Positions 1-64,000 of a stretch of DNA of 64,000 nucleotides are shown here, piece after piece. The DNA is from Malaciobacter mytili LMG 24559 (GTDB lineage: Bacteria > Campylobacterota > Campylobacteria > Campylobacterales > Arcobacteraceae). Location of the stretch: the NCBI RefSeq assembly GCF_003346775.1, contig NZ_CP031219.1, forward strand, positions 310,001 to 374,000, in the 5' to 3' direction. How positions within the stretch are numbered: the first letter of the stretch is position 1; each line of letters opens with the position of its first letter. Both the position numbers and the translations under genes were made by a program. The notes beneath the pieces were generated by a model. That model searched no databases and was not told the origin of the DNA. It saw only the letters and a program-made list of their open reading frames with translations.

Positions 1-2
1 AG

Positions 3-14
3 AGTATCAAATGA
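3..14 (+). CDS. 3' end of an upstream gene, possibly ccoQ
   Basis: Only three codons and a TGA stop are visible. The stop overlaps the ccoP start as ATGA, the usual sign of translational coupling. In Campylobacterota the order is normally ccoN-ccoO-ccoQ-ccoP, so this may be the end of ccoQ. The identity is inferred from position only; the reading frame could also be chance. Confidence 0.3.
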   Translation, partial: SIK

Positions 15-901
15 AATCTATGGTAATAGGTGGAATTATTCTTATCATCGCTCTAATAGCAGGAACTTACTTTGTAGCAGGTGATGCTTTTAATAGTGAT
101 GATTATATCAATAGCTTAACAATGCTTGGTGCAATTGCGATTATTACAATTACTGTATTCGTTGCATTAAAGTATGTTAATCAAATTAAAAATGATAAAG
201 CAACTGGAGAATTAGCTGAAGATAACTGGGATGGAATTGGTGAATATAAAAATCCAATTCCAACTGGTTGGGGATTAGCTTTTATTGGTGTATTAGTTTG
301 GTTATTCTGGTATTGGTCATTTGGTTATCCAACAAATGGATTTTCACAAATTGGTCAATGGAATGAAGAAACAATTGAATATAATAAAAAGTTTGCATCT
401 AAATGGGAAAATCCAAGTGATGAAACTTTAACAGCAATGGGTGAATCACTTTTCTTAGTTCAATGTGCTCCTTGTCACGGTGTTGATGCTGAGGGAATTG
501 GTGGAAAAGCTCAAAACTTAACTCACAGAATGTCAAAAGAGTCTGTAGAGGATGTAATTAGAAATGGTGCAAATAATTTCAAAGCTGAATACCCAGCTGG
601 AATGCCTCCTATGATGTTAAGTGATGATGCTGAAATTGATGCAGTATCTTCTTATGTTGCAGGTGGATTCAAAGGTGAACAACCAGCAGCATTTGGTGTT
701 TGTGCTGGATGTCATGGTGCTGATGGAAAAGGAATTGATTATGTTGCTCCAAATATTGTTTCATATGATGATGCAGTTGTAATGGCAACATTAACAAATG
801 GTAAAAAAGGTAGCATTGGTATTATGCCAAGCTTTAAAGGTAGATTAAACCCTACTCAAGAAAAAGCTTTAGCTACATATATTAGAAGTTTAGGAGAGTA
901 A
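11..901 (+). CDS. ccoP: cbb3-type cytochrome c oxidase subunit III (dihaem)
   Basis: CcoP passes electrons from periplasmic or bc1 cytochromes to the CcoNO core of the high-affinity terminal oxidase. The 296-residue protein has three hydrophobic segments (about 4-23, 33-55 and 86-106) and two haem c sites, C152-x2-C155-H156 and C231-x2-C234-H235. Each is followed by a Met-containing stretch (GMPPMM near 197 and IMPSF near 271) that could supply the sixth ligand. It is followed after one base by a DUF4006 gene, the usual neighbour in this phylum. A longer reading frame into the window edge is possible, but the ATG at 11 fits an ATGA overlap with the preceding stop. Confidence 0.95.
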   Translation: MKSMVIGGIILIIALIAGTYFVAGDAFNSDDYINSLTMLGAIAIITITVFVALKYVNQIKNDKATGELAEDNWDGIGEYKNPIPTGWGLAFIGVLVWLFWYWSFGYPTNGFSQIGQWNEETIEYNKKFASKWENPSDETLTAMGESLFLVQCAPCHGVDAEGIGGKAQNLTHRMSKESVEDVIRNGANNFKAEYPAGMPPMMLSDDAEIDAVSSYVAGGFKGEQPAAFGVCAGCHGADGKGIDYVAPNIVSYDDAVVMATLTNGKKGSIGIMPSFKGRLNPTQEKALATYIRSLGE

Positions 902-902
902 T

Positions 903-1142
903 ATGGCTGGAAATTCTCAAATGAATGAAAATGAAAGAGGGTTATTTTCTCTTCTTCATGGAATTACAGGTATGTTAATTGCAACAGTATTATTACTTAC
1001 TATATTAGGTGTATTAACTTACGGTGCAATTACTGTTCAACAAAATGAAGCAACTAACTTCTATAAAGTTAATCAAGATTTAAATGCATTAAAAGCAAAT
1101 AGTCAAGATAACCTTAAACATTATGAATTAGTTGGGAAATAA
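903..1142 (+). CDS. DUF4006 family small membrane protein
   Basis: A 79-residue protein with a polar N-terminus containing NENERGLFSL, one transmembrane helix (about residues 22-45) and a polar tail with the motif FYKVNQDLNALK. This pattern matches the DUF4006 family, which is found beside ccoP in Campylobacterota. It probably acts with the cbb3 oxidase in assembly or as an accessory subunit; the role is inferred from context. It starts one base after the ccoP stop, so the two are very likely cotranscribed. Confidence 0.85.
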   Translation: MAGNSQMNENERGLFSLLHGITGMLIATVLLLTILGVLTYGAITVQQNEATNFYKVNQDLNALKANSQDNLKHYELVGK

Positions 1143-1152
1143 GGGGAAAGCT

Positions 1153-1245
1153 ATGGACAAAATTATTGGAATTTTATTATTAGCTTCAGCAGTTTACTCT
1201 GCGTATTTATCTTTCTTCGATTCTACTAGAGTGTTTGTTGGATAA
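1153..1245 (+). CDS. 30-residue hydrophobic peptide in the cco operon
   Basis: A short open frame begins with ATG at 1153 behind a strong ribosome site (AAGGGGAAAG, 1141-1150) and ends with TAA directly before the ATG of the next gene. It encodes 30 residues: MDK, a hydrophobic helix (about 4-22), then FDSTRVFVG. The perfect fit between neighbours, the good ribosome site and a single membrane span suggest a real small protein, comparable in size to accessory subunits of cbb3 oxidases. I cannot assign it to a named family. Confidence 0.6.
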   Translation: MDKIIGILLLASAVYSAYLSFFDSTRVFVG

Positions 1246-1878
1246 ATGAAAGCTTTAAAACTTACAAAAATGGCAGTGCTTTTTGCACTGTCATTTTTTA
1301 TATCATCAAATCTATTCGCATCTGAACATATTTTAAGTAATGATGGGCTTATTGATAAAAGAGCAATTGAAAAAATTGAAGAAATTGCCCTTGAAGCTAA
1401 AAATAAATTGGGTGTAAATATCTACGTATATGCAAAACAGAGTTTAGGTCTTGAAGAGAATATATCTACAAAAGATAAAATTGAGTTTATAAAAAATCAA
1501 GAAAAAGAGCTTGTACAAGTATTAAAAAAACCATATGTTTTATTAACTATTTCAGTTGATGATACACATGTAAATTTAGTTGTGTCTTCACAATTAAAAG
1601 ATATTGTTGATAAAAATGATATTTTAAACGGATATGTTGTACCATTATTGGCTTCAAAAGATAAAAACTCAGTATTTGCAAAAGTAAGTGCTGCTGTACT
1701 AAATGGTTATGCTGCAATTGCAGATACAATTGCCAAAAGTAAAGATATTAAATTAGAATCTAGTATTGGAAATTCTGGAAGAGTTGCTGGAACTATCTGG
1801 AAAGTATTTATGTACACACTAGTTATAATTGGATTATTTTTATATGTATATGCTGTTTTAAGAAAAAGAAAAAATTAG
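1246..1878 (+). CDS. TPM-domain-like membrane-anchored periplasmic protein
   Basis: A 210-residue protein with a signal peptide (about 1-26, ending FAS), a soluble domain (about 30-180) and a C-terminal membrane helix (about 186-206) followed by RKRKN. The soluble part resembles TPM (TLP18.3/Psb32/MOLO-1) domains: LSNDGLIDKRAIEKIEEIA, then NIYVYA and YVLLTISVDDTHVNLVVS. TPM proteins are linked to membrane protein quality control. It starts directly after the 30-residue gene and is followed by a FixH-like gene, so it may serve oxidase assembly. Family assignment is moderate; function is not known. Confidence 0.6.
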   Translation: MKALKLTKMAVLFALSFFISSNLFASEHILSNDGLIDKRAIEKIEEIALEAKNKLGVNIYVYAKQSLGLEENISTKDKIEFIKNQEKELVQVLKKPYVLLTISVDDTHVNLVVSSQLKDIVDKNDILNGYVVPLLASKDKNSVFAKVSAAVLNGYAAIADTIAKSKDIKLESSIGNSGRVAGTIWKVFMYTLVIIGLFLYVYAVLRKRKN

Positions 1879-1888
1879 GAAATATTTT

Positions 1889-2446
1889 ATGAAAAGAAAT
1901 TACTGGCCACTGTTTTTTGTTGCTATTTTTGGTTTTACATTCTATATGATTGTATGGACAATCTATTCTGCAATAAAAGTTCCAGTACATGAAGATGATG
2001 CTTTTTTTAAAAAGTATCAAGATGTTGATGATCATTATAATGAAATTATAAATTCAAATAAAATTTTTTTATCAAAATATAATTTTAAAATTATATTAAA
2101 TGACAAAGAGTATGGTTTAGATACAAATGATATCTTTCTTTCTCAAAGAGTTATTGAAAAAAGACAAACTCATAGGGATATTTTAAAAGTTGGTGAAAAC
2201 TCTATTAAAGTATCAATTAAAGATAAAACTGGTGATAGTGTTGATAATATGAAGATTAAATTTAGGGTTACAAAAGCTACTAATAATAACTCTATTATTG
2301 ATTTACCTGAAAACTCTTTTATTTTTAATAATGAAGTTTATAATTCAAAAGTTACAGTGCCAAGTATTGGTAACTGGAATATTATAGCAACTTTTGAAAA
2401 AGATGATTCAAAAGGTTATTTATTTATAAAAACTAATGCAAATTAA
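1889..2446 (+). CDS. FixH-like protein
   Basis: A 185-residue protein with one N-terminal membrane helix (about 6-28: WPLFFVAIFGFTFYMIVWTIYSA) and a periplasmic beta-rich domain. The arrangement and the segment KYQDVDDHYNEI resemble FixH/YtfE-neighbour proteins of cbb3 maturation (FixGHIS; copper handling during oxidase assembly). Position at the end of the cco operon supports this. Sequence identity to classical FixH looks low, so the assignment is by topology and context. Confidence 0.65.
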   Translation: MKRNYWPLFFVAIFGFTFYMIVWTIYSAIKVPVHEDDAFFKKYQDVDDHYNEIINSNKIFLSKYNFKIILNDKEYGLDTNDIFLSQRVIEKRQTHRDILKVGENSIKVSIKDKTGDSVDNMKIKFRVTKATNNNSIIDLPENSFIFNNEVYNSKVTVPSIGNWNIIATFEKDDSKGYLFIKTNAN

Positions 2447-4784
2447 ACAAAAACTTATAGTATTTCCTACATCAAGGGCAATAAGGGAGCATCTACTTTT
2501 AAATAAAAGTAGTAATTCTTTATTGCCTTTTTTTTTAACAATTGATGATTTTTTTAAAAAATCTTTCTTTTTTAATAATAAAAAACTTATAGATGAAGAA
2601 CATAAATTTCTACTATTAAAAGAATCAATTAAATTTGATGATTTTAAAAAATTGGGAATTTCATCAAATTTTACACAATTTTTAAAACAAAGTGATTATA
2701 TATTTAGATTTTTTACTGAAATATCTAGTGAAAAAGTAGATATAAATGAGATAAAAAATGTGGATACATATGAGTTTTATAAAGAGCATCTTGAAATATT
2801 AAATAAAATTAAAATAAATTATATTGAATTATTAGAAAAAAATAATTTTATTGATAGGGTAAATGAAGCAAATCATTATAAATTAAATAAAGATTTTTTA
2901 AATAAATTTGAAGAAATTGAGCTTAATTTTGAAGGATACTTTACTAAAGTTGAGTTTGATAAAATCTTACAAATATCAGAAAATACAAAGCTTATTATTA
3001 ATCTTTTTACAAATGAATATAATAAAAAATCAATAGAAGCTTTTAAAAGTATAGGATTTGAATTAGAAGAAAATAAAGCTTATAAACTAGATATTAGTAA
3101 TAAAAAGATTTTAGAAGAAACTCAAGTTAAATCAATTTTACAAAATTTTGAAATAAAAGGTTTTGCTTCTAGAATTAATCAAATTGCTTATATAAAAGCT
3201 ACTATTGTTTCTTGCATACAAAGTGGTGTTGAGCCTTCAAAAATTGTTTTAATTGTACCTGATGAGGGTTTTATCAATAAATTAAAACTTTTTGATAATG
3301 AAGGATATTTTAACTTTGCTATGGGCTTAGATATAACTAATAGTAAATCATATAAGCTTTTATATACTCTATTTAATCTATTTAGTGATGAAGAGTTTAA
3401 AATAGACTTTAGCATTGAATTTTTTAAAATAAATAAAGATTTTTTAGAGTTTATAAAACAAAATTGGAATAAGCAATTAACTCTTAATATTTTTGAGTTT
3501 TTAGAAAAAGAGGTTTTACAGTATGAAGATAATGAAGAAATTATTGTAAAACTTAATGAACTTTTTTATAAGTTTAAAGTCTTATTTTTTACAAATAACT
3601 CATATATTTTAGTAAAAGAGGCTTTAAAAATACTTTTACAAAAACTTCAAAAAACAACAATTGATGATGTAAACTCTGGAAAGATTACTGTAATGGGTCT
3701 ATTGGAAAGTAGGGCAGTTAATTTTGAGGTTGTAATTATTTGTGATTTTAATGAAGAGTTTATTCCAAAAATTTCTTTAAAAGATAAGTTTTTATCTACA
3801 AAAGTTAAAGAGTATGCAAATTTACCTACAATTAAAGATAGGGAGAATTTACAAAAATACTACTATAAAAGATTGATTAATAATTGTAAAAGTTTATATG
3901 TTTGTTATACAAATAATGAATTAAGTTTTATTAGTAGATTTGCAAGTGAACTTTTTAATAGAAAAATAGATAATCGTGTATTTGACAATGAATATAAGCA
4001 TATTATTTATAATAAAACAAATTTTTCTCATTTTGATAAGCAAATTATTGAAACTATTGATTTATCAAAGATGACTTGGTCTGCAACTTCTTTAAAAGCA
4101 TATTTGCAGTGTAAAAGAAAGTTTTATTTACAATATATTTTAAAGCTAAAAGAACATGAAATTTCACTAAAACCTAAAGGGTATGAGTTAGGAGATATAA
4201 TTCATAAAATTTTATATGAGTATTTTGAAAAATCTCTTGATAGCTTTGAAAGATTGGAAGAGTTATTTGTAAAATATACTCAAAAAAATCCTTTTTTAAC
4301 TTTAGAGTTAGAAGTTTGGAAAAAGAAGATTTATAAAGTTTTTGAAAATGAAAAACAAAGATTTGAAAATATACAAATTTTGCATAAAGAACTACCTTTT
4401 AATATGACTTATCAAGGTATTAATATCAAAGGGGCAATTGATAGAATTGATAAACAAAATGATAAATATTTAGTAATTGATTATAAAACATCAAGTAGTT
4501 TAAAAGTAGATAGTTTAAAAAACTATGAAAAAAGTTGTGATTTTCAATTGGAGTTTTATTATTTGGCAGTACAAGAATTATATAAAACTTTAAATATTGA
4601 AAGTTTTTATTATGATTTAAATAGTGCTAAACTTTTAAAAGAAGAAGCACTAGATGCTAAATTAGAACTATTAAATACTATTTTTAACTCTTTTAAACAA
4701 ACTAAAGAGATAAATTTTGAAAAATGTGAAGATAAAGCTTTATGTGGTTTTTGCTCTTATAAGATAATTTGTAATAGGGAATAA
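2436..4784 (+). CDS. addB: AddB-type recombination nuclease subunit
   Basis: AddB partners the AddA helicase-nuclease in repair of double-strand breaks. The 782-residue protein has an N-terminal helicase-like region without a clear Walker A and a C-terminal PD-(D/E)XK nuclease with GAIDRID and LVIDYKTSS. Cysteines C559 (YLQCKRKF), C770, C773 and C779 form the C...Cx2Cx5C pattern that binds a 4Fe-4S cluster around the AddB nuclease. The start overlaps the FixH-like gene by 11 bases. Its partner addA lies about 45 kb away, although the two genes are often adjacent in other bacteria. Confidence 0.87.
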   Translation: MQIKQKLIVFPTSRAIREHLLLNKSSNSLLPFFLTIDDFFKKSFFFNNKKLIDEEHKFLLLKESIKFDDFKKLGISSNFTQFLKQSDYIFRFFTEISSEKVDINEIKNVDTYEFYKEHLEILNKIKINYIELLEKNNFIDRVNEANHYKLNKDFLNKFEEIELNFEGYFTKVEFDKILQISENTKLIINLFTNEYNKKSIEAFKSIGFELEENKAYKLDISNKKILEETQVKSILQNFEIKGFASRINQIAYIKATIVSCIQSGVEPSKIVLIVPDEGFINKLKLFDNEGYFNFAMGLDITNSKSYKLLYTLFNLFSDEEFKIDFSIEFFKINKDFLEFIKQNWNKQLTLNIFEFLEKEVLQYEDNEEIIVKLNELFYKFKVLFFTNNSYILVKEALKILLQKLQKTTIDDVNSGKITVMGLLESRAVNFEVVIICDFNEEFIPKISLKDKFLSTKVKEYANLPTIKDRENLQKYYYKRLINNCKSLYVCYTNNELSFISRFASELFNRKIDNRVFDNEYKHIIYNKTNFSHFDKQIIETIDLSKMTWSATSLKAYLQCKRKFYLQYILKLKEHEISLKPKGYELGDIIHKILYEYFEKSLDSFERLEELFVKYTQKNPFLTLELEVWKKKIYKVFENEKQRFENIQILHKELPFNMTYQGINIKGAIDRIDKQNDKYLVIDYKTSSSLKVDSLKNYEKSCDFQLEFYYLAVQELYKTLNIESFYYDLNSAKLLKEEALDAKLELLNTIFNSFKQTKEINFEKCEDKALCGFCSYKIICNRE

Positions 4785-4785
4785 A

Positions 4786-4814
4786 AAAAGGCCCTATATA
4801 AAATAGGACCTTTA
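4786..4814. terminator. bidirectional terminator, addB / porin 1
   Basis: AAAGGCCCTAT (4787-4797) pairs with ATAGGACCTTT (4803-4813) with one mismatch, between the convergent addB and porin genes. A-rich sequence on the left and T-rich sequence on the right allow it to work on both strands. Confidence 0.7.
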
Positions 4815-4836
4815 TTATAAAGTAAAATATCTTTTA

Positions 4837-6000
4837 TTAGAAAGAGTATTGTACGTGTAATCTTCCCATTGTAGAATCTATATCACTACCGTTTTTAACA
4901 TCTTTTTCAAATTGTCCAAATCTTACATATCCTGCAAAATTTTTAGACATTTGGTATGATAATTGTGTATAAATTTCTTCTTGGTCTGTATTATTTGATT
5001 TTGAATCAGCATCTAAGTTAGAGTATTTTAAAGCTACATTTAAAGATGGTAATACTTGTGCATCAACTGAAGCATAAACTACAGAAGCATCAGAAATACC
5101 TGTTAATGTTACTCTCCAGTGCTCATCATAACCAGTTTCAGCACTATAATCTAAAGCTACTATTCCACCTTCTTTATCTGTTTGACCATATCCTAAATGA
5201 GCTCCAAAGATTCCCATATTAGCTCTCATCCCAACTTTCCATAATACATTATCAGCTGAATTATTATCTAAATCTAAAGAAGAGTATCTTGCATATGGAT
5301 TTAATTTAACTGAAGCTACATCATAAGATGCTGATAAACCTACAGTATATGCATCAAAGAAATCTTGTACATCAACATAAGAAGCATCTACATTAATTCC
5401 TGCAAAACTTGCCATTGCACTTAAGAATACAACGTTTTCATCACCGTGTAAACCAACATCATTACTTAATTCACCAACATCTTCGCCTAAGTTAGTTTGG
5501 TTAAAGTAAGCAGCTGCTAAAGTAACAGGTCCTACGTTTGTAACTGCAACAATACCAGTTCCAGTTTGCTCATTTCCAATTGAATCTCTATGTACTGTAA
5601 AAGGAGTTGCTAAACCTTGTTTACCAAATGTAATTGCAGTATTTGCAATACCTGTATATGTAAAGTTTACTTCTGATAAAGAAACACCAACTTGTGCATC
5701 ACCATCTTCATGTGTATTTAAACCAACTTCAGCAGCACCTTTATCAGAACCAATAATAAATCTTGTATTAGCTACAACATCATCATTTACTTTTGATTTT
5801 ACATTAACTGCAATTTTATAAAGATTTGAAGAAGAACTTGTATCTTTTCCATCTGTATCTTCATAATCATTATATCTATATGTAACTGTACCAGATACAT
5901 CTACATTTTTAATTGCTTCTTCTAATGCTTGAGCATTAGCAAATGAAACTGAACCTAAAGCTAAAGTAGCAATAAGGCTTAATTTTGTAATTTTTTTCAT
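4837..6000 (-). CDS. major outer membrane porin (MOMP type), copy 1
   Basis: A 387-residue beta-barrel porin. It has a signal peptide ending ANA before QALEEAIKNVDVSGTV, alternating amphipathic strands, Gly/Asp-rich loops and a C-terminal strand LHVQYSF ending in Phe, the outer membrane assembly signal. The N-terminal segment and the motif FGKQGLATPFT fit the Campylobacter MOMP family of general diffusion porins. It is a close paralogue of the gene at 7968-9245. Loops around residues 170-190 and 270-290 differ between the two. The likely promoter is the TATAAT at 6031-6036. Confidence 0.88.
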   Translation of the reverse strand: MKKITKLSLIATLALGSVSFANAQALEEAIKNVDVSGTVTYRYNDYEDTDGKDTSSSSNLYKIAVNVKSKVNDDVVANTRFIIGSDKGAAEVGLNTHEDGDAQVGVSLSEVNFTYTGIANTAITFGKQGLATPFTVHRDSIGNEQTGTGIVAVTNVGPVTLAAAYFNQTNLGEDVGELSNDVGLHGDENVVFLSAMASFAGINVDASYVDVQDFFDAYTVGLSASYDVASVKLNPYARYSSLDLDNNSADNVLWKVGMRANMGIFGAHLGYGQTDKEGGIVALDYSAETGYDEHWRVTLTGISDASVVYASVDAQVLPSLNVALKYSNLDADSKSNNTDQEEIYTQLSYQMSKNFAGYVRFGQFEKDVKNGSDIDSTMGRLHVQYSF

Positions 6001-6030
6001 ACTGTTTCCTTATGTGTATTTAAGAGGTAC

Positions 6031-6036
6031 ATTATA
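6031..6036 (-). promoter_or_regulatory. -10 element of porin 1
   Basis: TATAAT on the minus strand, 31 bases before the porin ATG, in an AT-rich context. There is no conserved -35, as is usual for sigma70 promoters of this phylum. The ribosome site AAGGAAAC precedes the ATG. Confidence 0.5.
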
Positions 6037-6084
6037 TTAAAATTACTTTTAAGTTTTATTAAAAAGGTATAAAAATTGTAAATT

Positions 6085-6115
6085 AAAATAACTCTAAAAA
6101 TTTTAGAGTTATTTT
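6085..6115 (-). terminator. prfB terminator
   Basis: A perfect inverted repeat: AAAATAACTCTAAAA (6085-6099) and TTTTAGAGTTATTTT (6101-6115) around a single base. It overlaps the TAA stop of prfB, and a T-rich tract follows on the minus strand. Confidence 0.7.
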
Positions 6116-7206
6116 GAAGAAGTTGCAATTAATACATCTTCTATTATTTTAGTTATATCCCCATCAAGTATTGCAGTTACATTTGAGTATCCAATATTAC
6201 TTCTAGTATCTTTTACTTGTTGATAAGGTTGTAGTACATAAGATCTAATTTGATGTCCCCATCCAATTTCACTTTTTTCTATTCCATCACTTTGTGCTTT
6301 TTGTTTTTCAAGTTCAAGCTCATAAAGTCTACTTTTTAGCATCTTCATCGCACTTGCTTTATTTTTATGCTGACTTCTATCATTTTGACATTGAACTACT
6401 ATATTTGTAGGAATATGCGTGATTCTAATAGCACTTTCAGTTTTATTTACATGTTGCCCACCAGCTCCACTTGCTCTATAAGTATCAATTCTTATATCTT
6501 TATCTTCAATTTGTATATCAATATCATCATCAATTTCAGGGCTTACCATAACTGAACTAAATGAAGTATGTCTTTTTGCATTTGAATCAAAAGGTGAGAT
6601 TCTAACAAGTCTATGAATACCATTTTCAGCTTTTAAGTATCCATAAGCATTTACACCTTTTATTATAAAAGAGACATCTTTTATTCCTGCTTCTTCACCA
6701 TCTTGATAATCTAAAATTTCAACTTTAAAGTTTTGTCTTTCTGCCCATCTTAGATACATTCTATATAAAATACTTGCCCAATCTTGAGATTCAGTTCCTC
6801 CAGCTCCTGGATGAATTGATACTATGGCATTAAGTCCATCATCTTTTCCACTAAGCATTACTTCAATTTCAGTTTTTTTAACTAACTCTTCTATTTCATA
6901 AGCTTCTTCATAAAGCATCTCTAAAGTCTCTTCATCTTTATCTTCTAAAGCTAAAGTATAAATATCATTTGTATCTTCTAAAGCACTATTTGCTTTATTA
7001 AATTTATTTAATTTTCCTAAAATTTTATTTTTTTCAATTCCAATTTTAGTTGCAGTATCCACATCATTCCAAAAAGATGGTTCTGCTTCTAGTTCTTCAA
7101 TTTCTTTTAATCTAGATTTTAATTCATCAGGTTTTAAAATACCTTTTATATTTGTTAACTTTTTATTTAAAAGTTTTAAAAGCTCACTATATTCGTATGC
7201 ATCCAT
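6109..7206 (-). CDS. prfB: peptide chain release factor 2
   Basis: RF2 recognises UGA and UAA stop codons and triggers release of the finished protein. The 365-residue protein carries the SPF anticodon-like tripeptide (204-206) and the catalytic GGQ (249-251). The frame is open from its ATG, with no in-frame UGA near codon 25, so the autoregulatory frameshift known from many bacteria is absent. The gene itself ends in TAA. It starts on the last base of the stop codon of the upstream cytochrome gene (TAATG). Confidence 0.96.
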
Positions 7207-7844
7207 TATTTTTTAGCTTCTTCTTTCTTTTCATTTATACTTTTTATGTAGATATATACATTTTTTACATCATTATCATCCATAAGTAGTGCATATGGTT
7301 TCATTACAAAAGCCATTCCTCTATCATATGAACCTAAATTATAATCTCTAATAGAAATTTGAAAATCTTGTAAATTTAAATCTTTAATAGGTCTTGAAAC
7401 CCCTCTTGCTTTAAGTTCACCTTTTTCTCCATGACATGAAATACATTTATTTTTATATAAGTTTTCACCAGATTTACTTTTTCTTGCATATATTTCTCTT
7501 TTTTTAATCTCAATTTCTTCTTTTTTTCTTTGCTCTAATCTTTGTAAGATTTTTGTCTCAAGTGCTGCTTCATCAATAGTTGCAACTTTTGGTTCATCTT
7601 TTTTAAATACATAGATATAATTAGTTCCTTTTTCTGTTTGAGTGATTTTTATATCATCAACATTCCAACCATCTCTTTTCATATCTTTTACAGATTTATC
7701 ACCTTTACATACTCCACCATTTAAGTTTATCTCTTCAATAGTTGACATATCTTTATGATTCTCTTTAAAACACATAGTTGTTTCGGCACTTGCTACACTT
7801 AAAAATAATATAGATGAAAGGCTTATGCTTGTTAGTAGTCTCAT
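7206..7844 (-). CDS. periplasmic monohaem cytochrome c
   Basis: A 212-residue exported protein with a signal peptide ending ASA (about residue 20). An N-terminal domain contains C25 and C46, which could form a disulphide. A charged helical linker (about 90-125, rich in Glu and Lys) follows, then a class I cytochrome c domain with C134-x2-C137-H138 and a possible Met ligand in FVMKPYA. The gene overlaps prfB by one base, an odd pairing that probably reflects operon assembly. The electron partner is unknown. Confidence 0.8.
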
Positions 7845-7912
7845 TTCTATCCCTTTTTATAAATTGAGATATTTTAGCATAATTTAGTTAAATAAAATTT
7901 GAGCAAAAAAAA

Positions 7913-7936
7913 AGGTTGGGAAAAAAATCCCAACCT
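7913..7936 (-). terminator. porin 2 terminator
   Basis: AGGTTGGGA (7913-7921) and TCCCAACCT (7928-7936) form a perfect 9-bp stem with a short A-rich loop. Eight A's on the left give a U tract after the hairpin on the minus strand. It lies just past the porin stop. Confidence 0.85.
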
Positions 7937-7967
7937 AAAATAGAGTTTAGTAACTTAAACTTTCAAA

Positions 7968-9245
7968 TTAGAAAGAGTATTGTACTTGTAATCTTCCAAT
8001 TGTTCCATCATTATCTTTAGATTTTGTTCCATCTACATAATCATTTTCAAATTCAGCTTGACCTAATCTAATATATCCACCAAAGTTTTTAGACATTTGG
8101 TAAGATGCTTGAACATAGATTTCTGTATCAGTTGAATCTTTTGCTCTTACATCATTTTTATCTTTATCTAATGTATGGTAGTTAAGAGAGATATTTAAAG
8201 ATGGTAATACTTGTACATCAGCTTTAACTTGTAAATATTTAGCATCAGCCACACCGTTTAATTGAACAGTGTACCCTTGCATCCCTGTTAATGCATCATT
8301 ATCAAGTGCTGCTAAACCACCTTCAGAATCAGTCCATCCGTAGTTAACGTTTGCACCAAAAATTCCAGCTTTTAATCCTAATTCAATTTTTGTTAAAGAG
8401 TTATCTTCTTTTGCAAAATCTTTACCTGCTAATTCTTTATCAGCATCTAATTGAGTATGTCTAGCACCTACAGATAATTTAACTGCATCTAAATCAAAAT
8501 TAGCTTTTGCACCAATTGTAAATGTATCAAATGAATCTTGCATATCTAAATACCATGCATCTAAAGCAACTGGTCCAATATTAGCCATTGCACCAACAGT
8601 AATTACATTTGAATCTCCACCTAATACAGATGCATCAGTTTTTGAATTATATAATTTAACTGCTTTTGCTCCTAAAGCTTTACTTCCATTAATAGAAACA
8701 TCTGTTGATTTATTTAAGTTAGTTTGGTTAAAGTATGCACCAGCTAAAGTAACAGGTCCAACATTTGTTAATGCTAAGATACCAGTACCAGTTTGCTCAT
8801 TTCCATCAGCATCAATTGCTACAGTCCATGGAGTTGTTAAACCTTGTTTACCAACATTTACAGTTGTATTAGCAATTCCTGTATATGAAAAATAAACATT
8901 ATTTAAAGAAATATCAGCTTGTCCATCACCACCATTAGTATTGTTTAGTGATACAAAATCTCCATTAGTTTGAGAACCAACAATAAATCTTGTAACAGCA
9001 GTTACATCATCATTAACTTTAGATTTTAAAGTTAAACCGATTTTATATTTATTATTTGATAAATCTCTATCTGAATCATTATCTCTTGCTTTATCTTCAA
9101 AAGCTCTATCATCATATCTATATACTACTGTACCAGATACATCTACATTTTTAATTGCTTCTTCTAAAGCTTTAGCTGAAGAAGTAGTTGAAAGACCAGC
9201 AACTGCAACAGCAGCAACTAAACTCATTTTTGCGAATTTTTTCAT
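7968..9245 (-). CDS. major outer membrane porin (MOMP type), copy 2
   Basis: A 425-residue beta-barrel porin with a signal peptide ending SSA before KALEEAIKNVDVSGTV. It shares the first strands (VYRYDD, KSKVNDDVTAVTRFIVGSQ), the segments GKQGLTTPWT and GNEQTGTGI, and the terminal LQVQYSF with copy 1. It is longer, mainly from an insertion around residues 180-215 and extra loop residues. It has its own strong terminator and a longer, structured leader, so it is probably regulated separately from copy 1. Confidence 0.88.
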   Translation of the reverse strand: MKKFAKMSLVAAVAVAGLSTTSSAKALEEAIKNVDVSGTVVYRYDDRAFEDKARDNDSDRDLSNNKYKIGLTLKSKVNDDVTAVTRFIVGSQTNGDFVSLNNTNGGDGQADISLNNVYFSYTGIANTTVNVGKQGLTTPWTVAIDADGNEQTGTGILALTNVGPVTLAGAYFNQTNLNKSTDVSINGSKALGAKAVKLYNSKTDASVLGGDSNVITVGAMANIGPVALDAWYLDMQDSFDTFTIGAKANFDLDAVKLSVGARHTQLDADKELAGKDFAKEDNSLTKIELGLKAGIFGANVNYGWTDSEGGLAALDNDALTGMQGYTVQLNGVADAKYLQVKADVQVLPSLNISLNYHTLDKDKNDVRAKDSTDTEIYVQASYQMSKNFGGYIRLGQAEFENDYVDGTKSKDNDGTIGRLQVQYSF

Positions 9246-9341
9246 TTGTTCTCCTAAAATTTCGAAATTTAATAATCAGTTTACCGGAGCGCGCGAACCA
9301 TCCTAATTTAAGTTATTAGAAACCTATCCCGATACACCGTT
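9246..9341 (-). promoter_or_regulatory. structured 5' leader of porin 2
   Basis: The leader holds a GC-rich patch (9284-9302, core GGTTCGCGCGCTCCGG on the minus strand) in otherwise very AT-rich DNA. It also has a perfect 14-bp palindrome AAATTTCGAAATTT (9257-9270) just upstream of the ribosome site AGGAG. A hairpin so close to the ribosome site could modulate translation. No known riboswitch was recognised. Confidence 0.4.
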
Positions 9342-9347
9342 ACGCAA

Positions 9348-9353
9348 ATTGTA
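9348..9353 (-). promoter_or_regulatory. possible -10 of porin 2
   Basis: TACAAT on the minus strand, preceded by TG in the extended -10 position (TGTACAAT). It would start transcription near 9341 and give a leader of about 95 bases. Confidence 0.35.
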
Positions 9354-9424
9354 CATAAGTAAATTTTAAAGTTTTCTTAAAATATCTTTTTTCAACAGTT
9401 TTGCTTATAAATTTAAGCTATATT

Positions 9425-9736
9425 TTACTTTGTTACACTTACCTTGCAATTAGGCAAAATTTGGGGTTTGCAAATAGTTAGTTTCAATTTAGTTACATTA
9501 TACTTGTCACGAAGGTGTCTCTTTAAATAAAGAAGAGCATCTTCTATTAATTCAAACTTTTTTTCTATCATAATAGTTTCTATATCTTTTGCAACTAAAG
9601 AGTAGTCTATAAATTCACTATTTTTATATTTATATTTTATTTTACAATTTATAACTACTTGTTGAGCCATTTCTCTTTCAAAAGGCAAAATACCAATAAT
9701 ACAATTAAAAGTTAAATCTTTGATTTTTATTTTCAT
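9425..9736 (-). CDS. folB: dihydroneopterin aldolase-like
   Basis: FolB cleaves dihydroneopterin in folate synthesis. The 103-residue protein begins MKIKIKDLTFNCIIGILPFER, the typical FolB start (I-G-x-x-x-x-E-R), and has DYSLVAKDIE and the late KLTICKP segment. It lies downstream of plsY on the same strand. Its ATG overlaps the stop of a 14-codon frame (ATGA) that comes out of the 39-bp repeats, so its translation may be coupled to that mini-frame. Confidence 0.82.
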   Translation of the reverse strand: MKIKIKDLTFNCIIGILPFEREMAQQVVINCKIKYKYKNSEFIDYSLVAKDIETIMIEKKFELIEDALLYLKRHLRDKYNVTKLKLTICKPQILPNCKVSVTK

Positions 9737-9777
9737 TTAAATAGCTTTCTTTTGATTTGCGAAAACAAAGTCATCAT
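9733..9777 (-). other. 14-codon mini-ORF leading into folB
   Basis: On the minus strand ATG-ATG at 9777-9772 opens a 14-codon frame (MMTLFSQIKRKLFK) whose TGA overlaps the folB ATG. Two upstream copies of the same start, at 9855 and 9816, end after seven codons (MMTLFSE) in TAA. The first ATG at 9855 follows the plsY TAA directly. These could be translation-coupling leaders; whether they are translated is unknown. Confidence 0.3.
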
Positions 9778-9866
9778 TTAGATAACTTCTTTTTATTCGG
9801 AAAACAAAGTCATCATTTAGATAACTTCTTTTTATTCGGAAAACAAAGTCATCATTTAGATAACTT
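9761..9866 (-). repeat. 39-bp tandem repeat between plsY and folB
   Basis: Units start at 9761, 9800 and 9839 (period 39, i.e. 13 codons). The first two are identical through the core; the third runs to about 9866 into the 3' end of plsY. A degenerate half unit (about 9741-9760) runs to the folB start. Each unit repeats the plsY stop, an ATG-ATG start and the purine-rich AAAGAAG. The array seems to have grown by duplication of the plsY end. Confidence 0.9.
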
Positions 9867-10479
9867 TCTTTTCCTCTCCCCTAACAAGTCTAATAATATT
9901 TGGGATATGTTTATAGTAGATAATAAAAGCTATGATATACATAGGAGCATTGCTTCCAACTTCTAAACCATTATTAAAAATTAAAGCACTTAATACCACC
10001 CCAGTTAATCCTAAAAGTGAAGATAAAGAAGAGACTTTTAATACTTTTGCACAAAATCCCCAAACAATAGCTCCAATTAGTGTTGGAATAGGAATTAATA
10101 CCACAAAAACACCAAGTCCTGTTGCTACACCTTTCCCACCTTCTAATCCTAAGTAAATAGAATAACAGTGCCCTAATACAGCAAGTACTGCAATAGCCCA
10201 TAAAGTTTCAATAGGAGTATTTAAACTCATTGCTACAAGTAAAACAGCTGTTCCTTTTAACGCATCTAAGATTACAGTTGCAATTCCAAGTTTTTTTGCT
10301 AAGCTTGGATTTGTTTGCTTAACTACTCTTAATACATTTGTAGCTCCAATAGAACCACTCCCTGCACTTTTAATATCCACTTTAGCAAATACTTTTGCCA
10401 AAATTAGTCCAAATGGAATTGAACCAAATAGATATGCTGCAAGATAAAAAAGTAGATTTGAATTAGATAAAAAATCCAT
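9856..10479 (-). CDS. plsY: acyl-phosphate glycerol-3-phosphate acyltransferase
   Basis: PlsY transfers an acyl group from acyl phosphate to glycerol 3-phosphate, the first step of membrane phospholipid synthesis. The 207-residue integral membrane protein has the family motifs FGSIPFGLILA (near 18), SGSIGATNVLR (about 40-50) and GGKGVATGLGV (about 113-124), with several membrane helices. The C-terminus LVRGEEKKVI lies inside the 39-bp repeat array. It is divergent from nadA. Confidence 0.95.
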   Translation of the reverse strand: MDFLSNSNLLFYLAAYLFGSIPFGLILAKVFAKVDIKSAGSGSIGATNVLRVVKQTNPSLAKKLGIATVILDALKGTAVLLVAMSLNTPIETLWAIAVLAVLGHCYSIYLGLEGGKGVATGLGVFVVLIPIPTLIGAIVWGFCAKVLKVSSLSSLLGLTGVVLSALIFNNGLEVGSNAPMYIIAFIIYYKHIPNIIRLVRGEEKKVI

Positions 10480-10563
10480 TTATTACCTTTGTTATTTTTT
10501 TTGATTTTTTAATTAAATGGATTATAACTAAAATTTTGTTATATTCTCATTTAGTTAATAACA

Positions 10564-10577
10564 GGGTAATTTTACCC
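10564..10577. promoter_or_regulatory. inverted repeat upstream of nadA
   Basis: GGGTAA (10564-10569) and TTACCC (10572-10577) with a 2-base centre, in the plsY-nadA intergenic region 26 bases before the nadA start. It could be an operator for NAD synthesis or a chance palindrome. No regulator gene is near. Confidence 0.3.
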
Positions 10578-10602
10578 CTTTAGATATATTAAAGGTATTA
10601 TT

Positions 10603-11595
10603 TTGAATTTAAAAGAAGAGATTTTAAAACTAAAAGAGAAGTTAGATGTAACAGTTGTTGCTCACTTCTATCAAAGAGATGAAGTATTTGAATTAGCAGA
10701 CATAACAGGTGACTCTTTAGAATTAGCAAAAAAATCTATGGAGGCAACTTCTAAATATATTCTTTTTTGTGGAGTTGGTTTTATGGGTGAGGGAGTTAAA
10801 ATATTAAGTCCCGAAAAAAGAGTTCTAATGCCAAAAATTGCTTGCTGTGCAATGGCAAGAATGATAGATGTAGATTATTTTGATGAAAGTGTTGAAAAAT
10901 TAAATAAAGCTGGAATTACAAAAGATGATATTTTACCAATTACTTATATAAACTCAAGTGCTGCTGTAAAAGCAAGAGTTGGAGAAATGGGTGGATTAGT
11001 ATGTACTTCTTCTAATGCTTATAAAATTATTCAAAAAGGTTTACAATCAGGTAAAAAAATACTTTTTGTTCCAGATAGATGTCTTGGACAAAATTTTGCA
11101 AAAGCTATGAATTTAAAATCAGCAGTAATTGGAGATGGTACTAATTTACATGAAGCAGATATTATCTGTTACAATGGTTTTTGTTCTGTTCATCAACAAT
11201 TTACAGTTGAAGATGTGGAATTTTATAGGGAAAAATATGAAGATATTCTAATAGCAGTTCATCCAGAGTGCGATCCAAGTGTTTGTGATGTGGCTGATTT
11301 TGTTGGTTCAACTTCACAACTTATAAAATATATAAAAGAGTTGCCTATTGAACAAAAAGTAGCAGTTGGAACAGAGTTTAATATGGTAAATAGATTAAGA
11401 AAAGAAAATACTTATATCTTAAGTTCAACAAAGCCAGAGTGTCCAACGATGAATGAAACTACACTTGAAGATTTATATAAAACTTTAAAAGATATAGAAA
11501 AAGACCAAAAAGAGCCTTATGCGTCTGAAATTTTAATAGATGAAGATAGAGCGCAATGGGCAAGAGTTGCTTTACAGAGGATGTTTGAAGTATGA
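10603..11595 (+). CDS. nadA: quinolinate synthase
   Basis: NadA condenses iminoaspartate with dihydroxyacetone phosphate to make quinolinate, using a 4Fe-4S cluster. The 330-residue protein has VVAHFYQRDEV near the N-terminus, CGVGFMGEGVKIL, the HPECDPSVCDVAD segment and the C-terminal TKPECPTMNETTLEDL with conserved cysteines. The start is TTG at 10603. It overlaps nadC by four bases (ATGA), so both steps of de novo NAD synthesis are coupled. No nadB is present in the window. Confidence 0.95.
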   Translation: MNLKEEILKLKEKLDVTVVAHFYQRDEVFELADITGDSLELAKKSMEATSKYILFCGVGFMGEGVKILSPEKRVLMPKIACCAMARMIDVDYFDESVEKLNKAGITKDDILPITYINSSAAVKARVGEMGGLVCTSSNAYKIIQKGLQSGKKILFVPDRCLGQNFAKAMNLKSAVIGDGTNLHEADIICYNGFCSVHQQFTVEDVEFYREKYEDILIAVHPECDPSVCDVADFVGSTSQLIKYIKELPIEQKVAVGTEFNMVNRLRKENTYILSSTKPECPTMNETTLEDLYKTLKDIEKDQKEPYASEILIDEDRAQWARVALQRMFEV

Positions 11596-12413
11596 TTAAT
11601 ATAAAAAAGTTTGTTAAAAACGCTATTATTGAAGATAATGGTAGAGGGGATTTATTTTTTGATGTTGCCCCTAAAGGAAGATTTACTGCTAGAGTAATTT
11701 CAAAAGATGATGGTGTTATTGCAGGAGTTAAATATGCAAAAGTTCTTGCAAGAACAGAAAAATTTGAATGTAAATTTTTAAAAAGAGATGGTGATAGGGT
11801 TAAAAAAGGTGAAATAATTGCTGAACTTGAAGGGAAAGCTTCTATTTTACTTTCTAGTGAAAGAACTTTTTTAAATATTTTACAACATGCAAGTGGAATT
11901 GCAACTCAAGCAAGTAAATATGTTGAACTTATTAAAGATTTAGATGTGGTTTTACTTGATACAAGAAAAACAAGACCCCAATTAAGAGATTTTGAAAAAT
12001 ATGCAAGTAGAGTAGGTGGTGCGATTAATCATAGACTTGGGCTTGATGATTGCCTAATGCTAAAAGATACTCACTTAAAAACAATTGAGAATTTAAAAGA
12101 GTTTATTTTAAAAGCAAGAAAAAGAATCTCTTGGGTTACAAAAATAGAAATTGAGTGTGAAACTTTAGATCAAGTTAAAGTTGCTATGGATGCAGGTGCA
12201 GATATTATAATGTGTGATAATATGAATCCTGAGCAAATTAAAGAAGTTGTTAGTTTTAGAGATGAAAATTATCCTCATATTTTATTAGAAGCAAGTGGAA
12301 ATATAAATTTAAATACAATTAGAACATATGCACAAACAGGTGTAGATGCTATTAGTAGTGGAAGTATTATTCATCAAGCAACTTGGCTTGATTTTTCTAT
12401 GAAGTTTGATTGA
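11592..12413 (+). CDS. nadC: quinolinate phosphoribosyltransferase
   Basis: NadC decarboxylates quinolinate and transfers it to PRPP, giving nicotinate mononucleotide. The 273-residue protein shows EDNGRGDLFFD, the ILQHASGIAT helix, LLDTRKTRPQLR (PRPP and substrate binding), LMLKDTHL and the late EASGNINLNTIRTYAQTGVD. It overlaps nadA by four bases. The length fits the family. Confidence 0.95.
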   Translation: MINIKKFVKNAIIEDNGRGDLFFDVAPKGRFTARVISKDDGVIAGVKYAKVLARTEKFECKFLKRDGDRVKKGEIIAELEGKASILLSSERTFLNILQHASGIATQASKYVELIKDLDVVLLDTRKTRPQLRDFEKYASRVGGAINHRLGLDDCLMLKDTHLKTIENLKEFILKARKRISWVTKIEIECETLDQVKVAMDAGADIIMCDNMNPEQIKEVVSFRDENYPHILLEASGNINLNTIRTYAQTGVDAISSGSIIHQATWLDFSMKFD

Positions 12414-12469
12414 TGATTAACTTTTGGTTAGTAATTTATTGTTAGAATATAGTAAAGGGCAAAGAGTAG

Positions 12470-13456
12470 ATGAAAAAAGATTTTATACTGGATAATAAAC
12501 TGGATTTCTCAAGATATAAAGAGGCTTTAGAGTTAATTGAAAAGAGTAGATATATTCTTATTGTAACTCATGTAAATCCAGATGCAGATACAATCTCTTC
12601 TGCACTTGCTCTATCAAATCTATTTTATGAAAATAGAATAAAACATAAAGTATTTAATGTTAGTAATGATTTACCACAAAATTTAGATTTTATATCTAGG
12701 TTTGACAAAATTACTGATCAATTACCAAATTTTTATGATTTAATCATTAGTGTTGATTGTGGAACATATAAGAGATTTGGAGTAGAATTTCCCAAAGAAA
12801 TTCCTCTTATAAATATTGACCATCATAAATCAAATAATAATTTTGGAACAATAAATATAGTTGATGCAAATAAAAGCTCAACAGCTGAAATAGTTTATGA
12901 TTTTTTTAAATTTAATGGTTTATATATAACAAAAGATTCTGCAACAGCATTGTACACAGGTATTTATGATGATTCATTAAGATTTAGTATAGGTAGATGT
13001 GATGAAAAGACTTTTGAAAAAGCAAATTTTTTAGTTAAATGTGGGGCAAATCCTTCATATATAGCAAATAAGCTTTTAAGAAGAGATTCCTTGGCTAAAT
13101 ATAGAATAATTCCAAAAGTTTTAGAAAGCTTAGAATTATATGAAGAAGGAACTGTTGCTTCAATTTTGGCACAGCCTCTTTGGTTTAAACAAACAGGTGC
13201 ACATATAAGAGATTGTGAAGATGTACTTGATATGATTATGAGTATGTCTATTGTTAAAGTTGCAGTATTTTTTAGAATTGTAAATAATGAGACAAGAGTT
13301 TCTATTCGTTCAAAAGGACAAATTGATGTGTCTGCAATAGCTTCAAAATTTGAAGGTGGTGGTCATTATAATGCTGCTGGTTGTTGTATTGATACAATAA
13401 ATTTAGAAGAAGCAAAAAAAATGGTATTAAAGGAAATTTTTGAAACGAAAAAATAA
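12470..13456 (+). CDS. nrnA: DHH/DHHA1 phosphoesterase, NrnA-like
   Basis: A 328-residue member of the DHH family with the metal motifs THVNPDADTISS, SVDCGT and DHHKSNNNFG, and the DHHA1 motif GGGHYNAAGC near the C-terminus. NrnA-type enzymes degrade short RNA oligonucleotides and dephosphorylate pAp. The ATG at 12470 follows a purine-rich site; a TAGAAT (12443-12448) may be its -10. The M23 gene begins inside its 3' end. Confidence 0.85.
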   Translation: MKKDFILDNKLDFSRYKEALELIEKSRYILIVTHVNPDADTISSALALSNLFYENRIKHKVFNVSNDLPQNLDFISRFDKITDQLPNFYDLIISVDCGTYKRFGVEFPKEIPLINIDHHKSNNNFGTINIVDANKSSTAEIVYDFFKFNGLYITKDSATALYTGIYDDSLRFSIGRCDEKTFEKANFLVKCGANPSYIANKLLRRDSLAKYRIIPKVLESLELYEEGTVASILAQPLWFKQTGAHIRDCEDVLDMIMSMSIVKVAVFFRIVNNETRVSIRSKGQIDVSAIASKFEGGGHYNAAGCCIDTINLEEAKKMVLKEIFETKK

Positions 13457-14810
13457 TTTTACAGGTATTATTGTATTAGTTGTTTTAGTTGCCATAGCTG
13501 GTGGATTTGGGTTTGTTTATTTATCTCCTCAATTTGAACAAAATAAACCAGAAATAAAATTTGAAGAAAAAGAGTATTGGAATTTAAAAGATTCATTAAA
13601 AATAAGTATTGATGATAATAGCGGAATTAAACATTATAAAGTTATATATAAAGATGATAATAATGAAAGAGTTTTAGAAGATAAAATTTTAGATGAATTA
13701 AAAAATAGTATAGATTTAGAGATAAAACCTCCTAAACTTGATATGTTTTTTAAAGGTGAAAATGTATCAATAATTTTAGAAGCCACTGATAGAAGTAAAT
13801 GGAATTTTTTTGAAGGTAATAGTATAAGAAAAGAGTATAAAATAAAAATTGATAAAAAAATTCCTGTAGCAAATGTAATTGGAAACTCTTTTGCAATAAG
13901 ACACGGAGGAAGTGCTTTAGTAATTGTTGAGGTTCATGATGAGAATTTAAAAGATGCTTATATCTCTTTTAATGATGAGGAAAGATTTGATTTAATTCCT
14001 TTTTATAAAGAGAATTTTTATATTGCTTTAATTGCTTGGCCTGTTACTATTGAAGAATTTAAAAGAGTAAATCTAATAGCAATTGATAAAGCAAATAATA
14101 AAACAATTACAAAAGTTCCTTTATATATAAGAGCATTAAAAGTTAAAAATGACAATATAAAACTTTCTGAAAAATTTGTAAAAGATATAAGTGTAAATGT
14201 TTTACAAAAAAGTGGTTTAGATGTTCCATCTACTGTGGAAGAGATTTTTGTAAAAGAAAATAGAATTTTAAGAAAAATGAATACTGATGTTTTAAAAGAG
14301 ATAACTAGAAAATTTATGAATAAAGATAAAATTGATAGTTTTAGTATAAAACCTTTTAAAAGATTAGAAGGCTCAAAAACAGTTGCAGGATATGCGGATA
14401 GAAGACACTACTATTTTAATGATGAAAAAATTGATCAAGCTTGGCACTTAGGAATGGATTGGGCAAGTATTAAAAATGCATCTATAAAAGCAACAAATAG
14501 TGGTAAAGTGATTTTTAATGATTATTTAGGAATATATGGTAATACAATTGTAATTGATCATAAACTTGGTTTACAATCTTTATATGCCCATACAAGTAAA
14601 TCCCATGTAATGGCAGGTGAAGAAGTAAGAGCAAATACAAAAATTGCAAATACAGGAAGTACAGGGGCTGTATTTGGAGATCACTTACACTTTGGAGTTT
14701 TAGTTCAAGGAATAGAAGTAAATCCTTTAGAGTGGATGGATAAAGATTGGATTAAAACAAGAATTACAGATGTAATAATAGATGCTAAAAAGGTAATAAA
14801 TAGCAAATGA
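13440..14810 (+). CDS. M23 (LytM) family peptidoglycan endopeptidase
   Basis: A 456-residue membrane-anchored zinc peptidase. One N-terminal helix (about 8-28) precedes about 300 residues of beta-rich domains, and the C-terminal LytM domain has the zinc ligands H336/D340 (HLGMD) and the HLH motif H415-H417 (HLHFG). Such enzymes cut peptide cross-links of murein and shape cells in Campylobacter and Helicobacter (Csd/Pgp type). The start is TTG inside nrnA, and the stop overlaps lpxC by four bases. A homologous gene precedes lpxC in C. jejuni, as I recall. Confidence 0.88.
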   Translation: MKRKNNFTGIIVLVVLVAIAGGFGFVYLSPQFEQNKPEIKFEEKEYWNLKDSLKISIDDNSGIKHYKVIYKDDNNERVLEDKILDELKNSIDLEIKPPKLDMFFKGENVSIILEATDRSKWNFFEGNSIRKEYKIKIDKKIPVANVIGNSFAIRHGGSALVIVEVHDENLKDAYISFNDEERFDLIPFYKENFYIALIAWPVTIEEFKRVNLIAIDKANNKTITKVPLYIRALKVKNDNIKLSEKFVKDISVNVLQKSGLDVPSTVEEIFVKENRILRKMNTDVLKEITRKFMNKDKIDSFSIKPFKRLEGSKTVAGYADRRHYYFNDEKIDQAWHLGMDWASIKNASIKATNSGKVIFNDYLGIYGNTIVIDHKLGLQSLYAHTSKSHVMAGEEVRANTKIANTGSTGAVFGDHLHFGVLVQGIEVNPLEWMDKDWIKTRITDVIIDAKKVINSK

Positions 14811-15706
14811 AACAAAGAACAATAGCAAAAAGTGTAGAAATTGTAGGAATAGGCCTTCATAAAGGAGTTCCTGTTAAGATGAGATTAGAGCCTCTTGAGG
14901 CTAATATGGGAATAATCTTTTATAGAAGTGATGAAGGTATTACAATTCCATTACAAATAGAAAATGTTGTTGATACAAAAATGGCAACAGTTATAGGTAA
15001 AGATGGAGTAATTATCTCTACAATTGAACATTTATTATCTGCTGTATATGCTTATGGAATAGATAATTTAAGAGTTGTATTAGATAATGATGAAATTCCA
15101 GTTTTAGATGGAAGTTCTTCTGGATATTGTATGCTAATTGAAGAAGCAGGTATAAAAGAACTTGAAGCTTCAAAAAAAGCAATAAAAGTAAAAAAAGAAG
15201 TAGAAGTTACTACAAAAGAAGGAAAAAGAGTTGCTTTAAAACCTTCTAATCATATAATTTATGATTTTTCTATTGATTTTGAACATCCTGCAATTGGACA
15301 ACAAGCATTTAGATTTGATTATTCAATTGAAGAGTATAAAGAAAATATTAGTAGAGCAAGAACTTTTGGTTTTTTACATGAAGTTCAATATTTAAGAAGT
15401 ATTGGTCTTGCCCTTGGTGGAAGTATGGAAAATGCTATTGTTTTAGATAATACTAAAATCTTAAATCCTGAAGGTTTAAGATATGATGATGAGTTTGTAA
15501 GACATAAAATATTAGATGCAATTGGAGATATGGCTTTATTGGGTTATACTTTAGTTGGAGAATATGATGCACATGCAGGAAGTCATCATCTAAATCACCT
15601 ACTTACAAAAAAATTGTATGAAAGTGAAGAAAACTACGAAATTATTGACTTAGAAGAAGCAGATGAAGAATCAAAAGTATTTCAAACTGCCTATGCAAGA
15701 GCATAA
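14807..15706 (+). CDS. lpxC: UDP-3-O-acyl-GlcNAc deacetylase
   Basis: LpxC catalyses the committed step of lipid A synthesis. The 299-residue zinc enzyme has the ligands H75 (EHLLSA) and H233/D237 (HKILD), the SRARTFGF segment, DGSSSGYCMLIEEAG and HAGSHHLNH with the catalytic His near the C-terminus. The ATG overlaps the M23 stop, so envelope hydrolysis and lipid A synthesis are coupled in one transcript. Confidence 0.96.
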   Translation: MKQRTIAKSVEIVGIGLHKGVPVKMRLEPLEANMGIIFYRSDEGITIPLQIENVVDTKMATVIGKDGVIISTIEHLLSAVYAYGIDNLRVVLDNDEIPVLDGSSSGYCMLIEEAGIKELEASKKAIKVKKEVEVTTKEGKRVALKPSNHIIYDFSIDFEHPAIGQQAFRFDYSIEEYKENISRARTFGFLHEVQYLRSIGLALGGSMENAIVLDNTKILNPEGLRYDDEFVRHKILDAIGDMALLGYTLVGEYDAHAGSHHLNHLLTKKLYESEENYEIIDLEEADEESKVFQTAYARA

Positions 15707-15715
15707 GGAAATATA

Positions 15716-16168
15716 TTGATAGAGGTTTTTGTAATTAGTATCTCAAATCCATTATTAATTGGTATATATAATGATAAACAATTAATAGAAGAGATAAAAC
15801 AAGAGGGAATGACTTCTGATATTCTTCCAATTATTTTTAAAGAAATAATAAATAAATATGACTTAAGAGGGGTCTATTATGTGAACTCTCCCGGGTCATA
15901 TATGTCAATAAAAGTTAGTTATATTTTTTTAAAAACATTATGTATTACAAAAAAAATACCATTTTTTGCAAGTGATGGTTTTAATTTTAATAATAATTCT
16001 CCAATAAAAGCATTGGGTAAAAAATATTTTATAAAAGAAAATGATACTATTAAAGTAGATTTTTTAGATAATGATATTAAAATACACGACTTTAAATTGC
16101 CTAATAATTTAAATAATAAATTATTTAGTGAAAATACATTACCAATATATAATTTACCAGCGGTATAA
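15716..16168 (+). CDS. divergent TsaB-like protein
   Basis: A 150-residue protein with a TTG start. The segment [20 protein letters not shown], then [22 protein letters not shown], matches TsaB (YeaZ), where a helix is followed by GPGSFTGLRIG. TsaB supports TsaD in making the tRNA modification t6A. Here the strands before and after are short and the C-terminal half is AT-rich and poorly conserved, so this looks like the reduced form of the epsilon lineage. It sits between lpxC and thrB. The assignment is moderate. Confidence 0.6.
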
Positions 16169-16179
16169 AAAGGAAGAGA

Positions 16180-17061
16180 GTGAGAGTAAGCGTACCAGCT
16201 ACAAGTGCAAATATGGGACCAGGATTTGATACATTAGGTGTTGCCCTACAAATTAAAAATCAAGTGGTTATTAAACCTGCAAAATTTCATAGTGTTTCTT
16301 TAAAAGGTGAAGGGTCAAATAATCCTGCTTTAAAAGATAATAATATGTTTATCTCGATTTTTAATGATTTTTATCATAATTTATCTAATAGAAGAAGAAA
16401 TTTTAGATTTGAATTTTATAATGAAATTCCAATGTCAAGAGGATTAGGAAGTTCTTCTGCTGTAATTGTAAGTGCTATTGCTTCAGCATATGCAATAGAA
16501 GGAATTGAACTAGAAAAAAGTAAATTACTAAATTTAGCTTTAGCATATGAAAACCATCCAGATAATATTACACCAGCAGTAATGGGTGGATTTAATGTGG
16601 CAACTGTTCAAGAAAATGAAGTTAAATTTATCAAAAAAGAAATACCAAAACATTTAAAAGCTATTGTTGTAATACCAAATAGACCTATTTCAACACATTT
16701 ATCAAGAAAAACATTACCTTATAAATATTCAAAAGATGATGCAGTATTTAATATTTCGCATTCATCACTTTTAACAGCAGCATTTATGAGTGAAAATTGG
16801 GAAATGCTAAGAGTTGCTTCTTATGATAAATTTCATCAAAAATATAGAATGAAACAAATGCCAGAACTTTTTGAAGTACAAAAAGCTGCTTTAAATAATG
16901 GAGCATTAATGAGTACATTATCAGGTTCAGGCTCTACATTTTTCTCTATGTCTTATGCTGATGATAGCAAAAGAATTGAAAGAGAACTTAGAATTAAATT
17001 CCCTCACTTTAAAATATTTAGTACAGATTTTGATAACTATGGTGTTAAGGTAGATAGGTAA
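16180..17061 (+). CDS. thrB: homoserine kinase
   Basis: ThrB phosphorylates homoserine for threonine synthesis (threonine synthase is at 45583-47064). The 293-residue GHMP kinase begins [19 protein letters not shown], has the ATP loop [13 protein letters not shown] and the C-terminal motif [10 protein letters not shown]. The start is GTG behind AGGAAGAG. Together with lpxC and infB this order is conserved in Campylobacter. Confidence 0.95.
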
Positions 17062-17095
17062 AATTTATAAATTAAGAAAAAGTTGGATATAATAA

Positions 17096-17377
17096 TTGGC
17101 TGATTTAAAAAGACCTTTACGAATGTGTATAATTTGTAGGGCACGTTTAGAGAAAGAAAAACTATTAAGACTTAAATGCGAAGATAAGAAGCTTATAAAA
17201 TATAATAATTCCGGAAGAAGTTTTTATCTTTGCAACTCATGTATACAAGAGTATGTAATCAATCAAGAACTTAATAGTAAAAAAGAAAAAAAAATAGAAA
17301 AAGCACTTTATGCACAGTGCAAAAATAAAGATGAGTACTTAGTACAACTTAAGGAGATATTAACAGATGTCAGATAA
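17096..17377 (+). CDS. ylxR: YlxR (DUF448) family RNA-binding protein
   Basis: A 93-residue basic protein beginning LKRPLRMCIICRARLEKEKLLRL, with GRSFYLCNSCI, the hallmark of YlxR. These proteins are found next to nusA-infB and bind RNA or nucleoid proteins; the exact role is unsettled. The start is TTG at 17096. Its stop overlaps the infB start by 11 bases. Confidence 0.88.
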   Translation: MADLKRPLRMCIICRARLEKEKLLRLKCEDKKLIKYNNSGRSFYLCNSCIQEYVINQELNSKKEKKIEKALYAQCKNKDEYLVQLKEILTDVR

Positions 17378-20045
17378 AGTAAGAGTGTATGAAATTGCAG
17401 ATGAAGCTGGAGCTAGTAGTAATGAAGTTATTAGTAAAGCTAAAGATTTAGGGTATGATTTAAAATCACCTCAAAGTGCAGTATCATATGAAGCGGCAGA
17501 AGAAATAGCAAACTATATAATGACTGGTTCAAGCCCAAAATTAAAAGTTAAAACTACAACAAAAGCAAAAAAAGCTGCTCCAAAAAAAGAGAAAAAAGTA
17601 GAAGAAGAGAAAATTGAGGAAAATGAAGTTGTAACTTCAGTAAAAAGTTCAGCACCAAAAAAAGAGACAAAAAAAGAAGAGATAGCAAAAACAACACCTA
17701 CTGAAGAAGAAAAACAGACTGTTAATACTCAACCAGAAGATAAATCAAATAGAATTATTCCTAAAAGAAGAGGTTTAAAAATTGTTAAGAAGAAAAAACC
17801 TTCTTTTGAAGATGAAGATGTTATAGAAGAATTAAATATCTCTAAAGATAGTGAAGATGCAGCATCTAAAAAGAAAATGAAATCATTAAGTGAAATTCTA
17901 GGTGGATCTGCTGAAGAAGAGAAAACAGTTACTTCTGAAGCACAACCATCAGCTGCAAACCAAGCATCAGCAAAATCAAAAATTAAAAAAGAGAAAAAGA
18001 AAGTTCTTCCAAAAGCTCATACTCACGGAACAAAAATTGAATTTGATGATGTAAAAGACTTTAGTGATAGTGATGACTCATTACTTGGTGAAGAAGTTGT
18101 ATTACTTGATATGGATGTTACTGATGAATCAAAAATCTTTGAAGATCAAAAAGCACCAACATCAACAATTAAACAATCAAGAAGTTCAAAGCCAGCTGCT
18201 TTTGGAAATAGACCTCAAGGTTTAACAAGAAAGAAAAGAAAGAAAAGAATTAAAAAAGAAGTTGAAATAGCAGAAATAACTGAAGTAATAATCCCTGAAG
18301 ATATTAGAGTTTATGAGTTTGCTGAGGCTTGCGGAAAGTCACCAGCAGAGGTAATCACTGTATTATTTGGTTTAGGTATGATGGTTACTAAAAATGACTT
18401 CTTAAAGCAAGATGAATTAGAGATTCTTGGTGAAGAATTTGGAATTGAAGTAACAGTTAAAGATGCTTTAGAAGATGTTAATTATGTTGAAGATTATCAT
18501 GAAGAAGAAATTGATGAATCAAATTTTGTAAATAGACCTCCTGTTGTTACAATTATGGGGCATGTTGATCATGGTAAAACTTCATTATTAGATAAAATTA
18601 GAAGTTCAAAAGTAGCTGCTGCTGAAGCTGGTGGAATTACACAACATATTGCAGCATATACTATTAAACAAAATGGTCAAAAAATTACTTTTGTTGATAC
18701 TCCTGGACACGCAGCATTCTCTGCTATGAGAGCAAGAGGAGCAAGTGTTACAGATATTATTATAATTGTAGTTGCTGCTGATGATGGTGTAAAACAACAA
18801 ACAGAAGAAGTTATTTCTCATGCAAAAGCTGCAAATTGTCCAATTATTGTTGCAGTTAATAAAATGGATAAAGAATCTGCTAACTTAGATATGGTTAAAG
18901 CACAAATGGCAGAAAGAGGAATGACACCAATTGATTGGGGTGGAGATGTTGAATTTATACCACTTTCAGCAAAAACTGGTGATGGAATTGATGATTTATT
19001 AGAAAATATTTTATTACAATCTGAAATTTTAGAACTTAAAGCTGATCCAAATGCAAAAGCTAAAGCAACAGTTGTTGAAGCTTCTTTGGAAAAAGGAAGA
19101 GGACCTGTTGCTACTGTTATTGTTCAAAATGGTACATTAAAAATCGGAGATAATATCGTTTGTGATACTACTTATGGTAGAGTTAAAGCAATTACAAATG
19201 ATTTAGGACAACAAGTTAAAGAACTTGGACTTTCTGAAACAGGAAGAATTTTAGGACTTAATGAAGTTCCTGCTTCTGGTACAGTTATGGTTGCTCAAGA
19301 AACTGAAAAAGAAGCAAGAGATATTGCTACAACAAGAGCAGAACATGCAAGAGCTAAAGAGTTATCTAAATCAACTAAAGTATCACTTGAAGAGATGAGT
19401 GGTCTTATTGCAGAAGGGAAAATTAAACAACTTCCAGTAATTATTAAAACTGATGTTGTTGGTTCACTTGAAGCAATTAAAGGAAGTTTAGAAAAAATTG
19501 CAAATGAAGAAGTAAAAGTGAAAATTGTTCATGCAGCAGTTGGAGGAATTACTGAATCAGATTTAATTTTAGCAAGTGCTAGTGAAGGTTGTATAATCTT
19601 AGGATTTAATGTAAGACCTACAGGAAGTGTTAAAAATAAAGCAAAAGCTGATGGTATTACAATTAATACATATTCAATTATTTATGATTTAATTGATGAT
19701 ATTAAAGATGCTCTTTCTGGTATGATGAGTGCAATTATTAGAGAAGAAAACACTGGACAAGCAGAAGTTAGAGATACATTTGTAGTTCCAAGAGTTGGAA
19801 CTGTTGCTGGATGTTTAGTAACTGATGGTAAAGTTATTAGAGGTGGTCATGCAAGAATTATTAGAGATGGTGTTGTAACATATACAGGTAAAATTTCATC
19901 ATTAAAAAGATTTAAAGATGATGTTAAAGAAGTTTCTAATGGTTATGAATGTGGTATTATGTTTGATAAATTCAATGATATTAAAGTTGGAGATTTTATT
20001 GAAACATTTATTCAAATTGAAGAGAAAGTACATATAGACGATTAA
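17367..20045 (+). CDS. infB: translation initiation factor IF-2
   Basis: IF-2 is the GTPase that brings initiator tRNA to the 30S subunit. The 892-residue protein has an IF2_N domain, a long Lys/Glu-rich linker (about 50-310), a second IF2_N-like segment ([16 protein letters not shown]), then the G domain with GHVDHGKT (398-405), DTPGHAAF and NKMD, followed by domains II-IV. The order ylxR-infB-rbfA-rimP places rimP at the end and lacks nusA, unlike the rimP-nusA-ylxR-infB order of many bacteria. Confidence 0.97.
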
Positions 20046-20046
20046 G

Positions 20047-20394
20047 ATGAAAAGTATTAATTTACAAAGAACAGAGTCTTTGCTTTTAGAATTAGTTCCA
20101 GAGGCTCTGTCAAATTTAAGTGACACAAGAATAAACTCTCTTGCAATTACTGCAATTGATTGTAAAAATGGTAAATATGATGCAACTGTTTATTATGATG
20201 GAAGTGATTATAGTAAACAAGAACAACAAGCAATAAATACACTTTTAGCAAAAGCAAATGGGCATATCAAATCTTATTGTTTAAATGCAACAGGTTGGTA
20301 TAAATGTCCAAATTTTAAATTTAAAGCTGATGATTCTTTAGAACATAATATGAAAATTGAAGCTTTATTTGAACAAATTAAATCAAAGGATTGA
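20047..20394 (+). CDS. rbfA: ribosome-binding factor A
   Basis: RbfA helps maturation of the 16S rRNA 5' end. The 115-residue protein has the KH-like pattern: N-terminal helix [18 protein letters not shown], then [15 protein letters not shown] and DATVYYDG, and a last helix. It starts one base after infB. Confidence 0.88.
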
Positions 20395-20399
20395 TTTTA

Positions 20400-20828
20400 A
20401 TGAATTTAGAAGAATCAATAGAAATGACAGTAAAAAGCTGTGGTGCAGAACTTTATGATATTGTAGCTACTAAAGAAAATGATGTAAATGTTTATAGGAT
20501 TTATATAACTTCTAAAGAGGGAGTATCTTTAGATAAATGTGCTGAAATTTCACGACTAATATCTCCTATTTTAGATGTTGAAGAACCAATGAGTGGAAAT
20601 TATAACTTAGAAGTAAGCTCTCCTGGTATTGAAAGAAAATTAAAAAAGCCAAAACATTTCATCTCTTCAATTGGTGAAAAAGTTAAAGTTAAAAATTTTG
20701 CAACTGAAACTTTTAAAGGTGAATTACTAGATGCCAATGAAGAAAAAATTATAATAAAAACAACTGAAGGTGAAGTTACAATTTCTCAAGATGAAATTTT
20801 AGCTGCATCTACTTATTTTGAATGGTAA
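20400..20828 (+). CDS. rimP: ribosome maturation factor RimP
   Basis: RimP assists 30S assembly. The protein (142 residues from ATG at 20400) has [21 protein letters not shown], the [14 protein letters not shown] motif and a C-terminal SH3-like strand region. A TTG at 20391 gives three more residues, but ATG at 20400 sits nine bases from the site AAAGGA (20385-20390), a better spacing. It lies just after the rbfA stop (20392-20394). Confidence 0.88.
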
Positions 20829-20909
20829 TAGGATTAATTTCCTATTATCTTAACTACTAATTTATACTACTTTTTATATACTACAAACTAAAAAACTTTG
20901 GAATAAACT

Positions 20910-21926
20910 ATGAAAATTGATAATGATTTTTTTATGAAATTAGCTATTGATGAGGCTTGGAAATATCAACTTTTAACATACCCAAATCCAGCTGTTGGAT
21001 GTGTAGTTGTAAAAAATGATAGTGAGATACTAGCAATTGAAGCCCACAAGGAAGCTGGAGGAGCTCATGCGGAAGTAAATGCTTTAAAAGAAGCCTATCT
21101 TAAGTATCACCCAAATACTATTTTAAAAACAATAAAAGACTCTTTTAAAATCCATGAGTATTTAATTAAAAATCATAATGGTTTTTTTAATGATTGTACT
21201 ATTTATGTAACTTTAGAGCCTTGTAATCATGTAGGTAAAACTCCCTCTTGTGCTAATTTAATAAAACAATTAAAACCAAAGAAAGTTATAATAGCTCATA
21301 AAGATTTAAATAACGTGGCAAAGGATGGCCAAAAAACCCTAGAAGAAGTAGGTATCAAGTGTGAACTAGGGTGTATGCAAAAAGAGGCGTATGACCTTTT
21401 ATTTCCATTTATAAAGTGGAATAGTAATTCTTTTATATTTTATAAAATGGCACAAACTTTAAATGGTACTATTGATGGAGGAAAAATCTCTTCAAATCAA
21501 GCCTTAGCTTATGTGCATGCATTAAGAGATAAGATTGATTTACTTATGATAGGTGGAAATAGTGTAAGAATAGATAAACCTACTCTTGATGCAAGGTTTG
21601 TTGCAGGAAGAGCCCCTGAAGTATTAATATACTCTAAAAATAAAGTATTTGAACCTTCAATTGCTTTATTTAAAATACCAAATAGAAAAGTAACTATCAG
21701 TGATGATTTATTTAAACTTCTTGATTATAAGTTTGTAATGATAGAAGGAGGTTATACTCTTCTTGAAAAATTAAAAGAAAAAATAGACTATATTATGTTA
21801 ATTATTAGTCCCAAGATAAAAGTAGGCCTTAATGCTATAAATGAAAGTTTAGATTTAGAGTTTGAAATTATTCATGAAAATTATGTTGGCCCTGATAAGA
21901 TAGTTTATTTAAAAAGAATAAAGTAA
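20910..21926 (+). CDS. ribD: bifunctional riboflavin biosynthesis deaminase/reductase
   Basis: RibD deaminates and then reduces the pyrimidine intermediate of riboflavin synthesis. The 338-residue protein has the cytidine-deaminase-like zinc site H53-A-E (GGAHAEVNAL) with EPCNHVGKTPSC, and a reductase domain from about residue 165 (FIFYKMAQTLNGTIDG, then DLLMIGGNSVRIDKPTLDAR). Two TATACT-like boxes lie upstream. No clear terminator follows before the repeat array. Confidence 0.93.
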   Translation: MKIDNDFFMKLAIDEAWKYQLLTYPNPAVGCVVVKNDSEILAIEAHKEAGGAHAEVNALKEAYLKYHPNTILKTIKDSFKIHEYLIKNHNGFFNDCTIYVTLEPCNHVGKTPSCANLIKQLKPKKVIIAHKDLNNVAKDGQKTLEEVGIKCELGCMQKEAYDLLFPFIKWNSNSFIFYKMAQTLNGTIDGGKISSNQALAYVHALRDKIDLLMIGGNSVRIDKPTLDARFVAGRAPEVLIYSKNKVFEPSIALFKIPNRKVTISDDLFKLLDYKFVMIEGGYTLLEKLKEKIDYIMLIISPKIKVGLNAINESLDLEFEIIHENYVGPDKIVYLKRIK

Positions 21927-21936
21927 TTAGTATCTT

Positions 21937-22481
21937 GATTTTTTTTGTTTACTTTTTTTATAAAAAAAAAGTATTTTAGTCTAAATATTAATTATAGAAA
22001 TATATATTTATAAGTAGAAAATACTATAAGAGAATAAAACTTTTATCTTATATTTTATATTTCTTTTTTTAATTACCTTTCTTTATCCGTAAAGAAAGGT
22101 ACAAAGAAACTCCCAGACAAGTTATTGAAGGCATAAATGCTTCCCAAAAATATTATTCTAATTTTCTGCCTTGCGGAACTTATAAAAAGAGTGAATTTAT
22201 CACTCTTTTTATTTCAAACAGTCCTCAGGCTTTCTCGAAAATTATCTTCCTATTTTTGGCTTCAATAAAGTCTGGCTTTTTTCACAAGCAACTTATAGCT
22301 TATACTTTTTAGTTCATTAAAGTTAAATTACTAGATAAAAGGGTGAGCATTTGAAAAATAGCGTAAAGAATATTTTTTAAAATTCGTAAAGAAATTGTAA
22401 CTTGTTTGAGGCAAGAATTTGCCGAGTCTTACAATTTTAGGATTTAAAAAAAGATTTAGCGTAATTTTTCATCTAGCGAAC
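21937..22481. repeat. ~550-bp tandem unit, copy 1
   Basis: The unit starts with an A/T block (about 130 bases), then a GC-richer stretch with several hairpins: 22075-22100 (ACCTTTCTTTA / TAAAGAAAGGT, 4-base loop), 22184-22210 (AAAAAGAGTGA / TCACTCTTTTT) and nested 22392-22437 (AAATTGTAA / TTACAATTT around GGCAA / TTGCC). It is 545 bases long. Its AT block (about 22000-22060) differs from copies 2 and 3, so it is the oldest or most diverged copy. Confidence 0.95.
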
Positions 22482-23040
22482 GATTTTTTTTGTTTACTTT
22501 TTTTATAAAAAAAAAGTATTTTAGTCTAAATATTAATTATAAAAATATATATTTCTTATAAATGATAAAAGAATAAGAACTATTGAAATTTAAAATATAT
22601 AAATCAATTTATTTTATATTTCTTTTTTTAATTACCTTTCTTTATCCGTAAAGAAAGGTACAAAGAAACTCCCAGACAAGTTATTGAAGGCATAAATGCT
22701 TCCCAAAAATATTATTCTAATTTTCTGCCTTGCGGAACTTATAAAAAAAGTGAATTTATCACTCTTTTTATTTCAAACAGTCCTCAGGCTTTCTCGAAAA
22801 TTATCTTCCTATTTTTGGCTTCAATAAAGTCTGGCTTTTTTCACAAGCAACTTATAGCTTATACTTTTTAGTTCATTAAAGTTAAATTACTAGATAAAAG
22901 GGTGAGCATTTGAAAAATAGCGTAAAGAATATTTTTTAAAATTCGTAAAGAAATTGTAACTTGTTTGAGGCAAGAATTTGCCGAGTCTTACAATTTTAGG
23001 ATTTAAAAAAAGATTTAGCGTAATTTTTCATCTAGCGAAC
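22482..23040. repeat. ~550-bp tandem unit, copy 2
   Basis: A full unit, 559 bases, in the same orientation and directly abutting copy 1. It has the same hairpins as copy 1, with a different, longer AT block. In the terminator-like hairpin one stem base is changed (AAAAAAAGTGA instead of AAAAAGAGTGA). The first ~300 bases are almost identical to copy 3. Confidence 0.95.
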
Positions 23041-23462
23041 GATTTTTTTTGTTTACTTTTTTTATAAAAAAAAAGTATTTTAGTCTAAATATTAATTATA
23101 AAAATATATATTTCTTATAAATGATAAAAGAATAAGAACTATTGAAATTTAAAATATATAAATCAATTTATTTTATATTTCTTTTTTTAATTACCTTTCT
23201 TTAACCGTAAAGAAAGGTACAAAGAAACTCCCAGACAAGTTATTGAAGGCATAAATGCTTCCCAAAAATATTATTCTAATTTTCTGCCTTGCGGAACTTA
23301 TAAAAAAAGTGAATTTATCACTCTTTTTATTTCAGACAGTCCTTAGGCTTTCTCCCTTAATAAATTGAATACTAGATAAAAGGATGAGCATTTGAAAAAT
23401 AGGGTAATTTATCATCTTTTAAAAAAAAGTATCTAAGTTTAAATATTAACTATAAAAATAAA
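23041..23462. repeat. ~550-bp tandem unit, truncated copy 3 and degenerate copy 4
   Basis: Copy 3 matches copy 2 almost base for base to about 23350, with substitutions in the first hairpin loop (ACCG for TCCG) and near TTTCAGACAGTCCTTAGG. It then loses about 80 bases and shrinks to a remnant with ACTAGATAAAAGGATGAGC. A degenerate restart of the unit (AAAAAAAAGTATCTAAG) is seen at about 23419-23462. No open frame of useful length exists. Confidence 0.85.
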
Positions 23463-23523
23463 TATTTAACTTAGATTACTAAAAAGAGGGTATAGGTAAT
23501 TAGGTAATAGGAAATTTTAATAT

Positions 23524-23569
23524 ATTAGTTATTTGAGATAAAGGCTATGCCAATATCCAAATAACTAAT
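23524..23569 (-). terminator. long hairpin downstream of efp
   Basis: ATTAGTTATTTG (23524-23535) pairs with CAAATAACTAAT (23558-23569). After a bulged A, GATA pairs with TATC, and the inner GGC/GCC closes on a TAT loop. The total is about 19 bp in one imperfect hairpin directly behind efp. It probably ends the efp transcript, although no strict U tract follows; it could also be a 3' processing element. Confidence 0.6.
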
Positions 23570-23579
23570 GAAGGAAGAA

Positions 23580-24143
23580 TTATTTTACTTTCTCGATATA
23601 TTCACCAGTTCTAGTGTCACATCTAATTACATCACCCTCTAAGATATGAAAAGGGATTTGTACAACTGCACCAGATTCAAGTGTTGCAGGTTTTTTACCA
23701 CCTTGTGAGTCTCCTTTAAAGTTTGGAGGAGTATCTACAATTTTAAGTTCAACAATCATTGGTGGTTCAACTGTAATAGCATTACCGTTAAAAAACATCA
23801 TATCAACATTCATACCATCAATAATCCATTTTTCAGTTTCACCAACTTGCTCATATGTTAAACCAATTTGCTCATATGTTTCAGTATCCATAAATTGTAA
23901 CATTTCACCATCATCATATAAAAATTGCATTTGTTTTTGTTGTAAATCTGGAGTTTCACATTTATCTCCAGCATGGAAAGTTTTTTCAATAACTTTTCCA
24001 TTTAAAAATGATTTAATTTTACATCTAACAAATGCAGCACCTTTACCAGGTTTTACATGTTGATATTCAGTAATTTTATATGGTACACCATCAAGTTGAA
24101 TTTTAAGACCTTTTTTAAGATCACCCATAGAAATAGTTGCCAT
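23580..24143 (-). CDS. efp: elongation factor P
   Basis: EF-P relieves stalling of ribosomes at polyproline. The 187-residue protein has three beta-barrel domains: an N-terminal KOW-like domain with [16 protein letters not shown] carrying the Lys tip in the loop, then OB domains ending [18 protein letters not shown]. It is the last gene of the pheST-efp block. No modification enzyme (EpmA/YmfI-like) is seen in this window. Confidence 0.96.
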
Positions 24144-24154
24144 TTATTCTCCTA

Positions 24155-25738
24155 TTAAATTTCAGCATAAGAAACAGAAATAGCTGCTTCTAAGTTAACA
24201 AGTTTTTCTAATATATCGCTTTTTATATTTTCATCAACAAGAATAACTGCTAAAGCACAATTTTTGCCTCTTGAAAGTCTAAAGTCAGCAATATTAATAT
24301 TTTCATTTCCTAATACTCTTCCAACTTCTCCAATAACACCTGGAACATCAGAGTTTCTTAGAAGTATCATTTTACCTTTTGGTGCAATATCAAGTACAAA
24401 GTTATTAATATCAATAATTCTTTGCATATCTCCATCAAATACTGTTCCAGAAATAGTATTTACACCTTTTTCTGTTGTAATTTTAACAGTAACTTTATTG
24501 CTATAGCCACTATTATTAGTTAATTCACAAGTATCAAATGTAATACCTTTTTCTTCTGCCCAAAATCTTGCATTTACATAATTAACTTCATCTCCACCTG
24601 AAACTGACAGTGCTCCAACTGCTGCAAATGTAGATAATGAATCTAAATATTCTGCAATTTTGCCTTCAGCACAAACAGTAATAGATCTAATAGCACTCTT
24701 ATCACTTTGAGCTAATAAGAAAGCCATTTTTTGTGTTAATTCAATATAAGGTTTAACAAAAGAAGGAATTTTTGTCTCATCAATTGGTAAATTTAATGCA
24801 TTTGGATAAGCAATCCCTCTTGCTGCTTCAATTGCATTTTCAGCTGCTTGAATAGCAATTTTCTTTTGAGATTCTTTTGTATTTGCACCTAAGTGTGCAG
24901 TTACAGTTACATTATCTAAATCTAATAATGGATGATCTGTTGCTGGTTCTTTTTTAAATACATCAATTCCAGCCATTGCAATTTTTCCAGATTTAAGATT
25001 ATTGTATAGTGCTTCTTCATCATATAAACCACCTCTAGCACAGTTTATAAGAATAACACCATCTTTCATCTTAGCAATCTCTTTTTCACCAATCATTCCT
25101 ACAGTTTCAGAATTTTTTGGTGTATGAATTGTAATAATATCACAAGCTAAAATATCTTCAAAATCAGTTGTATATTCAATTCCTAAATCAGTTGCTTTTG
25201 TTGAAGGGATATATGGGTCATATGCTATAACATCCATCTCAAAAGATTTTGCTCTTAAAGCAACTCTATGTCCAATATTTCCAAATCCAATAACACCTAA
25301 TTTTTTTCCAAATAATTCGTTACCATACCAATCTTCTCTTTTCCAGATTCTGTCTTGTTTTAATTGGTTATGTGCATAAGGGAATTTTCTCATACAAGAT
25401 AACATATGAGCCATTGTTAATTCAACTGCAGCAATTGTATTTGCTGTTGGAACGTTCATAGCAATAATTCCTCTTTTGCTACACCCTTCCATATCAACAT
25501 TGTCGTATCCAACACCAGCTCTAATTACAGCTTTTAAATTAACAGCTGCATTTAAAAATTTTTCATCTACATCAGTAGAACTTCTTGTAATTGCTACATC
25601 AGCATCTTTTATAATATCTAAAAGTGCAGTTTTATCAATATCAGCGGCATAAACGTAGTTTACGTCCTCTGTATTCTTAAGGATGTTTAATCCATCCTCA
25701 TGAATATGATCACAAACTACGATAGTATGTTTACTCAT
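24155..25738 (-). CDS. serA: D-3-phosphoglycerate dehydrogenase
   Basis: SerA makes phosphohydroxypyruvate in serine synthesis. The 527-residue protein is the long form: an NAD-binding domain with GKKLGVIGFGNIGHRVALRA, the active-site region INCARGGLYDEEAL and TAHLGANTKES, an intervening substrate-binding (ASB) domain, and a C-terminal ACT domain (RNSDVPGVIGEVGRVLG) that senses serine. It lies just behind rpsA on the same strand. Confidence 0.95.
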   Translation of the reverse strand: MSKHTIVVCDHIHEDGLNILKNTEDVNYVYAADIDKTALLDIIKDADVAITRSSTDVDEKFLNAAVNLKAVIRAGVGYDNVDMEGCSKRGIIAMNVPTANTIAAVELTMAHMLSCMRKFPYAHNQLKQDRIWKREDWYGNELFGKKLGVIGFGNIGHRVALRAKSFEMDVIAYDPYIPSTKATDLGIEYTTDFEDILACDIITIHTPKNSETVGMIGEKEIAKMKDGVILINCARGGLYDEEALYNNLKSGKIAMAGIDVFKKEPATDHPLLDLDNVTVTAHLGANTKESQKKIAIQAAENAIEAARGIAYPNALNLPIDETKIPSFVKPYIELTQKMAFLLAQSDKSAIRSITVCAEGKIAEYLDSLSTFAAVGALSVSGGDEVNYVNARFWAEEKGITFDTCELTNNSGYSNKVTVKITTEKGVNTISGTVFDGDMQRIIDINNFVLDIAPKGKMILLRNSDVPGVIGEVGRVLGNENINIADFRLSRGKNCALAVILVDENIKSDILEKLVNLEAAISVSYAEI

Positions 25739-25763
25739 TTTTAAAAGCCCTCTTTTTTAAAAA

Positions 25764-27416
25764 TTATTTAATTTGATCTTTTAATAAATCACCTAAAGTC
25801 ATATTAGAATCATCATTTACAGCTTTAAGAACTTCTCTTTCTTGTTGTAATTCTAATCTTTTAATAGATAATCTAACTCTATTTCTTTTTGTATCAATAT
25901 TTACAACAACAGCTTCAATTTCATCACCAAGTTTTACTTCATCAGCTTTTAATGGACCAAAATCTTCATTTCTAATTAAACCATCTAAGTTATCATCTAA
26001 TTTAATAAAAATTCCGAAATCTTTAATATCTTTTACTGGTCCTTTAATAATATCACCAAGTCTATAAGTATCTTGGAATTTTTTTGCAGGAGAATCAGTT
26101 ATATCTTTTACACTTAAAGAAATATTTTCTTTTTCTCTATCTATTTTGATGATTTTAACTTCTACATCATCACCTTTTTTAAATAGATTTTTACATTTTG
26201 CATTTGTTTCCCATGCAGCTTCTTCATTGTGTAATAAACCATCAATTTCACCAAGAGTAACAAAAGCACCAAAATCAGTTAATGTTGCAACTTTACCTTT
26301 AATTACATCACCAACTTTATGGTCTTTTAAAAATTTTTCAAATGGTTTCTCTTGTAAATTTTTTAATGAAACTCTTAATCTTTTTTTATCAATATCAAGT
26401 TCAATTACTTCAACATTAATTTCTTCACCTAAAGTTAAAATCTCTTTTGGATTTTTAATGTTTTTATTCCATGTGATTTCTGAAATATGTAATAGTCCTT
26501 CTATATCATTTCCTAAATCAACAAATGCACCGTATGATTCAAAGTTAGAAACAGTAACAGTAATTGTATCACCCACTTCTAATTGATCTTTAATCTCTTC
26601 CCATGGATTAGGAAGTGCAGCTTTAATAGATAATGATAAGTGTTGTTTTGATTTATCATATGATAAAATTGATACAGTTACTTCATCACCTTCTTCATAA
26701 TAGTTAGCTGGATTAACTGGACCTTTATAAGAGATTTCATTGTAGTTTACTAAACCATCAATTCCACCTAAATCTACAAACATACCATATGAAGTGATTT
26801 TTTTAATGATTCCATTAATTGCTTCACCACTTTCTAAAATATCAGTGATTTTAGAATCTTTTTGAGCTTTAGATTCTTCAATAAGTTTTTTTCTTGAGAT
26901 AATTATCGAGTTTTGTGTAGTATTTACTTTTAAAACTTTTGCTTTAACTTTTTTTCCAATTGCACCAATTGCTTTTAAATAAGATTGTGCCATTGGCATA
27001 AAATATTCACAACCATCTTCATCTTCAACGATGAAACCACCTTTATTTTTTACAGATACAATTTTCCCTTCTACAATAACATCTTCAAAGTTGTCACCAT
27101 ATTTTTTTACAAATGCATCAAATTTCTCTTTTTGTAAAACTTTTCTATAAGAAATAGCAGGTCTTTCACCTCTATTACCCATAAGCATAACAGGGATAGT
27201 ATCACCTGCTTTGTATTTTAGTTTTCCATTTACAGTGATTTCAGAGATGTTTAATTTACCTTCAATCTTTTGACCAACATCTACAAGAGCACTATCATCA
27301 GTAATTTCAACAATTACACCATTTACTACAGAGTTATTTTCAGCATTCTCAAAAGACTCATTTAGCATTTGCTCAAAGTCAAAGTCTTCACCAATTTCTA
27401 TATCTTCGATACCCAT
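25764..27416 (-). CDS. rpsA: 30S ribosomal protein S1
   Basis: S1 brings mRNA to the 30S subunit. The 550-residue protein carries about six S1 (OB-fold) repeats, each with patterns such as YGMFVDLGGIDGLVN, YGAFVDLGNDIEGLLH and FGAFVTLGEIDGLLH. A TATAAT at 27456-27461 gives it its own promoter in the 74-base gap behind ispH. The gene order ispH-rpsA-serA agrees with C. jejuni as I recall it. Confidence 0.95.
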   Translation of the reverse strand: MGIEDIEIGEDFDFEQMLNESFENAENNSVVNGVIVEITDDSALVDVGQKIEGKLNISEITVNGKLKYKAGDTIPVMLMGNRGERPAISYRKVLQKEKFDAFVKKYGDNFEDVIVEGKIVSVKNKGGFIVEDEDGCEYFMPMAQSYLKAIGAIGKKVKAKVLKVNTTQNSIIISRKKLIEESKAQKDSKITDILESGEAINGIIKKITSYGMFVDLGGIDGLVNYNEISYKGPVNPANYYEEGDEVTVSILSYDKSKQHLSLSIKAALPNPWEEIKDQLEVGDTITVTVSNFESYGAFVDLGNDIEGLLHISEITWNKNIKNPKEILTLGEEINVEVIELDIDKKRLRVSLKNLQEKPFEKFLKDHKVGDVIKGKVATLTDFGAFVTLGEIDGLLHNEEAAWETNAKCKNLFKKGDDVEVKIIKIDREKENISLSVKDITDSPAKKFQDTYRLGDIIKGPVKDIKDFGIFIKLDDNLDGLIRNEDFGPLKADEVKLGDEIEAVVVNIDTKRNRVRLSIKRLELQQEREVLKAVNDDSNMTLGDLLKDQIK

Positions 27417-27455
27417 ATTATTCCTTCGTATTTACCGTATTTATTAAATGGGACG

Positions 27456-27461
27456 ATTATA
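27456..27461 (-). promoter_or_regulatory. -10 element of rpsA
   Basis: A consensus TATAAT in the context GCTATAATCG on the minus strand, 40 bases before the rpsA ATG. The leader is about 32 bases. Confidence 0.6.
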
Positions 27462-27490
27462 GCTAAAATTGGCTTAAACTAAAAATGGTA

Positions 27491-28327
27491 TCAGATTTTC
27501 TCTACTTTATTAACAACTTCTTGTATAATCCAATCAGGAGTTGAAGCACCAGCAGTTATACCACAAATTTTTTTGTTTTTAAACCAATTTTCATCAATTT
27601 CATTTGAGTTTTCAATTAAATAAGAGTCTGGACAGTTTTCTAAACATATAGCATGAAGTTGTTTTGTATTTGAAGAGTTTTTACCTCCAATTACTATCAT
27701 AATATCAACTTCTTTTGATAAATCTCTTGCTGCATCTTGGTTTTCAAAAGTTGCATCACAAATTGTATTAAAAACTCTAACTTCTTTATTTTTTAAAATT
27801 AAAGCATTTACAATTTCTAAATAAACCTCTTTTTTCTTTGTTGTTTGTGCAACAGTAGCTATTTTGTCATATTTAAATTTTATATTATCTAGGTCTTTTA
27901 CAGACATAACCACATGGACATCTTCTTGGTCTTCACCATAAGATTTAACCCCTTTTACTTCAGGATGTGTGCTATCTCCAAAGATTAAAATAGAGTAGTT
28001 ATCTTTTGACATTTTTTTTACAATTTGCTGAGGAGTTGTAACAAAAGGACATGTGGCATTGATAATTTTTGCATCTTTATTTTGTTTTAACTCTTTTAGG
28101 TCATTCTTAGGGATACCATGAGTTCTAATAATAACTGTATCATTTTGTTTTACTTCATCTAAAGTATTATATAAACCCACATTAAAGTTGTTTTTTAATC
28201 TATCAATTTCATTTTGATTATGAATAAGTGGTCCCATAGTAGCAGAGTTTTTATATGACTCTGCTATTTTGATAGCTCTTTTTACTCCAAAACAAAAACC
28301 ATAGCTAGATGCTAATTTTACTTGCAT
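27491..28327 (-). CDS. ispH: 4-hydroxy-3-methylbut-2-enyl diphosphate reductase
   Basis: IspH is the last enzyme of the MEP isoprenoid pathway and makes IPP and DMAPP with a 4Fe-4S cluster. The 278-residue protein has the cluster cysteines C12 (YGFCFGVKRAI), one in NATCPFVT and one in NTICDATFENQ, and the C-terminal GGKNSSNTKQL and GITAGASTPDW. It is preceded by aroA with an 8-base gap. Confidence 0.96.
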   Translation of the reverse strand: MQVKLASSYGFCFGVKRAIKIAESYKNSATMGPLIHNQNEIDRLKNNFNVGLYNTLDEVKQNDTVIIRTHGIPKNDLKELKQNKDAKIINATCPFVTTPQQIVKKMSKDNYSILIFGDSTHPEVKGVKSYGEDQEDVHVVMSVKDLDNIKFKYDKIATVAQTTKKKEVYLEIVNALILKNKEVRVFNTICDATFENQDAARDLSKEVDIMIVIGGKNSSNTKQLHAICLENCPDSYLIENSNEIDENWFKNKKICGITAGASTPDWIIQEVVNKVEKI

Positions 28328-28335
28328 TTTTTTCC

Positions 28336-29610
28336 TTAATATAGGGTGTCAAGTATCTCTTTGAAGTTTGGAAAAGATGTTTGAATACATTGTGTATCTT
28401 CTATATTCATCTCACAAATAGTTCCTGCAATTGCAAAACTCATTGCAATTCTATGGTCACCATATGAGTTAATAGTTGCTTTTTTTAAGTTACCACCAAC
28501 TATTTCATAACCATCTTCAAACTCTGTATATTCAACACCACAAAGTTTTAAATTATTAATTACAGAAGATATTCTATCACTTTCTTTTACTCTTAATTCT
28601 TCAGCATTGCTAACTTTTGATTTACCTTTTGCTAAACTCATAGCAATAGCTAAAGCTGGAAGTTCATCAATTAACCAAGAGATATTTTCATTTACTTCAA
28701 CACCTTTTAATTCTTTGTGTTTTACAACAATATCTCCAATTGGTTCATAAATATCTTCTTTTTGAATATATTCAATTTCTGCACCCATTCTTTCTAAAAC
28801 TTTATAAGCTTCTATTCTAGTTGGGTTTAAAGTTACATTTTTAATTGTAACTTTAGAATTTGGATTAATCGCTGCTGCAACTGCAAAGAAAAAAGCTGAT
28901 GAAGGATCAGTTGGCACTGTAATATTTAAAGGTTTTAAACTATTTTTTAAAGGTTCAATATTAATAAAGCCTTCTTTATCAGTAAAAATATTTACACCCA
29001 TACCTTTTAACATTCTTTCAGTATGATCTCTTGTTAATTCATCTTCTTTGTATTTACAAATATCTTCTGCTTTTAAAGCAGCTAAAATCATAGCAGATTT
29101 TACTTGTGCAGAGTTTATAGGTGAATGGTACTTAAAAGCTTTAAGTTTATCTCCTCTAATAAATAAAGGAGCTTTATTCCCTTCTTCTCTTCCATCAATT
29201 TTAGCTCCAATACTTCTTAAAGGATCTGCAACTCTTTTCATAGGTCTTGCTCTTAGATATTTATCCCCAGTTAAAGTAAAAGCACCATCTACACTTGCTA
29301 GTAAACCACAAAAAAGTCTCATTGCAGTACCTGAGTTTCCACAGTCTAAAACATCACTTGGTTCTTTTAACTCTCCTGTTGGAGTAATCTGAACAGTTGA
29401 ACCATCTCTTTTTATTTTTGCACCTAATTGTTCAACAATACTTAAAGTATTTAAAGTATCTTCAGCTGTTAGATAGTTTTTTATATATGAAGTTTCCTTT
29501 GAAAATAGTGAAAACATAGCACATCTATGAGATATTGATTTATCACTACTTATCGTATCAATTGTAATATCAAAAGGCTTATTTATTTTTTTAATGCTAA
29601 ATGTTTCCAC
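28336..29610 (-). CDS. aroA: 3-phosphoshikimate 1-carboxyvinyltransferase (EPSP synthase)
   Basis: AroA joins phosphoenolpyruvate to shikimate 3-phosphate. The 424-residue protein has [39 protein letters not shown] and the late RVKESDRI and [13 protein letters not shown]. It starts with GTG at 29610. It lies between pheT and ispH, so aromatic amino acid synthesis and charging genes share a transcript. Confidence 0.96.
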
Positions 29611-29619
29611 TTTTTTCCC

Positions 29620-31941
29620 TTAGTCTCTTAATCCAATAGATAATTCATTATTAAGTTTTTCTAAAATTTTATTCATTGTTGTTGTAATATCTTCATCATC
29701 TAAAGTTTTTTCATCATTTTGTAAAACAAATCTAATTGTTAAACTTTCATTATTTCCTAATTTTTCATCACTATATGTATCAATTAGGTTAAATTGCTTA
29801 ATATTTGCATCTTCAATTAAAGTTATTACATTTCTAATTTTTGAATATGGCATATCTTTTGGAACTACCACACTTAAATCTTTTCTAGATGCTTGAAATT
29901 TTGAAGTAGTTTTTGCTTTTATTAAATCATTTTTAATTGCTTCAAAATCAATCTCAGCTATAAATGTATCTGGTAAATCAAACTCATTTGCTACACTTGG
30001 ATGTAGTTTTGAAATAAATCCAGCATTTTTCCCATCAATTAAAATATTTGCATTTTGGTATGGATGTACAAAGCTATTTTCAATAGTTTGCATAGGTTCT
30101 AATTCAAACTTACCAACACTATTTAAAATTTTTTTTGCAAATTCAAAAAAGTCAATATTTACAGGTTTACCTGCATTTAAAAAACTTTCTTGTTCTTTTG
30201 CTCCACTAAAAATAAATGAAATTTTAAAAGTTTCATTTCTATTTTCATCAAATACTTTTCCAATTTCATAAAAAGAAGCTGATTTAAAACCTTGTTTAAA
30301 GTTATTTGAGCAAGCCTCTACTAAATTTAATAAAATAGTTGTTCTAAAAGTATTTAGTTCATTTACAATTGGATTTAAAATATCAAGTTCTTCTTTTACA
30401 GTTGGGAATTTATATTTTTGTAAATTCTCTTTATTTGTAAATACATAAGTAACTGTTTCAAAAAAACCATTTTCTATTGCTTTACTTCTAATTTTATTTT
30501 TCTTAATTAAATCATTTGAAGTTTTATTTACTCTATTTACTTCATCAATTGCTAATGGTTTTGCCTTAATATTATCAATTCCTATAATTCTTACAATCTC
30601 TTCTGTTACATCAGCAATATTTTTTATATCATGCCTATATAATGGAACTTGTATAGAAAATACATTATTTAATCCCTCTTTTACTTCAAATCCTAAGGCA
30701 TTTAAAATATTTTCAATTTCAGCTTTTGGTGTTTCTTGACCAATAATAGAGTTGATTTTATCAATATTAATATCTAAATAAATAGTTTCAATATCCTCTA
30801 CAAAAGCTTCAGCTCCATTATAGATTTTTGCACCAAATTTTGAAATAAATGTTGTAAAACAATCTACTCCATGCTTAATATTTGGTTCACTTCCCCTTGA
30901 AGCTCTATAATATATCTCACCTGTTTTTTTCTTTGCTTCAAAAACTTTTCTTGATAATTTCTCAGGATTAATATATGAAGCTTCTAAAATATAAGTTGTA
31001 TCTTCGTTATCAATTTTTTGATGTTCAACACAAATTGTGCTTAAAAGTTCTTTTCCATAAACTTTATCAAAACCATCTTTATCTTTTTTTATATGTAATA
31101 CTGATAAATCATTTAATTTATCTGCTTTATTACTTGCGTAAGCATTTAAAATTACACCATTTGCATGAGTTGAATAAGAAATAGCATCACTTATGTCATT
31201 TTCTTTATATTCATCAATTAAACCAACTCTTATTTTATGTAATACAGGAAGTTTAAAATCTGTAAAATCAATAGCTTTAAAAATAAGTGATGAATCAACT
31301 GAACTTTCACATTCAACTTCTAAAAATTGTCCAATTCCAAGCTCATTATTATCAAGGTTTTTTTCATGTTCAATTATTGGAAGATTATAAAAAGCACTTA
31401 ATTCTCTTGCAATTCCATGAATACTTAGACAGTCACCTCTATTTGCAGTAAGTTCGATTTCTATAATATCATCATTTAAAAGCTTATATTCATTTAATTC
31501 TTTACCAATAACTAACTCACCAATTGATTCATCAAGTGGTAAAATCCCATCATTTAATTTAGGTAAACCAATTTCAGTAGATGAACAAATCATACCATTT
31601 GATTCAACACCTCTTAATTTTGCTTTTTTTATTTTAAAATCTTCACCTAATTTGCAACCAACAACTGCAACAGGAACAATTTGTCCAGCATCAACATTTT
31701 TAGCCCCACAAACAATTTGTACAACTTCTTTTCCAATATCAACTTGACAAACATTCAATTTATCTGCATCAGGATGTTTTACTTTTTCTAATACTTTTCC
31801 AACAACAACACCAGAAGCAATTCTAATCTCTTCTACACTATCAACTTCTAATCCAATAGAGTTAAGTGTTTTGCAAATCTCTTTTGTAGAAATTTTTGAA
31901 ATATCAATATACTCTTCTAACCATCTTCTAGTAACTATCAT
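29620..31941 (-). CDS. pheT: phenylalanyl-tRNA synthetase beta subunit
   Basis: The 773-residue beta chain of the alpha2beta2 enzyme. It has the N-terminal EMAP/tRNA-binding domain ([21 protein letters not shown]), the B3/B4 editing region, B5 domains and a C-terminal anticodon-binding (FDX-ACB) domain ([21 protein letters not shown]). It overlaps pheS by four bases. Confidence 0.96.
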
Positions 31942-32930
31942 TTAAATTGTCCTAATAATTTTAAATCACTTTCAAATAAAGATCTTAAATCTCCAATATT
32001 ATGTATAAGCATTGCAAATCTTTCAACACCTAATCCAAAGGCATATCCAGAAACATTTTCATATCCAACAGCTTTAAATACATTTTCATCTACAATTCCA
32101 CAACCAAGAACTTCTAACCATCCTGTGTGAGAACATACTCTACAACCATCACCTTTACAGAAAACACATGATATATCAACTTCTGTTGAAGGTTCCGTAA
32201 ATGGGAAGAACGAAGGCCTAAATCTAACTTCAACATCACCAAACATATGTTGTAAGAATTCAACTAATACATGCTTTAAATTAGCAAAAGATACTTTATC
32301 AGCACTATCTACCACAAGTCCTTCTACTTGATGAAACATTGGAGTATGTGTTAAGTCAAAGTCTCTTCTAAAAACAGTACCCGGTGCTATCATTCTAATT
32401 GGTGGTTTTTGTGATAACATAGTTCTAATTTGTACAGGAGAAGTATGTGTTCTTAATAGAGAAAAATCTTTATTATAAAATGTATCTTGCATATCTCTTG
32501 CTGGATGATATTTAGGAAGGTTTAATGCCTCAAAGTTATGAAAATCATCTTCTACAAGTGGACCTTCTTCAACTGCAAAATTTAAATTTTGAAAATAAGT
32601 TATAATTCTATTCATAGTATCAACTACTGGGTGAACAGCACCAGAAGATAGTTCATTATTAAATCTTGTTACATCAATTTTTTCATTTTCAAGCTTTTTA
32701 TTTAAAGCCTCTTCTTCTAAAACAACTTTTCTTTCATCAATAGCATTTGTAACTGCAATTTTTGATTCATTTAAATTTTGTGCAAATGCTTTTTTCTCTT
32801 CGTTTGGAATATCTTTTAACTTTGCAAATTCTAAAGTCAATACACCTTTTTTACCAAGAGTTTCAACTCTTAAAGCTTCTAATTCTTCAAGTGAATTGGC
32901 ATTAGTAATTTTTTCAATCCATTGTTTCAC
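31938..32930 (-). CDS. pheS: phenylalanyl-tRNA synthetase alpha subunit
   Basis: The catalytic alpha chain, 330 residues. Class II motifs are visible: [47 protein letters not shown] and the C-terminal GFGVER-like [12 protein letters not shown] segment with [17 protein letters not shown] adds four cysteines typical of many PheS. The start is GTG at 32930. A TATAAT is at 32972-32977, and the short leader shows no attenuator. Confidence 0.96.
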
Positions 32931-32971
32931 TTAACATTCTCCTGTATATTCGTTCTTTCTTAAGTGCTGGG

Positions 32972-32977
32972 ATTATA
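32972..32977 (-). promoter_or_regulatory. -10 element of pheS
   Basis: TATAAT on the minus strand, 41 bases before the pheS GTG. It lies back to back with the HIT promoter at 33002-33007. Confidence 0.55.
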
Positions 32978-33001
32978 CTTAATAATTTATTAGAGTTTGG
33001 T

Positions 33002-33007
33002 TATAAT
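33002..33007 (+). promoter_or_regulatory. -10 element of the HIT gene
   Basis: TATAAT in the context GGTTATAATG, 27 bases before the ATG. A strong ribosome site AAGGAAG lies between. Confidence 0.6.
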
Positions 33008-33034
33008 GTTTTTTTAAATAAGAAAGGAAGAAAG

Positions 33035-33373
33035 ATGTGTATATTTTGCAAAATTGTTAATAATGAGATACCAAATAATACGGTATTAGAAAATGATGAA
33101 TTTTTATGTTTTCATGATATAAACCCAGCAGCAAAAATTCATGTACTAATAATCCCAAAAAAACACTATGATTCATTTGATGTAATAGAACCAGAACTTA
33201 TGAGTAATATGACTAAATTTATCCATGAAGTAGCTTCTAAATTAGGTGTAAGAGAGAGTGGATATAGAATAATTACAAATATAGGGGACCATGGGGGACA
33301 AGAAGTTCACCATTTACATATTCATCTATTAGCAGGAGAATATGTGGGAAGATTAGTGGGAGCTAAAAAGTAG
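33035..33373 (+). CDS. HIT family (histidine triad) protein
   Basis: A 112-residue HINT-type nucleotide-binding protein starting CIFCKIVNNEIPNN and holding the triad HHLHIHLLAGE with preceding GGQEV. Such enzymes hydrolyse AMP conjugates such as adenosine phosphoramidates. It is a single-gene unit, convergent with accA and sharing its terminator. Confidence 0.92.
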   Translation: MCIFCKIVNNEIPNNTVLENDEFLCFHDINPAAKIHVLIIPKKHYDSFDVIEPELMSNMTKFIHEVASKLGVRESGYRIITNIGDHGGQEVHHLHIHLLAGEYVGRLVGAKK

Positions 33374-33387
33374 TAATCTACTTTTTA
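33364..33387. terminator. bidirectional terminator, HIT / accA
   Basis: TAAAAAGTAG (33364-33373) and CTACTTTTTA (33378-33387) around a TAAT loop. It contains the HIT stop codon and the accA stop codon. Poly-A and poly-T stem arms serve both directions. Confidence 0.8.
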
Positions 33388-34322
33388 CCCTCTGCAAAGC
33401 TACCTAAGTTCATTAGTTTTTCATATCTTCTTTCAAGTCTTTGTGCAACAGTTTGTTGTTTTAACTCTTCTAAAGTATTTAAAAAATAATCACCTAAAGC
33501 TTGAATAGCATTCTCTTTTTGTTTATGAGCACCGATTAATGGCTCTTCAATTACATCATCAATTAAATTTAAATCTTTTAATGCTTCTGCTGTAATTTTA
33601 AGTGAATTAGCCGCAGTTTCAGCTTGAGCTGGGTCATTCCATAAAATAGCTGCACAACCTTCTGGTGAAATAACAGCATATACAGAATATCTCATCATTG
33701 CTAATTTATCAGCAACTGAAATAGCTAAAGCTCCACCTGAACCACCTTCTCCAATTACTACTGAAATTGTAGGAACTTTTAAAGTTGAAAATTCATATAG
33801 ATTTTTTGCAATAGCTTCACTTTGATTTCTCTCTTCTGCTCCAAGACCTGGATATGCACCCGGAGTATCAACTAACATAAGAATTGGAATATTGAATTTT
33901 TCGGCCATTCTAGCACATCTTAAAGCTTTTCTGTATCCTTCTGGACTTGGCATTCCAAAGTTTCTCATAAGCTTATTTTTTGTACCTCTACCTTTTTGTT
34001 CACCAATTACCATAACTTTTTGTTCACCAATATATCCTAAATAGCAAACAATAGCTTTATCATCATCAAAGTGTCTATCTCCGTGTAATTCATAAGCATC
34101 AGTTAATAAACCTCTAATATAATCAAGTGCATATGGTCTATCTGGATGACGTGCCAATTGAAGTTTTTGATAATCATTTAAATTTTTAAAAGTTTTTTCA
34201 ACTTCTTTTTGAAGTTTCTTTTCTAGAATTTCCACCGCATGATCATCTGCTCGGCTTTTTGCAACTAAAATCTCTTCTTCAATTTGCTTAATTTTATTTT
34301 CAAAATCTAAATAAGTTGCCAA
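33378..34322 (-). CDS. accA: acetyl-CoA carboxylase carboxyltransferase alpha subunit
   Basis: AccA with AccD moves the carboxyl from biotin to acetyl-CoA for fatty acid synthesis. The 314-residue protein has the family body [50 protein letters not shown] and [10 protein letters not shown]. The start is TTG at 34322 behind AAGGA. It follows fabF on the same strand, in a lipid synthesis cluster. Confidence 0.96.
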
Positions 34323-34337
34323 AATTTTCCTTTTTTG

Positions 34338-34359
34338 TTAAGAGGAAAAATCCTCTTAA
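34338..34359 (-). terminator. hairpin between fabF and accA
   Basis: TTAAGAGGA (34338-34346) and TCCTCTTAA (34351-34359) around an AAAA loop. It lies behind fabF and 16 bases before accA, so it may attenuate rather than stop the transcript. Confidence 0.5.
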
Positions 34360-34372
34360 GTGTGAGATTAAA

Positions 34373-35626
34373 TTATATTTTTCTAAAGATAACAGAAGCG
34401 TTTGTTCCACCAAAACCAAAGTTATTACTCATAACTATATTTAACTCAGCTTTTCTTCCTTTAAAAGGAACATAATCTAAGTCACATTTTTCATCTGGAT
34501 TATCTAAGTTAATTGTTGGAGGAATAACTCCTTCATTTAATGCTTTAATTGCAAAAATTGCTTCAATAGCACCAGCTGCACCTAAACAGTGACCTATTTG
34601 TCCCTTTGTTGAAGAAACAGGAGGGCAATTTTCTTTACCATCAAATAATTGTTTAATTGCGGCTGTTTCATTAACATCTCCAACTGGAGTTGAAGTACCA
34701 TGTGCATTGATATAATCAATTTTAATATCTTCATTTGTAAGAGATTTTGCCATAGCAACTGCTGCTTTCATAGCTCTTAATGGACCATCGATTACAGGTG
34801 CTGTAATATGATTTGCATCACCACTTTCTCCAAATCCAATAACTTCAGCATAAATTTTAGCACCTCTTTGTTGTGCAGATTCTAATGTTTCAAGAACAAG
34901 TGCACCAGCACCCTCTCCCATAACAAATCCATTTCTATCTGTATCAAATGGTCTAGATGCTTTTTTAGGTTCTTCATTTCTAACAGCAAGTGCTTTCATA
35001 GCAGCAAAACCACCAACACCAGCACCACAAATAGCACTTTCAGCACCAACTACTAAAATTCTATCAGCTCCACCAGTCATAATTGTTTTTACACCATCAG
35101 CAAGAGCATGAGTTGAAGCTGCACACGCAGTTACATGTGATAAACTTGGACCTTTTAATCCATGTTCAATTGAGATAAATCCACCAAGCATATTAACTAG
35201 TGAAGAAGGAATAAAGAAAGGTGATATTTTTTTTGGTCCTTTAGTTTCACAAACAATAGAGTTTTTTTCAATTGTTGATAATCCACCAATACCAGAAGCA
35301 GAAACAATACCAAATCTTTCAGCAATAGACTCATCAACTCTTTTATTTTCATCATCTATAAATTTAGCATCTTTCATTGCTTCATTTGCAGCTTTAATTC
35401 CTAGTTGAATAAATCTATCAGCTTTTTTTACTTCTTTTTTGTCCATTACTGTTGAAGGATCAAAATCTTTTACTTCTCCAGCAATTTGTACAGGATATTC
35501 AGACGCATCAAATAAAGTAATAGTATCAATACCACATACTCCTTCTACTACAGCGTTAAATGACTCCTCTACATTATTTCCAACAGAATTAATAGTACCT
35601 AAACCAGTTACAACAACTCTTCTCAT
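34373..35626 (-). CDS. fabF: beta-ketoacyl-ACP synthase II
   Basis: FabF elongates acyl-ACP with malonyl-ACP. The 417-residue thiolase-fold enzyme has the catalytic Cys in VTACAASTHALADG (about 168), the His of NAHGTSTPVGD and the second His of GQIGHCLGAAGA, and ends MSNNFGFGGTNASVIF. It lies downstream of acpP behind a strong hairpin. Confidence 0.96.
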   Translation of the reverse strand: MRRVVVTGLGTINSVGNNVEESFNAVVEGVCGIDTITLFDASEYPVQIAGEVKDFDPSTVMDKKEVKKADRFIQLGIKAANEAMKDAKFIDDENKRVDESIAERFGIVSASGIGGLSTIEKNSIVCETKGPKKISPFFIPSSLVNMLGGFISIEHGLKGPSLSHVTACAASTHALADGVKTIMTGGADRILVVGAESAICGAGVGGFAAMKALAVRNEEPKKASRPFDTDRNGFVMGEGAGALVLETLESAQQRGAKIYAEVIGFGESGDANHITAPVIDGPLRAMKAAVAMAKSLTNEDIKIDYINAHGTSTPVGDVNETAAIKQLFDGKENCPPVSSTKGQIGHCLGAAGAIEAIFAIKALNEGVIPPTINLDNPDEKCDLDYVPFKGRKAELNIVMSNNFGFGGTNASVIFRKI

Positions 35627-35700
35627 TAAATATGCTCCGTTTCTATATATGTTTATTTAAAATATTCAATTTTTTAAAAAAAAAACTCAAAATTTTAAAT

Positions 35701-35724
35701 AAAAAGCTAGATTTCTAGCTTTTT
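35701..35724 (-). terminator. acpP terminator
   Basis: AAAAAGCTAGA (35701-35711) and TCTAGCTTTTT (35714-35724), a perfect 11-bp stem with a 2-base loop, between acpP and fabF. Confidence 0.75.
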
Positions 35725-35740
35725 ATTTTAAAAGTTAAAA

Positions 35741-35971
35741 TTACGCGTGTTCTTCGATGTATTTGATAGCATCTGCAACAGTTTGGATACCTTCAGCATC
35801 TTCATCTGGGATTTCGATATCAAATTTTTCTTCTAAAGCCATAACTAATTCAACTACGTCTAAAGAATCTGCACCTAAATCCTCAATAAATCTTGAATCT
35901 TCTTTAATTTCTGCAATATCACAATCAAGTTGTTCTACTACCACTTCTTTTACATCATCAATTAATGCCAT
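35741..35971 (-). CDS. acpP: acyl carrier protein
   Basis: A 76-residue acidic helical protein with the 4'-phosphopantetheine site S36 in [10 protein letters not shown]. It carries growing acyl chains for fabF, fabG and lipid A synthesis. It has its own promoter (TATAAT, 36001-36006) and terminator, consistent with high expression. Confidence 0.97.
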
Positions 35972-36000
35972 ATTTTTTCCTTTTATAAAATTATCAGCGT

Positions 36001-36006
36001 ATTATA
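36001..36006 (-). promoter_or_regulatory. -10 element of acpP
   Basis: TATAAT in GGCTATAATACG on the minus strand, 30 bases before the acpP ATG, with the ribosome site AAAAGGA following. Confidence 0.6.
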
Positions 36007-36052
36007 GCCAAAAAGATTTTAAAAATTCTTTTAAATTACTTTTTTAGCAAAA

Positions 36053-36796
36053 TTAAACGTATAGTCCACCATTAACTTTTAAGATTTCACCTGTAATATA
36101 CGAAGAGTGATCACTTAATAAAAACGCAACTGCTTCAGCGATTTCAGCAGGTTGTCCAAATCTAGCTAAAGGAATATTTTTTTCATATTCAGCTTTAACT
36201 TCATCTTTTAATTCATCTGTCATATCTGTTTGAATAAATCCTGGAGTAATTGCATTGTATCTAATACCTCTTGCTGCAGCTTCTTTTGCAAAAGATTTAG
36301 TCATAGCATTTAATCCACCTTTTGAAGCTGAGTAGTTAGTTTGACCAGGGTTACCCATTTCTCCCACAATTGATGAGATATTTACAACAGAACCAAATCT
36401 TTTTTTACCCATTACTTTTAATGCACTTTTACATCCAATAAAAGCAGAAGTTAAATTTGCACTAATTACATCATTGAAATCTTCAATAGACATTCTTAAT
36501 GCTAATTTATCTTTTGTAATTCCAGCATTGTTTACAAGGTATGATAATTCACCATCTGCATCAATAATAGTTTTAATAGCATCGTTAAATTGTTCTTCAG
36601 AAGTAACATCAGCTTTTATAATAGCAGCTTGACCACCATTTGCTTCAATCTCTTCTTTGATTTTTAAAGCAGCATCTGCGCCACTTCTATAGTTTATCCA
36701 TACTTTTAAACCATATGATGCTAATGTTTTAGCTATTTGTGCTCCAATTCCTCTACTTGCACCTGTAACTAATACATTTTTTCCGCTAAATTTCAT
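36053..36796 (-). CDS. fabG: 3-oxoacyl-ACP reductase
   Basis: FabG reduces 3-oxoacyl-ACP with NADPH. The 247-residue short-chain dehydrogenase has TGASRGIGAQIA, NNAGITKD, the active-site YSASKGG and the C-terminal GGLYV. A longer frame to 36826 exists, but the ATG at 36796 follows AAAGGA by five bases and gives the usual family length. The extra codons only overlap the end of the upstream gene. Confidence 0.95.
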   Translation of the reverse strand: MKFSGKNVLVTGASRGIGAQIAKTLASYGLKVWINYRSGADAALKIKEEIEANGGQAAIIKADVTSEEQFNDAIKTIIDADGELSYLVNNAGITKDKLALRMSIEDFNDVISANLTSAFIGCKSALKVMGKKRFGSVVNISSIVGEMGNPGQTNYSASKGGLNAMTKSFAKEAAARGIRYNAITPGFIQTDMTDELKDEVKAEYEKNIPLARFGQPAEIAEAVAFLLSDHSSYITGEILKVNGGLYV

Positions 36797-36809
36797 TTTT
36801 ATCCTTTTT

Positions 36810-37865
36810 TTAAAAATCTTTTGCAAGTGTAAACATAGACGAGTGATTATCTCTAAAATCTTTACATCTAGGACATATTATATCACCATTTTTATAAATA
36901 AATACACTATTACACTCTTGACAAGTTTTATAAGTGAACTCTACAAGTTTTGAAGCTTTATCAAAAGTAAAGTCTATAAGATTTATTTTTTCTTTATTTG
37001 AAATAGCTTTTTCTTTACAAATATCATCACAAATATTACAACCTATGCACTTACCAGCTTGAAAATAAATTGAGTCTTTTTTTTCATTTTGAAATAAAGC
37101 ATTTGTAGGACAGAAGTTAATACAATCTAAGCAATTTGTACAACTATTAAAATCTATTTGTTTATTAAAAAGTAAGGTAGAATCCAAAGTAGAAAGTTCT
37201 ATATTTTCAACTTCTTCAATAATTAATTTTATAGAGTTTTTTAGTAAAATAAGTTTTGAAATAGTTTCTTTATTTTTTATTTTTAAATTATTTGAAACTG
37301 AAGTTTCTTTTTGCAATTGTTTTTTATTTTCAAAAATTGTTTTAAAAAGATTTCTTCTAATTTTATTTTCAATATTTAGTTCATCAATATGTTTTTTTAG
37401 TTCCACTTTATATTTAAAGTTTATACTTTGCAAAAAGTTATTAGTTTGTTTTTGAATTTGTTTTAAATATTCTAAGTTTTTACAGGCTTCATCATATTCT
37501 AAATATAAATTTTCTTTTTTTCTTATAATTATTGTAAGAAGATGGTGAGAATCTAACATTCCAAAACTTGGAATATCAACTTTTTCTAAAATTGTTGATT
37601 TTTGTGTATTTATAAAATTTAAGATAAATTCTTCTGTATCAAAATTTTCCAAGTTTAGTGCTTGAGTTGGGCAAATACCAATACAATCCCCACACTCAAT
37701 ACATCTATTTTCAAAGAGTTTAATTTTTTCTTTTTGTAAACCTAAAGCCATTTCAGAACATCTGCTAAAGCATAAATCACATTCATTGAAAAAATATTCA
37801 TTTCTTAAACACTTTAGAGTATTTAATGAAAAAAGCTCTTTTTTTTGTAAAAAATTGTTATGCAA
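36810..37865 (-). CDS. polyferredoxin-like protein with zinc ribbon
   Basis: A 351-residue soluble protein. The N-terminal part has a cysteine group (CDLCFSRC) and a 4Fe-4S motif CIECGDCIGICP; a long helical section (about 100-225) follows. The C-terminal part has CTNCLDCINFCP and CIGCNICDDICKE, and a zinc-ribbon-like CQECNS...CPRC. It probably transfers electrons, but no catalytic domain is seen and I do not recognise a named family. The start is TTG at 37865, two bases from the queE stop; fabG begins 14 bases downstream. It is found between queuosine and fatty acid genes. Confidence 0.65.
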   Translation of the reverse strand: MHNNFLQKKELFSLNTLKCLRNEYFFNECDLCFSRCSEMALGLQKEKIKLFENRCIECGDCIGICPTQALNLENFDTEEFILNFINTQKSTILEKVDIPSFGMLDSHHLLTIIIRKKENLYLEYDEACKNLEYLKQIQKQTNNFLQSINFKYKVELKKHIDELNIENKIRRNLFKTIFENKKQLQKETSVSNNLKIKNKETISKLILLKNSIKLIIEEVENIELSTLDSTLLFNKQIDFNSCTNCLDCINFCPTNALFQNEKKDSIYFQAGKCIGCNICDDICKEKAISNKEKINLIDFTFDKASKLVEFTYKTCQECNSVFIYKNGDIICPRCKDFRDNHSSMFTLAKDF

Positions 37866-37867
37866 AG

Positions 37868-38620
37868 TTAAACACCTCTTTTATTATCCCAAACTCTTAT
37901 ATGTAATCTATCACAATATTTAAAGCCACTTTCAAGTGCAAGATTTATTACTGCTTCACTATTTTCATTCATTTGTAAAGCAGTATCTCCCATAGGCATA
38001 AGATAAACTTCTACTTTTGGAATTTGCTTTAAAATTTCATCTATTTCCTCTTTTGCTTTTACTAAAAAATCTTTATTTATTACAAATTTTAAATATTTAT
38101 CTTCACAGTTATTAATAATTTGTGTTAAAGTTTTTATATTAACTCTTTTTTTTAGAGGTTCTAAAGAGTTACTTAATTTTACACTCATAGAAAAAAGAAT
38201 CTTTTTTTGATACTCTTGTGTAATTTGCATATTTAAAGAAGCATTAGTTTCAAGTGTAACTGTATATTCATTTTCAATATAATATTTTAAAACTTTTTGA
38301 AACTCTTCATTTTTCCAATATAATAAAGGCTCTCCACCTGTTATTACAATATCACATTTGTATGAAGGAAGAAAAGTATTTACTTTTAATATTAGTTCTT
38401 TTGCAGAAGAAAAAGTATGCCATTGGTCTTTAAATGCAGGATCAACAGCATAATATGAATCGCATGAACACTTTTTTACACCACTTGGAGTTTCATATTC
38501 AACAGCAAAACCTTCACATCTAAAATTACATTTACCAAATCTTATAAAAACAGAAGGGGAACCAACTCTTTTCCCTTCTCCTTGTATTGTTGGCCCAAAG
38601 ATTTCATTTACTTCAAGCAT
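37868..38620 (-). CDS. queE: 7-carboxy-7-deazaguanine synthase (radical SAM)
   Basis: QueE forms the 7-deazaguanine ring of queuosine with a radical SAM 4Fe-4S cluster. The 250-residue protein starts VNEIFGPTIQGEGKRVGSPS, the substrate-binding loop of QueE. Its cluster cysteines are arranged CNFRC, then 15 residues, then CSC, not the simple Cx3Cx2C; the inserted segment (EGFAVEYETPSGVKK) is known from Campylobacter-type QueE. It overlaps queD by eight bases. Confidence 0.92.
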   Translation of the reverse strand: MLEVNEIFGPTIQGEGKRVGSPSVFIRFGKCNFRCEGFAVEYETPSGVKKCSCDSYYAVDPAFKDQWHTFSSAKELILKVNTFLPSYKCDIVITGGEPLLYWKNEEFQKVLKYYIENEYTVTLETNASLNMQITQEYQKKILFSMSVKLSNSLEPLKKRVNIKTLTQIINNCEDKYLKFVINKDFLVKAKEEIDEILKQIPKVEVYLMPMGDTALQMNENSEAVINLALESGFKYCDRLHIRVWDNKRGV

Positions 38621-39146
38621 AAAAAGTGCTCTTACTTTTTGGCGTTTCTAAAAACTCCACATGGGATACTTTTATCCCTAGATGATTCATTTTTTCTTGA
38701 ACTATTTTTAAAAACCAAGCTGAAAGATTTTCACTAGTAGGAACAAAATCAACTAATACATAGCCTTCATATAACTCTTTTATATAATGTTCATCATTTG
38801 AAAATTTTGTTAAATCAACTAAATAATACCCTTGCTCAAAGTTTATAAGTTCTTCTTTTTTTACTTTTGGTAAAAGTGTTTGAAAAAGTGGATCATTTAT
38901 ATCTAAAATAAATTTATGGTCTAATACATCATCTATAAAAGCTTTAAACCAATTTAGATGTTTAAAATCTGTAACCATCCCATCTTGCAATTTTGAAGCT
39001 TCCAAATATACTAAAATTTTACCTTGATGACCGTGCAAATGTCTACACTTTAAACATCCATCTAAAGAAAAGTCAGTATTTAAAGTCTGTGACCAAACCC
39101 TATGCCCATAGCAAAATTCAAACTCTTTTGATATTTTCCAATGCAT
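38613..39146 (-). CDS. queD: 6-carboxytetrahydropterin synthase
   Basis: QueD converts dihydroneopterin triphosphate to 6-carboxytetrahydropterin in preQ0 synthesis. The 177-residue protein has the zinc histidines in CYGHRVWSQ and CRHLHGHQGKI and the late VEFLETPKSKSTFYA. It is longer than the typical ~120 residues through an inserted segment around residues 95-130. It overlaps queC by one base. Confidence 0.92.
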   Translation of the reverse strand: MHWKISKEFEFCYGHRVWSQTLNTDFSLDGCLKCRHLHGHQGKILVYLEASKLQDGMVTDFKHLNWFKAFIDDVLDHKFILDINDPLFQTLLPKVKKEELINFEQGYYLVDLTKFSNDEHYIKELYEGYVLVDFVPTSENLSAWFLKIVQEKMNHLGIKVSHVEFLETPKSKSTFYA

Positions 39147-39814
39147 TATAAAACCTTATAAGGAATTTTATCTTCACAATTTGCTTTTTTAAATCCATTT
39201 AATCTTAATCTACAACTATCACAAACCCCACAAGCTTCCTCTTCTTCTTTGTAACAAGACCAAGTTAAATGTAGTGGCACATTAAGTTCAATAGCTTTTA
39301 ATACAATTTCATTTTTCATTAAATGAACAAGTGGAGTTTTTATTTGTATTTTTGTTGTCTCTTTTGTTCCTGTATTTATACTATTTGTAATTGAACTTAT
39401 AAACTCTTCTGTACAATCAGGATAACCAGAGCTATCCTCTTCAACAACACCAATATAAATAGCTTCAGTATTTTCTTTTTCAGCAATTGCTGCTGCAATT
39501 GATAAGAAAATCCCATTTCTAAAAGGAACATAAGTAACAGGAACACCAGCTTCAATTCCACCTATTGGAACTTCAATTGATTTATCAGTTAATGCACTTG
39601 CTCCAATTTGAGTAAAAAATGGAATATCAATTTCGTATTTTTCTTTAATTTGTAAATCTTCACAAATATCTCTAAAGGCTTTTAGTTCTCTAGTTTCTGT
39701 TCTTTGTCCATAATTGAAATGAACAGCAATAATTTCATAACCTTCATTTTTTGCAATATAACTACTTAAAGTAGAGTCCATCCCTCCACTTAATATACAT
39801 ACAGCTTTTTTCAT
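39146..39814 (-). CDS. queC: 7-cyano-7-deazaguanine synthase
   Basis: QueC converts carboxy-deazaguanine to preQ0 using ATP and ammonia. From the ATG at 39814 the protein has 222 residues, with the PP-loop [11 protein letters not shown] and the zinc cysteines [19 protein letters not shown] at the C-terminus. This start overlaps the moeA stop as ATGA; a longer frame to 39856 lies inside moeA. The queCDE trio is complete except folE. Confidence 0.95.
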
Positions 39815-41028
39815 TTTGTTAAAAAATCCTTTTTCTCTTCTGTAAAGAATTTCCAATCTATTGGTAAGATTTTAATTTTTTCATCTTTTTTGATTTTTTC
39901 TACATTTTCATCTAAAACAATTATAGAGTTTGCAGTAGCTAGTGTTGAAACCATACCAGGAGTTCTTTTTTGAGAAGGAGTAAAATATTCTCCATCAAAA
40001 AAACCTGGAATAATAGTAATTCTTCCTTTTTTATTATTAAAGTTTTCAGCCATTTTTGCATAGATAAAATTATGATAAATTTGTGAAGAACCAAGAAGTT
40101 TTTGTATAATCAATCTTCCAAATAGTTCAAAAACTAAAGTTGAAGCTAAAGGATTACCTGGAAGATTTAAAATATATGTATCTTCTATTTTTCCAAAAAC
40201 TGTTGGTTTTCCTGGTTTTATTTTAATTCCATCAAAAATAGCTTTAAACCCTAAAGTATTAAAAGCCTCTTTTGTAAAATCAGCATCTCCAACACTTACT
40301 CCACCAGAAGTAATAATTAAATCAGCATCCAAAGAGTTTTGTATTAATTCTTTAATTGCTTCAATACTATCTTTTGCTTGTCCCATAAAAGTAACTTCAC
40401 ATCCAAGCTCTTTTGCCCTTGCTATAAAAGTTGGAGTATTTGAATTATAAATTTGATAATCTTCTATTTTTTCATAATGAAGTTTTAACTCTTCTCCTGA
40501 AGCAAAAACTGCAACTTTAGGTTTTTTATAAACTTTTATATGTGAAATTCCTTGAGATGAAAGTAGGGTGATTTTGGCAAAATTTATTTTTTGTCCTTTT
40601 TTTATTAATAATTCACCTAATTTTATATCTTCACCAATAAATCTAATATGTTGAAACTCATTTACATTTTTTGTAATTTCTATTTTATTGTTATTTATAA
40701 TTGTCTCTTCTTTTGGTATTATAGCTGTGGCATTATATGGAACTTTTGCACCAGTCATTATTTTTACACAAGTGGCAGTATCTAACTGTATATCTTTATT
40801 ATCTCCTGCAAAAACTGTATCAACTACTTCCAATGGTTTATTATAATCTTCATATCTAATAGCATATCCATCCATTGCAGAATTATTAAATTTTGGTAGT
40901 GCATAAGTAGAAAATATCTCTTGGGCGCAAATTCTATTGATACTTTTTTCAATAGGAATTATTTCAAAACCTAAGTTTTTTTCCAAATTATAGATAATTT
41001 CTAATGTATCATTTACACTTAAAGCCAT
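39811..41028 (-). CDS. moeA: molybdopterin molybdenumtransferase
   Basis: MoeA inserts molybdate into molybdopterin. The 405-residue protein has the family segments [52 protein letters not shown] and [23 protein letters not shown]. Its stop overlaps the queC start. There is no visible link in function between the two. It is divergent from the gene at 41099. Confidence 0.94.
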
Positions 41029-41063
41029 ATAACTCCTTTACTAATACCTTATGACAAGTTTGC

Positions 41064-41069
41064 TATAAT
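41064..41069 (+). promoter_or_regulatory. -10 element of the 41099 gene
   Basis: TATAAT in TTTGCTATAATACC, 30 bases before the ATG at 41099. Confidence 0.55.
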
Positions 41070-41098
41070 ACCAAAATTTTTTAAAAGAGAGATAAACA

Positions 41099-41503
41099 AT
41101 GGAAATTATGCAAGAAGCAGTAACAACTCATATCTATGCTATATATATCTTTTTAGCAATTATTTTATTTAATTTTTACAGTGTAGTTACACAAAAAGAT
41201 TTTATAAAATTAGCTAAAAGACTAAAATTTATGACTCCTATGTATCATCTATCAAATGCAATTATTATGTACACAGGAGCAATAGTTTCAGCATATGCAA
41301 AAAACTTTAGTTTAACAGTTGTTTTAATGATAGCTGCTTCAATATTTTTATTAGTAATTGAGATAAAAAGATATAAGAAGATGAGAATTATAAAAAGTAA
41401 TGAACTTAAACTTCAAGAAGAATTTATTCCTTATGCAAAAAAGATTTATACAATTGAAGTTAGTGTTTTAGTTTTTGTATATATTATTTCTAAGGTATTT
41501 TAA
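41099..41503 (+). CDS. uncharacterised four-helix membrane protein
   Basis: A 134-residue protein with four predicted membrane helices (about 12-30, 46-66, 70-88 and 116-133) and a charged loop between helices 3 and 4 (IKRYKKMRIIKSNELKLQEE). Its stop shares a base with the rsmE start (TAATG), so it is coupled to rsmE. I do not recognise a family; similar small membrane proteins accompany rsmE in related genomes, as far as I recall. Confidence 0.6.
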   Translation: MEIMQEAVTTHIYAIYIFLAIILFNFYSVVTQKDFIKLAKRLKFMTPMYHLSNAIIMYTGAIVSAYAKNFSLTVVLMIAASIFLLVIEIKRYKKMRIIKSNELKLQEEFIPYAKKIYTIEVSVLVFVYIISKVF

Positions 41504-42174
41504 TGCAATACACATATGATGAAAATGCTGGAATAGTTCAACTTATTTTAGACAATGATAATTATAAACATTTAATAAAAGCTAGAAGGCAAAAAGTAGG
41601 GGATTTTTTATCTTTTAGAAATCTAAAAAATAGTTTTTTATATAATTATAAAATTATCTCAATTGATAAAAAAAGTGCAACATTGGAACTTTTCTCTTCT
41701 GAAGAAAAAGAAGTAGAAGTTGAAAAAAAACTTCATCTTGGTTGGTGCATTGTTGATCCAAAAACTGTAGAAAAAGAGTTGCCTTATTTAAATGAATTAG
41801 GAGTTGATAAAATCACTTTTTTCCCTAGTGATTATTCTCAAAAGAATTTTAAATTAAATTTTGAAAAATTAGAGAAAATTTTAATAAACTCTTCTCAACA
41901 ATGTGGAAGAAGTTCTATTATAAAACTTGAAAGTGAAAAAAGCTTAAAAGAGTTTATCCTAAAAAATCCAGAAGCATATATGTTAAATTTCTCTTTAAAA
42001 ACAGTTGATAGTGTAAAAGAAGAGATAAATACTATAATTATTGGTTGTGAAGGTGGTTTTTCAAAAGCTGAAATTCAAAGTTTTAATCAAGAAAAAATAG
42101 TAGGTTTTAAAACACCATTAATTTTAAAATCTCAAACTGCAATTAGTGCAGTTGCTTCAAAAATTATAATTTAA
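41503..42174 (+). CDS. rsmE: 16S rRNA m3U1498 methyltransferase
   Basis: RsmE methylates U1498 of 16S rRNA. The 223-residue protein has an N-terminal PUA-like domain (NDNYKHLIKARRQKVGDFLSF) and the SPOUT knot with IIGCEGGFSKAEIQSF and TPLILKSQTAISA. Its start overlaps the preceding stop by one base. A strong hairpin follows. Confidence 0.93.
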   Translation: MQYTYDENAGIVQLILDNDNYKHLIKARRQKVGDFLSFRNLKNSFLYNYKIISIDKKSATLELFSSEEKEVEVEKKLHLGWCIVDPKTVEKELPYLNELGVDKITFFPSDYSQKNFKLNFEKLEKILINSSQQCGRSSIIKLESEKSLKEFILKNPEAYMLNFSLKTVDSVKEEINTIIIGCEGGFSKAEIQSFNQEKIVGFKTPLILKSQTAISAVASKIII

Positions 42175-42201
42175 AAGATAAACTTTTAAAGTTTATCTTT
42201 T
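42173..42201. terminator. bidirectional terminator, rsmE / cytochrome
   Basis: AAAAGATAAACTT (42173-42185) and AAGTTTATCTTTT (42189-42201), a perfect 13-bp stem around a 3-base loop, between two convergent genes. It begins inside the rsmE stop codon. Confidence 0.85.
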
Positions 42202-42209
42202 AATTGTTC

Positions 42210-42605
42210 TTACCAGCTTCTTACAATAGAGTGGCATCTAGAACATGCATTTAAAATATCAGAGTATGCATTTGCAGCATTTAAATATGCTTTATCATCT
42301 AGATTTAATTCTAATATATTAATATCTAAGTTAATTCTTTTTGCAGCATTTGAAGCAACATTTACCATATGTTTTTTATCTTTTGGTAAATATTGAGCGA
42401 TTACTTTTTCTTCAGAAAATAATTTATTCCCATCTTTTACAAGTTTAACTCCACTTCTAATTAATTCAACATTATTATTTAAAAATCCTTGTTGAATTTG
42501 AGTCATACCTTGCTCCATGATAGACATAGATTTTTGCATAACATCTTGAGCATTAGCCACACCAAGAGCTAATGTACATGCTAATACGATTTTTCCTAAC
42601 TTCAT
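42210..42605 (-). CDS. small helical cytochrome c (c'-like)
   Basis: A 131-residue exported protein with a signal peptide ending ANA (about residue 19), helix-rich sequence and one haem c motif near the C-terminus, C121-x2-C124-H125. This layout (four helices, CXXCH at the end) is that of cytochrome c'/c556-type proteins, which bind NO or transfer electrons. It has its own leader and sits next to, but apart from, the bc1 operon. The exact role is unknown. Confidence 0.75.
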   Translation of the reverse strand: MKLGKIVLACTLALGVANAQDVMQKSMSIMEQGMTQIQQGFLNNNVELIRSGVKLVKDGNKLFSEEKVIAQYLPKDKKHMVNVASNAAKRINLDINILELNLDDKAYLNAANAYSDILNACSRCHSIVRSW

Positions 42606-42733
42606 ATTTGTCCCTTTATTTTTTGTTACAAAAATGTTACTATTTAATGCGTTAAACTGTACTTAAGTTTTATAAAAAGATTTAATAATTAAAAAAATAA
42701 AATAATTTTTAGTAAAAAAGTAGCAATAATAAA

Positions 42734-42764
42734 AAAAGGAGATTAGAAAGCCTAATCTCCTTTT
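42734..42764 (-). terminator. petABC terminator
   Basis: AAAAGGAGATTAG (42734-42746) and CTAATCTCCTTTT (42752-42764), a perfect 13-bp stem behind petC. The A run before it (42731-42733) becomes a U tract on the minus strand. Confidence 0.85.
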
Positions 42765-42785
42765 AGATTTTTAAGAAAGAGGTTC

Positions 42786-43658
42786 TTAGTGAACATCTCT
42801 CCATTTGCTTGCTTTCCATAACCATGCAAAGATAGCAAAAATTACTAAGTAAATTAAGAATTTAGGACCTAAAGCTTCTCTTTCAGCTTTTTTAGAATCA
42901 CCAACTTCTTGCATATATGCCACAACTTGTTGTTCAGCTTCTTGAGTTAAACCAACTCTTGGCATAGCTGTACCTTCTAAGTGTTTTTGTGGGTCATTTA
43001 CAAAAGTATGTAAGTAAGACTCACCTCTACTTCTGATATATTGAGATAAATCAGGAGGTAATTTACCCATATATGCTTTGATATGTTCATTTGGAGTTTT
43101 AGCAGCCATAGAACCACCTTTCATATCTCCATATTTAATACCATGACATCTTTGACAAGCATCAGTAAATACTTCTTTGTTTGTCATTTTTTCTGGTGCA
43201 ATTGATTGTAAATATGCTACCATATCTGCAATCTCTTGTGGTTGCATCCAATCATAACTTGGCATTGGATGAACTCTACCATCAACAAATTTATGCTCAA
43301 CTTTTGAAGCTTTTGCAGGATTTTTAATAAATGCAGCTAAATATTCAGCATTATATAATTTCCCAGAAGAACTTAAATCTGGTGGAACAACTCCATAGCT
43401 AGCAGCTGCAGTTGCATCATCCATAACAGGAGGGAATCCCTCTTTATTAATCGAGTGACAAGCAGTACAGTTTGCTTGAACTAAAGATGCACCATTTGCA
43501 GCATCACCTTTTAGTCCTCCTAATCCATCAACATCTTTAAATTGATAGTCAGCAGCTTCAACATGTGGGTGCATTTGTGAGTGAGCGAATGGTTCAACTC
43601 CCCAGTAAGTAATAAGTGTAAAAACTACTACTACTGCTAATATTTTTAATTCTCTCAT
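42786..43658 (-). CDS. petC: bc1 complex dihaem cytochrome c1-type subunit
   Basis: A 290-residue subunit that passes electrons from the Rieske protein to soluble cytochromes. It has an N-terminal membrane segment (about 5-22), two haem c sites, C64-x2-C67-H68 and C168-x2-C171-H172, and a C-terminal membrane helix (about 265-285). Classical c1 has one haem; the two-haem form is typical of Campylobacterota. The start overlaps petB (TAATG). Confidence 0.93.
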   Translation of the reverse strand: MRELKILAVVVVFTLITYWGVEPFAHSQMHPHVEAADYQFKDVDGLGGLKGDAANGASLVQANCTACHSINKEGFPPVMDDATAAASYGVVPPDLSSSGKLYNAEYLAAFIKNPAKASKVEHKFVDGRVHPMPSYDWMQPQEIADMVAYLQSIAPEKMTNKEVFTDACQRCHGIKYGDMKGGSMAAKTPNEHIKAYMGKLPPDLSQYIRSRGESYLHTFVNDPQKHLEGTAMPRVGLTQEAEQQVVAYMQEVGDSKKAEREALGPKFLIYLVIFAIFAWLWKASKWRDVH

Positions 43659-44905
43659 TATGCACCTCTCTTTTTAGCATCTGCTTTTGTGATAATTGGT
43701 AATACTAAGAATAAGATAATAAATAACATAGCTGAAACAAATCCAACCCATGCATTGATACCTGTTGGAGGTAATTTACCATAAACAGTTAATACTATTA
43801 AATCAACCATTAAAATCCAGAACCATACATTAAATCCAGGTCTTTTATAAGCTGGTAAAACAGCAGGATCTCTATCTAAAAATGGTAATAATAAGAAAAT
43901 AGCATTTGCAAAACCAAATGCAGCTAATCCAATATCAAATGCTTTAATAGGACCAACATCAAAGAAGAAACCTCTTAATACTTCATATGACCATAAGAAA
44001 TACCACTCTGGGTAAATATGTGCAGGAGTAACCATATTATCTGCTGGATCAAAGTTTACTGGGTCCATAGCAAAGTTATAATGGAAGAATACTAAATAGA
44101 AATAGAAAATTAAGAAAATTCCTAATACAGCTAAATCTTTAGAGATAAAAATTGGCCAGAAAGGAATAACTTTAGACTCTTTTTTATTTCCACTTAAATA
44201 TTTTTCAGCTTCAGCATCAAAATCAATATCTTCAGAAGATTGGTTATTAACGTGAGGAATTCTTAATGTATAGAAGTGTAATCCAATTAGACCCATAATA
44301 ACAATAGGTAATAAGAATACGTGTAACATAAAGAATCTTGTTAATGTAGCATCAGCAACGTTAAAGTCACCTCTAATCCATACAACAAGAGCATCTCCAA
44401 TAATAGGAACACCACCAAATAGGTTTGTAATAACCATTGCAGCCCAGTAAGACATTTGTCCCCATGGTAACATATATCCAGAGAATCCAGCAGCAGAGAA
44501 TGTCATAAATAATAACATACCTGAAATCCAAATCATCTCTCTACCTTGTTTATAAGAACCATAATAAATTCCTGTAAACATGTGAATATAAATAATTAAG
44601 AATACAACAGAAGCTGCAACACCATGCATATGTCTAAATAACCAACCATATGCAACTTCTTGCATAATTGTGTAATTAACTGAATCAAAAGCTAGATTTA
44701 CATCAGGCTTGTAATACATCATTAAAAATAGACCAGAAATTACTAATATACCAAAAGTAGTAGCTAGTAATACACCCATTGCCCATAAGAAGTTAATATC
44801 TTTTGGAATCCAATACTCAGTCATTAAAACTTTGTTTAGTGCTGTAGTGTTTAATCTTTGATCTAACCACTCACCAACAGAGTTTGCTTTAGTAAATTTT
44901 GCCAT
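43658..44905 (-). CDS. petB: bc1 complex cytochrome b
   Basis: The 415-residue quinol-oxidising subunit with about eight or more membrane helices. It carries haem b histidines in RHMHGVAASVVFLIIYIHMF and FMLHVFLLPIVIMGLIGLHFY, the GYMLPWGQMSYW Qo region, and the PEWYFLW motif. The gene lies between petA and petC and probably forms the core of the bc1 complex with them. Confidence 0.96.
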   Translation of the reverse strand: MAKFTKANSVGEWLDQRLNTTALNKVLMTEYWIPKDINFLWAMGVLLATTFGILVISGLFLMMYYKPDVNLAFDSVNYTIMQEVAYGWLFRHMHGVAASVVFLIIYIHMFTGIYYGSYKQGREMIWISGMLLFMTFSAAGFSGYMLPWGQMSYWAAMVITNLFGGVPIIGDALVVWIRGDFNVADATLTRFFMLHVFLLPIVIMGLIGLHFYTLRIPHVNNQSSEDIDFDAEAEKYLSGNKKESKVIPFWPIFISKDLAVLGIFLIFYFYLVFFHYNFAMDPVNFDPADNMVTPAHIYPEWYFLWSYEVLRGFFFDVGPIKAFDIGLAAFGFANAIFLLLPFLDRDPAVLPAYKRPGFNVWFWILMVDLIVLTVYGKLPPTGINAWVGFVSAMLFIILFLVLPIITKADAKKRGA

Positions 44906-44916
44906 TACTTAACTCC

Positions 44917-45417
44917 TTATGCCTTCATCGCAGAAGCGATTTTTTTGTATTCTGGACCTTCTTCACCTAAAGTAAGAGTATTCCCAGAAACACTAAATGG
45001 AGGTAAATCAAGAGGTCTTGGAGGAGGTCCAAATACTTGCTTACCACTTGCATCAAATTCTCCCCCGTGACATGCGCATTTCCACATAGATTTTTTCCAT
45101 GCAGGAATACATCCTAGGTGAGTACATAGACCTATAGCAATTGTAAATCTATCATTTCCAATTACTAAATCTCTATCAGAATTTTCCATTTCAGCAGTTT
45201 TTTTAAGCACAAAAATCGGTTTCCCTCTCCACATGATTGTACTTGGTTCACCAGCTTTAATTCCACTAAGATCAACCTTAGTAAAACCACCTGCTAGTAC
45301 GCTTGGTAGTGGATCCCATACCTTCTTCATCCCAACTAAAGAAGCGGCACCACCAACTGCAGCAACTGCAGCAAACGTATAACCAAGAAAATCTCGTCTA
45401 TTTGTATCGTTAGACAT
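44917..45417 (-). CDS. petA: bc1 complex Rieske iron-sulphur subunit
   Basis: The 166-residue Rieske protein has an N-terminal Tat-type sequence (NRRDFLGYTFAAVAAVGGAA) that anchors it, and the 2Fe-2S ligands C98-T-H100 and C114-A-C116-H117, with C103 of CTHLGC and the CACHGGEFD box. It is the first gene of the operon petABC. The promoter is at 45443-45491. Confidence 0.96.
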   Translation of the reverse strand: MSNDTNRRDFLGYTFAAVAAVGGAASLVGMKKVWDPLPSVLAGGFTKVDLSGIKAGEPSTIMWRGKPIFVLKKTAEMENSDRDLVIGNDRFTIAIGLCTHLGCIPAWKKSMWKCACHGGEFDASGKQVFGPPPRPLDLPPFSVSGNTLTLGEEGPEYKKIASAMKA

Positions 45418-45442
45418 TTATCTTCCTTATTTTAAAATAAAA

Positions 45443-45491
45443 TTCATATATTATATTAATAATTTTCTTAAAGTGTTATGACGTAGGTCAA
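45443..45491 (-). promoter_or_regulatory. petABC promoter with Crp/Fnr-type palindrome
   Basis: TATAAT (45450-45455, minus strand) predicts a start near 45443. The palindrome TTGAC-CTAC-GTCAT (45478-45491, minus strand) is centred at 45484.5, exactly -41.5 from that start, the class II position of Crp/Fnr activators. The half-site resembles TTGAT of Fnr boxes but has C as the fifth base. This is inference from spacing and symmetry. Confidence 0.45.
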
Positions 45492-45574
45492 ATTGAGCTA
45501 TTTTAAAGCTATTTTGTGAGGAAAATACACAGTGGATATATAAGAGTAAGTTATTAATGTATAGAAATGCTCAC

Positions 45575-45595
45575 TAGAGAGACTATTTCTCTCTA
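45575..45595 (-). terminator. thrC terminator
   Basis: TAGAGAGA (45575-45582) and TCTCTCTA (45588-45595), overlapping the TAG stop of thrC. Confidence 0.6.
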
Positions 45596-47064
45596 ATGAA
45601 ATTTACAATTTCTTTTTCTATATCTTCTTTATTAATAACCAAATTATGGATTATTTTTGCAGAAAATAATTCTTTAATACTTTCAGGTAATTTAGCATTG
45701 TATCTAGAAGAAATTTCTTCTAAAGCTTCTTTGTCAGAATATTTAATATTATTTTCATTTAAAGCATTTAAAACTGTTGGTGAAAACTTTGTCCATTCAG
45801 CAGTTGAGTAAATAACTGTTTTTAAATTTTTTTGTTTTAAATTTTCATAAGCTTTTAAACAAGTAGCTGTATGTGGGTCCATTAAATACCCTTGATCTAA
45901 AAATTCTTTTATTTTTTTAGCTCCAAAAGCATCATCTGAATAAATAGCACTAAACTCTTCTTGTAAAAGTTTTGTCTCTTCATTTGATAATGTAAAGATA
46001 TTTTCATTATTTAAAGAATCAAAAATCTCTTTTGTTCTTTTTGCTCCAAATAAGTCAAAAATAACTCTTTCAATATTTGAAGATTTTAAAATATCCATAG
46101 CGGGTGATTTAGTAAGAATTAATTTTTTATCTCTTATATCATATACCCCTGTATTTAACCATTGAGTTAAAATATTATTTTCATTTGAAGCTACTAAAAG
46201 TTTTTCAATTGGTAACCCCATTTTTTTAGCATAATATCCTCCAAGTACATTTCCAAAGTTACCACTTGGTACTACTAAATAAATTTTTTCACCAAATTTA
46301 ATTTCATCTTGTTTTAATAATTCAATATATGAATGGAAATGATAAATAATTTGGAAAATAATTCTTCCAAAATTTACAGAGTTTGCAGCACTTAATTTAA
46401 TCCCATCATTTTCTAATTCTTGTTTAAAAGATTTTGAGGCTAAAAGGTTTTTTAATGCAGTTTGAGCATCATCAAAATTACCTTTTATTCCAATGATTTT
46501 TTGATTTTCTCCATCTTCACAAACCATTTGTAATCTTTGAACATCAGATGTTCCTCCATCTGGATATAAACAAGCGATTTTAATATTTTCTTTATTTTTA
46601 AAAGTATTAAGAGCAGCAGGTCCTGTATCTCCTGATGTTGCTGCTAAAATAAGATATTTTTCATCTCTTTTTTTAGCAATTGAAGAAAGAATTGAACCAA
46701 AAGGTTGTAAAGCCATATCTTTAAAAGCTCTTGTTGGTCCATGATATTGTTCATGTACAAATAAATCCTCTTTTACTTTTACCACTGGACAAGGATTATT
46801 TTTATCATCAAAGTTATCATATAAAGCTAAGGCTTTATTTATCTCTTCTTCTTCAATATCAATTTCAAATGCTTTTAAAATATCATAAGCAAGCTCTTTA
46901 TAGCTTTTATTGATATGATTTAAAATGAAGTTTTCTTCTAATTTTGGTAACTGTTTTGGTACATATAATCCACCAAATGAAGCACTTGGATTTAAAATTG
47001 CTTCACTAAAAGTTACTTCTTTTGGATGAATTCCGTCATTTCCTCTTGTTTCAATAAAATTCAT
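45583..47064 (-). CDS. thrC: threonine synthase
   Basis: ThrC converts phosphohomoserine to threonine with PLP. The 493-residue protein is the longer bacterial form. It starts RGNDGIHPKEVTFSEAI, has the PLP Lys in PTRAFKDMALQPFG, SGDTGPAALNTFK and NSVNFGRI. The homoserine kinase that feeds it is at 16180-17061. It is followed upstream by argB on the same strand with a 12-base gap. Confidence 0.95.
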   Translation of the reverse strand: MNFIETRGNDGIHPKEVTFSEAILNPSASFGGLYVPKQLPKLEENFILNHINKSYKELAYDILKAFEIDIEEEEINKALALYDNFDDKNNPCPVVKVKEDLFVHEQYHGPTRAFKDMALQPFGSILSSIAKKRDEKYLILAATSGDTGPAALNTFKNKENIKIACLYPDGGTSDVQRLQMVCEDGENQKIIGIKGNFDDAQTALKNLLASKSFKQELENDGIKLSAANSVNFGRIIFQIIYHFHSYIELLKQDEIKFGEKIYLVVPSGNFGNVLGGYYAKKMGLPIEKLLVASNENNILTQWLNTGVYDIRDKKLILTKSPAMDILKSSNIERVIFDLFGAKRTKEIFDSLNNENIFTLSNEETKLLQEEFSAIYSDDAFGAKKIKEFLDQGYLMDPHTATCLKAYENLKQKNLKTVIYSTAEWTKFSPTVLNALNENNIKYSDKEALEEISSRYNAKLPESIKELFSAKIIHNLVINKEDIEKEIVNFIREK

Positions 47065-47076
47065 AATATCCCTTCT

Positions 47077-47979
47077 TTATTTTTCATTTAATAATTTTTC
47101 TATATCTATACCGTTATTATTGCCATCTTTTCTTATAAATTGTGTACCTATTCCATCACTTGTAAAAAGTTCTAATAAAATTGAGTGTTCAACTCTACCA
47201 TCAATAATATGAGCTTTATTAACTCCATTATAAATAGCATCAATGCAAGAATCAACTTTAGGTATCATTCCTCCTGCAATTGTCCCATCTGCTTTATAGT
47301 TTTCAACATCATTTTGATCTAAAGAGTTTAGAAGATTTCCTTGTTTATCTAAAACTCCAACTGTATCAGTTAAAAATAGAACTTTTTGTGCTTTTAAAGC
47401 TTGTGCAACTTTGCTTGCTGCCACATCAGCATTTATATTAAATCCTGGATGATTTGGTTCAGCACTATCTGCAATTGGAGCAATAACAGGGATAAATCCC
47501 TCTTTAATCAAGTTATTTATAATTGTTCCATTTACTTCAGTTATCACACCAGTATAACCAAATTTTCCATTATCTTTAGGTGTAGCTTTTATAATTGAAG
47601 AATCTTTTCCTGAAATTCCAATTGCTTTTGCTCCATGATGATTTAATAGTGAAGTGATATTTTTATTTATCTCACCACTTAAAACCATTTCAACTACTCT
47701 CATAGTCTCTTTACTTGTAACTCTATGTCCATCAACAAACTCAGAGTGAATTTCCAATTTATTTAATAATTCAGAAATTCTAGCGCCCCCACCATGAACT
47801 ATTACAGGGTTCATCCCAACAAGTTTTAATAACACAATATCTTCTGCGAATTTTTCTTGTAATTCAGGAGAAGTTTGTGCAGAACCACCATATTTTATAA
47901 CAATTGTTTTTCCATAAAATTTTTTAATGTGAGGAATAGCATCAAGTAGAACTTGAACCTTTTGATGTTTCTTTTGCAT
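47077..47979 (-). CDS. argB: acetylglutamate kinase
   Basis: ArgB phosphorylates N-acetylglutamate in arginine synthesis. The 300-residue amino acid kinase has TIVIKYGGSAQ, VIVHGGGARISELL, NINADVAASKVAQAL and GGMIPKVDSCIDAI. Its -10 (TATAAT) is at 48010-48015. It is joined with thrC; the pairing is a general amino acid operon. Confidence 0.96.
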   Translation of the reverse strand: MQKKHQKVQVLLDAIPHIKKFYGKTIVIKYGGSAQTSPELQEKFAEDIVLLKLVGMNPVIVHGGGARISELLNKLEIHSEFVDGHRVTSKETMRVVEMVLSGEINKNITSLLNHHGAKAIGISGKDSSIIKATPKDNGKFGYTGVITEVNGTIINNLIKEGFIPVIAPIADSAEPNHPGFNINADVAASKVAQALKAQKVLFLTDTVGVLDKQGNLLNSLDQNDVENYKADGTIAGGMIPKVDSCIDAIYNGVNKAHIIDGRVEHSILLELFTSDGIGTQFIRKDGNNNGIDIEKLLNEK

Positions 47980-48009
47980 AACGTTTCCTAGGATAATTTT
48001 AAGGCATAA

Positions 48010-48015
48010 ATTATA
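48010..48015 (-). promoter_or_regulatory. -10 element of argB
   Basis: TATAAT in AGATATAATTTATG on the minus strand, 31 bases before the argB ATG. Confidence 0.55.
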
Positions 48016-48044
48016 TCTAAAAGATTCTTAATGGGAATAGTGAA

Positions 48045-48073
48045 AAAAGAAGTAGTATTTTTCTACTTCTTTT
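48045..48073 (-). terminator. diguanylate cyclase terminator
   Basis: AAAAGAAGTAG (48045-48055) and CTACTTCTTTT (48063-48073), a perfect 11-bp stem including the TAG stop of the gene. Confidence 0.75.
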
Positions 48074-49889
48074 CTAAAAGTTTTGTAGTAAAGGCTACTA
48101 CTTTATTTCTTCCTGTTTCTTTAGCTTCATATAAAGCTAAATCGGCATATTTTATACACTCTTTTACATTTTTATGATCTTTTGGATACATAGATGTTCC
48201 AATACTCATAGTTTTAGTAATTGTTGTATTTCCAGCAGGAATTTTTTTAAGAGTAAAGGCTTCTTTAATTTTAAGTGCAATTCTTTCAACTGAAGATTCA
48301 TCGCAGTTATATAACAATACAATAAACTCTTCACCTCCAAATCTTACTACAATATCTGATTCTCTTGTGTTTTCAAGTAAAGTTTCAGCTACTATTTTAA
48401 TAGCATTATCTCCCACATCATGTCCATATGTATCATTAACCATTTTAAAATGATCAATATCTAGCATAAGTACACCAAAAGTAATATTTGCTCTTGTTGC
48501 TTGTGCAGTTATTTTATCAATAGAGTCATCTAAATATTTTCTATTGTATAGTCCTGTTAATGGGTCTGTTCTTGCATTTAATTCAAGAATATTCATCAGT
48601 TTTTTGCTAACAATTACTGTTTTTGCTGAATCTATATAATCTTGAATATAAGGTATAATTTCTCTTATTCTTTGTGTTTCTTTAACTGAATCAGTATAAA
48701 TAGACACAATTAAATCAAGCTCATTTGAAATTGAGTATGGAATACAAAAATAGTTTGTCTCTTCACAATCTTTACAAGAAGAACAAACATTTTTAAATTG
48801 TGTTGAATCAATTATCGTATTTGTTCTATCTGCTCTACATCCTGTATCTACAATATTGCAATACATTTTATTTTGAACATAAACTACACTTACTTTATTA
48901 TGTATAGTATCTGATTCAAAGAAGTTAAAGTTTTGAATATCTAATTTATCTCTAAATACATGGGCAAGTCTTGAATAAATTTCATCTAAAGTTTCATCAT
49001 ATTCAATTGTTTTTCTAAATCTATAAACATCAGATAATCTATCTACTGTATTTTTTACATTTATTAAGTGGTCTTTTTCTTCACTTAAATTATCTGATAA
49101 GAAAATAGAAATTTTTGAATCAATTGCATCTAAAGTTATTTCTAGTTTTTCAAGTAAACCATTAATCCATGAAGCAACATCTTTTGACTCTTTACCTCTG
49201 GCATTTTCAATTCTATGTGAATAATCTCCACTTTGAGCTTTGTTCATTACATTTTTAATCTCATCAAATAAACTTAAAAATGGTGAAATTAAAAAATTAA
49301 TTAAGAAGATAATTATTACCATTAAAACAAGAGCAATTATAGCTGTATGTGTAACAGTTGTAATTCCCACTTCTTTTGAATCATCTATTGACATAGTAAT
49401 AGTAATAGCCCCTAAAGTATCCCCTTCTTTAGCATTTGTATGACATTTCATACAGTCAATTTTTCCTTGACTTGTAGCTTTATATGGAATTGTAATTCTA
49501 TAATGACTTTTTGAAAAGATATTTTCAGTTACTACTCTTTTTACTTCACCGTTATTTAAAACTTCATTATCTATTTCATCTCTGGCTATTTCATTATTAA
49601 ATCCTATTCCAAACATATCAACTACATCTTTACCTCTACTTAACCAAATCTTATCTATATTTGGTAAGTCCTCTAATTGACTTAAAAAAAGCTCTCTATT
49701 TTCGATAACACCAGTTACCATCTGTGAGGTTAAAGAGTGTTCAATTGTTTTAGCTATAGAATGTGCTTTATCATCAATATTCTTAATACCATAGTCTCTA
49801 AAATTATAAATTAAATTTACAATTAATAAAACAAACATCGAAAAAGTGATAAAAATAACTAGAAAAATAATTTTATTCTTTGTCTGCAT
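48063..49889 (-). CDS. membrane diguanylate cyclase with periplasmic haem c motif
   Basis: A 608-residue sensor that should make c-di-GMP. Order: TM1 (about 7-28); periplasmic domain with a haem c motif C146-M-K-C149-H150 in the setting TNAKEGDTLGAITITM; TM2 (about 180-202); HAMP-like linker; a GAF-like region with six cysteines (CNIVDTGC, CSSCKDC, then FC); and a GGDEF domain with active site GGEEF (518-522) and the inhibitory RESD I-site. The start at 49889 follows GGGGAG; a longer frame to 49931 is less likely. It may sense redox state or a ligand. Confidence 0.85.
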   Translation of the reverse strand: MQTKNKIIFLVIFITFSMFVLLIVNLIYNFRDYGIKNIDDKAHSIAKTIEHSLTSQMVTGVIENRELFLSQLEDLPNIDKIWLSRGKDVVDMFGIGFNNEIARDEIDNEVLNNGEVKRVVTENIFSKSHYRITIPYKATSQGKIDCMKCHTNAKEGDTLGAITITMSIDDSKEVGITTVTHTAIIALVLMVIIIFLINFLISPFLSLFDEIKNVMNKAQSGDYSHRIENARGKESKDVASWINGLLEKLEITLDAIDSKISIFLSDNLSEEKDHLINVKNTVDRLSDVYRFRKTIEYDETLDEIYSRLAHVFRDKLDIQNFNFFESDTIHNKVSVVYVQNKMYCNIVDTGCRADRTNTIIDSTQFKNVCSSCKDCEETNYFCIPYSISNELDLIVSIYTDSVKETQRIREIIPYIQDYIDSAKTVIVSKKLMNILELNARTDPLTGLYNRKYLDDSIDKITAQATRANITFGVLMLDIDHFKMVNDTYGHDVGDNAIKIVAETLLENTRESDIVVRFGGEEFIVLLYNCDESSVERIALKIKEAFTLKKIPAGNTTITKTMSIGTSMYPKDHKNVKECIKYADLALYEAKETGRNKVVAFTTKLLEKK

Positions 49890-49978
49890 ATACGCAACTC
49901 CCCAAAAAAATAATAAACTTAATAATATCATTATATTAATAAAATAAGTTAATATTAAAGTTAAAATATAGAAAAATT

Positions 49979-49984
49979 TATAAT
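49979..49984 (+). promoter_or_regulatory. -10 element of addA
   Basis: TATAAT in TTTATAATTTC, 20 bases before the addA ATG. The leader is thus short, and no clear ribosome site is visible. Confidence 0.45.
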
Positions 49985-50004
49985 TTCTTTTGTATTATTA
50001 ACAA

Positions 50005-52746
50005 ATGAAACAATATTTAGCATTAAAAGCAAGTGCAGGAAGTGGTAAAACTTTTGCATTAACTGTACGATATATTACCTTACTTTTAAAAGGTGCAAAT
50101 CCTAGTGAAATTTTAACTTTAACTTTTACAAATAAAGCTGCAAATGAAATGAGTGAAAGGATATATAAAACTTTGCAGACTTTAGGTGATGATGAAGCAT
50201 ATTTAAGTGCAATTCAACTAGAAGCAGGGATTTTAAAAGAAGAGATTTTAGGTAAAAAAAATCTATTATTAAAGCAATTTACTAATGCTACTTTATCTAT
50301 ATATACAATTGATAAGTTTGTAAATAAAATTCTAAGGGAATTTTGTGGGTATATTGGAATAGGTGATGATTTTGATATAAAAGAAGATGATGTAGAAAAA
50401 CTAAGTTATAACTTTTTAAAATCATTAAATTTAGAAGATTTTGATAAGCTTATTGAGTTTTCATGGTATGAAAATAAAAAGTTTAACTCTTTATTTGAAC
50501 TTTTTAAATTATTAATTGAAAAAAATGAGACAATAACTACTGTTAATGTAGATGCAACTTTAATTACTTTACAAAAGCAAGAGATTTTAAAATATGCTTT
50601 TAAAATAAAAGAATTAGTATTAAATTGCTCTATTGCTTCAGCTTCAGCAAAAAAAGCAGTAGATTTTGAAACTTTTGAAGATTTACTTGGAAGAACTTGG
50701 CTAGAAAAAACAAGTGTTAGTGAATATAGCTATTTTAAAAAATTTGCAGATGACTTAATGCAAGAGAATTTTCTAAATTTAAAAGAAGAACTTTCAAAAT
50801 ATTATAAATTAAGAAGTGCATATTCTTTAAACAAACTTTTTGAGTTATTTACTAAGTTTAAAGAGTTTAAAACTTTTTATAATAAAAGTAAAAACTATTT
50901 AGAGTTTAATGATATTTCAAATTTAGTATATGAACTTTTAAGTTCAAAAATAGATAAAGAGTTTTTATATTTTAGGCTTGATGCTAAATATTCACATATT
51001 TTAATAGATGAGTTTCAAGATACTTCTCTTTTACAATATAATATTTTAAAACCTCTTATTGAAGAGATTTTATCAGGAAATAGTGAAAGATTTAAAACTT
51101 TTTTTTATGTGGGAGATACTAAGCAATCTATTTATAGATTTAGAGGTGGTAAAAGAGAGCTATTTGATTATGTGGCAAAAAGTAATCCTTTAATCAAAGT
51201 TGAAGTATTAAATACAAACTATAGGTCTTGTGAAAATATAGTAAATTATGTAAATTCACTTTTTAAACCTTTAGGAAATTATGAATATTATGACCAATTG
51301 TCTGTAAATAAAGAGGGATATGTTGAAGTAATAGAAGATAGTTCTTTAGAAGATGAGGAAGAAAAATTTAAAACAATAGCTTCTACAATTGCAACTTTAA
51401 TACAAAAAGGTGTAAATAGTAATGATATTGCAATTTTAACATATACAAACTCTGATGTATTAGCTTTATATTCATACTTAAGCGAAAAATTTCCTTCTTT
51501 AAAAATCTCAACTGAAATGACTTCAAAGCTTATAAATCAAGAAAATGTAAAAGCTGTTATAAATATGATAAAGTACCTTTTCTTTAATGAAGAAATATAT
51601 AAAGAAAATGTAAATGCAATTGTAGGAAAAGCTCCTTTGTCAAAACTAGATTTAAAAGTTGATTTATATAAAAATACTTTACAAGAGGTTATAAAAACTA
51701 TTGCAAATAATTTAAATTTAATGGATGAAAATGTAATTAAATTAATAGAAGAAAGCAGTAATTTTGAAAATATAGTAGAGTTTGTTTTTGATATAGATAA
51801 GCTTGAATCTTCTATGGTAAATAGTGAGCAAAGTGGTTTACAAATTTTAACTATATTTAAATCAAAAGGTTTGGAGTTTCAAACGGTAATTTTGCTTGAT
51901 AGAATAAAAAGAAAAACACCAGATAGAAGCTCTTTATTATTTGAATATGATGAGGTATATTTAAAAAATATCTATTATAAAATTAAGGATTTAGAAAATT
52001 ATAATGAAAACTATAAAAAAGCTTTACAAAAAGAAAAAGCTTTAAGTTTTGATGATGAATTAAATATTTTATATGTGGCTTTAACAAGAGCAAAAGAGAA
52101 TCTAATAATCTTTAAAAAACAAAAAAGTTCAGTTTTTGATATTTTAGATATAAAACCTTTAATTATCGGTTCGATAATTGAAAGTTCAAAACAATCAAAA
52201 AATTATGAAAAACAACAAAAAGTAGTTTATACTAAACTTGATTTGGGTAAACAAGACAATATTATAAAAAAAGAAGATGATGAAAAAGATTATTCAAACT
52301 CTTTATATAATAGATATTTTGGTTTAGCAACTCATTACTGCTTAGAAATGTTAGCAGATTTTACAACTGAGAGTTTAGAAAAAGCCTTAGGTTTAGCTAT
52401 TTATAAATATTCACAATATTTAAGTGAAAATGATTTTAAGCTAATAAAACAAAGAATTCTTTTAATGTTTGAAAATATACACTTTCAAGACTTAATTAAA
52501 GATGCCAATTTTATAAGTGAACAAGCTATTTTATATAATGGTGAAATAAAGATTATTGATTTACTTTTAGAAAAACAAAATAGATATTATATTTTAGATT
52601 ATAAAACTACAAAAGAAGAGATGAGTGAGCATATAACTCAAGTAAGTACATATGTAAAAGCTATAAAAGATATAGTTAAGTGTGATGAGGTTGAGGGATA
52701 TTTACTTTATTTAAAAGAAGATAGTTTTAATATTAAAAAAGTTTAA
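50005..52746 (+). CDS. addA: AddA-type helicase-nuclease
   Basis: AddA is the SF1A helicase and nuclease subunit of AddAB, which processes double-strand breaks. The 913-residue protein has Walker A ASAGSGKT (9-16), LTLTFTNKAANEMSERI, motif II ILIDEFQDTS, GDTKQSIYRFRGG, VLNTNYRS, ILTIFKSKGLEFQTV and LYVALTRAKENL, then the C-terminal PD-(D/E)XK domain with YYILDYKTT. It is apart from addB (2436-4784). No ribosome site is obvious at its ATG. Confidence 0.92.
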   Translation: MKQYLALKASAGSGKTFALTVRYITLLLKGANPSEILTLTFTNKAANEMSERIYKTLQTLGDDEAYLSAIQLEAGILKEEILGKKNLLLKQFTNATLSIYTIDKFVNKILREFCGYIGIGDDFDIKEDDVEKLSYNFLKSLNLEDFDKLIEFSWYENKKFNSLFELFKLLIEKNETITTVNVDATLITLQKQEILKYAFKIKELVLNCSIASASAKKAVDFETFEDLLGRTWLEKTSVSEYSYFKKFADDLMQENFLNLKEELSKYYKLRSAYSLNKLFELFTKFKEFKTFYNKSKNYLEFNDISNLVYELLSSKIDKEFLYFRLDAKYSHILIDEFQDTSLLQYNILKPLIEEILSGNSERFKTFFYVGDTKQSIYRFRGGKRELFDYVAKSNPLIKVEVLNTNYRSCENIVNYVNSLFKPLGNYEYYDQLSVNKEGYVEVIEDSSLEDEEEKFKTIASTIATLIQKGVNSNDIAILTYTNSDVLALYSYLSEKFPSLKISTEMTSKLINQENVKAVINMIKYLFFNEEIYKENVNAIVGKAPLSKLDLKVDLYKNTLQEVIKTIANNLNLMDENVIKLIEESSNFENIVEFVFDIDKLESSMVNSEQSGLQILTIFKSKGLEFQTVILLDRIKRKTPDRSSLLFEYDEVYLKNIYYKIKDLENYNENYKKALQKEKALSFDDELNILYVALTRAKENLIIFKKQKSSVFDILDIKPLIIGSIIESSKQSKNYEKQQKVVYTKLDLGKQDNIIKKEDDEKDYSNSLYNRYFGLATHYCLEMLADFTTESLEKALGLAIYKYSQYLSENDFKLIKQRILLMFENIHFQDLIKDANFISEQAILYNGEIKIIDLLLEKQNRYYILDYKTTKEEMSEHITQVSTYVKAIKDIVKCDEVEGYLLYLKEDSFNIKKV

Positions 52747-52770
52747 ATAGAAAAGAACTCTTTTCTATTT
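52745..52770. terminator. bidirectional terminator, addA / ThiE-like
   Basis: AAATAGAAAAG (52745-52755) and CTTTTCTATTT (52760-52770), a perfect 11-bp stem around AACT. It overlaps the addA stop and reaches the stop of the convergent gene. Confidence 0.8.
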
Positions 52771-53326
52771 AATTTAAAAAATATCTAATTGAAGCAAAAG
52801 CATAAGGTTGAGCACTTTTGATTTTTTCTAAGTGCTTTTCATCTGTAATTCCTCCAAGAGCAATAATATCTATATCTTCATATAATCTTACAGCCTCTTT
52901 TAGTTTTTGAATTCCTTTAGGTTCACCTTTATTTATTACTTCAAAAATAGGAGAGTAAGTTACACAATTTGCATGAAGGTTTTGTGCTTTTTCTATATCG
53001 CTATATGAGTGGCATGAGATAACTGTATATAAATCTTTTTCTTTTGCATTTGAAATAAGAGAAAATTGTTCTGAATTTAGATGAACACCGTGAGCATTTA
53101 ATTTGCAAGCAATTTCAATATTTGAGTTTATTAAAATAGTTTCTATATCAAACTCTTTACATACTTCTACAAAAATTTCTGCTAATTCTTCAAAATTATT
53201 TGATTGTTTATCTCTAAAACAAGCCATATTTACTTCATGATTTTTTAAAACTCTTGTTAAATTTTTTCTAAATAGGGTTGTGTCATTTGAGTAATACTTT
53301 GGGTCAGTTATTAAATACTGTTTCAA
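52769..53326 (-). CDS. ThiE/TenI-like protein
   Basis: A 185-residue TIM-barrel protein related to thiamine phosphate synthase and TenI. Recognisable are ACFRDKQSNNFEELA, NAHGVHLNSEQ, ISCHSYSDIEKAQ, YSPIFEVINKGEPKG and IALGGI. However, where ThiE has ND of INDRVDLA this protein has NSN, and the Asp after HLGQ is replaced (HLNSEQ), so the usual metal ligands are altered. It may be a TenI-type thiazole tautomerase or lack ThiE activity. No other thiamine genes or TPP riboswitch are near. Confidence 0.6.
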   Translation of the reverse strand: MKQYLITDPKYYSNDTTLFRKNLTRVLKNHEVNMACFRDKQSNNFEELAEIFVEVCKEFDIETILINSNIEIACKLNAHGVHLNSEQFSLISNAKEKDLYTVISCHSYSDIEKAQNLHANCVTYSPIFEVINKGEPKGIQKLKEAVRLYEDIDIIALGGITDEKHLEKIKSAQPYAFASIRYFLN

Positions 53327-53385
53327 CTTTTTTCTCTTTTTAAATTTTCTTAATTTTATAATGTTTAATATTAAGAATAATTAGC

Positions 53386-53412
53386 TAAAACAAGAGTTAA
53401 ACTCTTGTTTTA
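53386..53412 (-). terminator. chemoreceptor terminator
   Basis: TAAAACAAGAGT (53386-53397) and ACTCTTGTTTTA (53401-53412), a perfect 12-bp stem with a TAA loop, containing the stop of the chemoreceptor gene. Confidence 0.8.
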
Positions 53413-55668
53413 ATCTTGGTTAAATTTTGCTTTTTTAGCCTCTTGTACAATAATATTTGCAATATTATTTGTACTATTTGAAATATCAGTTGCTTTTCTT
53501 GCAACATTTGCATTTGTTTGAGTTAATTTATCTAAATCATTAACTGCATGATTTATCTGTTCAATTCCTTTTAATTGCTCATTTGAAACAGTTGTTACAT
53601 GATTTATAATATCTGATGTTTCTTGGATATTATTTTTAAGTTTTTCATACCCTTTTATCATCTCATTTGCTATATCTTTTCCACTATTTGCTTTAACTGT
53701 TGCATTTTCTACTAACTCTTTAATCTCTTTTGCAGCTTCAGCACTTCTACTAGCTAGGTTTCTCACTTCTTGTGCAACAACCGCAAATCCTTTTCCAGCT
53801 TCACCTGCTGTTGCAGCTTCAACAGCTGCATTTAATGAAAGAATATTTGTTTGAAAAGCAATTTGATCAATAATTACAATAGCTTCAGCAATTGCATTTG
53901 TTTGTTCATTAATTTCATCCATTGAAACAGCAGTATTTTGAGCATATTTTTGCCCAGAAGCCACTTCTGAAAGAAGATTATTTGAGTTTTCTCTCATTTG
54001 ATACATTGATTGTTGGCTATTTTTCATAGTTGAAGTTAATTCTTCAAGTGAAGCTGCTGTTTCTTCAAGTGAAGCTGCTTGTTCATTTGAGCTATTACTT
54101 AAATTTGAAATTATTTTATTTAGTTCTTGAGCACTTTTTTGTAGTTCTTGACCATTATTTAAATTTAGTTTTAACATTTGTGTAGCTGAACTACCTAAGA
54201 AATTACTATCATCATATAGTTTTTTAATATGGGCTTCAACACCTTTTACATCTAACTTTTTAGTATAGTCATAATTTGTATATGAATTTAAAAGTGTTTG
54301 AACATTTTGTATATGATTTGAAATATTAACTAACATATTATTTACAACTTCTTTTAGTTCATTTAACATTTTGTTATTTGAATTTTGAGTTATTTTTTTA
54401 TCTAAAATACCCTTATTTACAGAATTTGCAACTTCTACTGTATTTTCAATAAGTTTATTATCAATATTGATATTCTCTTCAATTCTTTTTACATTTTCAT
54501 TTATAACTTGTGACATTACTCCTATTTCATCATTTGATAAAACAGGAATTTGATTTGTTTTAGTTTTTTCATTATTTAAAAAAGCAAAGAAGTCATTTAA
54601 TCCTGTTTGTAAGTTATGTAAAGGTTTAACAACAAGTTTTTTTATAATAAATAAAATAACCAATGCAAGAACACAAATAGACACAATACTTAAAACAGCA
54701 AGAATAATAGTAAAATCTTTACTTTCATGTAAAAAGTCTTCTTTTGTTGTTCCTAAAACTACTTTCCATCCTCTATCTTTATAATCTTCAAAAAGAATGA
54801 TTTTTGTTTTTATTTCATTTGTTTTAGGGTCAGTCCATTTATATTCGATATTTCCTTTTTCATTATCAAACATTTTAAGAACATTTTTATCAGTATCTAA
54901 TTTAAAAATATTCTCTTTTTCTTTTGTAGGATGAAGGATTAACTCACCTTTATTTTTCTCTTTTGTACTTACAATAAATAAGTATCCATTCTCTCCAACT
55001 TTTATATTTTTTAATTTTGCTTTAAAATCCTCAAAACTTTTTGTATAGTTGTATCCCACATATAAAATCCCAATAACTTTTCCATCTTTTATTATAGGAT
55101 TATATACAGCCATATAATCACTACCAAATAAATGGGCACTTCCAAAATATTTTTTACCATTCATAATTGGTTCATATGCTGGAGATTTTTTACCTAAAAA
55201 AGTTCCTAAAGTTCTACTTCCATCAGGTCTTTTTAGTGAAGTTGTAACTCTTATAAAATCATCACCCATTCTAGCAAATACTGTTGCTGTTGAGCCTTTT
55301 AGTCTTGTATAGTTATCAACATAATCAAAATTATTGTTTAATTTTATGCCATTGTCAGTTATAAGAGGAGTATCTACTCCATTAACTTTAACTAATTTAG
55401 ATTCATCTAATTCAATTCTTTCAAATTGTGAAGAAAAAGCTTGAAATAGACTATCTGCTGTATTTTTAAGTAAATCATCATAAGTTATAAAAGTATCTTT
55501 TATTTGATGTATTCTTTCTTGTAGTTGTGTTGTAACCTTTTCTGAAATCATAGATTTAGTATAAGCAGCACTAAAGATATTTATACTAACCAATAAAAAA
55601 GATAGCACAATTGCTAATAAAATGGTAGTTTTTGTAACTAAATTCATATTATTTAATCTATTTGTCAT
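53410..55668 (-). CDS. methyl-accepting chemotaxis protein with Cache-type sensor
   Basis: A 752-residue chemoreceptor: TM1 (about 13-33), a large periplasmic Cache-like domain (about 40-315, with [18 protein letters not shown] and [10 protein letters not shown]), TM2 (about 320-345), a HAMP region, and the signalling domain with [20 protein letters not shown] and [16 protein letters not shown]. The ligand is not evident. No chemotaxis kinase or CheV is near. The last residues (KKAKFNQD) lack a pentapeptide tether. Confidence 0.93.
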
Positions 55669-55775
55669 AACCTTACTCCTATTTAAGTAAATATTATTTT
55701 ACCTTAATATAAATAATATATTATTTAAATTGATTAAAAAAATAATTTTAGATTATCATAATAAATAAGCACAAA

Positions 55776-55808
55776 AAAAGGGAGAGAAGCAATACTTCTC
55801 TCCCTTTT
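55776..55808 (-). terminator. atpB terminator
   Basis: AAAAGGGAGAGAAG (55776-55789) and CTTCTCTCCCTTTT (55795-55808), a perfect 14-bp stem with a CAATA loop, just behind atpB, with an A run on the left. Confidence 0.9.
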
Positions 55809-55828
55809 AAAAACTAAATAATTTAATT

Positions 55829-56515
55829 TTAGTGATCTTCGTGTTCCATCATAATTGAACCAGCAATATAAACATAAGTTAATATACTGAAGATAAATGC
55901 TTGTAATAAACCAAAAGCAGTTAGCATGAAGAAACCTGGAAGAGGTAAAATCCAAGGTACTAACATTAATAATACCATTAAGAACATATCATCCCCTCTA
56001 ATTGAACCAAAAAGCCTAAATGATAATGATACGATTCTTGATAAATGAGAGATTATCTCAATTGGGAACATTAAAGGTGCTAATACAGGCATAGGACCCA
56101 TAAAATGTTTAAAATAGTTAATAAAACCATTTTTCTTAATACCTAAATAGTTATAGTAAACAAAAACAATTAATGCTAAAGATAAAGTAAAGTTAATATT
56201 AGCAGTTGGTGCTTCAAAACCTGGAATAACACCTATCATATTACTAATAAAAATTACTAATGCTAAAGAAGCGATTAATGGCATATAAACTCTAGCATTC
56301 TTTTCACCCATAGTACCTTCACCTACGCTAATAATACCAGCGATGAATGCTTCCATAACGTTTTGTGAACCCGTTGGAACTAATTGCATTTTTCTTGTTG
56401 CAGCTCTTGCAACTAAGAAAATAATTCCAATAACTAAAATGTAATGAGATAAAACAATCCACTCTTGTCCGTGCCCACCAATAGCACCCAAGAATGTAAA
56501 TAATCTTCCTTCCAT
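55829..56515 (-). CDS. atpB: F0F1 ATP synthase subunit a
   Basis: Subunit a forms the proton half-channels next to the c ring. The 228-residue protein has five or six membrane helices and the conserved stretch ISHLSRIVSLSFRLFGSIRGDD, which carries the essential Arg. It stands alone, with its own promoter and terminator; the other ATP synthase genes are not in the window, as is common in Campylobacterota. Confidence 0.95.
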   Translation of the reverse strand: MEGRLFTFLGAIGGHGQEWIVLSHYILVIGIIFLVARAATRKMQLVPTGSQNVMEAFIAGIISVGEGTMGEKNARVYMPLIASLALVIFISNMIGVIPGFEAPTANINFTLSLALIVFVYYNYLGIKKNGFINYFKHFMGPMPVLAPLMFPIEIISHLSRIVSLSFRLFGSIRGDDMFLMVLLMLVPWILPLPGFFMLTAFGLLQAFIFSILTYVYIAGSIMMEHEDH

Positions 56516-56563
56516 TTTCTTCCTTTTTCCTAGTTTTCTATTTTATTTTTCAATATGCCCAGT

Positions 56564-56569
56564 ATTATA
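56564..56569 (-). promoter_or_regulatory. -10 element of atpB
   Basis: TATAAT in ATCATATAATACTG on the minus strand, 49 bases before the atpB ATG. Confidence 0.55.
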
Positions 56570-56612
56570 TGATTTATTTACTAAAAAATTGATAAATAAC
56601 TATATACAAAAA

Positions 56613-57818
56613 TTAGATTTGTTTAAATCTGTAACCTTTTTCTTTTAACTTCTCTTTTATTAACTTTTGATGTTCTTCACCTTTTGTTTCTAATGCAATA
56701 GTAACATAAGCTTCACCAAACTCCAGTTTTACCGAGTTTCTATCAAAATCAATCTGTACAATATTTGTAGAACATTCTGTAAAAATATTTGTTAAATTCA
56801 TAAGTGCTCCTGGCTTATCCATAAGTGTTACGATAAGGTTCAGTTTTCTATATGATTTTACAAGTCCTTTTTCTATAATTTGTGATAACATAGTAACATC
56901 AATATTACCACCACTTACTATTGCACAAACTTTAGAGTCTTCAATCTCAATTTTTTCATGCATAATAGCAGCAGTTGCAGCAGCTCCCGCTCCTTCAACC
57001 ACAAGTTTATGTTTTTCTAATAAAAATAAAATTGCATTTGCTATTTCATTGTCAGTTACTTCAACTATATGATCAACATAATCTAAAATAATATCTAATA
57101 GTTTTGGATTTACATCTCTTACTGCTATTCCATCTGCAATAGTTCTAACAGAAGCAGAATCAATTGGCATATGCGCTTTATATGACTCTTTCATACCCCT
57201 TGCACCACTTGCAACAACACCTATTATTTTTATATCTGGATTTATGCTTTTTGCAGCAATTGCTATACCAGAGATAAGACCACCACCTCCAATTGGTACA
57301 ATAATTTGTTTTAAATCAGGAATTTCATTTAGAATTTCTAAAGAGATAGTTCCTTGACCTGCAATTACATCATCATCAGCAAAAGGATGAATAAACTCCA
57401 CATTATTTTCTTCTTTAAACTTCATTGCTGCTGCGTAAGCTTCATCAAAGTTTTCACCATGTAATACTACATTAGCTCCATAAGATTTCACACCTGATAC
57501 TTTTGTAAGTGGTGTTGCTTCTGGCATAAAAATAGTTGCTTCACAACCAAATTTACTAGCTGCATAAGCAACTCCTTGTGCGTGATTTCCTGCACTAGCT
57601 GCTACTACACCTTTATTTCTTTTCTCTTGTGATAGATTTGCTATTCTATTATATGCACCTCTTAATTTAAAGCTTCCTGTTAATTGAAGATTATCTTTTT
57701 TTAGATAAATCTCACTATTGAAAATTTCACTTAAAATTGGAGCTTTTGATAAAGGAGTCTCTTGTACTACGTTTTCTAAATTTTTTTTGGCTTCTTTTAT
57801 TTGGTCTATTGTAATCAT
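56613..57818 (-). CDS. ilvA: threonine ammonia-lyase
   Basis: IlvA deaminates threonine to 2-oxobutyrate for isoleucine synthesis. The 401-residue PLP enzyme has the Lys in GSFKLRGAYNRI, AASAGNHAQGVAYAA, IVPIGGGGLISGIAIAAK and a C-terminal ACT-like domain (about 325-401, LIVTLMDKPGALMNLTNIF). With thrB and thrC also in the window, the threonine-isoleucine pathway is well covered here. It is divergent from trmD. Confidence 0.93.
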   Translation of the reverse strand: MITIDQIKEAKKNLENVVQETPLSKAPILSEIFNSEIYLKKDNLQLTGSFKLRGAYNRIANLSQEKRNKGVVAASAGNHAQGVAYAASKFGCEATIFMPEATPLTKVSGVKSYGANVVLHGENFDEAYAAAMKFKEENNVEFIHPFADDDVIAGQGTISLEILNEIPDLKQIIVPIGGGGLISGIAIAAKSINPDIKIIGVVASGARGMKESYKAHMPIDSASVRTIADGIAVRDVNPKLLDIILDYVDHIVEVTDNEIANAILFLLEKHKLVVEGAGAAATAAIMHEKIEIEDSKVCAIVSGGNIDVTMLSQIIEKGLVKSYRKLNLIVTLMDKPGALMNLTNIFTECSTNIVQIDFDRNSVKLEFGEAYVTIALETKGEEHQKLIKEKLKEKGYRFKQI

Positions 57819-57882
57819 TTTTCTAGCTTTATTCTTTTTTGGGAATAATATCGAAAATTTGTTTTTATGGAAATTAAAGAAA

Positions 57883-57888
57883 TATAAT
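57883..57888 (+). promoter_or_regulatory. -10 element of trmD
   Basis: TATAAT in AAATATAATAAC, 41 bases before the TTG start of trmD. Confidence 0.5.
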
Positions 57889-57928
57889 AACTTTTATGAT
57901 AGTATTACAAAAAAATTAAAGGGCATTA

Positions 57929-58606
57929 TTGAAATTTACTTATGTGACACTGTTTCCTAATTTAATTGAACCATATTTTTATGATTCGATTTTAAAAAGA
58001 GCAATTGAATCTAAGCTTATAAGTTATGAATTTTATAATCCTAGAGATTTTACAAAAGATAAACATAAAAAAGTAGATAAAGTTATGGTTGGTGGTGGAG
58101 CAGGTATGCTTATGACTTGTCAGCCTCTTTTTGATTGTTTAGATGAAATAAAAAGAAAAAATAAAGATGCATATATCATCTTTCCTTTAGCTGCTGCAAA
58201 ACCTTTTAAACAAAATGATGCTAAAAGATTGGCAAAAAAGAAAAATATTGTTTTTGTTAGTGGAAGATATGAAGGAATTGATGAAAGAGTTATTGAAAAA
58301 TATGCAAATGAAGTTTTTTCTATTGGAGAATTTGTATTAACAGGGGGAGAATTACCCTCTTTAGTAATGAGTGATGCAATTTCTAGAAATATTGAAAATG
58401 TGCTTGGAAATGCCCAATCTTTGGACTATGAAAGCTACGAAAACAATCTTTTAGAAGCACCATCTTTTACAAAACCTGAAATTTTCCAAAATTTAAGTGT
58501 AGTTAAAGAATTCTTAAAGGGAAATCATAGTAAAATTTCCGACTTAAAATTCCAGATGTCAATTTGTAAAACAAAATATTATAGACCCAATAAGGAAAAG
58601 AGATGA
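57929..58606 (+). CDS. trmD: tRNA m1G37 methyltransferase
   Basis: TrmD methylates G37 next to the anticodon and prevents frameshifts. The 225-residue SPOUT protein has [36 protein letters not shown] and [17 protein letters not shown]. The start is TTG at 57929. It overlaps rplS by four bases. The genes rpsP and rimM, which usually precede trmD, are absent here. Confidence 0.95.
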
Positions 58607-58959
58607 AAAATAGATATATTGCTAGCTTTGAGGCAGCTCAATTAGAAACTAAAGAGATTCCTCAATTTAGAGCAGGAGACACTGTAAGACTTGGTGTTGA
58701 AATTAAAGAAGGTGAGAAAAAAAGAGTTCAAACTTACGAAGGTGTTGTAATTGCAAGACATGGTGAAGGAACTTCTGCAACATTTACAGTTAGAAAAATT
58801 GCTGCTAACTCTGTTGGTGTAGAGAGAATTTTCCCATTATATACTGACTCAATTAAAACTTTTGAAGTTATCAGAAGAGGTAGAGTAAGAAGAGCTAAAC
58901 TTCACTATCTAAGAGAATTAAGAGGAAAAGCTGCTAGAATTAAAGAGCTTAAAAGATAA
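58603..58959 (+). CDS. rplS: 50S ribosomal protein L19
   Basis: A 118-residue basic protein with the L19 pattern: [37 protein letters not shown] and [39 protein letters not shown]. It overlaps trmD by four bases and is closed by a hairpin. Confidence 0.97.
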
Positions 58960-58962
58960 TCT

Positions 58963-58985
58963 AAACTAAGGCTAGTCCTTAGTTT
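58963..58985 (+). terminator. rplS terminator
   Basis: AAACTAAGG (58963-58971) and CCTTAGTTT (58977-58985) around CTAGT, followed by TATTTTATG. The next gene starts only 6 bases later. Confidence 0.75.
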
Positions 58986-58991
58986 TATTTT

Positions 58992-59510
58992 ATGAATAAG
59001 ACTTTAATTCATAGTGCACTCCTTTGTGAGTGCCAGATTCTAATAAATTACTACAAATTAAAACAAGACAAGAGTGTTCAAGGCTTTAAGCTTTTTTATA
59101 ATGAAGAAATCGTTATTGCTGTATCTGGAATAGGTAAAGAAAATACTTTAAGTGCATTAGATTATGTTTTTAAAAACTTTCAAATTGACAAAGCAATTAA
59201 TATTGGAACAGCTGGTTGCAAAGATAAAAAGATAAAAATTGGAACACTTTTTTGTACTAATAAAAACCTTGAAAATATTGCTTATGCAACTTTAAGCACT
59301 TTTGACATACCTATAAATGACCCTTTAAAAATTAAAACTACATTAATTGATATGGAAGCTATTTATTTTGAAGAAGTTTGTAAAAAATTTATAGATAATA
59401 TTCTCATTTTAAAAGTTGTATCAGACCATTTGGATATAAAAATACCTAAAAAATCTTATATTATTGAGTTGATGCAAAATAGTTTTAAACAATGGAAAGA
59501 TTTAATATGA
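58992..59510 (+). CDS. nucleoside-phosphorylase/nucleosidase-like protein
   Basis: A 172-residue protein of the PNP/MTA-SAH nucleosidase fold in reduced form: VIAVSGIGKENTLSALDYVF, AINIGTAGCKDKKIKIGTLF, then TLIDMEAIYFEEVCKKF (the DMEAxY substrate motif) and LKVVSDHLD. Normal members have about 230 residues, so loops are shortened. It starts directly behind the rplS hairpin without a clear ribosome site and overlaps the next gene as ATGA. The likely substrate is a nucleoside, possibly damaged; this is inferred from the neighbour. Confidence 0.6.
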   Translation: MNKTLIHSALLCECQILINYYKLKQDKSVQGFKLFYNEEIVIAVSGIGKENTLSALDYVFKNFQIDKAINIGTAGCKDKKIKIGTLFCTNKNLENIAYATLSTFDIPINDPLKIKTTLIDMEAIYFEEVCKKFIDNILILKVVSDHLDIKIPKKSYIIELMQNSFKQWKDLI

Positions 59511-60751
59511 GTTATAATATAAAATTTAATGAAAATATAGAAAAAACAAATTATAAAAATTTGGATTTAAAAACCCAAGAGTTTATTAAAGAAATAGCTT
59601 TAAAATATCAGTTCTCTTTTCAAGAATTACGACAGCTAATTGATTTTGCTATTGATTTTAAAATGTGGCATGAAGATGAGATAGAAGCTGTATTTAAAGA
59701 AGAATATGCCAATAAAAAACAAGCTTTTAATGATATACGAAAAAGATGGGAAGAGTTAAGAGTTCGGCCAAATTCATATAAAAATTTTTCAAAAGAGCTT
59801 TATAAAGATGATGTAAGAAAGTTCTCTTTTAGAACATATGAAGCTTCACAAGTGGCTTTAGGCTCTTGTCCTGTTGCAAGTGAAAATACTAGATGCTGTA
59901 ATTTATTAACTTTAGATGCTGTGCAATCTTGTGGTTTTGACTGTTCTTATTGCTCAATTCAGTCTTTTTATAATCAAGATAAAATAGGCTTTGATAAGAA
60001 TTTTAAAGATAATTTAAAAAATCTAAAATTAGACCCTAATGAGATTTATCATATAGGTACTGGTCAAAGTTCTGATTCTCTTATGTGGGGTAATAAAGAG
60101 GGTATTTTAGATGCTCTTTTTGAGTTTGCAAGAACAAATCCTAATGTAATACTAGAATTTAAAACAAAATCAAATAATATTAAATACTTTTTAGAAAATG
60201 AAGTTCCAAAAAATATTATTTGTACTTGGTCTTTAAATACTTCAACAATAATAGAAAATGAAGAACACTTAGCAGCAAGCTTGGAAAAAAGAATTGAAGC
60301 AGCAAAATTAGTAAGCCAAAAAGGTGTTCTTGTAGGGTTTCACTTTCATCCAATAGTTCATTATGAAAACTATTTAGAAGAGTATGGAAAAGTTTATCAA
60401 ACCCTAATAGATACTTTTGAGCCTTCTAAGGTTGCATTGGTATCTTTTGGAACTTTAACTTTTATAAAACCAGTTATTCAAAAAATAAGAAGTAGAAACT
60501 TTAAATCAAAAATTCTTCAAATGCCTCTAAGTGATGCAAATGGTAAGCAATCTTATCCTTTAGAAGTAAAAAAAGAGATGTTTAAGCACGCTTATGAGAG
60601 TTTTAAACCTTGGCATAAAGAAGTATATTTTTATCTTTGTATGGAAGATGTATCTTTATGGAAAGAGGTATTTGGTTATGAATACATCTCAAATAATCAA
60701 ATGGAAGAGTTTATGAAAATGAGTTATATGAATAAGATAAGGAAGTTATAA
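59507..60751 (+). CDS. spore-photoproduct-lyase-like radical SAM protein
   Basis: A 414-residue radical SAM protein. The N-terminal 100 residues are helical, and the cluster motif is CGFDCSYCS (Cx3Cx2C). The C-terminal half has LEKRIEAAKLVSQKGVLVGFHFHPIVHYENY and the VSFGTLTFIKPVI segment that match the spore photoproduct lyase family. The bacterium does not sporulate, so another DNA or nucleotide repair role is likely. The ATG at 59507 overlaps the stop of the preceding gene (ATGA); a start at 59492 would lie inside that gene. Confidence 0.78.
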   Translation: MSYNIKFNENIEKTNYKNLDLKTQEFIKEIALKYQFSFQELRQLIDFAIDFKMWHEDEIEAVFKEEYANKKQAFNDIRKRWEELRVRPNSYKNFSKELYKDDVRKFSFRTYEASQVALGSCPVASENTRCCNLLTLDAVQSCGFDCSYCSIQSFYNQDKIGFDKNFKDNLKNLKLDPNEIYHIGTGQSSDSLMWGNKEGILDALFEFARTNPNVILEFKTKSNNIKYFLENEVPKNIICTWSLNTSTIIENEEHLAASLEKRIEAAKLVSQKGVLVGFHFHPIVHYENYLEEYGKVYQTLIDTFEPSKVALVSFGTLTFIKPVIQKIRSRNFKSKILQMPLSDANGKQSYPLEVKKEMFKHAYESFKPWHKEVYFYLCMEDVSLWKEVFGYEYISNNQMEEFMKMSYMNKIRKL

Positions 60752-60765
60752 AACTAAACTTCCTT
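60739..60765. terminator. bidirectional hairpin, photolyase-like / ABC-F
   Basis: AAGGAAGTT (60739-60747) and AACTTCCTT (60757-60765) around nine bases. It includes the last codons of the plus-strand gene and of the convergent ABC-F gene. Confidence 0.65.
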
Positions 60766-62490
60766 CATCCTTTTTTCAAACTCTGCGTTCATCTCTTCTA
60801 ATTTAAGTTGTAAATCAAGTAATTGTGATTCTTTTTGAAATTTTTCCGTTGGATTTAATGTTGGAATTAAAGCTTCAAGCTCAGCTATTTCTTTTTTAAG
60901 AGGTGCTGTTTCTTTACTTTTTTGCGCAACTATTGCAGCTCTTAATCTTTTGCTTTCTTTTTTATTTACTTTTGGTTTTGCAACTGGTTTTTTTTCAGTT
61001 ACACTATCATCATCCCAACCAATTTTTTCTAAGAACTCATCATAAGTTCCATTAAAATAATCTGCTCCATCATTTGTAAATACAATTAGTCTATCACAAA
61101 CAGCTCTTAAAAGTTCTTCTGAGTGAGTTACAATAATACAAGAACCCTCAAAGGCTTTTATAGCATTTGTTAAAGCTTCAATTGAGTCTATATCTAAGTG
61201 GTTTGTAGGCTCATCAAGGAAAAGTAAATTTACATCTTGAGCAATAATTTTACCAAGCATTACTCTACTTTTTTCTCCCCCTGAAAGAAGAGAGATTTTT
61301 TTCTTTGCATTATCTTTACTAAACATCATTAGACCACAAATACTTCTAATTACAGGTTCTGAAAGTTTATTATTAACACTATATATTTCATCCATAATTG
61401 TATTATTTTGATTTAAATGAGAAATATTTGTTTGTCCAAAGTGCCCAAAAACACAACTTGGATGATAATCCACACTTCCAGATAGCTGTTTTAACTCACC
61501 TGCAATTACATTTAAAAGTGTAGATTTTCCCTTACCATTTTTTCCAATAATTCCTAAAGTTTCCCCTTTACTAAGTGCAAAAGTTATATCTTTAAATAGG
61601 ATATTTTCAGGAGTATAACCAAAACTTAAATCTTTTACTTCAAGTAAAAATTTAGCAGCAGTATCTTTATAATTAAAATCAAAATTTAGATTTGAATCAT
61701 ATTCTAAATCATCCATTATGTCCATTTTTTCTAAGATTTTAACTTTTGATTGGGCAAGTGTTGCTGTTGCTGCTCTTGCTTTATTTTTAGCAATAAACTC
61801 TTCAAGTTCTTTGATTTTTTTCTCTTGAGCAATTTTTTGTTTTTCATAATGCTCTTCATTACTTGCAAGTTGTTCATAGAACTTTCTTGTTCCACCTTGT
61901 ATCATAAATGCTGATTTTCTAATTATTCCTAAAGTATGTGTACAAACACTATCCATAAAGTCTCTATCGTGAGTGATAAGTATTACTTCCCCTTGGAAAG
62001 ATTTTAAAAAGGCTTTTAGCCATCTAATTGATAAAATATCTAAGTAGTTTGTTGGCTCGTCTAATAAAAGCATATTTGGTTCTGTTAAAAGAAGCTTTGC
62101 AAGATTTATTCTAATTTGATAACCACCTGAGAAAGATTTTGGGTCTTTATCTAAATCTTCTTGAGTAAATCCTAGTCCAAATAGTATCTTTTCTGCTTTA
62201 TAAATATTATATTTATCATCTTCACTTAAAGCTAAGGCAGTTTCATCAAGTAGTGTTTTTTCACTAAAATTAAAATACTGCTTTAATGCACCAATTTTAT
62301 AACCTTTTGGAAAGTTAATATCTCCACTATCTGCGTGTTCTTCACCTAAAATAAGTTTAAATAAAGTTGATTTTCCTGTACCATTTCTTCCTACTAATCC
62401 AACTTTATCTCCTGAATTCAATCTAAGATTAAGCTCACTATAAAGCTCACTTGTTGGATAACTTTTTGATATATTTATTAGTTCTATCAT
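60754..62490 (-). CDS. ABC-F family ATPase
   Basis: A 578-residue soluble protein with two ABC domains and no membrane part. Domain 1 has GRNGTGKST and FSGGYQIRINLAKLLL with DEPTNYLD; domain 2 has GKNGKGKST and LSGGEKSRVMLGKII with DEPTNHLD. They are joined by a charged linker, with a C-terminal Lys/Glu-rich coiled coil (about 500-578). Such proteins (Uup/EttA/YheS type) act on the ribosome. Nothing points to antibiotic resistance. Confidence 0.92.
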   Translation of the reverse strand: MIELINISKSYPTSELYSELNLRLNSGDKVGLVGRNGTGKSTLFKLILGEEHADSGDINFPKGYKIGALKQYFNFSEKTLLDETALALSEDDKYNIYKAEKILFGLGFTQEDLDKDPKSFSGGYQIRINLAKLLLTEPNMLLLDEPTNYLDILSIRWLKAFLKSFQGEVILITHDRDFMDSVCTHTLGIIRKSAFMIQGGTRKFYEQLASNEEHYEKQKIAQEKKIKELEEFIAKNKARAATATLAQSKVKILEKMDIMDDLEYDSNLNFDFNYKDTAAKFLLEVKDLSFGYTPENILFKDITFALSKGETLGIIGKNGKGKSTLLNVIAGELKQLSGSVDYHPSCVFGHFGQTNISHLNQNNTIMDEIYSVNNKLSEPVIRSICGLMMFSKDNAKKKISLLSGGEKSRVMLGKIIAQDVNLLFLDEPTNHLDIDSIEALTNAIKAFEGSCIIVTHSEELLRAVCDRLIVFTNDGADYFNGTYDEFLEKIGWDDDSVTEKKPVAKPKVNKKESKRLRAAIVAQKSKETAPLKKEIAELEALIPTLNPTEKFQKESQLLDLQLKLEEMNAEFEKRMKEV

Positions 62491-62632
62491 GATTTTCTTT
62501 TTATATGAGATTTTATATTTTTTAAGTTTGCAATTATAAAATATAATGGGTTATATATTCATAAATTATCTATTTTTAGAATTAGAATTTTAAATTTTTA
62601 TCAATTTTAATAAATAATTAAATAAGTTATGT

Positions 62633-62638
62633 TATGAT
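62633..62638 (+). promoter_or_regulatory. possible -10 of the carbonic anhydrase gene
   Basis: TATGAT in GTTATGATTTT, 27 bases before the chosen ATG, in a 163-base AT-rich divergent region (62491-62653) that shows nothing else recognisable. Confidence 0.3.
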
Positions 62639-62665
62639 TTTATTAAATTAATATTGGAGATGAAT

Positions 62666-63517
62666 ATGAAAAAAAAGATTTTTCTTACGTTTGTTGTTTC
62701 TGCTTTTTCAGTAGCAAATATTTATGGTAAAGATTTATCAGAAGTTAAAAATAGTGTTATTGAAGCACAAAAACTAAAACTTGCTGAAAATACAAAAAAT
62801 AAAGGTTTTGGTCCCCAATCTCCTAGAGATATTGACTTAAAAAAAGGAAATAATAAAATCATATTTAGTTCTGCACCAGATTATACGAAAATGAATTTAT
62901 GTAATATTCATTTTCATAAGAATGCAGAGCATAAAGGAGGAGAATTTAGCGTTTATGCAGGTAATGGAAATGGGAAAGGTTATGAAAGTGGATATAAATA
63001 TTCTGGACTATTAAGTAAAAAAGAGTTAATTCCAACAAAAGAAAAAATTTGTCCAAATAAAAACGGGGAGTTAAAAGTAGGAGAAACTATTGAGGTTCAT
63101 TATGTTCATTCTACTGCACAAGTTAAGCCAGGACCAACTTTGGGTGCTTGTTTAAGTGATTCAATTAAAAATCCTCAATTAAGAGTTGAAGCACAAGTAT
63201 ATGTTCTTGTAAATGATAAAAATGCTTTAGATTTTAATAAACTTGCAGAATATGGAACAAAAAAAGGTTACTATCAAGCTTTAAATATTCCAACAAATAG
63301 TGGAACACCTGTTTTATATGAAGGTTCAACTACAGGTCCTAGTTATAATGAAAAAGGTTCACCCCTGCAAGTTACTTGGAATGTACGTCCAAAAGTTCAA
63401 AAAGTTGATATTAATACAGTTGGACAATGGTGCAAGGGAAATACTTTTAACGAAGATCATGCCCATGGCGTAAGAAATTTAGTTACAAACCCAGATTTAC
63501 TTTCAGAAATAAAATAA
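62666..63517 (+). CDS. delta-class carbonic anhydrase, periplasmic
   Basis: This enzyme would interconvert CO2 and bicarbonate. The 283-residue protein has a signal peptide (MKKKIFLTFVVSAFSVANIYG), then MNLCNIHFHKNAEHKGGEF with zinc ligand candidates H82 and H84, and GETIEVHYVHSTAQVKPGPTLG with H145. The C-terminal half has GPSYNEKGSPLQVTWNVRP and NEDHAHGVRNLV. These are the features of the delta class first known from diatoms. The ATG at 62666 lies six bases behind GGAG; TTG 62654 and ATG 62660 are alternatives. Confidence 0.75.
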   Translation: MKKKIFLTFVVSAFSVANIYGKDLSEVKNSVIEAQKLKLAENTKNKGFGPQSPRDIDLKKGNNKIIFSSAPDYTKMNLCNIHFHKNAEHKGGEFSVYAGNGNGKGYESGYKYSGLLSKKELIPTKEKICPNKNGELKVGETIEVHYVHSTAQVKPGPTLGACLSDSIKNPQLRVEAQVYVLVNDKNALDFNKLAEYGTKKGYYQALNIPTNSGTPVLYEGSTTGPSYNEKGSPLQVTWNVRPKVQKVDINTVGQWCKGNTFNEDHAHGVRNLVTNPDLLSEIK

Positions 63518-63518
63518 A

Positions 63519-63545
63519 AACATTAAGGTTATTTACCTTAATGTT
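63519..63545. terminator. bidirectional terminator, carbonic anhydrase / 63533 gene
   Basis: AACATTAAGGT (63519-63529) and ACCTTAATGTT (63535-63545) around TATTT, between convergent genes, overlapping the stop codon of the minus-strand gene. Confidence 0.8.
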
Positions 63546-63946
63546 AATAAAGAGTTTTCTACTTTTTCTAAGTGTTTATAAAATAGTATAAAACTAATAA
63601 GACTAATAATTAAAAATGGTGAAAAAGGAAGACTTATAATAGAAGTAAGAAACCATATCCAACCATAACTTGGCTTATATGTATTTTCTAAGTTATTTTC
63701 TTTTAGATAAGCTTTTACTTGTTTATTGATTTTTATAAGGGTTATTGGTATGGCTACAAAAGACCAAATAGGGATAATTTGTGTCCAAATCCAAAGGAAA
63801 TTGATTTTTTTATTGATTTTTTTTATAAAACCTAGTTGTTTTAGTATAAGTATAAATATACAGATTGTTAAAACTAAAACTACAAAAGTTAATAATAATA
63901 GTTCAAATAAAGATTCTGCAGCTGCAACTGACATTCCTCCCATCAT
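63533..63946 (-). CDS. uncharacterised membrane protein
   Basis: A 137-residue protein with an N-terminal membrane helix (about 12-36), a short basic loop (KKINKKINFLW), another helix (about 48-68), then KINKQVKAYLKENNLENTYKPSYGW and a hydrophobic C-terminal region (about 95-125) that may form one or two helices. I do not recognise a family. The start ATG at 63946 lies five bases behind AAGGA. The last 54 bases of the window show only AT-rich leader sequence. Confidence 0.6.
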   Translation of the reverse strand: MMGGMSVAAAESLFELLLLTFVVLVLTICIFILILKQLGFIKKINKKINFLWIWTQIIPIWSFVAIPITLIKINKQVKAYLKENNLENTYKPSYGWIWFLTSIISLPFSPFLIISLISFILFYKHLEKVENSLLTLR

Positions 63947-64000
63947 AGTATTCCTTTTATTTAAAAAATAAGCATATCAAGTCTATTCTTTAAAAAGTAT

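Follow-up and report, generated by a model that had tools for sequence, protein, structure and literature searches.

The window, a 64,000-nucleotide stretch of the Malaciobacter mytili LMG 24559 genome, carries on its minus strand plsY, encoding glycerol-3-phosphate acyltransferase (9856–10479; an open reading frame matching PF02660 with E 7.8e-43), followed by folB, encoding dihydroneopterin aldolase (9425–9736; PF02152, E 1.2e-16), and the interval between them is occupied by 39-nt repeats on the same strand, comprising three units and a partial fourth. TRF placed the array at 9733–9872 with a period of 39, 3.5 copies and a score of 229, the top score of the window, where the runner-up array reached 80. 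The period was exact across all three units and the repetition set in at about position 9876, inside the coding end of plsY rather than at its stop codon (TAA, 9856–9858). On the minus strand plsY ends in ...KKVI-TAA, followed by ATG-ATG-ACT-TTG-TTT-TCC-GAA-TAA. Unit 1 (9838–9876) consists of GAG-GAA-AAG-AAA-GTT-ATC-TAA plus 18 nt, the final 16 being approximately the reverse complement of the plsY coding end. Units 2 (9799–9837; four differences from unit 1) and 3 (9760–9798; one difference from unit 2) follow the same pattern with small changes, GAG-GAA being replaced by GAA-TAA, and the partial fourth copy (9733–9753), which agrees with the 5' half of the unit in 19 of 21 letters, makes up the folB leader and start.

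The initial annotation had described the repeats as reiterations of the plsY stop/start junction, and such they proved to be: TAA-ATG-ATG is present in each of the three units, together with the mini-frames MMTLFSE (9832–9855), MMTLFSE again (9793–9816) and MMTLFSQIKRKLFK (9733–9777), each closed by a stop codon, and the TGA of the last overlaps the folB ATG (9736) as had been stated. The ATG of the first mini-frame is not conserved and the second frame was not seen in other arrays. The site AAAGAAG, assigned by the same annotation to every unit, has no exact copy in unit 1, because this unit carries plsY's own AAAAGAAAG codons, and matches to the letter only in units 2 and 3.

Each unit is an inverted repeat, a feature not noted by the initial annotation, and the array RNA was predicted to fold into three hairpins, one per unit, the last codons of plsY forming the 5' arm of the first and the bases 3' of the stop codon its complementary 3' arm. 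The fold of the whole array had a z of -5.56, with none of 200 dinucleotide shuffles equally good. Unit 1 gave the most stable stem-loop (-17.6 kcal/mol); folded singly, unit 2 (-9.5 kcal/mol) and unit 3 (-9.7 kcal/mol) were weaker; the hairpin of unit 2 alone was modest (z -2.3, 9 of 300 shuffles equally good), and unit 3 with the downstream stretch was equalled by 2 of 300 shuffles. The loops stand 39 nt apart and the unpaired linkers in single-unit folds are shorter than 15 nt, so that the three predicted hairpins have the spacing of a hairpin cluster (at least two hairpins less than 15 nt apart). A stable stem-loop, better than that of shuffled sequence, is also what an intrinsic terminator has. 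The stems are AT-rich and the 3' arm CUUUGUUUU is U-rich, but its U-run is interrupted, and a terminator-pattern scan requiring at least three G-C pairs did not flag the stems. The best Rfam match of the array, to a snoRNA family whose gathering score is 85, reached only 23.5 bits (E 0.12).

Several other identities were considered for the repeat. A dispersed element (REP/BIME-like) or an uptake sequence was rejected, as neither the unit nor its linker was enriched elsewhere: within six genomes of the genus, the unit (up to three mismatches) was confined to three places at the array locus, and the linker motif occurred four times in the host genome (two of them in the array) versus two for its reversed control, and 11 versus 12 times over eight genomes. 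Two other places where the host genome matched (L002, L003) reflected an AT-rich likeness to the folB start and not the unit. In M. mytili the folB leader resembles the plsY end more than all of 58 control leaders do, and the idea that folB leaders in general carry a remnant of the plsY end was tried and discarded, since only this genome among 33 passed the 0.05 level of controls, with about 1.65 expected to pass. On the opposite strand, a frame of 69 codons (69 aa; 9757–9966, plus strand) with a 13-residue repeat KQSHHLDNFFLFG spans the array; it had no Pfam match, was taken as a mechanical result of the repetition, and is probably without meaning as a peptide-coding frame.

Stem-loops at gene ends in the window

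Convergent gene ends and wide gaps between co-directional genes are the places where terminators are expected. Sixty non-overlapping open reading frames of at least 90 aa served as gene proxies, which leaves out RNA genes and may include some false genes, and each gene end was folded from 24 nt before to 32 nt after the stop codon against 100 mononucleotide shuffles. Hairpins with z of -2.9 or lower were found at 17 of the 28 likely transcript ends versus none of the 32 others (Fisher p 6e-8), the likely ends being assigned from gene layout as convergent or widely spaced, and plsY itself preceding a co-directional gene. Among convergent ends, 10 of 16 had such a hairpin; among co-directional ends the figure was 7 of 12 where the gap measured 80 nt or more and 0 of 32 where it was smaller. 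The remaining 11 of the 28 likely transcript ends had no such hairpin by the same measure. The plsY end was the most extreme of the 60, with both the lowest energy and the lowest z (-7.0, mononucleotide shuffles). The stop codon was crossed with at least 11 pairs in 9 of the 17 hairpins, so a stem straddling the stop is one usual terminator style in this window.

plsY–folB junctions across Arcobacteraceae

The gene folB was found in 101 of 104 Arcobacteraceae genomes and 100 plsY–folB junctions were extracted, G075 being left out as its short stretch held no plsY match. The gap was counted from the plsY stop, with the folB start taken from the BLAST match, by which some gaps are off by a few codons (135 or, to the ATG, 123 nt in G041; 49 or 37 in G091). 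By this count 43 of the 100 gaps were negative, that is, overlaps, 24 were of 0–19 nt, 26 of 20–60 nt and seven above 60 nt. Among these seven longest, six corresponded to tandem arrays and the seventh belonged to G103, whose 93-nt gap (L045) contains short tandem repeats, TTATTAGTA-like and TATACCAA-like, unlike the hairpin unit.

The presence of a stem across the plsY stop separated gapped junctions (at least 20 nt; 33 of 100) from the other 67. A compact stem, defined as 11 bp or more spanning the stop with no more than one mismatch and a loop of 3–12, was present in 27 of 33 gapped junctions versus 1 of 67 others, and a fold z of -2 or lower against dinucleotide shuffles was reached by 25 of 33 versus 6 of 67. 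Eight gapped junctions did not reach z -2, and in two (G053, G102) no convincing hairpin was seen. A looser definition with eight crossing pairs was non-discriminating (32 of 33 gapped, 40 of 67 others) and was replaced by the stricter one. The pairing of the 5' and 3' arms of the same junction exceeded that of reassigned arms in sum (z 10.3, none of 20,000 permutations), albeit no more than 8 of 33 rows had the own arm as the best of all partners, since plsY ends are alike. Among the 29 stems with 10 or more pairs, both-sided pair changes occurred at 11 of 24 positions, with a Watson-Crick alternative at 10 of these 11. At position -8, for instance, T-A is replaced by C-G in genus g18, and at -6 A-T gives way to G-C in g10 and g19; these counts are biased towards pairing because the stems were picked by complementarity. 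Such hairpins recur in several genera, and the comparison of sequences identifies the terminator-like stem-loop across the plsY stop as the conserved feature of the junction.

Tandem hairpins, assigned by eye, were present in 6 of 100 genomes from three genera, and their copy number differs between species: three units in M. mytili, two hairpins in G041 (genus g5), and one to three hairpins plus partial copies in G086–G089 (g18). The stems of the G041 and G086–G089 arrays have diverged. The distance from the first to the second loop in the five other arrays was 40, 37.5, 44, 37.5 and 37.5 nt versus 39 nt in M. mytili, and later loops, some of which are not units, followed at 20.5–36.5 nt (77 in G041). 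The direct repetition of the plsY end was clear in G041 (0 of 500 shuffles), G086 (1 of 500) and G089 (0 of 500), weaker in G088 (18 of 500) and not significant in G087 (73 of 500). Second hairpins were equalled by few shuffles in G041 (0 of 300), G086 (1 of 300; a shape different from that of the unit), G087 (3 of 300) and G089 (2 of 300), and weak later hairpins were found in G088 and as the third of G087 (22 of 300 each). On the 100-tip plsY tree, built without the last nine residues, the hairpin state changed at least 18 times and the tandem state at least four times, both counts being rough since 47 of 97 inner branches were poorly supported.

Among 62 additional loci, 48 share their junction with a surveyed genome. 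The remaining 14 (the Arcobacter MAG L142, L153–L157 from Campylobacter or other Campylobacterota, the truncated L159 and seven distant bacteria) were inspected by eye and fold energy only and stand outside all counts; no array was seen in them. In some ungapped junctions with overlapping genes, such as L084 (G094) and L096 (G079), early codons of folB (ACTTTT, for instance) pair with the end of plsY, and this pairing is a possible precursor of the hairpin. Three g10 genomes (L052, L079, L086) have in common a folB leader block with direct GGTTACA repeats, e.g., CTTAAGGTTACAAAAAGGTTACATC, which sits between the plsY hairpin and folB.

Possible function and origin of the array

The stem-loops at the junctions and at gene ends of the window point to the array being a tandemly amplified, stop-codon-straddling putative intrinsic terminator or attenuator that separates folB from plsY, a reading to which we give a probability of about two in three. 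Each hairpin would terminate or attenuate transcription leaving plsY and the units would act as terminators in series, with read-through to folB falling with copy number, approximately as the product of the single read-throughs. Expression of folB would be kept at a low level and set apart from that of plsY, and the number of copies would set folB relative to plsY. It is plausible, then, that the array sets folB expression, and the repeats probably dial folB down rather than encode tiny peptides. The polymerase would probably reach folB through leaky termination or, alternatively, start at a promoter within plsY. Of the 32 junctions with a stop-crossing stem by the loose definition, a set to which that of M. 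mytili belongs, 21 have a hairpin that ends at most 27 nt before the inferred folB start, leaving little or no room for a separate folB promoter; this favors leaky read-through and makes an attenuator likelier than a full insulator.

Translational coupling and re-initiation occur at overlapping stop-start junctions, and the initial annotation had seen in the array a possible relay, in which ribosomes terminating on plsY would restart at TAA-ATG-ATG and run along the mini-frames to folB, the copy number tuning translation. Like such junctions, the array has TAA-ATG, in each unit, and ATGA, by which the last mini-frame overlaps folB; plsY and folB overlap in many relatives (43 of 100 gaps negative), and the SD-like AAAGAAG stands 8 nt upstream of the ATGs in units 2 and 3. 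Unlike in such junctions, however, the mini-frames are not conserved in relatives. An ATG directly follows the plsY stop in only 1 of 33 gapped junctions, that of M. mytili (in two others an ATG lies no more than 8 nt away), so re-initiation on the mini-frames finds no support as the conserved principle, and the attenuator reading does without it. The 13-codon phase that changes in copy number had been said to preserve holds in the M. mytili array but is not kept at the spacings of 37.5–44 nt elsewhere: the five other arrays, from two other genera, retained the hairpins without a stop-adjacent ATG or the 39-nt phase. Moreover, the SD-like site lies within the stem, the starts lie in loop and stem, and mini-frames 1 and 2 stop ahead of the next start, all of which makes the relay unlikely.

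Equally doubtful is a role in mRNA 3'-end stabilization or processing, whereby the hairpins would protect the plsY part of a bicistronic mRNA or separate it after cleavage, making mRNA levels unequal with no termination of the polymerase. The stem-loops do stand at the end of the upstream cistron, and in clostridial operons the folding energy of stem-loops is reported to affect the stability of the upstream transcript (PMC9045158), but in the window such hairpins are found at likely transcript ends, a distribution that agrees with termination. The array could play both roles at once.

A quasi-palindromic junction might also expand and contract by slippage with no effect on expression. Units 2 and 3 differ at only 1 of 39 positions, so the expansion looks recent; arrays are rare, with 6 in 100 genomes and at least four changes of the tandem state on the tree; and template switching can both create and correct stems (PMC8794818). 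Against such neutrality stand the second hairpins of G041, G086, G087 and G089, which diverged and yet beat shuffled sequences (22 of 300 shuffles equalled that of G088), and the recurrence of stop-crossing hairpins in several genera; a neutral slippage product is quite improbable.

Least probable of all, and hardly to be expected, is that the array, written as A-A'-A-A'-A-A'-A, is a pairing-register switch by which plsY translation controls both read-through and access to the folB start: A' pairing with the preceding A would give the terminator with the folB RBS free, or A' might instead engage the following A, at a predicted -4.9 kcal/mol each time and -4.2 kcal/mol for the final pairing, which would cover the folB leader. 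A ribosome terminating on plsY would mask the initial A and might thereby move the register while the RNA is still emerging, and copy number would set the gain, but the equilibrium energies strongly favor the terminator register (-17.6, -9.5 and -9.7 kcal/mol), so such a switch would have to act during transcription.

The inverted arm of the putative attenuator may have arisen by fold-back copying (template switch) where plsY and folB once overlapped or abutted, and slippage during replication would later have multiplied the hairpin. Like the template-switch hairpins of PMC8794818, the array is a near-perfect inverted copy of the adjacent sequence with matching changes in both arms; unlike those, which concern RNA genes, it would be a template-switch product at a gene junction. 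Template switching as the process behind the inverted arm would accord with that work and could keep the arms matching without selection.

Parts of the suggested arrangement have precedents. In E. coli, the inverted repeats that follow stop codons are described as belonging mostly to terminators (PMC6060812), and hairpins less than 15 nt apart are reported to be common after stop codons and to act in concert (PMC8355165). Like the intrinsic terminators of the latter report, the array has its stem-loop placed at the stop codon, with one arm rich in A and the other in U, and holds several hairpins close together; it differs from those clusters in being a tandem duplication of one 39-nt unit, in the coding nature of its first 5' arm, in having few G-C pairs and in its position inside a conserved gene pair that overlaps in many relatives. 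Internal terminators set stoichiometry within operons for Ruminiclostridium ABC importers (PMC9045158), and here, too, a stem-loop lies between co-directional genes, where leaky termination would lead to unequal expression; in contrast to those, the array is tandem, straddles the upstream stop, varies in presence among related species and is known from sequence. Transcription start sites of Epsilonproteobacteria are treated in PMC3847290. Neither a tandem duplication of a stop-codon terminator nor plsY–folB in Arcobacteraceae appeared in any title among the matches listed from the open-licence literature; two of the listed papers contain the phrase "tandem terminators". Hairpin clusters and stoichiometry-setting internal terminators are already known; the array adds to them a tandemly amplified terminator-like hairpin partly made of the upstream gene's own codons. 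If the attenuator reading is true, terminator-like hairpins come and go within one conserved gene pair, with the last codons of the upstream gene as their material and with tandem multiplication in a few lineages; relatives with 0, 1, 2 and 3 hairpins would make terminator copy number as a graded attenuator directly testable, and template switching as a source of new terminators would become testable as well.

Beyond folB on the minus strand lies a major outer membrane protein (porin) gene (7968–9245, PF05538), whose 5' leader (9246–9370, minus strand) had no Rfam match. A G+C-rich block of this leader, GGTTCGCGCGCTCCGGTAA..., is conserved across three genera in an alignment of eight loci that had been chosen for an exact 12-letter match, and consensus pairing of ACGGTGTATCGG with CCGGTAAACTG was predicted; the sequence may be a structured regulatory leader.
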